A stretch of 32,373 bases of DNA from an uncultured Methylococcaceae bacterium (GTDB lineage Bacteria > Pseudomonadota > Gammaproteobacteria > Methylococcales > Methylomonadaceae), in assembly GCA_903918335.1 (NCBI GenBank), contig CAIXDX010000118.1, positions 1 to 32,373 of the forward strand, read 5' to 3'. The first letter of the stretch is position 1. The number at the start of each line of letters is the position of its first letter. The translations under genes and the position numbers were made by a program. This document shows positions 1 to 32,373 of the stretch, piece after piece. The notes beneath the pieces are model-generated. The model saw nothing but the letters and a program-made list of their open reading frames with translations. It searched no databases and had not been told where the DNA came from.

Positions 1-1188
1 CCCGACTTATATTTAAAGAAAAACGAAGACAAACGCTTACGTAAAGGCCATTTATGGGTGTTTAGCAATGAGGTGGATACCAAACGATCGACATTAGATC
101 AGTTTACTGCTGGCGAATTAGTCAATATTAGAAGTGACGACGGAAAAATATTAGGCACTGCCTATATCAATCCCCAAACACTCATTTGCGCACGTTTGCT
201 ATCTAGAAAAGCTAATTTAAAATGTGGCGCAAACTTTTTTAAAGAGCGTCTATCTACTGCGTTAACCCTACGCGAGAAAATATTTCCTAACCCCTTTTAT
301 CGTCTAGTCTTTAGTGAAAGTGACGGCCTACCTGGTTTAGTAATTGATCGTTTTGGTGATGTATTATCCTTACAGATTACAACGGCCGGTATAGAAATTC
401 GTAAAGAAGCTTTAATAACCGCTCTTATTGAACTATTAAAACCGACCGCCATCATTTTAAAAAATGATAATAGTCAAAGACAATTAGAAGGCTTAAGTCA
501 AGAATCTGAAGTGGTTTACGGACAATTACCTGAAAACCTAATCATCGAAGAAAATGGCGCGAAATTTAAAGTCGATATTTTAGAAGGACAAAAAACGGGA
601 TGGTTTTATGATCATCGTAGTAGTCGCGCACAATTAGCCTCATTTTCTAAAGACCAACGCGTCTTAGATTTATTTTCTTATACTGGTGCTTGGGGGATTC
701 CTGCTGCAATCGCTGGGGCGACTGAAGTCACCTGTGTAGATGCATCAGAAGGTGCCTTAGCCATCGCTCAAGAAAATGCCCAGCTTAATCTGGTGGCCGA
801 TAAGATGCAATTTGTGCGTAGTGATGTATTTGACTTTCTTAAGCAAGCCCGCTTAGATAATCAAGTCTATGATATTATCGTGCTAGATCCACCAGCATTG
901 ATTAAGCGTAAAAAAGATTTTAAATTAGGTTATGAAGCCTATAGACGACTTAACCATCTGGCATTACAAGTATTATCAAAGAATGGCATTCTAATTTCCG
1001 CTTCGTGCTCATTTCATCTCAGTCGTGAAAATTTACATGAAATATTACGTAGCTCTGGTCGTCATATTGATCGACATTTGATCTTTTTTGCGACAGGCGG
1101 CCAAGGCCCTGATCATCCGATTGATCCAGCCTCACCTGAAAGTGAATATTTAAAAACTTTCTTTTGTTCGGTATCAACAAGTCTATAA
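1..1188 (+). CDS. rlmI: 23S rRNA m5C1962 methyltransferase RlmI, 5'-truncated by window edge
   Basis: SAM-dependent methyltransferase predicted to make 5-methylcytosine at position 1962 of 23S rRNA. The reading frame is open from the first base, and the residues before the GTG at 58 (LYLKKNEDKRLRKGHLWVFS) are a typical RlmI N-terminal PUA segment, so GTG 58 is not the true start. 395 residues are visible against about 396 in E. coli RlmI, so only a handful are missing. Order: N-terminal PUA domain, central RlmI-like linker region, then a Rossmann methyltransferase with the SAM-binding stretch VLDLFSYTGAWG, the motif VLDPPAL, and SASCSFH carrying the likely catalytic Cys. It ends 133 nt before the next gene with no convincing terminator. 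I am confident of the family and fairly confident of RlmI over close paralogues. Confidence 0.9.
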   Translation, partial: PDLYLKKNEDKRLRKGHLWVFSNEVDTKRSTLDQFTAGELVNIRSDDGKILGTAYINPQTLICARLLSRKANLKCGANFFKERLSTALTLREKIFPNPFYRLVFSESDGLPGLVIDRFGDVLSLQITTAGIEIRKEALITALIELLKPTAIILKNDNSQRQLEGLSQESEVVYGQLPENLIIEENGAKFKVDILEGQKTGWFYDHRSSRAQLASFSKDQRVLDLFSYTGAWGIPAAIAGATEVTCVDASEGALAIAQENAQLNLVADKMQFVRSDVFDFLKQARLDNQVYDIIVLDPPALIKRKKDFKLGYEAYRRLNHLALQVLSKNGILISASCSFHLSRENLHEILRSSGRHIDRHLIFFATGGQGPDHPIDPASPESEYLKTFFCSVSTSL

Positions 1189-1321
1189 AAGCATTGAGCC
1201 ATCTTTATTACCATTATAAAATGTAGTTTTTTTATACACGTTTCAAAATTAGCACTGATACTAAATTCGTTAGTGCGCCCAATAGAACAATAATTATTAT
1301 TTAAATGAGGATATTAAATTA

Positions 1322-1858
1322 ATGAAAGCCTGCGAATCATGTAGTCGTGTAGAGATCGGTAAAAATCATAACCAAGTACCTGTTTTACGAAGAGCCATCG
1401 GTTTAGTATTTGTCTATCTCCCTATCTTGACCTTACCTTTTGTTTTTTTAAGTGCGTACCTCACTTACTACCACTTGATCTTAATCGGTGGCAAAAATAT
1501 TAAAAAATACTCTGACTTTCTGCCAGAAAGAAGCTCACATCGTTATGATTTAAAAAATCAAATCACAATGGATGGTTCTTTTAAATTAAGCTTAGCTCAA
1601 TCAAAATTGTATTGGATATTAAACTGCACATGGTATTGCCCAGTGAGTGTGGCGGTATTCGAATGGCATGCTTACATGGTTAAAATTGTTGAAAACTGGT
1701 GGTGTCCGTTCACCCACGAGAAAAAAGAAGGTTACAGCAACGCAAAGATTGATAAGTCTTTCTGGCACATTTACCCTGAAGATGCGGTTAAATTAAACCC
1801 AGAAGATCTTAATAATCCCATTTGGAACGAAGACACAGATACTTCAGAGTCTAAATAA
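1322..1858 (+). CDS. Conserved-looking small membrane protein, function unknown
   Basis: I do not recognise this 178-residue protein. The N-terminus has a C-x-x-C pair (ACESC, residues 4 and 7), then a hydrophobic stretch from about residue 25 to 56 that fits one long or two short membrane segments. The rest is soluble and rich in Trp and Cys, with motifs such as NCTWYCP and ENWWCPF, and an acidic C-terminal tail. The start ATG is preceded by a TGAGGA Shine-Dalgarno-like sequence about 10 nt upstream. It lies 22 nt before dusB and may be cotranscribed with it. The paired Cys residues could bind a metal or form disulfides, but nothing assigns a function. Confidence 0.7.
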   Translation: MKACESCSRVEIGKNHNQVPVLRRAIGLVFVYLPILTLPFVFLSAYLTYYHLILIGGKNIKKYSDFLPERSSHRYDLKNQITMDGSFKLSLAQSKLYWILNCTWYCPVSVAVFEWHAYMVKIVENWWCPFTHEKKEGYSNAKIDKSFWHIYPEDAVKLNPEDLNNPIWNEDTDTSESK

Positions 1859-1880
1859 ACGACTCACTAAAAGTGATTTG

Positions 1881-2843
1881 ATGCAAATCGGTACCTATTC
1901 ATTAAAAAACAAATTAATTCTTGCCCCTATGGCTGGCATTACAGATCGGCCATTTAGAGAATTATGTAAAGAAATGGGTGCCAGCTTGGCTGTATCTGAG
2001 ATGGTTGCATCAAATCCGGCCTTACGCTATCATAAAAGAACACTACTAAAATCTGATCATACAGGCGAATCTGGTTTACGATCTGTACAAATTTTAGGTA
2101 CTGATCCTCAGCAAATGGCTGAAGCAGCGCAGTTTAATGTTGCTCGTGGCGCCCAAATTATTGACATTAATATGGGGTGTCCGGCAAAAAAAGTCTGCTC
2201 AGTAGCCGCAGGCTCAGCCTTATTAAGAGACGAAATCTTAGTAAAAAAAATTTTAGACGCTGTGGTTAATTCCGTTGATGTTCCGGTAACGCTCAAGATA
2301 AGAACTGGCTGGGACCTACAAAATCGTAATGCGGTAGAAATAGCTAAAATTGCTGAACAAGCAGGTATTTCTGCTCTCACATTACACGGCAGGACACGCG
2401 CCTGTAAGTTTAACGGGCAAGCAGAATACGAAACGATCAGAAATGTTAAAGCCGCTGTCAATATTCCTATTATTGCCAACGGTGATATTGATTCAGCTGA
2501 AAAAGCCCAAACTGTCCTTGACAGTACGGGAGCCGATGCCATCATGATAGGCAGAGCAGCACAAGGAAATCCATGGTTATTTTCTCAAATCAATCATTTC
2601 CTAGTCACAGGAAAAACGTTACAAAAACCGACGCGAACAGCTATACAATCTACATTGTTAACCCATTTAGAACATCTCTATAGTTTCTATGGAAACACTA
2701 CCGGTGTTAGAATAGCTAGAAAACATATATCTTGGTACTTCAATCATATTGATAACATCCATCAGGATACGAAAAACAAAGTCAATCAAGCTCAATGTCC
2801 GACTGAACAAATATTGCAAGTTAATTTAGCCTTTAATTTTTAA
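1881..2843 (+). CDS. dusB: tRNA-dihydrouridine synthase B
   Basis: FMN-dependent reductase that converts specific uridines in the tRNA D-loop to dihydrouridine. The (beta/alpha)8 barrel opens with LAPMAGITDRPFR, continues with DINMGCPAKKV, which carries the conserved catalytic Cys, then LTLHGRTR, and ends with NGDI and IGRAAQGNPW for FMN phosphate binding. At about 320 residues it has the normal length. ATG 1881 is chosen over the adjacent in-frame TTG at 1878. The gene lies 15 nt upstream of fis; dusB-fis is a well-known gammaproteobacterial operon, which supports DusB rather than DusA or DusC. No odd features. Confidence 0.95.
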   Translation: MQIGTYSLKNKLILAPMAGITDRPFRELCKEMGASLAVSEMVASNPALRYHKRTLLKSDHTGESGLRSVQILGTDPQQMAEAAQFNVARGAQIIDINMGCPAKKVCSVAAGSALLRDEILVKKILDAVVNSVDVPVTLKIRTGWDLQNRNAVEIAKIAEQAGISALTLHGRTRACKFNGQAEYETIRNVKAAVNIPIIANGDIDSAEKAQTVLDSTGADAIMIGRAAQGNPWLFSQINHFLVTGKTLQKPTRTAIQSTLLTHLEHLYSFYGNTTGVRIARKHISWYFNHIDNIHQDTKNKVNQAQCPTEQILQVNLAFNF

Positions 2844-2858
2844 ATCTGGATAGTGTTA

Positions 2859-3149
2859 ATGACCACGAATGTATCACTAAAAAATTCTGAAATTATTAAC
2901 ATGGACGCTAAAAGCACTGCGCTTTTACCTCTTTCAGTCTATGTAAAACAAGCGATTGAACAATATCTAACTCAATTGAGCGGTCATGATGCTATTGGTT
3001 TACACGCCCTAGTTATTAATGAAGTTGAAAAACCATTATTAGAAGCTGCGCTGGAGCATGCTGGATACAATCAAACTAAAGCGGCTAAAGCGTTAGGATT
3101 AAGTAGAAGTACCCTTCGTAAAAAATTAGAACAATACAATATTTCTTAA
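2859..3149 (+). CDS. fis: DNA-binding protein Fis
   Basis: Nucleoid-associated protein and transcription regulator. The C-terminal helix-turn-helix is unmistakable: NQTKAAKALGLSRSTLRKKL followed by EQYNIS, near-identical in pattern to other Fis proteins. The N-terminal part contains the dimerisation helices. GTG 2853 is in frame, but ATG 2859 has a GGA Shine-Dalgarno core 8 nt upstream and gives 96 residues, close to the 98 of E. coli Fis. It is translated from the dusB operon, and a hairpin just after its stop codon probably ends that transcript before purH. Confidence 0.95.
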   Translation: MTTNVSLKNSEIINMDAKSTALLPLSVYVKQAIEQYLTQLSGHDAIGLHALVINEVEKPLLEAALEHAGYNQTKAAKALGLSRSTLRKKLEQYNIS

Positions 3150-3174
3150 AACTTGTGACACACAGCAAGTTTTT
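3148..3174 (+). terminator. Rho-independent terminator after fis
   Basis: An 8-bp perfect stem, AAAACTTG (3148-3155) with CAAGTTTT (3166-3173), and a 10-nt loop, ending in a run of five T. It begins inside the fis stop codon and lies before purH. GC content of the stem is low, so it may be leaky. Confidence 0.55.
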
Positions 3175-3217
3175 CGCTTTACCACCTACCTATCAATACA
3201 AATAAACAAAGGTCTGC

Positions 3218-4777
3218 ATGAACAAAAAAATAACTCGAGCTCTGATCAGCGTCTCAGATAAGACTGGCATTATCGACTTTTCTAAAGCTTTGAGTGATCT
3301 AGGAATAGAGCTTCTATCTACGGGTGGTACTGCAAAAATCCTAGCCGAAAATAATATCCCCGTCACAGAAGTATCTGACTATACGGGCTTTCCTGAAATG
3401 ATGGATGGACGTGTTAAAACTTTACATCCTAAAGTTCACGGTGGCATATTAGGTCGTAGAGGTATTGATGACACAGTCATGGCCAATAATGGCATTAAAC
3501 CGATTGATATGGTCGTGGTTAATCTTTATCCTTTTGAGCAAACCATAGCTAACCCAAACTGTGATTTTGAGACCGCTATAGAGAATATCGATATTGGCGG
3601 CCCGACTATGATTAGAGCTGCCGCTAAAAATCATGCCGATGTAGCTATTATTGTAGACCCCAGCGATTATGCAGCGACCTTAGCTGAATTAAAAAACACG
3701 GCTAATGCTTTATCTGCCGAAACTCGCTTTAACTTAGCCTTAAAGAGTTTCGAACACACCGCGCGTTATGACACTGCAATTGCGACCTATTTAGGTAATT
3801 TAAGCGGCACACAATTCCCTGAAACACTTAACTTACAATTTTATCGCAGCCAAACCATGCGTTATGGTGAGAATCCTCATCAAAATGCCGCTTTCTATCG
3901 TGAGAAAGCACCTGAGTCGGGCACAATTGCTGCTGCACGTCAATTACAAGGTAAAGAATTATCATATAACAACATTGCCGATGCCGATGCCGCTTTAGAG
4001 TGTGTTAAATCGTTTAATGCTAAACCCACTTGCGTGATAGTTAAACATGCAAATCCTTGTGGTGTAGCAGAAGCTGATAATTTATTGGGCGCTTATGATA
4101 AAGCGTATGCAACTGATCCAACTTCTGCTTTTGGCGGCATTATTGCTTTTAACCAAGAATTAGACGCAGATACTGCGGCTGAAATTATTAAACGTCAATT
4201 TGTTGAAGTGATTATTGCCCCAAGCTTAACACCTGCAGCAATCGCTGTTTTATCAGAAAAGCAAAACATCCGCGTTTTAGAATGTGGCGGTTGGACTGCG
4301 AAACCTGAACCCTCTTTTGACTATAAACGTGTTGCCGGTGGCTTATTAGTTCAAGATAAAGACCTAGGTGAAGTTAACCCTGCTGACATTAAAGTGGTTA
4401 GTCAACGTAAACCTACTGAACAAGAATTCGCGGACTTACTATTTGCTTGGAAAGTGGGTAAGTTTGTGAAATCTAATGCCATTGTGTATTGTAAAAATGG
4501 TCAAACTATTGGGGTCGGTGCAGGCCAAATGAGCCGAGTCTATTCAGCCAAAATTGCGGGCATCAAAGCAGCAGATGAAGGTCTAGAAGTACCCGGTTCT
4601 GCGTTAGCATCAGATGCGTTCTTCCCTTTTAGAGATGGAATTGATGCCGCGGCTGAAGCTGGGATTACTGCCATTATTCAACCAGGCGGATCAGTCCGTG
4701 ATAATGAGGTTATTGCAGCAGCTGATGAACATAATATCGCTATGGTATTTACTGGCATGCGTCATTTCAGACATTAA
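3218..4777 (+). CDS. purH: Bifunctional AICAR formyltransferase / IMP cyclohydrolase
   Basis: Catalyses the last two steps of de novo IMP synthesis: formylation of AICAR by 10-formyl-tetrahydrofolate and ring closure to IMP. The N-terminal cyclohydrolase (MGS-like) domain shows [20 protein letters not shown] and [13 protein letters not shown]. The C-terminal transformylase domain shows RYGENPHQ, the catalytic-type KHANPCG, and the closing GGSVRDNEV and FTGMRHFRH. At 519 residues it is the normal length. The ATG is preceded by AAAGG. purD follows after 18 nt, so the two are probably one purHD operon, as in many gammaproteobacteria. I do not see a PurR-type operator upstream. Confidence 0.97.
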
Positions 4778-4795
4778 TTTAGAGTGAGTCATAAC

Positions 4796-6067
4796 ATGAA
4801 AGTCTTGATCGTTGGTAGTGGTGGTCGTGAACACGCCCTTGCTTGGAAAACCAAACAATCACCTAAAGTATCTAGCGTTTTCGTTGCTCCGGGTAACCCA
4901 GGGACTGCCTTAGAAGATAACATCTCTAATGTGGCTATCGCTGTTGATGATATTGCTGGCTTATTAGCATTTGCCCTAGCGGAAAAAATCGACCTGACTA
5001 TTATCGGCCCTGAAGTGCCTTTAGTATTAGGTGTGGTTGACCAATTTACTGCTGCGGGACTTAAATGCTTTGGTCCCACTGCACAGGCAGCGCAACTAGA
5101 GGGCTCGAAGTCTTTCTGTAAAGACTTTATGATTCGCCATCATATTCCAACAGCAGCTTATCAGTCTTTTACCGATAAAGATTTAGCCATTGCCTACATT
5201 AAACAACAAGGCGCACCTATCGTTGTTAAAGCCGATGGCTTAGCGGCAGGGAAAGGCGTTATTGTTGCGACCTCAGAAGCTGAAGCCATTGCCGCTGTTG
5301 AAGATATGCTTTCAGGCAATGTATTTGGTGAAGCCGGAAATCGTGTTGTTGTTGAAGAGTTTTTAGTCGGTGAGGAAGCAAGCTTTATTGTCATAGCAGA
5401 TGGCAAACATGCACTGCCTATGGCTACTTCACAAGACCATAAGGCTCGTGATAACGGCGACAAGGGGCCTAATACGGGTGGCATGGGAGCTTATTCTCCA
5501 GCACCCGTAGTCACTCAAGAGATTCACGATATTGTGATGCGTGATATCATTAATCCTACCTTAAAAGGTATGGAAGAAGACGGTCTACCTTATACTGGAT
5601 TTTTATATGCTGGATTAATGATTAGCAAAGACAACACCGTTAAAGTTTTAGAATACAACTGCCGTTTTGGAGACCCAGAAACACAACCGATTATGATGCG
5701 TATGAAAAGCGACTTAATTGAATTGTGTAGCGCGGCATTAGAAGGCAACCTTGATAAAACTACTAGTGAATGGGATGATCGAGCGGCTTTAGGTGTTGTA
5801 CTAGCGGCAGGCGGCTATCCTGATACTTACCAAAAAGGCGATATTATTTCTGGTTTAGGAACCGATACTCCCTCAGATAGAAAAGTATTCCATGCAGGTA
5901 CACAGCAACAAGGCGATAACATTGTTACTTCCGGAGGCCGTGTGTTATGTGCTTGCGCCTTAGGTGAAAGCATTCAAGAAGCTCAAACTAAAGCTTATGA
6001 ATTAGTCGATACCATTCAGTGGGACAACATGTTTTATCGCACCGATATTGGCTTTAAAGCACTGTAA
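4796..6067 (+). CDS. purD: Phosphoribosylamine-glycine ligase (GAR synthetase)
   Basis: ATP-grasp enzyme that joins 5-phosphoribosylamine and glycine, the second step of purine synthesis. Starting at ATG 4796, the protein opens with the classic MKVLIVGSGGREHALAW. The ATP-grasp core is seen in KADGLAAGKGV and the metal/phosphate residues in EYNCRFGDPETQ. The upstream in-frame GTG at 4784 lies inside AGAGTGAG, which is better read as the Shine-Dalgarno sequence for ATG 4796. The resulting 423 residues match the family. It is the last gene of purHD, and a strong inverted repeat follows. Confidence 0.97.
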   Translation: MKVLIVGSGGREHALAWKTKQSPKVSSVFVAPGNPGTALEDNISNVAIAVDDIAGLLAFALAEKIDLTIIGPEVPLVLGVVDQFTAAGLKCFGPTAQAAQLEGSKSFCKDFMIRHHIPTAAYQSFTDKDLAIAYIKQQGAPIVVKADGLAAGKGVIVATSEAEAIAAVEDMLSGNVFGEAGNRVVVEEFLVGEEASFIVIADGKHALPMATSQDHKARDNGDKGPNTGGMGAYSPAPVVTQEIHDIVMRDIINPTLKGMEEDGLPYTGFLYAGLMISKDNTVKVLEYNCRFGDPETQPIMMRMKSDLIELCSAALEGNLDKTTSEWDDRAALGVVLAAGGYPDTYQKGDIISGLGTDTPSDRKVFHAGTQQQGDNIVTSGGRVLCACALGESIQEAQTKAYELVDTIQWDNMFYRTDIGFKAL

Positions 6068-6074
6068 GCCTTAA

Positions 6075-6108
6075 ATTAAACGGTGCAGAACTATCTACAC
6101 CGTTTAAT
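6075..6108. terminator. Likely bidirectional terminator between purD and apeB
   Basis: An 11-bp perfect inverted repeat, ATTAAACGGTG (6075-6085) and CACCGTTTAAT (6098-6108), with a 12-nt loop. It lies between the convergent ends of purD and apeB. The A/T-rich outer stem gives short U-runs on either strand, although there is no long T-tract. Confidence 0.6.
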
Positions 6109-6121
6109 CTCAGCAATACCG

Positions 6122-7426
6122 CTACGAAATAAAAAATTGCCTCAATACTTTAATCATATAGTGATGATCTAAGACCCCTGCACTTTCTCTAATACTGTGC
6201 ATGGCCCACAATGGATTCCCCACATCAATTGATCTAACCCCTAATTTAGCAGAAGTAATAGGGCCGATGGTACTTCCACACGCTAAATCACTACGGTGGG
6301 AATAAGTTTGATAAGGCACATCTGCTTGGTTACACCAATCTATGAAGCGGGCTTGAGAAATACTCTCAGTACTGTATCGATGACTCGCATTCACTTTAAT
6401 GACAGGACCTTTATTAACAATAACTTTATGATCAGGTTCATATGCTAAAGGAAAACTGGGTTGATAAGCATGCGCCATATCAGCACTAATCAAGAAACTT
6501 TTTGCTAAAGATCGTGCATAATCTTCGGGTGAATAACCATTCGTCACCGCTATACGCTGTAAAACATCACCTAAGAAACTACCGTCTGCGCCTCGATTAC
6601 TGCCACTACCAATTTCTTCATGATCAAAAAAAGCGCACACTAAAGTACTATCACTATTTAAAACACACTCGTCTAACAATGCTTGGATAGCCGCATGACA
6701 AGACGCTAAATTATCAAGTTGACTGTCCGCATAAAACTCTTGTTCTGCACCCCAGATAACACCTTTTTGAGTGTCATAAACGGCTAAGTCCCAAGACAAG
6801 ATTTTATCTGATCCACAGCCTAATTTATCTTGTAATAACTTTGCAAAATACTCAGCAGGTAAAGCATCTTGAATTGCTGTTGACAGAATTAAGGGTAATT
6901 CCATTTGCTTGTGCAATTTTAAACCTTCTTCATTCACTGTTCTATTCATGTGAATAGCAAGATTAGGCAGGCGCAATAAAACTTCATCAAACTTAATCAA
7001 CGTACTGACAATTGCGTTATCCGCATTTTTATAATTAACTCGACCCGCAAGACTTAAATCTCTATCAGCAAAAGTAGCGATAATGGGACCACCATACACC
7101 TCTACTCCTAAACGGAACAAACCATCAATAGCCGTAATGGGATTAGGTTTAATTCTAAAACCTGGTGAGTCAGTATGAGCACCGACTAACTTAAAACCTG
7201 TTTCTACCAATGATTTATGCCCTTGAACAAACAGAACGATCGACGAGTCGTCTCTAATAACATAATATCTGCCACCCGCTTTCAGATCCCAAGCAAGTGT
7301 TTCTTCTATCTTTACAAAATCAAAGGCTTTTAATTGAGTCTCTACACTTTTAACAGCGTGCCATGGACTTGGGCTCGCATCTATAAAATCTAATAAGTTT
7401 TGTACCTGCTGTTGGGCATTTATCAT
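6122..7426 (-). CDS. apeB: M18 family zinc aminopeptidase
   Basis: Cytosolic metallo-aminopeptidase of the M18 (aspartyl aminopeptidase-like) family, acting on N-terminal residues of peptides. Metal-site motifs are all present: GAHTDSPGF near the N-terminus, [11 protein letters not shown] with the catalytic Glu pair, then [11 protein letters not shown], and a C-terminal WAMHSIRE with the last His ligand. At 434 residues it is the usual length. Its ATG overlaps the TGA of msrB by 4 nt (ATGA), so the two genes are probably translationally coupled. The exact substrate preference cannot be read from sequence. The gene is convergent with purD. Confidence 0.92.
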
Positions 7427-7818
7427 TTTGTTTTTAAGTCCAAAGAAGCTGAATTAATGCAATAACGAAGACCTGTAGGCAAAGGACCATCTTCAAACAC
7501 ATGACCTAAATGTGCATCACATACTTTACAGGTCACTTCAACTCTTCGCATACCATGGCTGGTATCAGTATGCTCGTTTACGCTATCATCTGATAGGCTC
7601 GCCCAAAAACTTGGCCAACCTGAACCTGAATCATATTTTGTTTCCGAGCTAAACAAGGCATTATCACAACAGATACAATGATAAACACCTGATGTTTTGC
7701 AATCATTGTATTTGCCCGTAAAAGGTGCTTCTGTTCCTTTTAAGCGACAGATACTAAATTGTTCAGGAGATAACTTGCCTACCCACTCATCATTATTATT
7801 TGTTTTTTGTTCTGACAT
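7423..7818 (-). CDS. msrB: Peptide-methionine (R)-S-oxide reductase MsrB
   Basis: Repairs the R-epimer of methionine sulfoxide in oxidised proteins. It has the two zinc-binding Cys pairs (CICC and CKVC), the motifs SGSGWPSFW and [12 protein letters not shown], and the catalytic Cys in [11 protein letters not shown]. It is a full-length single-domain cytoplasmic form of 131 residues without a signal peptide and without an MsrA fusion. It is the first gene of the msrB-apeB pair, which diverges from the UDP-glucose dehydrogenase gene. I see no strong Shine-Dalgarno sequence before this ATG. Confidence 0.96.
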
Positions 7819-8035
7819 AGTCGTATTAAATACCTTGTTCTATTGAAGTTAATCCATTTTACGCGATGATAGTGCCATCTCCAAAATACATAACGATTAA
7901 CAGTTTCCCCACTTGATATATCCGCAAAGAAACTTTTATCAAATCTAACGAAAGCCCCCTACTACGTCATCTAATTGCAATACAAATCAATAAAATTCCC
8001 TGTAAAATACAAACTGTTTAAAGCGAGTCATAAAA

Positions 8036-8063
8036 TTGAACCAGTCATTGATTCATTTATAAT
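8036..8063 (+). promoter_or_regulatory. Candidate sigma-70 promoter for the UDP-glucose dehydrogenase gene
   Basis: TTGAAC (8036-8041) and a perfect TATAAT (8058-8063) are separated by 16 bp, 46 nt before the start codon. The rest of the 291-bp divergent gap 7819-8109 must also hold the msrB promoter, but I cannot place that with confidence and see no other structure there. Confidence 0.55.
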
Positions 8064-8109
8064 CAGAATTAATTAATCCCATTTCAAACAATATCTCCCA
8101 AATAAAACG

Positions 8110-9438
8110 ATGAAAATCAGTATTATCGGCAGTGGTTATGTAGGTTTAGTGAGTGGCGCTTGTTTTGCTCAAATGGGCAATAACGTCACATGTGTGGATA
8201 TAGATGAAGCTAAAATCAATAACCTTAAACAAGGTATTGTGCCTATCTATGAGCCTGGCTTAGAAGAACTGATTCAGGAAAATATTAAACAAAATACCTT
8301 GCAGTTTACGACGGATAGCGATTCAGCCATCGCCGCCTCTACTATCATCTTTATCGCTGTAGGGACACCCATGGGCGAGGATGGTAGTGCTGATCTACAA
8401 TATGTTTTAGCGGTTGCTAAAAACATTGGCAAAGCTATTAAACATCACGTTGTCGTTGTTGATAAATCGACGGTCCCCGTGGGTACTGCCGACAAAGTTC
8501 GCGCCACTATTCAGGCTGAATTAGACGCTAGAAAGAGTGAACTGACTTTTGATGTGGTCTCAAATCCAGAGTTCCTTAAAGAAGGCGCGGCTATTCAAGA
8601 CTTTATGAGTCCTAATCGAGTTGTTATCGGCGCAGATAATGATAAAGCGATGGATTTAATGCATGAACTCTATACTCCGTTCATGACTAAAAATGATCGT
8701 TTTATTGGTATGGATATTAAAAGTGCTGAAATGACCAAATATGCCGCTAATGCAATGTTGGCGACTAAAATTTCTTTTATGAATGAAATTGCCAATATTT
8801 GTGAACAAGTGGGGGCCGACGTTAATCAAGTGCGCAATGGTATTGGTTCAGATCAACGTATTGGCTTTAGTTTTATTTATCCAGGCTGCGGTTATGGGGG
8901 TAGTTGTTTCCCTAAAGACGTACAAGCCTTAGTTAGGACCGCGAAAAACCTAGGCTACAATCCCAGACTATTAGAAGCCGTTGAAGCCGTTAATACAGAT
9001 CAAAAATCAGTACTCGCCCACAAAGTTATCCAGCGTTTAGGATCAGACCTGGCGGATAAAAAATTTGCAATATGGGGCTTAGCCTTTAAACCAGAAACGG
9101 ATGACATGCGTTCCGCTGCAGCCATCACTATTATTAACATATTAACGGCACACGGCGCAGAAATCGTTGCCTACGACCCTAAAGCCCGCCATGAAGCCGA
9201 AACATTCTACTTAAAAGATAATAAGAAAGTTAGCTATGTTGACAGTAAGTATGAAGCACTTAAAAATGCCGATGCTCTCTTACTCATCACCGAATGGCAA
9301 GAGTTTAGAAGCCCTGATTTTGATGAAATCAAAAAACTGCTGAAATACCCCTTATTCTTTGATGGGCGTAACCAATTTAAACAACAACGCATGGAAACCA
9401 TGGGATTTGAATATATTCAAATCGGTGTTAGCTCCTAA
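8110..9438 (+). CDS. ugd: UDP-glucose 6-dehydrogenase
   Basis: NAD-dependent oxidation of UDP-glucose to UDP-glucuronate, a precursor for capsule, exopolysaccharide or lipopolysaccharide. The N-terminal Rossmann domain begins with IIGSGYVGLVSGACFA. The catalytic Cys is residue 266 in the motif GGSCFPKDVQ, and the C-terminal UDP-binding domain contains WGLAFKPETDDMRSA. Length (442) is typical. The start ATG has only a weak Shine-Dalgarno sequence. The next gene begins 11 nt after its stop and encodes an epimerase acting on the product, so the two form a pathway operon. Confidence 0.95.
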   Translation: MKISIIGSGYVGLVSGACFAQMGNNVTCVDIDEAKINNLKQGIVPIYEPGLEELIQENIKQNTLQFTTDSDSAIAASTIIFIAVGTPMGEDGSADLQYVLAVAKNIGKAIKHHVVVVDKSTVPVGTADKVRATIQAELDARKSELTFDVVSNPEFLKEGAAIQDFMSPNRVVIGADNDKAMDLMHELYTPFMTKNDRFIGMDIKSAEMTKYAANAMLATKISFMNEIANICEQVGADVNQVRNGIGSDQRIGFSFIYPGCGYGGSCFPKDVQALVRTAKNLGYNPRLLEAVEAVNTDQKSVLAHKVIQRLGSDLADKKFAIWGLAFKPETDDMRSAAAITIINILTAHGAEIVAYDPKARHEAETFYLKDNKKVSYVDSKYEALKNADALLLITEWQEFRSPDFDEIKKLLKYPLFFDGRNQFKQQRMETMGFEYIQIGVSS

Positions 9439-9449
9439 ACAAACTAAAC

Positions 9450-10502
9450 ATGAAAATACTTGTGACCGGCGCGGCTGGTTTTATTGGCTCATTCGTCGTC
9501 AAACAACTATTGTCCAGAGGAGATGAAATCGTAGGACTTGATAATATCAGTGATTATTATGATATTAATATTAAATTAGGCCGTCTTAAACAAGCAGGGA
9601 TTCGCGAAGAAAGTCTCAATTGGTTTAAATTTATACACAGCGAACTACACCCCGACTATCGCTTTATCCGTATGAACCTTGAAGACAAACAAGCATTACA
9701 AATGTTGTTTGCTAACGAGAAGTTTGACCGCGTTTGTCACCTAGCCGCTCAAGCCGGTGTCAGATACTCTATTGATTATCCCGATGCTTATGTAAAAAGT
9801 AATGTCGAAGGCTTTTTAAATATATTAGAAGCATGCCGGTGGCACAACATTGAGCATCTTGTGTATGCTAGCTCCAGTAGTATTTATGGCTTAAACTCGA
9901 AAGTGCCTTTTTCTGAGCACCATTCCATTGCCCATCCCGTCAGTCTCTATGCAGCCACCAAAAAAAGCAACGAGCTCATGGCGCATGCTTATAGTCATCT
10001 TTATCACATTCCGACTACTGGCTTACGTTTCTTTACTGTGTATGGTCCTTGGGGCAGACCGGATATGTCACCGTTTTTATTTGCAGATGCCATCTTAAAT
10101 GAGAAACCCATTAAGGTTTTCAATAACGGAGATATGTTACGAGACTTTACCTATATCGATGACATTACAGAAGGCGTAGTAAGGTGTATTGATAAAATAG
10201 CAGCCCCCTGCCCAACTTGGAATGCAGAAAACCCAGACCCTAGTATCTCATCAGCACCCTATCGACTTTTTAATATCGGCAACTCAACACCCATAAAACT
10301 GATGGACTTTATAGAAGGTATTGAAAAGGCCTGCGGTAAAGAAGCGACAAAAAACTATTTACCGATGCAACCCGGTGATGTGTACCAAACCAATGCGGAT
10401 ACACAGGACTTAGAAACCTATATTGGTTATAAACCAACCACCAGCATCGCCACCGGCATTAAAAAAACCATCACATGGTTTAAAGATTACTATCAGCTTT
10501 AA
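9450..10502 (+). CDS. NAD-dependent epimerase, probably UDP-glucuronate 4-epimerase
   Basis: Extended short-chain dehydrogenase/reductase that most likely interconverts UDP-glucuronate and UDP-galacturonate. It shows the NAD-binding GAAGFIGSF, the catalytic Ser/Thr region YASSSSIYG, the catalytic Tyr-Lys in SLYAATKKSNE, and the substrate motif RFFTVYGPWGRPDM, which is characteristic of the CapI/LpsL-type uronate epimerases. The 350 residues fit that group. It lies 11 nt downstream of ugd, whose product is its expected substrate. Its stop codon overlaps the stop of the convergent ASCH gene, so there is no room for a terminator between them. A UDP-glucose 4-epimerase is less likely given the context. 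Confidence 0.88.
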   Translation: MKILVTGAAGFIGSFVVKQLLSRGDEIVGLDNISDYYDINIKLGRLKQAGIREESLNWFKFIHSELHPDYRFIRMNLEDKQALQMLFANEKFDRVCHLAAQAGVRYSIDYPDAYVKSNVEGFLNILEACRWHNIEHLVYASSSSIYGLNSKVPFSEHHSIAHPVSLYAATKKSNELMAHAYSHLYHIPTTGLRFFTVYGPWGRPDMSPFLFADAILNEKPIKVFNNGDMLRDFTYIDDITEGVVRCIDKIAAPCPTWNAENPDPSISSAPYRLFNIGNSTPIKLMDFIEGIEKACGKEATKNYLPMQPGDVYQTNADTQDLETYIGYKPTTSIATGIKKTITWFKDYYQL

Positions 10503-10846
10503 ACAACAAGCTGTTTAGCAAAACTATGCACCCATACTAAACTGTCTGGGTTCCATGTCATGCCCGTATGCATGCTTAAAATAATTTGCTTATACACTTC
10601 TAAATTGGGATATCCCTCTGCATGCGCGTGTTCATCCGTCATATCACCAATGCGTTGACGCGATAAATCAGTCACCACAAATGTTATTCCTTCTAACTCA
10701 AATGTTTCCTCAGGAAAACCATAGACACCATCACGACGCTGTTGAGTTTTAGTACCTGCCAAAGTAGCAGCCACTAATTTAGGATGTGTTACCAGGCGAT
10801 CAATCGAACACGTTCTTTCAGGATAAGTAGTCAAGAAATACTCCAA
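10499..10846 (-). CDS. ASCH-domain protein
   Basis: A small cytoplasmic protein of 115 residues that fits the ASCH/PUA-like fold, best recognised by the stretch VAATLAGTKTQQRRDGVYG, in which the Lys-Thr-x-x-x-Arg-Arg pattern is typical of the family. ASCH domains are thought to bind RNA or nucleosides, and some (YqfB type) hydrolyse acetylated cytidine; I cannot say which role applies here. The gene is monocistronic and convergent with the epimerase gene, overlapping it by 4 nt. Confidence 0.65.
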   Translation of the reverse strand: MEYFLTTYPERTCSIDRLVTHPKLVAATLAGTKTQQRRDGVYGFPEETFELEGITFVVTDLSRQRIGDMTDEHAHAEGYPNLEVYKQIILSMHTGMTWNPDSLVWVHSFAKQLVV

Positions 10847-10876
10847 CTAGAGAAATGAAAACATTATACACGAGGT

Positions 10877-10916
10877 TAAACTTTACTCACCCAAACCCAG
10901 TAAGACGTAAAGTTTA
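10877..10916. repeat. 10-bp inverted repeat in the ASCH/CBS-remnant gap
   Basis: TAAACTTTAC (10877-10886) and GTAAAGTTTA (10907-10916) form a perfect inverted repeat around a 20-nt spacer. It lies just beyond the stop codon of the decayed CBS fragment on the minus strand, so it may be the relic terminator of that gene, or an operator for the ASCH gene. There is no T-tract on either strand. Confidence 0.5.
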
Positions 10917-10932
10917 CGATGAATTTTGACAC

Positions 10933-11085
10933 TTAATATAATGTCAAAAGCACATCTGTTTTAGTCAATTCCCCAATAAGCTTCATATCTTTATTAACCA
11001 CTGGCAATCTCTCTGCCTTTGTTTGTGTAAATAAAATCAATGCATCCGTTAAAAGAGTATCTGCCTGTGATATTAAAAAGTACTT
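10933..11085 (-). pseudogene. Remnant of a CBS-domain protein
   Basis: The minus strand encodes about 50 residues that closely follow the second half of a CBS domain: LTDALILFTQTKAERLPVVN, then KLIGELTKTDVLLTLY and a stop. The LPVV and LTKTDVL segments are the family's usual ending. An in-frame TGA lies immediately upstream (11086-11088), and there is no start codon apart from an internal Met late in the fragment. The N-terminal half of any CBS pair is absent. This is best read as the surviving 3' end of a deleted gene. It fills most of the 300-bp gap 10847-11146. Confidence 0.7.
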
Positions 11086-11146
11086 TCATTAATTTCAAGT
11101 TAATATTTCAATATAAGGTCTATAAGTTATAAATTGAGGGTTAAAT

Positions 11147-12010
11147 ATGGTGTTGCCAGATAAGTTTTCTTTTGGGGTAATGCAAGATAATGAAGCAGAT
11201 CTACTAAACGACTGGGCAATAAAAGAGGGATGGAATCCTGGAGTATCTGATCAATTAGTTGCTAGAATTTACGATCCTGAGGCATTTATCGCGCTTCGTA
11301 TAAATGATCACCTTGTGGGTGGAGGCTCAATCATTTCTTATGGTGGCTTGTATGGTTTTATGGGGCTCTTTATCATGCATGAAGATTATAGAGGCAAAGG
11401 TTTAGGTGCTAAGTTATGGCACTATCGACGCGATAAATTATTGAGTCGATTGCAACCAAAAACGGCTATAGGTATGGATGGGGTATTTAATATGGCGCCT
11501 TTTTATACACGAGGGGGATTTGCTTTGTCTCATCGTGATCTTAGGTATGAAGGTATTGCGCAAGCTGGTGTTAAATCTTTCAATGTCACTCCATTAAATA
11601 GCATCAATTTTGATGTTTTAGATGCTTATGACCAGCAACACTTCCCAGTACCTAGGTCAGACTTTATTAAAGCATGGATAAATCAAGTCGGTGTCTTTGG
11701 GTATGCAGTACTTAAAAAAGATGTATTAGTGGGATATGGTGTTGCTAGACCTTGTCATGTAGGTTATAAAATAGGGCCCTTATTCGCTGATTCTGCCGAT
11801 ATTGCAGATAATATTTTATCGAGCTTATTGTCAGAAATTAAAGGTGAGTTAGTTCAAATTGATATTCCAGAACCTAATGTAAACGCTATAAAACTAGCGC
11901 AAAAATATCGTTTAGTTGAGTCCTTTGGTTGTGCACGCATGTACTTAGGCAATATTAATGCAGAACCTTTACAAAATATTTATAGTGTAACTTCATATGA
12001 ATTCGGCTAA
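11147..12010 (+). CDS. GNAT family N-acetyltransferase, two-part
   Basis: Predicted acetyl-CoA-dependent transferase. The N-terminal GNAT domain (about residues 1-135) has the acetyl-CoA motif with HEDYRGKGLGAKLW, preceded by strand residues GGSIISYGG and followed by YTRGGF. The C-terminal half (about 145-280) resembles the second domain found in YitH/HolE-like two-domain acetyltransferases, including GYGVARPC and IGPLFADS. The start ATG has a good GAGGG Shine-Dalgarno sequence. The substrate is unknown. It stands alone between the CBS remnant and the LuxR-type regulator. Confidence 0.82.
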   Translation: MVLPDKFSFGVMQDNEADLLNDWAIKEGWNPGVSDQLVARIYDPEAFIALRINDHLVGGGSIISYGGLYGFMGLFIMHEDYRGKGLGAKLWHYRRDKLLSRLQPKTAIGMDGVFNMAPFYTRGGFALSHRDLRYEGIAQAGVKSFNVTPLNSINFDVLDAYDQQHFPVPRSDFIKAWINQVGVFGYAVLKKDVLVGYGVARPCHVGYKIGPLFADSADIADNILSSLLSEIKGELVQIDIPEPNVNAIKLAQKYRLVESFGCARMYLGNINAEPLQNIYSVTSYEFG

Positions 12011-12031
12011 TAACTGATATTTTATATTATG

Positions 12032-12040
12032 AATCCATAA
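12032..12040. repeat. Extra copy of the AATCCATAA element
   Basis: AATCCATAA occurs here and again at 12082-12090 as part of the inverted repeat that reaches the start of the next gene. A third, weaker-spaced site of the same motif suggests a binding site rather than chance, though the region is AT-rich. Confidence 0.35.
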
Positions 12041-12077
12041 ACATTAAAATTATAAATATGCTACCTAGATAACTATT

Positions 12078-12134
12078 TTTTAATCCATAAAAAACCATTA
12101 GAATAACAATAAAATAGTAACCTATGGATTAAAA
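12078..12134 (+). promoter_or_regulatory. 12-bp inverted repeat covering the RBS of the LuxR-type gene
   Basis: TTTTAATCCATA (12078-12089) and TATGGATTAAAA (12123-12134) are perfectly complementary, with a 33-nt spacer. The right arm contains the GGA ribosome-binding site and the A of the ATG start. In RNA this would hide the ribosome-binding site; in DNA it would be a two-arm operator. Either way it is well placed for autoregulation. Confidence 0.5.
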
Positions 12135-13240
12135 TGTCACACAAACCAAAGTTAGAATCCCTTATTGCCCTGCTCTATGAGTCTGTTCTTGAACCATCAC
12201 TTATGAAAGAAGCATTAGGCCTGTGTAGCGACTATACAAGCTCTAATGATGCAATGATTATGACTTTTGATAAGAAAACTGACTTACCTATTAATGCGAT
12301 ACTATCTGAAAAATCAACCTCTTTTGAAGCTATTGATGCTTATGTAAATCATTACATTAGAATCGACCCCAGAACCTACATTAATAAAGCGAGACTTAAG
12401 GAATGGCGTTGTTGTCACGAAATTAATGACCAACATTTTGTCAATCATAACGAGTTTTATCAAGATTATTTATTGCCATCAAATGCAAGATATTTAGCTG
12501 TTACACGTGTCTATGAGGACGCTCAACAATATACTTTACATGCATTATTACGAAATGTCGGTCAAAATCATTTTGATAATTCAAATATTACAGCAGCCAA
12601 TCGTTTTTTTGATCATTTACAAAGAACATTACGCTTACATAAACAAACAGAATCTCTACAACAAAAAATCGATTTAGGTGCTATTGCTATAGATAATTTA
12701 CCTTTGTCTATGATCATAGTGAATAGTAAATGCCAGATTTTACATTTAAATAGGCTGGCTGAAATTTTACTAAATACAAAACAATCAGGCTTGCATTGTG
12801 TCATGAAAAATTTAGTCGCATCGCACCCTAAGGATAGACATAATCTTTCAAATCTTATTATTAATGCTGCAATGCATAATGGTCAAGGTGGACAAATGCA
12901 ACTTAATACCCTGACACCCAGACATATATTTGTAACACCTATCTCTGCGAAATCAACGGTGGCTAATAACTGGCAGACACCATTAGCATTGGTATTAATT
13001 AATAATCATAACCAATTTAATCAATTAGAGTTTATTAAAAACTTTTATTCCTTAACGCCTACTGAATTACGCTTAGTTGAAGCACTAATAAACGGTAAAT
13101 CAATCGAGAACTATAGACAAGAAGTAGGGGTTACTATTAATACCGTAAGAACCCAACTTAGTTCTATATTTAAAAAAACAAATACTTCCAGGCAGGGTGA
13201 ACTGATAGCACTTTTAAAATCTATCCCTTCATACCTATAA
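12134..13240 (+). CDS. LuxR-type HTH transcription regulator
   Basis: Predicted DNA-binding regulator of 368 residues. The C-terminal 60 residues form a LuxR/GerE helix-turn-helix: FYSLTPTELRLVEALINGKS leads into the helices with VTINTVRTQLSSIFKKTNTS. A PAS-like segment lies at about residues 187-235 (LPLSMIIVNSKCQILHLN). The N-terminal 170 residues are an unrecognised sensory region with an alpha/beta look; there is no receiver domain and no obvious acyl-homoserine-lactone-binding domain. The ATG is preceded by GGA with 5-nt spacing, inside an inverted repeat. It could control the divergent permease set or the downstream CDPS run, but this is inference from proximity. Confidence 0.8.
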   Translation: MSHKPKLESLIALLYESVLEPSLMKEALGLCSDYTSSNDAMIMTFDKKTDLPINAILSEKSTSFEAIDAYVNHYIRIDPRTYINKARLKEWRCCHEINDQHFVNHNEFYQDYLLPSNARYLAVTRVYEDAQQYTLHALLRNVGQNHFDNSNITAANRFFDHLQRTLRLHKQTESLQQKIDLGAIAIDNLPLSMIIVNSKCQILHLNRLAEILLNTKQSGLHCVMKNLVASHPKDRHNLSNLIINAAMHNGQGGQMQLNTLTPRHIFVTPISAKSTVANNWQTPLALVLINNHNQFNQLEFIKNFYSLTPTELRLVEALINGKSIENYRQEVGVTINTVRTQLSSIFKKTNTSRQGELIALLKSIPSYL

Positions 13241-13341
13241 AAATTTATTAAATTTCATCATTCAAACAGATGATGTGACATCAACATGATTATCTTAGTA
13301 TTCATATAACTTTTGATCATAAAGCTATATTGAATGCAAAA

Positions 13342-14037
13342 ATGCCAGAAACTACAATATCCGAGCAAATAAAAATTTCAATAATTGATAGTAACCCAAT
13401 AAGTAGATTAAGTTTTCATAAACAACTGGAGCTCTTCGGGTATCAAATTGATAATTATGAAAAGGTGGAATTAGTAGAAAACATATCATCTTCACCATTA
13501 AGTGATATTTATATTTTTAAAAATATTCAACTCGCCCACAATAACTTAACAATACTTCATGAACTCAGCATTAAATTTAAGAAAGGTATAATTTTTCTTG
13601 CGGATGCACCTAGATATGAAGATAAAATTTATGCAATAGAACAATGTGCAGATATTTATTTATGTTCATCAGTGGATAATTTTGAGCTTAATGCTTACAT
13701 CAAAAGTCTTTATAGACGCTTAAATCCAATTCAAAATTCATATTGGAAATTCGATACTAAAAACAAAGCATTGATATCTAAAAATAATAGTAGCTTATAT
13801 CTCACTAAAAATGATTTTGTTGTTCTAAAATTACTAATTAATCCATCCAATTCGATAATATCTAGAGAAGAAATTGCTCAATCTTTAAAAATTTCAAATA
13901 AATTTTATCAACTCCAACTCAACACGATCATAAGTAGAATACGTAATAAATTAGAGTATTTCGATACAAGACTTACTATACAAACAGTAAGAGAAATCGG
14001 CTATGTTTATAAAGGACCCAGAATTTTTATAGAATAA
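13342..14037 (+). CDS. OmpR-type winged-helix regulator with a degenerate receiver
   Basis: Two-domain regulator. The N-terminal half (to about residue 115) has receiver-like spacing, beginning ISIIDSNPISRLSFHKQL, but where a receiver has its phosphorylated Asp (pattern D-x-x-x-x-D) it reads SDIYIFKN, with Lys at the Asp position. The usual Lys near the end is replaced as well (DIYLCSSVD). The C-terminal half is a good winged-helix DNA-binding domain, with YLTKNDFVVLKLLI, then IISREEIAQSLK, and NTIISRIRNKLEY and TVREIGYVYKG. ATG 13342 is preferred over the upstream TTG at 13330. Strongly AT-rich. Activity is probably independent of phosphorylation. Confidence 0.78.
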   Translation: MPETTISEQIKISIIDSNPISRLSFHKQLELFGYQIDNYEKVELVENISSSPLSDIYIFKNIQLAHNNLTILHELSIKFKKGIIFLADAPRYEDKIYAIEQCADIYLCSSVDNFELNAYIKSLYRRLNPIQNSYWKFDTKNKALISKNNSSLYLTKNDFVVLKLLINPSNSIISREEIAQSLKISNKFYQLQLNTIISRIRNKLEYFDTRLTIQTVREIGYVYKGPRIFIE

Positions 14038-14049
14038 AAAATGCATATC

Positions 14050-14068
14050 GAGTATGAAATACTCTTTT
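14050..14068 (+). terminator. Small terminator after the winged-helix regulator
   Basis: GAGTAT (14050-14055) and ATACTC (14059-14064) form a 6-bp stem with a 3-nt loop, followed directly by TTTT. It begins 13 nt after the stop codon. The rest of the 208-bp gap to 14245 holds nothing I can name. Confidence 0.5.
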
Positions 14069-14245
14069 GTTCTATTTAAATTTAGAGCAAGCATTCATTA
14101 AATTAATTTATTCAAGAAGCCGCCGTTGTCATTTCAACTGTTTTCCAATCAGCTTCTGATGTTGGAATACCGCCAATACAGAAAAGAAAGCTAATTTTAA
14201 CAAAAAGTAGACGATATCCATGTATTGATTCTCATTCGGTTAAGC

Positions 14246-14563
14246 TTATAATTTAGAGGGCAAATCTTCAGATTCATCTTTAATAATAGTTTTAGTAGTG
14301 CTATCGCAAATAACTAACCAATTTTTATCTTGATCATTTATCTCGTATTGGTAATGAAAAACATTGTTATCGTTATAAACATTAAAAGAAAATACTTTTC
14401 CTGGATGCGCAGCAATAGCTAATTTACGACATATCTCTTCTGCTGATTTATCTTTGGGTAAAGCATAAGGATCAACTTTTTTGGGTTCAGCCGATAAATT
14501 AATTAACGGCGTTACTAGACATATTAGAACTATTGTAATTCGCTGATATTTAGATAGTTTCAT
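14246..14563 (-). CDS. Small exported protein of unknown function
   Basis: A 105-residue protein with an N-terminal signal peptide: positive start (KLSKYQR), hydrophobic core TIVLICLVTPLINL and a likely cleavage after LSA, giving a mature part of about 80 residues. The mature part has two Cys (in EEICRKL and WLVICDS) that could form a disulfide in the periplasm. I do not recognise the family; the alternating strand pattern near FSFNVYNDNNVFHYQYEI suggests a small beta-rich fold. It is the last gene of the minus-strand permease-antiporter set, 21 nt after the antiporter, so it may be a periplasmic accessory to one of those transporters. Confidence 0.6.
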   Translation of the reverse strand: MKLSKYQRITIVLICLVTPLINLSAEPKKVDPYALPKDKSAEEICRKLAIAAHPGKVFSFNVYNDNNVFHYQYEINDQDKNWLVICDSTTKTIIKDESEDLPSKL

Positions 14564-14584
14564 TCATAACTCCTATATTCAAAT

Positions 14585-15625
14585 TTAAGGGATATTAAAA
14601 AAGGCAATACCGAGCATAAAATATATCCCTATCAGTTTTGGCCCAGAAACCCAACTGACTGACCCTAAATGTAAAATGTGATTGACTGCTGCCACCGATA
14701 ATATTATGGCAATCACTTCAAATTTAGAAAATAATAAATTCATATCCTGCCCTATTCCTAATCCCATAAAAACTAATAGTGGTGCGACTAATAGGCCAAT
14801 CTGGGTGCTGGATCCGAGAGTTAATGCTAAAGAAATATCGAATTTATTTTCTCGTGAAAATCTAACAGTGTTAATTAATTCTGAAACCATACCAATAGGT
14901 GCTAATAAAAATACGCCAGCAAATATTGGACTTAAACCTAAACGATCTGCCGTTGGTCCAATAGAATCGGTCATTATTTCGCTCATTATGGCTAATCCTA
15001 TACCCGCACCCACTAATTCAATCAGCGGTTTTGCCTTAAATGCATCAGTGGATTGATTGTTATCAGGTTTTATAAGTGATTTTTTATCATTTATATCAAT
15101 ATTAGTTAATGTAAAAATAACACTACTGATATAAATTAATAAAAGAATTATAGATATAGTTAAGCTTATTTCTGTATCTGATTCGACACTATGTTCAAAC
15201 ACAGCGGGAATTATTAAGCCAAAAGTTGTTAATAACAATAAACTACTATAGATGTGGGTGACACTACGATCATAATGCAATTTAGCTTTGTTTTTTATAC
15301 CGCCTGCCAAAATTGATAACCCCAAGCCAAATAATAGATTTCCAATGATGGCTCCAGTTATTGATGCCTTGACCATCTCTATTAGACCATTTTGAAGTGC
15401 AAAAAAACCTATAATTAAATCAGGTACAGTCCCCATTGTTGAATTTAACAAGCCACCTTTTGCAGAGCCTAAACAATGGCTCATTTCCTCCGTTGCATCA
15501 CCAATAAGCTGAGCAAGCGGAATAATGGCTAAAGATGACGCAATAAAAACTAGGAGTGGATTAACTTTTAATAAGTCCAAACCGATGCCCAAGGGAATAC
15601 ATATAAACAACCATTTAAAATTCAT
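14585..15625 (-). CDS. CAX-like Ca2+/cation antiporter (CaCA superfamily)
   Basis: Inner-membrane exchanger with about ten to eleven predicted helices in two inverted repeats. The first alpha repeat runs from ATEEMSHCLGSAKGGLLN at residues 44-61 through TMGTVPDLIIG, and the second is APIGMVSELINTVRFSRENK followed by LTLGSSTQIGLLV. Acidic residues that bind cation in the family are kept (Asp69 and the Glu of SEL), but the usual Gly-Asn before them is Gly-Thr in repeat 1 and Gly-Met in repeat 2, so ion choice may differ from normal Ca2+/H+ exchangers. ATG 15625 is preferred because GGAG sits 5 nt upstream; a GTG lies at 15631. It begins 12 nt after the permease gene. Confidence 0.78.
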   Translation of the reverse strand: MNFKWLFICIPLGIGLDLLKVNPLLVFIASSLAIIPLAQLIGDATEEMSHCLGSAKGGLLNSTMGTVPDLIIGFFALQNGLIEMVKASITGAIIGNLLFGLGLSILAGGIKNKAKLHYDRSVTHIYSSLLLLTTFGLIIPAVFEHSVESDTEISLTISIILLLIYISSVIFTLTNIDINDKKSLIKPDNNQSTDAFKAKPLIELVGAGIGLAIMSEIMTDSIGPTADRLGLSPIFAGVFLLAPIGMVSELINTVRFSRENKFDISLALTLGSSTQIGLLVAPLLVFMGLGIGQDMNLLFSKFEVIAIILSVAAVNHILHLGSVSWVSGPKLIGIYFMLGIAFFNIP

Positions 15626-15637
15626 AATCACTCCAAG

Positions 15638-16978
15638 TTAAGCTCTAATAATTCTTAATCGGAGCAAAAGGTAATAAATCAAACTCACAAGTACAAAACT
15701 AATATAGGGACCTACATCCAAATCATCAATCAATTGTGCAGCTACGCCGGTGTAAAGTGGATTAACTGAAAATAATGCCACTGAAATTGCTGAGACTAGA
15801 AACATAATAAAAAAACCTGTTGTAAAACCCTTTGGAGTGTATCTAGAATGTCTGCCATAAACAAACCAATGCACCAGTACAATAGCGGCCCATGGTGTAA
15901 CCCAATGGGCAAATAAAAATAAAAAATCTTCAAAGAATTCAACAAAAGACTGGCTTGCAAAAAGACTAATCACATAACCAATAACCGCTCCCAAAATGGC
16001 TGATGTGGGTCGTGAAAATTTGAATCCAAACGAAATTAATGTGTATGCAGCCGAATTATCATTCATTGCATTTGCAGGTATTGCTGTAAACCAAATGACC
16101 AACAATACAATAGGTGCATAGCTACCTGATAACTTTTGTAATCCCATCATTACACCCTCAGGCGTATGAGTAGCAAAAGCGGAGGCTGTCATGTAACCAA
16201 AAATGGCTAATATAGTTAAAGAAAGAAACAAGGCCATAAAAGTCAATAGAAACACTTTACTATGAGGCGTGCTATTAGGTAAATATCTTGTGTAATCAGA
16301 GGTACAAGTAGTCCATCCTAAGTTATAAGCACTTAATAGAATAAATGCAGATACCAGATTAGAAGAGCCAGTCGATGTTTCAAGTGCTGAAGGTAATCCC
16401 ACTTTATCAATAGAAACAAAGCCAATAATGATGAAGAATACCGCTAAAAGACTGCCGGTATATTTACCCGTAGTTTGAATGAGATGATGCCCATAAACAC
16501 CAATCACTAATTGCAATACAACTAATATAGCCAGGGCAAGCCACATAGGTACTGTAATATTATAGTGAGCTAATAAGACAACGAAAGCAGTAGCCGATAT
16601 GACATTATTAATAACATCCCAGCCAATTGCATTAAGCCAGTTTAAAAAAGCCGGCAACCTTTTCCCTGAAGCACCTAAAGCAAACCGACTAGCTTCAATT
16701 TGTGATAAGCCGGTTTTAGGTCCGATTACACTTGTTACTGCCGGTAATGCACTCCCAACCAAACTGCCGAATACAATAACAAACATAGCATCTACAAAGT
16801 CTAAACCCATCCCGGCAACCAACACGCCTATTAGCCAAGTAGCAATACCTGTATTACCCCCTAAAAACACCCAAAAAGGCTTTTCTATCGCTAATGTTTG
16901 CTCACTTTCTTGTACACCATCATTGATGAATGAATAATGAGTGTTTTCCATGGGAATATTTATACGCTTTAGCACCAT
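15638..16978 (-). CDS. NCS1-family permease (purine/cytosine permease-like)
   Basis: Inner-membrane transporter of 446 residues with about 12 hydrophobic segments. The N-terminal part (PFWVFLGGNTGIATWLIGVL) and the motif ALGASGKRLPAFLNWLNAIGWD are typical of the cytosine permease / nucleobase-cation-symport-1 family, which also includes the hydantoin carrier Mhp1 and allantoin carriers. The closest subfamily cannot be fixed here, so cytosine transport is not assured. It is the first gene of a minus-strand set with the CAX-like antiporter and the small exported protein, and is divergent from the cyclodipeptide synthase gene across 224 bp. That arrangement makes the cyclodipeptide, a cyclic amide like hydantoins, a possible substrate; this is inference. 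Confidence 0.85.
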   Translation of the reverse strand: MVLKRINIPMENTHYSFINDGVQESEQTLAIEKPFWVFLGGNTGIATWLIGVLVAGMGLDFVDAMFVIVFGSLVGSALPAVTSVIGPKTGLSQIEASRFALGASGKRLPAFLNWLNAIGWDVINNVISATAFVVLLAHYNITVPMWLALAILVVLQLVIGVYGHHLIQTTGKYTGSLLAVFFIIIGFVSIDKVGLPSALETSTGSSNLVSAFILLSAYNLGWTTCTSDYTRYLPNSTPHSKVFLLTFMALFLSLTILAIFGYMTASAFATHTPEGVMMGLQKLSGSYAPIVLLVIWFTAIPANAMNDNSAAYTLISFGFKFSRPTSAILGAVIGYVISLFASQSFVEFFEDFLFLFAHWVTPWAAIVLVHWFVYGRHSRYTPKGFTTGFFIMFLVSAISVALFSVNPLYTGVAAQLIDDLDVGPYISFVLVSLIYYLLLRLRIIRA

Positions 16979-17004
16979 TAACTCATAGCCACTTAAATTA
17001 ATTA

Positions 17005-17029
17005 CAAATAATCTTTATATTATTATTTG
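17005..17029. repeat. 8-bp inverted repeat in the permease/CDPS divergent promoter region
   Basis: CAAATAAT (17005-17012) and ATTATTTG (17022-17029) with a 9-nt spacer. It sits 27-51 bp upstream of the permease start, so it could be an operator. The region 16979-17202 is about 80 percent A/T, so chance is a real alternative. I cannot place a convincing promoter for the CDPS gene here. Confidence 0.35.
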
Positions 17030-17202
17030 CATAAACACTAAAAGTCTATTATTTTACTGGGTTTTTAGATGATATTAAATGATTTGAAATATTGTTTTTG
17101 TACCCTTACAAATAAAGCTAGATCTTAACAACATAATCATTCTGAAATATTCATATTTTTTATAACTTACAATAAATTAGTATTATATTTTTAATAGAAA
17201 TA

Positions 17203-17961
17203 ATGAATATATACATAGATGATAATTTAAATAAAAATAATATAGATATAGCAGAAAGTTTTTTTTCTACACCCAAACATCGTCCTTTTATAGCGATTAG
17301 TTTAGGAAGTACACCGCCTCCAATTGAAGTAGCTGTGCAAATTTTAAAATGGTCACTAATAAGCCATTCTCCAATAATCCCAATACTTTTTGCTGACGAT
17401 ATTGCAACTATAAATTATCGGGCATTTGGCGACAGTGAAACGAGAGCTATTAAAGAAGTTGATAAAAGTAAACGTAAGCATTTTTTAGTCTGGCAAGAAG
17501 CACTAAATTACCTAGAAAAAAACGAAAAGCCACGTGTACGTTTCATTAATTGGAAGGATATTTTAAACCCTGATGTTCAAGAACAACAAAATTTTGTGCG
17601 AGAAATATTTAATTGCAAGGGTGAATTATATAAATCTATCTTAACATTGGTGGAAAGTTTTATTAGCTCAGCAGGTAAGACTTACACTTTGAAACGTGGA
17701 TTAATAATGGCCGAATATGTTATTCAAGAATTACCATCACTTATTTTTGGGATCAAGTATGATGAAATAAATTATCAGATGACATTATATCCCACATACA
17801 CTTCTCCAAAAGAATTTCAAAACTTTCTCGTTGCAGTAATAAGAAACCCTGATTTCAAATTATATTTCAATAAATACAATAAGAACGAATTAGAATATTG
17901 CAAATTTATTCATATGATAATTTCAGATAAGAATAAAAGAAATGAAAAAAACGACATATAG
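17203..17961 (+). CDS. tRNA-dependent cyclodipeptide synthase (CDPS)
   Basis: Predicted to make a cyclodipeptide (2,5-diketopiperazine) from two aminoacyl-tRNAs using a class I aminoacyl-tRNA synthetase-like fold. Matches to the known enzyme AlbC, from memory: FIAISLGS holds the nucleophilic Ser (Ser33, AlbC Ser37); YRAFGDSETRAI matches the AlbC helix around GRSAQEAE; AEYVIQELP holds Tyr172 and Glu176 (AlbC Tyr178, Glu182) with the same four-residue spacing and following Pro; EINYQM holds Tyr191 (AlbC Tyr202). Position 40 is Ser (Ser36) and position 203 is Gln (Gln192), which would place it in the Ser-Tyr-Gln subgroup rather than the AlbC-type Asn-Tyr-His or X-Tyr-Pro groups. Length 252 fits. 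No signal peptide. The stop lies 20 nt inside the next gene. Product identity cannot be told from sequence. Confidence 0.83.
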   Translation: MNIYIDDNLNKNNIDIAESFFSTPKHRPFIAISLGSTPPPIEVAVQILKWSLISHSPIIPILFADDIATINYRAFGDSETRAIKEVDKSKRKHFLVWQEALNYLEKNEKPRVRFINWKDILNPDVQEQQNFVREIFNCKGELYKSILTLVESFISSAGKTYTLKRGLIMAEYVIQELPSLIFGIKYDEINYQMTLYPTYTSPKEFQNFLVAVIRNPDFKLYFNKYNKNELEYCKFIHMIISDKNKRNEKNDI

Positions 17962-19963
17962 AAATCTTTTTTTAACTTGTTTAATTTACTCATTATTTCA
18001 GGATGTAATTGCATCAGAATCAAATAATGATATTGGTTTAGACGATGAGTTAAAATTTCTCGCAGCAGAAAGGCAATTAGTTATAACAGCCTCAAAACAA
18101 GAAGAAAATGTTTCAAAAACAATCGCGACTACTTCAATTATTACACAAGAAGATATCCGTCAAATTGGTGCTCGTAATTTACTTGATGCATTAAAACTAA
18201 TACCCGGTCTTGGAATAACCGAATCAATGCTTGGTGTTAGGGAAATTGAAGTTCGAGGTGTTAAAAGTTTAGCGTCAGAGAAAGTGCTATTTATGCTAAA
18301 TGGACACCCGCTAGATCATAATTTGCAAAACGCAGGCAGTACCTGGGTTTATGATGACTTGCCCGTCGATAATATTAAACGTGTTGAAGTCATTCGCGGA
18401 CCTGGTTCAGCGCTTTACGGAGCTAATGCTTTTTTAGCCGTTATTAATATCATAACCATGACAGCTAAAGATCTAAATGGTTTTCAAGCATCCACTGGTT
18501 TTGGTAGTTTTGATACTCAACAATATAGAGCAGGCTGGGGAAAGCAATTTTCTAATACCGCCGAAGCGGCCGTTAACTTTAATTATTCATCAACTAATGG
18601 GATACAAGCTCCCGTTTCACAGGACATATTAGGCTCTAGTGGTTTAGCTCCAGGAAATACTCAGCTTAAAGAAGGACGCACGGATCTTGAGTGGAATTTA
18701 GGTTACAACGATTTTAAATTAGATGGTCGATTTATTAATAAACCCACAGGAGCATTTGTAGGTGCAGCTTATGCACTTAGTGATCAAAGTAAACAAAATT
18801 ACGAAGATTATTTTCTCAGACTAAGTCGCAATTTTAATATTACTGAAAAACTTTCAATAAATACACAGGCCTATCACGATAGTTTCAGTTTTGATAATAC
18901 ATTTCAATTACTGCCAAATCAGTTTACTAGAACCGCATTAGTTGATAACCGTAATGGTGGTGAAATTCAAACAAATTATAAAATCACTAACAAACAAAAT
19001 TTAATTGCTGGATTTTCTTATTCTGAAGATATACAAAGTAATCTTTTATCTGAAGCGGGACCTAACACATATCAAATGGTTAACACCCCACTTTTCGGTA
19101 GTAACAGAATTAGAACTCGATGGGGCTTATATGCTCAAGATGTATGGGATCCGTTTGATAATTTAAGATTAACGATAGGTGGACGATATGATCAATATAA
19201 TGATTTTGGTGGTACCTTTAATCCTAGATTAGGTTTTAACTGGGAGTTTATTAAAAATTACTCTATTAAATCGTCGTATGGTACTGCCTACCGCGCACCC
19301 TCTTTTGGTGAAATGGATTTAAGAAATAATCCTGTTTTAGCTGGAAATCCAAACCTTCTTCCGGAACAAGCACAAACCTTTGAAGCAGGACTTATTGGAC
19401 ACCCAACTACTAATCTAATGGCTCAAGCGACATATTATCATACGGATATTACCCAAATCATCAGCACCATTCCAGGCACTATTACCCAGTCAGAATACGC
19501 TAATAACGGCCATATGTTATCTGAAGGTGTCGAACTGGAAAGTAGGTATGATTTTGAAGGTCAGTTAAAAGGGAGTTATATTTCATCGAATGTTGTCTAT
19601 CAACATACTATTCAAAATAATTTACAAGTCCCTGATGTACCCAATGCGCGTGCTAACTTAATAGCAAATTGGGCCTATGACAGGCAATGGAGTGTCTATG
19701 GCCATATGCTTTTCAAAGATTCAACAAGTCGTACTATAGGGGATATTCGAAGCGATGTACCATCGTATGCGGTTTTCGACTTGAGTTTACTAGGTAAGCA
19801 ATTTTTGAATAAACGATTTGACGTTAGTTTTACCATTTATAATTTATTAGATAAACGTGTTTATGATCCATCACCTCTAACAGCAGGAAATGGAAATTAT
19901 CAATTAAGCGATTATCAGCAATCGGGGCGTGCCTTTTTTGGACACATAAATTTACGTTACTAA
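17942..19963 (+). CDS. TonB-dependent outer-membrane receptor
   Basis: Outer-membrane gated barrel of 673 residues that takes up a ligand using TonB energy. A signal peptide (MKKTTYRNLFLTCLIYSLF, cleavage near IAS) is followed by a TonB-box-like QLVITASKQE, then the plug domain (about residues 45-160) with DALKLIPGLG, REIEVRGVK, and the closing RVEVIRGPGSALYG. The rest is beta-barrel, including SSYGTAYRAPSFGEMDLRNN, ending in GHINLRY with a terminal aromatic residue as barrels require. It overlaps the CDPS gene by 20 nt, so the two are cotranscribed and probably coupled. The ligand is unknown: known relatives take siderophores or cobalamin, but the context suggests a peptide-derived or amino-acid-derived compound. 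Confidence 0.92.
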   Translation: MKKTTYRNLFLTCLIYSLFQDVIASESNNDIGLDDELKFLAAERQLVITASKQEENVSKTIATTSIITQEDIRQIGARNLLDALKLIPGLGITESMLGVREIEVRGVKSLASEKVLFMLNGHPLDHNLQNAGSTWVYDDLPVDNIKRVEVIRGPGSALYGANAFLAVINIITMTAKDLNGFQASTGFGSFDTQQYRAGWGKQFSNTAEAAVNFNYSSTNGIQAPVSQDILGSSGLAPGNTQLKEGRTDLEWNLGYNDFKLDGRFINKPTGAFVGAAYALSDQSKQNYEDYFLRLSRNFNITEKLSINTQAYHDSFSFDNTFQLLPNQFTRTALVDNRNGGEIQTNYKITNKQNLIAGFSYSEDIQSNLLSEAGPNTYQMVNTPLFGSNRIRTRWGLYAQDVWDPFDNLRLTIGGRYDQYNDFGGTFNPRLGFNWEFIKNYSIKSSYGTAYRAPSFGEMDLRNNPVLAGNPNLLPEQAQTFEAGLIGHPTTNLMAQATYYHTDITQIISTIPGTITQSEYANNGHMLSEGVELESRYDFEGQLKGSYISSNVVYQHTIQNNLQVPDVPNARANLIANWAYDRQWSVYGHMLFKDSTSRTIGDIRSDVPSYAVFDLSLLGKQFLNKRFDVSFTIYNLLDKRVYDPSPLTAGNGNYQLSDYQQSGRAFFGHINLRY

Positions 19964-19983
19964 TAAATCATCCATATAACTTT

Positions 19984-20826
19984 ATGAGTATTAATACGTT
20001 TACAAATATAAATCGATGCACTATAAAAACACTTCTGAGTGTGTTTTTTACTTTAGTGCTTTTAATTCAAACAGCGCCTGCGGGTACAACGAGTACTGTT
20101 TTTTTCTATAATCCAGAAAGTAGCGTTGACAATTTTGCTGCCTTAAAATCTGAATTTGATGATTATTTATCTAATCTAGGTGAATTTGCATTTCAACCAT
20201 TTAGTGAACGAGCGACTTTCGAAACTGCCCTAACAGAAAAATCTCAAGGCATTTATCTTTTATCAAGTTGGCACTATACCCAGTTAAATTCTAAAACGCC
20301 GTTAGAAGCTAAACTAGTCGGTGTATCCAAAGGTGAATTACAGCAACGTAAGATTCTTACAGCTAAAGATATTAGTACTATTTCCTCATTATCAGGAGCA
20401 ACCATTGCAGGAGCAGGTAGTGACGAATATATTAAAGGTCAACTACAACAGATGCTTGGTTCTGAATATTCGGTAATTATTCCTAAGATTAAATTATTAA
20501 GTGTACCCAAAGATATCGATGCGTTAATGGCCGTAGGTTACGGTGTGGCTGGTGCAGCAATTTCTTCAGAAACTAGTTTTAATAAACTAGCTATGATCAA
20601 TCCAAAACAACACGCACAATTAAAAAAACTAGCGGATGGTGAGAAAAACTTTTTACTTATTGCTGCGGTTACCAAAGTACAGAAAACAGATGAAACTCCG
20701 CTACTAAAAGTAATTGAAGGGATGCAAGATCAAGAAATTGGAGAGCGTAAATTAAAAATGTTAGGGCTTGATGGTTGGAAACGCATAGATGCGTTGGACG
20801 CCTCTTTATCAAAACAACTAAGATGA
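19984..20826 (+). CDS. PhnD-like periplasmic substrate-binding protein
   Basis: A 280-residue exported protein with a signal peptide (core LLSVFFTLVLLIQTAPAG). The mature protein resembles the phosphate/phosphonate-binding (PhnD-like) periplasmic family, with an N-terminal strand STVFFYNPESS and mid-protein LSGATIAGAGSDEYIKGQL and AVGYGVAGAAISSETSF, where the family has its ligand hinge. It may bind any small ligand; such domains often serve as sensors paired with histidine kinases. It starts 20 nt after the receptor gene and ends in an ATGA overlap with the next binding-protein gene, so the receptor, this protein and the next form one translation-coupled set. Confidence 0.7.
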   Translation: MSINTFTNINRCTIKTLLSVFFTLVLLIQTAPAGTTSTVFFYNPESSVDNFAALKSEFDDYLSNLGEFAFQPFSERATFETALTEKSQGIYLLSSWHYTQLNSKTPLEAKLVGVSKGELQQRKILTAKDISTISSLSGATIAGAGSDEYIKGQLQQMLGSEYSVIIPKIKLLSVPKDIDALMAVGYGVAGAAISSETSFNKLAMINPKQHAQLKKLADGEKNFLLIAAVTKVQKTDETPLLKVIEGMQDQEIGERKLKMLGLDGWKRIDALDASLSKQLR

Positions 20827-21797
20827 TTGCGCAAATGAAAATGAACTTCTCTAAAAGTATTAATAGACTTATCTTAAAGCTAATTTTTCAATTGGTGATC
20901 TTATTTTTAATGGGAGTCGTTCCTGCGTTTGCAGATAATCCTAGTAAAATCTTTATTGTGAACTCTGACGCAACTGTTACTAAATATCGAGAAGTAAAAT
21001 TAGCATTTATCTCACAATTAAACAAACAAACTAATAGTACCGTAGAGTTTACTATCGATGACAATCATACTCCTGAGCAATTAGAAAAACTTATTAAAAG
21101 TGAAAATCCAGATTTGATTTTCAGTATAGGTTCTCAAGCTTATCAACTATCAAGTCAATATGGAGAAAATAAACCGATATTATTTTCATCGGCTATTAAT
21201 TGGCAAAGATTTGGACATAGAGACAATACTTTTGGCATAGCTAATGAATTATCTATGTCACAAGAATTATCATTATCGCGCTACGTTCTTCCTGGTCTAA
21301 ATCGCATTGGTGTGATTTATGATCCTAAATTTAATACAGAACGCATTGCTGAAGCGCGTAAACAAGCAACTGAGCTTGGCTTAACTCTTGTTGAGCTAAA
21401 TAATTTTGAGGCTGACTCTTTAGAAAAAAATGTTGAAGAATTGCTTTCAAAAATCGATATCCTCTGGCTCATTGCTGATCCAAGTGTACTGTCTGACAAA
21501 GATACTGTTGAAAAAATCTTTAATCTCAGCACAGAACACAAAAAACCAATAATTACTTACAGCAATGCATTTATGAGCTATGGGGCAAGCTTAATTATAG
21601 CCGCTGATACTCCAACAATGGGCCGACAAGCGGCTAATTTGGCTCAGAACATTTTATTACATGAACGAATCAAAGAAGTTGTTCAAACACCCGCCGGATC
21701 TCATATTGCCCTAAATGTTTGTCAGTTGAATAAAATTAACATTCGTTACAATGCTGATGCTTTGGATGCTGTAAACCAAATTATCGAATGTAAATAG
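20823..21797 (+). CDS. TrpX-like ABC substrate-binding protein (COG2984 family)
   Basis: Periplasmic binding protein, 324 residues, of the ABC_sub_bind family, whose known members bind tryptophan or tyrosine. A signal peptide (LILKLIFQLVILFLMGVVPAFA) precedes two Rossmann-like lobes: the first has NPDLIFSIGSQAYQLSSQYG, and the second has RIGVIYDPKFNTERI and KIDILWLIADPSVL. ATG 20823 overlaps the previous stop (ATGA); an upstream in-frame TTG at 20775 would place 16 extra residues before the signal peptide. It has a single copy of the domain, whereas a later gene in the run has two. It could feed the ABC permease at 29623, or act as a ligand sensor for the histidine kinase that follows. Confidence 0.82.
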   Translation: MIAQMKMNFSKSINRLILKLIFQLVILFLMGVVPAFADNPSKIFIVNSDATVTKYREVKLAFISQLNKQTNSTVEFTIDDNHTPEQLEKLIKSENPDLIFSIGSQAYQLSSQYGENKPILFSSAINWQRFGHRDNTFGIANELSMSQELSLSRYVLPGLNRIGVIYDPKFNTERIAEARKQATELGLTLVELNNFEADSLEKNVEELLSKIDILWLIADPSVLSDKDTVEKIFNLSTEHKKPIITYSNAFMSYGASLIIAADTPTMGRQAANLAQNILLHERIKEVVQTPAGSHIALNVCQLNKINIRYNADALDAVNQIIECK

Positions 21798-21866
21798 TTA
21801 TTAACAAATCTAAAATAACTTTATAGAAATTGGAATTCAACGTTGAAAAACTCTAAGGCAGACCGT

Positions 21867-24320
21867 ATGAGAAATTCTCAACAACGACCAAGAAATAGTA
21901 TTCGATGGAAGCTACTCTCAACAATGATAGGACTGATTGTTGCACTGGTAGTAACCATGACAAGTATTGAAGTTATCTTACAGAAGAAATCACTAGAAAA
22001 TGAATTAGGTAAGCGGATTAACTTAATGAAAGTCAACTTGATTGAACGTGGTAACGCCATGTCCAACCTCATGTTGACACAAGTAGAAAATGATGTTGCC
22101 GCTTTTAACTTTTCACGGATCACAGAAAATTTACATAATACGATCAAAGAATCACCGCTATTAGATTATGGGATTCTTATGAATAACGAAGGTATTGTAT
22201 TTATTCATACTAGTCATCCTGAACTCCAACAAGAAGTTTTACAGGACGAACAGAGTCATTACGCCTTAGCGCAACAACAACTAACACATCAAGAATATCC
22301 AGACAATAACGTGACTGAGTTCATCTTACCCATACATTTTGGGACAAAGCAATGGGGTGTCTTAAGGCTTGGATTTAGTTTAAAAGAGTTACAGCAAGAA
22401 ATATCTAATTCTAGAGAGGAAATTACTCATACGACTCAGAATATGATTACAACAACTACTGTCATCGCGTTATTCTTTGTTTTAATAGGTTCAATTATTG
22501 TACTAGTCATCTCAACAACACTATCAAGACCATTAATACGACTAACAGCGTCAGTTAAAGAATTAGCACGTGGTAATTTTGATTCCGCAACCCAACTTTT
22601 AGGCAACCATTCAGGTAATACTAAAACTGATTTTAAAGCCGAAGGTGAAATTGGTGAATTAGCAAATTCTTTTCTTGAAATGGCAAATGAAATACAACAA
22701 TCTCATCAAAATTTAGAAGAATATAACAGGACTTTAGAGCAAAAAGTAAAAGAACGAACGCATGAACTAGAAGAGGTCAATGAAAAATTAAAAGAACTTG
22801 ATCAAATGAAAACTAACTTTCTTTCTACTGTTTCTCATGAATTACGTACACCTTTAACTTCTGTTATTGGCTTTGCACGCATTATGCAGAAAAAGTTTGA
22901 GAGCGTACTTTTTCCTGCATTAGCAGAAAACGAAGACAAAAAAGTTATGAAAGCAATTCGGCAAGTTATAGATAATACTGAAATTATTATTGAGGAAGGA
23001 GAAAGACTGACTTCTTTAATTAACAACGTCTTAGACCTTGCTAAAATGGAAGCAGGACGGGTTGATTGGAATATTACGGAATTGAATATTGAAACTGTCA
23101 TTAATCGAAGTATTGCTTCCACCTCTTCATTGTTCGCTGTTAAACCTGTCAAACTAGTTACAGAAATACCTACAAACTTACCTCTATGTTTGGGCGATTA
23201 TGACCGACTCATTCAGGTTGTTATCAACCTTATCTCTAATGCCATTAAATTTACAAATGAGGGTAAAGTTACCATTAAAGTTGAATACCTCAATGCTGAA
23301 ATTATAACCAGCGTTATCGATAGTGGTACCGGTATAAAAAAAGAAGATCAACCATTAGTATTTGAAAAATTCAAACAAGTTGGCGACACCTTAACTGATA
23401 AACCACAAGGAACGGGCTTAGGGTTACCAATTTGTAAAGAAATCGTAGAGCATTTAGGTGGGCGTATTTGGGTAGAAAGTGAAATTGGGCTTGGCAGTAC
23501 ATTTTCTTTTTCTTTACCCGAATCAATACAACAAAATGAATATAGCAACACATGTGATGATATTGATTACACATCTAAAGGGCTATTAGTAAGCAAAGAT
23601 GGTGAAGAAGTCAGTTATATTTGGCAAACAAATGGTAACAATTTAGAAGACGCTTTAAGTAATAGTTTGGCTCTATTTAATAAACCAAAGCACAAAACCA
23701 ATCCATGCATTTTAATTATTGATGATAATTTAAACATTCGGCAATTTCTTCATCAAGTTTTAAGCACTGCAAGCTATGATGTTCATGAAGCTAGTAGTGG
23801 AACTGAAGGTCTCGAAATCATAAAAAACCTCCTACCTGACCTCATTATTCTTGATGTAAAAATGCCGCAGCTAAACGGCTTTAAGGTGGCTGTAAGACTG
23901 CACGCTAACCCTCTGACACTTCATATTCCTATTATTCTTCATACCATAGCCGAAGATCATGCTCTAGGTGAACAATTAGGTATCGATTGCTATTTAAATA
24001 AACCCGTCAAAGATGACGTTTTATTGGATGCCGTCAAACAATTGCTAGAAACACAAAAAACTCGTAAGAAAATATTATTATTTATAGCAGACAACGATAA
24101 AAGACAACGCTGGGTGAGTTTATTGACTCAATATGGACTTGAAACCGTAGCAACTCAAAACATAGAGGACGGCATTTCTGCGGCGACAGCATTTGATCCG
24201 CAACTTGTAATCGCTGACACAGCATTAGTTCAACAATATAATATTATTGAAAAAATTCGCGATGAGCATCGTTTAGATAAAATAGTATTCACTTTACTTG
24301 ACGAAACCAACTCTGTTTAA
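21867..24320 (+). CDS. Hybrid histidine kinase: Cache sensor, HAMP, HisKA, HATPase, receiver, truncated receiver-like end
   Basis: Inner-membrane sensor of about 817 residues. Order (numbered from TTG 21843): TM1 near 22-45, a periplasmic Cache-like sensor (about 47-195, with LDYGILMNNEGIVFIHT), TM2 near 203-226, HAMP, a coiled coil, then the phospho-acceptor His332 in VSHELRTPLTS. The ATPase domain has NLISNAIKF, DSGTGIKKED and GTGLGLPICKEIVEHLGG. A receiver follows with IIDDN, phospho-acceptor Asp671 in LIILDVKMP, and Lys in YLNKPVK. The C-terminal 85 residues look like a second receiver that stops before its Lys and last helix. ATG 21867 with AAGG upstream is preferred to TTG 21843. It is the central sensor of the run. 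Confidence 0.9.
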   Translation: MRNSQQRPRNSIRWKLLSTMIGLIVALVVTMTSIEVILQKKSLENELGKRINLMKVNLIERGNAMSNLMLTQVENDVAAFNFSRITENLHNTIKESPLLDYGILMNNEGIVFIHTSHPELQQEVLQDEQSHYALAQQQLTHQEYPDNNVTEFILPIHFGTKQWGVLRLGFSLKELQQEISNSREEITHTTQNMITTTTVIALFFVLIGSIIVLVISTTLSRPLIRLTASVKELARGNFDSATQLLGNHSGNTKTDFKAEGEIGELANSFLEMANEIQQSHQNLEEYNRTLEQKVKERTHELEEVNEKLKELDQMKTNFLSTVSHELRTPLTSVIGFARIMQKKFESVLFPALAENEDKKVMKAIRQVIDNTEIIIEEGERLTSLINNVLDLAKMEAGRVDWNITELNIETVINRSIASTSSLFAVKPVKLVTEIPTNLPLCLGDYDRLIQVVINLISNAIKFTNEGKVTIKVEYLNAEIITSVIDSGTGIKKEDQPLVFEKFKQVGDTLTDKPQGTGLGLPICKEIVEHLGGRIWVESEIGLGSTFSFSLPESIQQNEYSNTCDDIDYTSKGLLVSKDGEEVSYIWQTNGNNLEDALSNSLALFNKPKHKTNPCILIIDDNLNIRQFLHQVLSTASYDVHEASSGTEGLEIIKNLLPDLIILDVKMPQLNGFKVAVRLHANPLTLHIPIILHTIAEDHALGEQLGIDCYLNKPVKDDVLLDAVKQLLETQKTRKKILLFIADNDKRQRWVSLLTQYGLETVATQNIEDGISAATAFDPQLVIADTALVQQYNIIEKIRDEHRLDKIVFTLLDETNSV

Positions 24321-24326
24321 AAAACT

Positions 24327-25871
24327 ATGATTCCAGACATAAAACTAAAACGCGTTTGTCAAAAAGGTAAATCAGCTGAACTTATCAAGCAATTTTGTAC
24401 AAATCGTTCCGACACACTTAGTATTGTTGAACCAAACTCTACCCTTGTATACGGTTCTATTTCTGAAGGTACCCGCCATGCGATTAAAGTAAATTCTGAT
24501 ACTATTCTAGGCTGGGTTATAGGAGATTCTGACGATGCTATTTATTTAGCAGAGTTAGTAAATTACATCGTCCAGAAAGAATTAGAAAGTAAATTACTCG
24601 CACAGGATACCCTAAGTAAATACAAAGAATTATCGTTACTCTATGAGCTAGGTGAAAAAATATCAAACTGCATTGATATTGATCAACTTGCTAAATTAAC
24701 CATAAATGAGGCTCAAAACTTATTAAATACCAATCAGCCTTTACAAATAGGTATTTTATTAAAAGATCAATCTGATGATAAGTTGGTAATTTTTGCAGGT
24801 AAAGGTGATATTTTTCCTGTTGGCTCAAAATTAGATGCAATTGATGGAATCACGCAATATGTTTTAGCGTCTGGCTCTGCTGAGATCGTTAATAACGTTC
24901 ATGATGATATTCGCTATCAAACAAATCCCGGTGAATTATTAAATATCCATTCTTTATTATGTACACCCATTAAAACCAGTGATCACACTTTTGGTGTTTT
25001 AAGCATCATCAGTATTCAAGAAGTATCGTTTAATGCCGCTGAATCTAAAGTTTTAAACTTACTCGCTTCCCAAATTGCCACAGCAATTGGTCGGGTACAC
25101 TTAATTAATGAACGTGTATCACAAGAAAGATATCAAGAGTCTTTGACTTTATCAAAAAACATTCAAATGGGCATGTTGCCTACCGCTTTCCCAAGATTTA
25201 CAGATGGTAGCAAATTTGATTTATTCGCTTTTATGCAACCCGCTAGAGAAGTGGGTGGGGATTTTTATGATTTTTTCAGACTTAATGCCACAGCATTATT
25301 AGTTGTCGTAGGGGATGTATCTGGCAAAGGAGTTCCAGCGGCACTATTCATGGTGCGCGTAATAACCTTAGTTAGGGCATTAGCAAAACAACATGATGTG
25401 GTTAGCGATATTTTAAATGCCTTAAATATAGAACTATGTCGTGATAATGATGCGATGATGTTTGTAACCATGTTCATTGCTACACTTGATCTAGAAACCA
25501 ATCAATTAAGCTACAGTTATGGCGGACATAATCCGCCTTTATTATTATCAAATTACGGTATCGTATCAATGCTACCAGGTGATTCTGGCATGGCTCTAGG
25601 TATATTAGATTCATCGCATTATTGCTTAGAGTTAATCCAAATAAATAAAGGTGACAGTTTAATTTTGTACACTGATGGCATTAATGAGGCCATGAACATT
25701 CATTATGAAGAATATGGGGATGAGCGTTTTAGTCAATTAGTCACCGGTTTAGATGCTTTAAATGCGCAAGCGTTAGTTGAGACCATTACTAAAGATGTGC
25801 TCAATTTTACAGTAGGAGCCGAGCAATCTGATGACATTACCTTACTAACATTAAAAATTGCTAAAAATTAA
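24327..25871 (+). CDS. GAF domain plus SpoIIE-type (PP2C) serine phosphatase
   Basis: Partner-switching phosphatase of 514 residues, RsbU-like. The N-terminal 110 residues are mostly helical with no family call. A GAF domain follows (about 115-265, including TSDHTFGVLSIISI), then a linker and the PP2C domain with REVGGDFYDFF, GDVSGKGVPAALFM, YSYGGHNPPLL and LILYTDGINEAMN, which carry the metal-binding Asp residues. It should remove phosphate from a STAS-domain protein, the natural candidate being the STAS gene at 28397. It starts 6 nt after the kinase gene, so they are cotranscribed. No transmembrane segment is visible. Confidence 0.92.
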   Translation: MIPDIKLKRVCQKGKSAELIKQFCTNRSDTLSIVEPNSTLVYGSISEGTRHAIKVNSDTILGWVIGDSDDAIYLAELVNYIVQKELESKLLAQDTLSKYKELSLLYELGEKISNCIDIDQLAKLTINEAQNLLNTNQPLQIGILLKDQSDDKLVIFAGKGDIFPVGSKLDAIDGITQYVLASGSAEIVNNVHDDIRYQTNPGELLNIHSLLCTPIKTSDHTFGVLSIISIQEVSFNAAESKVLNLLASQIATAIGRVHLINERVSQERYQESLTLSKNIQMGMLPTAFPRFTDGSKFDLFAFMQPAREVGGDFYDFFRLNATALLVVVGDVSGKGVPAALFMVRVITLVRALAKQHDVVSDILNALNIELCRDNDAMMFVTMFIATLDLETNQLSYSYGGHNPPLLLSNYGIVSMLPGDSGMALGILDSSHYCLELIQINKGDSLILYTDGINEAMNIHYEEYGDERFSQLVTGLDALNAQALVETITKDVLNFTVGAEQSDDITLLTLKIAKN

Positions 25872-25920
25872 TCGATCATTATCTACAATAACTTCCTAGG
25901 CCAATAAAGAGATTCAAACC

Positions 25921-26337
25921 ATGGCTGATTACCATTTTTCTAAAATAATCACGAATAATTTAGAGGAACTGCTTGTATTAGCAGAAGACGTTGAATTATT
26001 TGCTGAGCAAACAGAATGGTCACCTGCTGTTACCATGCAAATTAATCTTGTTATCGAAGAGTTAATCGTAAATACCATTAATTATGGTTATTCAGACGCA
26101 AGAGTGGGAAGCATACAAATAACTATCAAATCTACTACTCAACGCATTGTTCTTGAGATAAAAGATGACGGTGATGCTTATAACCCATTACAAAATGATA
26201 TGCCAGATACAACCTTAGAGATAGAAGATAGACCCATTGGGGGCTTAGGCATATTTTTAGTAAAAAACTACATGGATACCTTCGACTACGCTTATAGCGA
26301 AGGTCATAATTGCATCAATCTAAGTAAACAACTATAA
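25921..26337 (+). CDS. RsbW-like anti-sigma-type serine kinase (HATPase_c)
   Basis: A 138-residue GHKL ATPase of the SpoIIAB/RsbW type. The N-box EELIVNTINYGY, the G1 box KDDGDAYNP and the G2 box PIGGLGIFLVK are intact, so it is likely an active kinase. Its expected substrate is the STAS protein at 28397. Usually this kinase holds a sigma factor, but no sigma factor is visible in the window, so the held partner is unknown. AAGAG precedes the ATG. It lies between the phosphatase and the fused binding protein. Confidence 0.88.
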   Translation: MADYHFSKIITNNLEELLVLAEDVELFAEQTEWSPAVTMQINLVIEELIVNTINYGYSDARVGSIQITIKSTTQRIVLEIKDDGDAYNPLQNDMPDTTLEIEDRPIGGLGIFLVKNYMDTFDYAYSEGHNCINLSKQL

Positions 26338-26344
26338 ATTTAAA

Positions 26345-28354
26345 ATGAGTGAAACAAGTAAACGCATCGGTTTATCCCTAGCCTTAATAATTCTCTGCAG
26401 CTCGTTATTATTATGGTCAGATAGACATAATCGCCATTCTGATTCTGAGGTAACACCCAGTGTTTCTAAAGAAATTCCTATAGCTTTACTACAATTAAAC
26501 ACAAACCCAATTACAGATGAAATGAGAGCTGGCATATACGATGCGTTGGGCGCCAAGGGCTTTAAAGAAGGTAGCAACATTAAAATTACCTATTACAATC
26601 CCGAAGGTGATTTACCTACAGCCAACTTAATGGCACAAAAAATTACAAGTGGCGAATATAAAGTCGCCATCTCTATTACAACATTAATGCTCCAGACCCT
26701 AGCTAATGCAAATCGGTCTAGCCATGTTACCCATGTATTTGGTGCAGTCACCTCCCCTATCATTGCTGGTGTAGGTGTAAAAGCGATTGATAGTTTAGAT
26801 AAACCCCCTTATTTAACCGGTGTTGGCACACCACAGCCCGTTAAAGAGATATTTCGGGTAGCAAAACAACTCAATCCAAATTTAAAAACTGTAGGTGTCG
26901 TTTGGAATCCAGCAGAAGTAAATTCTGAATTTTGTACAAAACAAGCACGGGAAGTTTCAGCGGAATTAGGCTTAACTTTATTAGAAGCCCCCATAGAACA
27001 AGCTAAAGACATCCGCGAAGCCGCACAATCATTAGTAACACGTGGTGTGCAAGCATTTTGGACTGGTGGAGATGCGACAGTTAATTCAAATGTACATGCA
27101 CTGATAGAAGTATCCACTAGCGCAAAAATTCCAGTTATCTCAAACATTACAGGCCACGCTAAACAAGGTGGCTTATTCGATTATGGGTCTGATTACCATG
27201 AAGTGGGCGAACAAGTAGGCCGTATAACTGCCGACATATTAGGAGGTAAAGATCCTAGCACTATCGCAATTACTAATTACACCCCTGAAAAAGTTATTCT
27301 AAATGAACAAGTTCAGAAGACTCTTAAAGAATCATGGACTTTTACGGATGATCTATATAAAAAAGCCATCACTATAATTGATGAAAATGGCAAAGTAAAT
27401 TCTACTAATACCAATACCATCGAAACAAACCCACAATCTAAAGAGCCTAGCATTATCATTGATCCCGATAAGCACTATAAAGTTGGTTTAGCTTATTTTG
27501 CGCCTGAACCCGGTATTGATTCAGTATTAGCCGGTTTAAATGCACAATTAAAACTTTTAGGTTTAGAAGAAGGCAAAAACTTAAGCTTTAAGACTATGCA
27601 TGCCCAAGGTGAAATTGCCCAAATCTCTACAATAGGTCAAGTATTAGACAGTAGTGATGTAGATGCCATTTTAACCTTAACTACACCAGTTCTTCAGGGG
27701 GTGGGCATGATGGCAAAACATAAGCCCGTCGTTTTTACTTATGTAACTGACCCGATTGCAGCCGGTGCAGGAAAATCTTTTACCGAGCATTTACCCCATT
27801 TGACGGGTATAGGCTCATTTCCACCTATCGAAGACATGCTAACGGTTACACAAAAAGTATTACCTAACATTCATAAAATAGGCACTTTATATAATCCTAG
27901 TGAAGTTAATTCAGTAAAAGTAGCCACAGTGATGCGAGATCTTTGTAAACAAAAAGGTTTCGAGTTTATCGAAGCACCCATAAATACAACGGCTGATGCC
28001 GTGCAGGCTGCTCAAAGTTTAGCCGCTCAAAATGTAGAAGCCATATTGTCAGTCAGTGACAATACGATGTATCAAGCCTTAGATGCTATCAGTAACGTTG
28101 CGACAAAAAGTCATATACCTGTGATATTAGATCAACCTGAGTTTATTGATCATGAAGCTCTTATGGTAGTGGGTGTGGATTATAAAGAAAGTGGCACTTC
28201 AGCTGCAGAACCACTAGCTCAAATTTTAACCGGTACTAATCCTGGTTCTATTCCATTTAAAAATGTGAGCAAAAAAGTCATTCTATTAAACGCTAAAGTC
28301 GCAAAAAACTTAAATATAGTCTTTACCGATGAAGTTCGGGCCTTGGCTAAATAA
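26345..28354 (+). CDS. Tandem-duplicated TrpX-like substrate-binding protein
   Basis: A 669-residue fusion of two COG2984-type binding domains behind an N-terminal membrane anchor or signal (SLALIILCSSLLLW). Domain 1 spans about residues 45-335 and domain 2 about 375-665, joined by a short linker rich in Asn, Ser and Thr. Repeat matches include VVWNPAEVNSEF with TLYNPSEVNSVK, LLEAPIEQAKDI with FIEAPINTTADA, and AAQSLVTRGVQA with AAQSLAAQNVEA. No lipobox is evident at the Cys in LIILC, so it is probably a membrane-anchored periplasmic protein. Normal family members have one domain of about 330 residues. It precedes the STAS, permease and ATPase genes and is likely the main ligand-binding part of that transporter. 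Confidence 0.88.
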   Translation: MSETSKRIGLSLALIILCSSLLLWSDRHNRHSDSEVTPSVSKEIPIALLQLNTNPITDEMRAGIYDALGAKGFKEGSNIKITYYNPEGDLPTANLMAQKITSGEYKVAISITTLMLQTLANANRSSHVTHVFGAVTSPIIAGVGVKAIDSLDKPPYLTGVGTPQPVKEIFRVAKQLNPNLKTVGVVWNPAEVNSEFCTKQAREVSAELGLTLLEAPIEQAKDIREAAQSLVTRGVQAFWTGGDATVNSNVHALIEVSTSAKIPVISNITGHAKQGGLFDYGSDYHEVGEQVGRITADILGGKDPSTIAITNYTPEKVILNEQVQKTLKESWTFTDDLYKKAITIIDENGKVNSTNTNTIETNPQSKEPSIIIDPDKHYKVGLAYFAPEPGIDSVLAGLNAQLKLLGLEEGKNLSFKTMHAQGEIAQISTIGQVLDSSDVDAILTLTTPVLQGVGMMAKHKPVVFTYVTDPIAAGAGKSFTEHLPHLTGIGSFPPIEDMLTVTQKVLPNIHKIGTLYNPSEVNSVKVATVMRDLCKQKGFEFIEAPINTTADAVQAAQSLAAQNVEAILSVSDNTMYQALDAISNVATKSHIPVILDQPEFIDHEALMVVGVDYKESGTSAAEPLAQILTGTNPGSIPFKNVSKKVILLNAKVAKNLNIVFTDEVRALAK

Positions 28355-28396
28355 AAATAAATACCCGCGATAACACTATTTATTAAGAGATCTGAA

Positions 28397-29626
28397 ATGG
28401 AAATTACGTCCAAACTCATTAATGATGAAACCATCATTAAACTAAGCGGTAGACTAGACGCCGCCTGGAGTAGTTCTGTAGATAAAGCCTTACAAGATAC
28501 TATCTATGAGGGCTCACATAGAATCGCTTTAGATTTAGCACAAGTCAGTTACATTAGTTCTGCGGGTATCAGAGTACTCGTCATACTAATAAAAAACCTT
28601 AAAGCACTGGGGGGTACTTTTCGACTTATCAATGCCTCACCGGAAGTATCAGATGTTTTGAATTTAGTGGGCTTTACGCAATTATTATCAACACTTAAAC
28701 AAAGTACAGTTACTCATGCACCATCCAATTCGCAACCAGAATCTCAAATATTACACCTTGCTGATAATGACTACTCTGTTTATACCTTAGATATCACTGC
28801 CAGCCAAATAGGCCAAGTAATTGGCGATGCGTCATTACCTAGCCATGAACTAAAGATGACAACTTTGCCAGTTAATCATGATAGCTGGCTTATTGGACAA
28901 GGGTGTCTAGGAAATAGCCCCTACGATACAAATAGTGGTGGCGAATTGTTAGCAGTGTCTGGTTTAGCAATTGCTTTACCCGGTGATGCAGAACAAGCGG
29001 ACTGGATACAAAAAGAACAAGAACTCACCCCGCAAGTTGGTCTTTTTCATGGCCTTAATGTTAATGGAAACTATCGTTATTTACTTAGATTCGGTGAAAC
29101 CGCTGGTGCATTGTCACTAAAACTCAGTGAATTAACTAAAGCCGCATTAGAAATTTGCGCTTCAGATACCGTGTCATTTGTGGCCTTAGCAGAAACAGCG
29201 CATTTAATTGGCGCAGTCGCCCAATTATCTCCTGAACAATATCCTGAAGACTTTTTTTCCTTTCCAAGCATACGCGATCGTTTGCTATTTACTGCAGAAC
29301 CAGCCTATGCAAACGAAACCTGTTTAATAATTGGGGTAATTTCAAGAAAACCTGATCAGCTATTAGCTAGTCAAGTTAGACCCTTAGCTGATGATTCTGA
29401 ACTTAGCATACATGCCCATGCTGGCATAGTGCCGTTTAATCCTATTAAAAAAGGCTACATTGAATTAGGGGATTCTTTAGATAAATTTATGAGCACACAA
29501 ACAATCCGTGGAGTTTTACATTTATTAAACGATGATAGAGACGGTGTAGGTGTAGGGGAAAGTTATCTGCGCAGAGGTGCTTTATGGTGTGCGCCTGTTA
29601 CTTTTAATGGAGAAAACCGAGTATGA
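28397..29626 (+). CDS. STAS-domain protein with a large unrecognised C-terminal domain
   Basis: A 409-residue cytoplasmic protein. Residues 1-100 form a clear STAS (anti-anti-sigma) domain, with KLSGRLDAAW, ALDLAQ and YISSAGIRVLVIL; Ser55 aligns with the Ser that RsbW-type kinases phosphorylate. Residues of about 115-400 form a separate region I do not recognise, containing DSWLIGQGCLGNSP, LRFGETAGALSLKL, HAHAGIVPFNP and LHLLNDDRDGVGVGESYL. Canonical SpoIIAA proteins stop at about 115 residues. The gene has AAGAG upstream of its ATG and overlaps the permease gene by 4 nt (ATGA), suggesting its output acts directly on the ABC transporter rather than on a sigma factor. That is an inference. Confidence 0.78.
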   Translation: MEITSKLINDETIIKLSGRLDAAWSSSVDKALQDTIYEGSHRIALDLAQVSYISSAGIRVLVILIKNLKALGGTFRLINASPEVSDVLNLVGFTQLLSTLKQSTVTHAPSNSQPESQILHLADNDYSVYTLDITASQIGQVIGDASLPSHELKMTTLPVNHDSWLIGQGCLGNSPYDTNSGGELLAVSGLAIALPGDAEQADWIQKEQELTPQVGLFHGLNVNGNYRYLLRFGETAGALSLKLSELTKAALEICASDTVSFVALAETAHLIGAVAQLSPEQYPEDFFSFPSIRDRLLFTAEPAYANETCLIIGVISRKPDQLLASQVRPLADDSELSIHAHAGIVPFNPIKKGYIELGDSLDKFMSTQTIRGVLHLLNDDRDGVGVGESYLRRGALWCAPVTFNGENRV

Positions 29627-30558
29627 CACTATTAATAGGCGCATTAACTTTAGGCATAATTTTATCTTTATTAGCACTAGGTGTTTACATATCCTATCGA
29701 ATCTTTGATATTGCTGACATTACCGTAGATGGCTCAATTACCTTTGGCGCTGCTGTTAGCAGTGTGCTGTTAGTCCAAATGGGTGTGCATCCACTATGGG
29801 CGACACTGGCAGGCTTTTTAGCAGGTGCTATAGCCGGTACTGTCAGTGGCATATTACAAACCCACTTTAAAATTAATCCGCTGCTGTCAGGTATCTTAGT
29901 GATGACCGGCTTATACTCGGTTAATTTACATGTAATGGGGCGAAGTAATATACCCTTTTTAGGCACAGTAACCCTGTCTACCTATTGTGAAAAAATAGGT
30001 AATATCGTTTTTGGTGGCAACGAAATCCTCTTGATGGGATGGACGGTTTCAACAACTGATTTAATGACGCTTATCCTAATGTTTTTATTAGTTAGCAGTA
30101 TCTCCTTAGTCTTATGGTTATTTTTTCATACCGATTTAGGGACAGCCATGCGCGCTTCTGGCGATAATCCACAAATGATAAGAGCACTGGGTGGTAATGT
30201 TGAATACTACAAAATATTTGGTTTAGCGCTATCAAATGGCCTAGTAGGATTAGCTGGCGCTTTATGGGCACAATATCAAAATTTTGCAGATGTACAAATG
30301 GGTATTGGCATGGTGGTTTGGGGCTTAGCGAGTGTCATTATCGGAGAAGCTTTAGCCGGAACAGCCAGTGTAGGTACGGCAATTATAGGCACTATCATTG
30401 GCTCAATTTTATTTAGACAATTAGTGGCTATCGCTTTATCGTTTGGCTTAAATCCAAATGACTTAAAATTGATAACCGCCCTATTCGTATTTGCCGCACT
30501 AATTTTACCCAATATGCTCAGTAAATTATCTGTTGGTAAACGCAAGGTGGCGCTATGA
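29623..30558 (+). CDS. ABC transporter permease (COG4120 / BPD_transp_2)
   Basis: Inner-membrane permease of 311 residues with about eight to nine hydrophobic segments. The opening LGVYISYRIFDIADITVDGS and the later TDLGTAMRASGDNPQMIRAL and GLVGLAGALWAQYQNFADV match the permease partner of TrpX-like binding proteins, related to the LivH/LivM group. It overlaps the STAS gene (ATGA) upstream and the ATPase gene (ATGA) downstream, so all three should be made together. The likely substrate class is aromatic amino acids or related compounds, from knowledge of the family; the true substrate is not established. Confidence 0.88.
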   Translation: MTLLIGALTLGIILSLLALGVYISYRIFDIADITVDGSITFGAAVSSVLLVQMGVHPLWATLAGFLAGAIAGTVSGILQTHFKINPLLSGILVMTGLYSVNLHVMGRSNIPFLGTVTLSTYCEKIGNIVFGGNEILLMGWTVSTTDLMTLILMFLLVSSISLVLWLFFHTDLGTAMRASGDNPQMIRALGGNVEYYKIFGLALSNGLVGLAGALWAQYQNFADVQMGIGMVVWGLASVIIGEALAGTASVGTAIIGTIIGSILFRQLVAIALSFGLNPNDLKLITALFVFAALILPNMLSKLSVGKRKVAL

Positions 30559-31406
30559 ACAATCAACAATCTAACGCTAATTTAAATCCTGCTCTGGTTC
30601 AACTGACGGATGTCTTTAAAACCTTTAATGCCGGAACCGTTAATGAAGTTCGCCCCATGCAAGGGGTTAACTTAACAATAACCGAAGGTTCATTTGTTAT
30701 TGTGCTTGGCGGTAATGGTTCTGGAAAATCAACTTTACTAAATGCAATTGCCGGTAGTTTTATGATTGATACCGGTAAGATTGCATTAAATGGAGAAGAC
30801 GTAACGCAATGGCCAGAACACAAACGCGCCACGTTAATAGGTCGGGTATTTCAGAACCCTTTCTCTGGTACAGCACCCTCCATGTCTATTTTAGATAATT
30901 TTTCATTAGCGGCCAAACGCGGCAAGTTTAGAGGTTTAAGTTGGGCGCACTCGTCTAATTTACAAGATGAATTAAAAGATCGGGTAAGTGAACTAAAAAT
31001 GGGCTTAGAAAACCGATTGGATACAGCCATTGGTTCATTATCCGGCGGTCAAAGACAAGCCTTAACTTTATTAATGGCTACTTGGCTAAAACCAAAGTTA
31101 CTCTTATTAGATGAACATACCGCAGCACTTGACCCCAAAAGTGCCGATCAAGTCATTGCATTAACGGAACAAATAATCTCTAAAGAAAAATTAACCACGC
31201 TTATGGTTACCCACTCTATGCAGCAAGCAATTAATTTGGGTGACCGGATTATCATGATGCATAAAGGAAATATGTTACATGACGTTAATGCGCATGAAAA
31301 ACAACGTTTACGCATCGATGATTTACTGTCTAGATTTGAAAATGTAAGACGCAGAGAATTATTAGATGAAAGTGTGGCCGATTTATTACGACTAAGATAT
31401 ATTTAA
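30555..31406 (+). CDS. ABC transporter ATPase (COG1101 type)
   Basis: Cytosolic ATPase of the transporter, 283 residues. It has Walker A GGNGSGKST, the signature LSGGQRQALTLL, Walker B with LLLLDEHTAALDP, and the switch His in MVTHSMQQA. The gene begins in an ATGA overlap with the permease gene. It is the partner expected for the TrpX-like binding protein and permease. The sequence shows no odd residues in the catalytic motifs, so it should be active. Confidence 0.94.
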   Translation: MNNQQSNANLNPALVQLTDVFKTFNAGTVNEVRPMQGVNLTITEGSFVIVLGGNGSGKSTLLNAIAGSFMIDTGKIALNGEDVTQWPEHKRATLIGRVFQNPFSGTAPSMSILDNFSLAAKRGKFRGLSWAHSSNLQDELKDRVSELKMGLENRLDTAIGSLSGGQRQALTLLMATWLKPKLLLLDEHTAALDPKSADQVIALTEQIISKEKLTTLMVTHSMQQAINLGDRIIMMHKGNMLHDVNAHEKQRLRIDDLLSRFENVRRRELLDESVADLLRLRYI

Positions 31407-31459
31407 CCATACCATACACAAAAACACCCTTTAACCAACAAGCTTAGGCATAGACTAAC

Positions 31460-31846
31460 ATGAGTAAAAAACTACTAATAACCGATGATGAACCTCATAT
31501 TAGGTTATTACTTGAACAAGCACTTGAAGACCTAGAAGATCATGATGTGGAATTTTTCTTTGCTGAAAATGGTGAAATAGCTTTAGAAATTATTGAAAAA
31601 GAAAAACCACAATTAGTATTACTTGATGTAATGATGCCCAAAATGAATGGTTTTGATGTGTGCAAAACTGTTAAAAAAGACTGGGGCATGGATGATGTTT
31701 TTATCATTATGTTAACCGCTAAAGGCCAAGAATATGATAAAGAGAAGGGCCTAGAAGTTGGCGCCAATTTTTATATAACCAAGCCATTTAATCCCGATGA
31801 AATCATGGCCCACGCCCTAAAAGTATTTGACATTGAATTAGATTAA
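31460..31846 (+). CDS. CheY-like single-domain response regulator
   Basis: A receiver domain without an output domain, 128 residues. The acidic pocket is TDDEP, the phospho-acceptor Asp lies in LVLLDVMMPKMNG, the switch Thr in IIMLTAKG, and the Lys in YITKPFNP. It could accept phosphate from the histidine kinase at 21867 or act as a phosphate sink, though which of these is not seen. It starts 53 nt after the ATPase gene without a clear Shine-Dalgarno sequence, and its stop codon overlaps the next ATG (TAATG), coupling it to a carbonic anhydrase. Confidence 0.9.
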   Translation: MSKKLLITDDEPHIRLLLEQALEDLEDHDVEFFFAENGEIALEIIEKEKPQLVLLDVMMPKMNGFDVCKTVKKDWGMDDVFIIMLTAKGQEYDKEKGLEVGANFYITKPFNPDEIMAHALKVFDIELD

Positions 31847-32373
31847 TGACTATGCAAGCATTTATACATCCTACTTTGAATAAATTATTAGACGGTATCA
31901 AAAATTTTCAACAACGGGTTTATGATCAGCACCTATTCAACATGAAAGATTTAGTAGAAGTCGGGCAACAGCCGAAGGTTTTATTAATTTCGTGCAGTGA
32001 CTCCCGCGTTGACCCTGCTATATTAACCAATGCGGCTCCTGGTGATTTATTTGTATTAAGAAATGTTGCTAACCTTGCGCCAAGCTATGAATTAGAAAGT
32101 AAATACGATGGTGCACGTTCTGCAATTGAATATGCGGTGAGAGATTTAGAAGTTGAGCATATTGTTATCTTAGGTCATGCACATTGTGGCGGCATAAAAG
32201 CTTTACTTAAATCATTATCAGGACAATCAATCCCTAGAGATTTTATTGGTGACTGGGTATCCATCGCTAAAGAGGGTTGTGAACGCTATGTCATAGAGCA
32301 ATTGGGTGATCTGAATAAACCTTTAAAGGAGGCTGATTTGGAGAACTTACATGAACATATACATTTACTTGAG
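31846..32373 (+). CDS. Beta-class carbonic anhydrase, 3'-truncated by window edge
   Basis: Zinc enzyme interconverting CO2 and bicarbonate. The frame runs to the last base without a stop; 176 residues are seen out of about 200-220 usual for the family. The zinc ligands are visible: Cys50 in SCSDSRVDP, and His111 with Cys114 in GHAHCGG; the Asp-Arg pair of CSDSR (Asp52, Arg54) is also intact. Other family motifs are VLRNVAN and GARSAIEYAV. The start is ATG 31846, overlapping the stop of the response regulator gene by one base; ATG 31852 is an alternative. No signal peptide, so it is cytoplasmic. Confidence 0.93.
   Translation, partial: MTMQAFIHPTLNKLLDGIKNFQQRVYDQHLFNMKDLVEVGQQPKVLLISCSDSRVDPAILTNAAPGDLFVLRNVANLAPSYELESKYDGARSAIEYAVRDLEVEHIVILGHAHCGGIKALLKSLSGQSIPRDFIGDWVSIAKEGCERYVIEQLGDLNKPLKEADLENLHEHIHLLE

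Follow-up and report, generated by a model that had tools for sequence, protein, structure and literature searches.

A cyclodipeptide synthase gene overlaps a TonB-dependent receptor gene at the head of a candidate sensory unit in methanotrophs

The window, as we call the whole stretch of DNA analysed, comprises 32,373 nucleotides from an uncultured Methylococcaceae bacterium (genome G000). An earlier note, made from the letters alone, had pointed to a 20-nt overlap between a cyclodipeptide synthase (CDPS) gene and a TonB-dependent receptor (TBDR) gene, and this overlap is real: on the + strand, the CDPS reading frame runs from 17203 to 17961 (252 aa) and the TBDR frame from 17942 to 19963 (673 aa). 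The genes that follow, from the TBDR through a CheY-like receiver, lie on one strand and are tightly packed. The features of the locus are as follows; G029 is a near relative that also carries the CDPS, and G013 is a sister species that lacks it.

17045-17062 (approximate), + strand: spacer element 5' of the unit, TCTATTATTTTACTGGGT; kept in G029, and found in G013 before the resident kinase
17203-17961, + strand: CDPS of the XYP subfamily, assigned from Pfam, solved CDPS structures and catalytic residues
17942-17961, + strand: overlap of the CDPS stop and the TBDR start, 20 nt, ATGAAAAAAACGACATATAG; phase as in 4 of the 5 other CDPS-positive genomes
17942-19963, + strand: TBDR, with plug (58-164) and barrel; BtuB/CirA-like by sequence, under the family cut-offs
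19984-20826, + strand: PhnD-like periplasmic binding protein (PF12974, under cut-off)
20823-21797, + strand: ABC_sub_bind (PF04392) periplasmic binding protein; 4-nt overlap with the PhnD-like gene
21843-24320, + strand: hybrid sensor kinase, sCache-HAMP-HisKA-HATPase-REC; a chimera with its break near residue 315-320
24327-25871, + strand: GAF-SpoIIE (PP2C) phosphatase; resident output module
25921-26337, + strand: HATPase_c_2 (RsbW-like) switch kinase; resident output module
26345-28354, + strand: double ABC_sub_bind (PF04392) binding protein; resident module
28397-29626, + strand: STAS-domain protein; resident module
29623-31406, + strand: ABC permease (BPD_transp_2) and ATPase; resident module, present in the CDPS-free sister species too
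31460-31846, + strand: CheY-like receiver; end of the resident module

The unit thus reads CDPS, TBDR, two binding proteins and hybrid sensor kinase, with the CDPS/TBDR pair at its head. The CDPS matches Pfam PF16715 (E=2.6e-7, 31.1 bits, above the cut-off of 27) and TIGR04539 (E=4.9e-7, 29.5 bits, under the cut-off of 45), and its nearest solved structures are CDPS chains, 7qaq and relatives (E=3e-11). Catalytic residues S33, Y172, E176 and Y196 are present, as is the Y196-P197 pair that marks the XYP subfamily as defined in PMC5816076, and the window enzyme is predicted to form a cyclodipeptide from two aminoacyl-tRNAs. Between the window and G029, with silent sites near saturation in every case, dN and dS are 0.48 and 1.48 for the CDPS (dN/dS about 0.33), 0.13 and 1.65 for the receptor, and 0.09 and 1.44 for the PhnD-like protein. 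The catalytic set (S37, Y178, E182, Y202 and P203 in AlbC numbering) is identical in all six CDPS genes of the order described below; given this invariance and the dN/dS of about 0.33, we conclude that the gene is kept by selection. Though constrained, it changes more rapidly than its partners, the pattern to be expected for an accessory or specificity-changing gene. AlphaFold models built from two-row alignments were too poor for use, both for the CDPS (pLDDT 43) and for the PhnD-like protein (pLDDT 32.7).

The receptor carries plug (PF07715, 75 bits) and barrel (PF00593, 162 bits) domains, no N-terminal signalling domain was detected in it, and its start at 17942 yields a signal peptide that is credible as judged by eye. 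The window has no Rfam match, so the cobalamin riboswitch that would mark a BtuB-like receptor is absent. Ahead of the CDPS, any inverted repeats are weak and promoter matches do not exceed chance. The NCS1 permease gene beside the CDPS (15638-16978; hydantoin-type transporters) was considered as a partner of the unit and set aside, because the CDPS-negative G013 has NCS1 and G029 retains only a remnant. This remnant lies 5' of the CDPS in G029 (L015 about 2200-2450), and the gene is intact in the window and in G013.

We searched 311 genomes of the Methylococcales with a profile built from five CDPS sequences and found related genes in six: the window's genome, G029, G599, G601, G609 and G610. 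Among 61 near relatives, only the window's genome and G029 have the gene. No relatives were found in plasmids or phages, and a phylum sample of 399 genomes held no further CDPS. Scans of 84,980 named genomes used narrow patterns, which are not proof of absence, and returned no match with a single CDPS sequence; a two-row alignment brought up G029's contig alone.

In all six CDPS-positive genomes, which span two genera, the CDPS lies directly 5' of this TBDR. In five of them the two reading frames overlap, always with the same phase, by 20 nt in the window, 23 nt each in G599, G601 and G609, and 32 nt in G610, where these lengths assume the upstream TBDR start that precedes the signal peptide; in G601 an alternative start lies just past the CDPS stop. 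The sixth, G029, has a 13-nt gap and no overlap. This recurrence of same-phase overlaps exceeds chance. On a TBDR tree of 22 rows, the presence of the CDPS amounts to one change, a value as low as which none of 500 shuffles reached, with weak support for the CDPS-positive group (58/60). The single change and the shared position suggest that CDPS and receptor have probably long been inherited together, the CDPS having been gained and possibly lost.

These data bear on whether the CDPS was simply dropped beside the receptor without functional meaning. Such a chance arrival would agree with the frequent horizontal transfer inferred for CDPS genes (Giessen & Marahiel 2014, PMC4159871) and with the identity between the window and G029 enzymes, only 47% against 79% for their receptors. 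However, it has to account for the same place in 6/6 cases and two genera, for same-phase overlaps and for one change on the receptor tree, and we consider it very improbable. The earlier note would have conceded a chance insertion had the receptor proved to be conserved with its binding proteins and never with a CDPS; the order-wide survey found every CDPS gene 5' of the receptor, and we reject that explanation. The recurrent adjacency likewise supports the note's view that co-transcription and a functional link are likely, although the siderophore picture that it attached to them fared less well, as discussed below.

We then compared the locus with that of sister species G013, which shares the neighbouring genes CAX and NCS1 and the output module from SpoIIE to CheY, and which at this locus is without the CDPS, the TBDR and the two binding proteins. 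The G013 kinase has a 4HB_MCP-HAMP-GAF input, whereas that of the window has sCache-HAMP. Residues 1-314 of the window kinase match, at 68-78% identity, kinases encoded after the receptor cassette in genera g299/g302, and match none of those in its own genus, while its core groups with its own genus (support 100/100). The chimeric kinase and the comparison with G013 therefore indicate that the sensory half changed jointly with the receptor and the binding proteins, the CDPS standing before them. The window, G029 and G013 have a spacer element, TCTATTATTTTACTnGGT, in common, which locates the swap: on one side lies a resident upstream region, on the other the resident kinase core. On the simplest view, the CDPS, the receptor, both binding proteins and the kinase sensory half arrived jointly and were spliced to the resident core; judging from these alignments, a resident kinase in the window's lineage exchanged its own input side for this unit. 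Binding protein and hybrid kinase form a unit here, as in LuxPQ, and this unit recurs across genera.

Two further observations concern the exchange of modules. In family f4 (L016 9676-11454, L079 4164-5936), the partner of the receptor and binding proteins is a HAMP-SpoIIE phosphatase, similar to the window kinase along about 350 aa, so that the input swaps between output types. Separately, when window 21843-31406 is compared with L015 7327-16884, dS is about 0.02 for the SpoIIE, RsbW-like, STAS, permease and ATPase genes, 0.17 for the double binding protein and 0.23 for the kinase, with dS >0.8 in both flanks; this block reflects a recent exchange of output genes between two species.

The receptor also occurs without the CDPS. 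It is found with the same binding proteins in a neighbourhood of the same type in G633, G611, G600 and G605, and with the same binding proteins and a HAMP-SpoIIE protein in G051, G450 and G453; eleven genomes of genus g291 have a PhnD-ABC_sub-TBDR set without a CDPS or an adjacent kinase. Given so many sets that lack it, the synthase is an accessory, and the receptor cannot depend on it everywhere. In G600 (L078 2451-8826), the TBDR, PF04392 and kinase genes are split over several frames, which suggests either decay of a CDPS-free cassette or assembly errors. The g291 loci (L083 2394-3707 and similar) repeatedly have a divergent PF06032 gene, of the S-methyl-thiohydantoin desulfurase-like family, beside the CDPS-free set, and a cyclic-amide ligand for that set is conceivable.

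What the enzyme makes can be approached through a characterized relative. The XYP enzyme CDPS 91 of Methylovulum miyakonense produces cFF (51.5%), cFY (36.1%) and cFL (8.2%) in E. coli (Gondry 2018, PMC5816076). The pocket table of that study lists P1 FGLAWSLL and P2 LNYSTYA together for an enzyme that accepts F and F/Y; the entry stands without an enzyme number next to a Parcubacteria entry, and fits CDPS 91. The G599 gene has the same P1, and the same P2 when T-Y-A is read directly from YPTRYA, where the aligner gapped the last column; the position mapping used also recovers the published Parcubacteria P1 motif. By these alignments, the G599 enzyme appears to share the pocket pair of CDPS 91, which makes it probable that G599 is M. 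miyakonense or closely related to it. The window pockets, P1 FALAWSLT and P2 LSFSTTS, are similar but not identical to the characterized pair, so that the window product is a prediction. On the ligand side, the only PDB relatives of the window's PF04392 protein, 6hni, 3lkv and 3lft, have Tyr, Phe or Trp bound (PMC6816091). In our reading of the alignment, the window protein has Ser and Thr at the two side-chain-selecting positions, and its pocket may therefore be wider.

The siderophore-like scheme of the earlier note holds that the cyclodipeptide or a derivative binds metal and that the TBDR imports the complex after synthesis and release. A synthesis gene coupled to a TBDR and periplasmic binding proteins is indeed the pattern of siderophore synthesis and recapture operons, and pulcherriminic acid, which derives from a cyclodipeptide, binds iron. 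However, no oxidase or other tailoring enzyme that could create metal ligands was seen in the unit or among the window genes scanned, no Fur box matched the E. coli-type consensus with up to 3 mismatches, and the receptor scores 153.5 bits on the TonB-dependent siderophore receptor profile TIGR01783, under the cut-off of 223.5. Unlike in siderophore operons, no dedicated permease or ATPase travels with the unit, and its partner is a sensor kinase. We therefore regard metal recapture as unlikely, and favour sensing because next after the receptor and binding proteins comes a kinase whose sensory half moved along with them.

Our leading proposal, which we hold to be as apt to prove right as wrong, is that the cyclodipeptide is a self-made signal that re-enters through the TBDR and is detected by the kinase. 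The CDPS would join two aminoacyl-tRNA residues, probably one of them aromatic, into a product like cyclo(Phe-Phe) or cyclo(Phe-Tyr). This would leave the cell, be recaptured at low concentration by the receptor, and bind one or both periplasmic binding proteins, PhnD-like and PF04392. The hybrid kinase would report binding through its periplasmic sCache region, and the response would presumably run through partner switching, involving the SpoIIE phosphatase, RsbW-like kinase, STAS protein and CheY. Several points weigh against this scheme. The unit has no exporter gene; a molecule of cyclodipeptide size could pass through porins, so that TonB uptake needs a reason; and the difference between the window's pockets and those of the characterized enzyme leaves the product uncertain. 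Its main weakness is the number of same-clade receptors that have the same binding proteins and no CDPS (in G633, G611, G600, G605 and g291), which would have to listen to others, unless the ligand is not the CDPS product.

That number leaves a strong rival, in which an environmental ligand is what the receptor, binding proteins and kinase detect. The CDPS would then be an accessory with another function, its product acting for example outside the cell or in competition with that ligand, and would stay in the operon because the same conditions make it useful. Most related receptor/binding-protein sets lack a CDPS, as this rival predicts, and similarity in the kinase sensory half comes out about equal for G633 and G611, which lack the CDPS (74-78%), and for CDPS-positive genomes (70-73%). 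Against it, every CDPS of the order sits at exactly this place, mostly overlapping the receptor gene, and aromatic residues are indicated both by the PF04392 protein and by the CDPS pockets. We consider an environmental ligand plausible but less probable than self-sensing.

If the signal is self-made, the best reading by analogy may be that of LuxP/LuxQ with an outer-membrane gate, which fits better than siderophore recycling. LuxP/LuxQ with LuxS constitutes AI-2 sensing in Vibrio, and shares with the proposed system a cell-made small molecule, a periplasmic binding protein and a hybrid sensor kinase with a receiver. The window unit differs in its proposed cyclodipeptide signal, its outer-membrane TBDR and its two binding proteins, and in an output that leads to SpoIIE/RsbW/STAS genes. 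Somewhat more tentatively than self-sensing itself, we suggest a quorum-type system of methanotrophs with a tRNA-dependent cyclodipeptide autoinducer and TBDR-gated uptake, in which synthase, receptor, binding protein and sensor half swap between kinases. The earlier note knew of no described tie between a CDPS and a TonB receptor, which was too strong: TBDRs and other transporters are already mentioned in general terms as frequent neighbours of CDPS genes (PMC4159871). In what that source says of these clusters, a tailoring enzyme stands near almost all bacterial CDPS genes, export is assumed and no sensor-kinase cassette is described, unlike in the window, where no tailoring enzyme was seen. 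The account of CDPS 91 in PMC5816076, as far as it covers this protein, treats the enzyme only, with no mention of a receptor or kinase. Among titles and abstracts of the open-access literature, we found no unit joining a CDPS or cyclodipeptide to quorum sensing, a binding protein or a histidine kinase; one may be described elsewhere.

Little is known of what bare cyclodipeptides do in nature, and since they also form abiotically, it is disputed whether they act as signals. If our reading is correct, the genetic link between a dedicated synthase and a dedicated receptor and sensor kinase would make the idea of a cyclodipeptide as signal testable, the more readily as the product is already known for a probable member of this CDPS set and the genus, probably Methylovulum, is cultured. 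Small autoinducers would then join the ligands of TonB-dependent receptors, and some methanotrophs would produce, re-import and detect a chemical signal of their own, not a siderophore.

Finally, in other gammaproteobacteria (L022 9385-11746 in G275 and L017 4386-6688 in G089), a CDPS lies directly 5' of a PAS-type histidine kinase, with an 8-nt overlap in L022 followed by a receiver-domain gene. These pairs may represent an independent link between a CDPS and a kinase.
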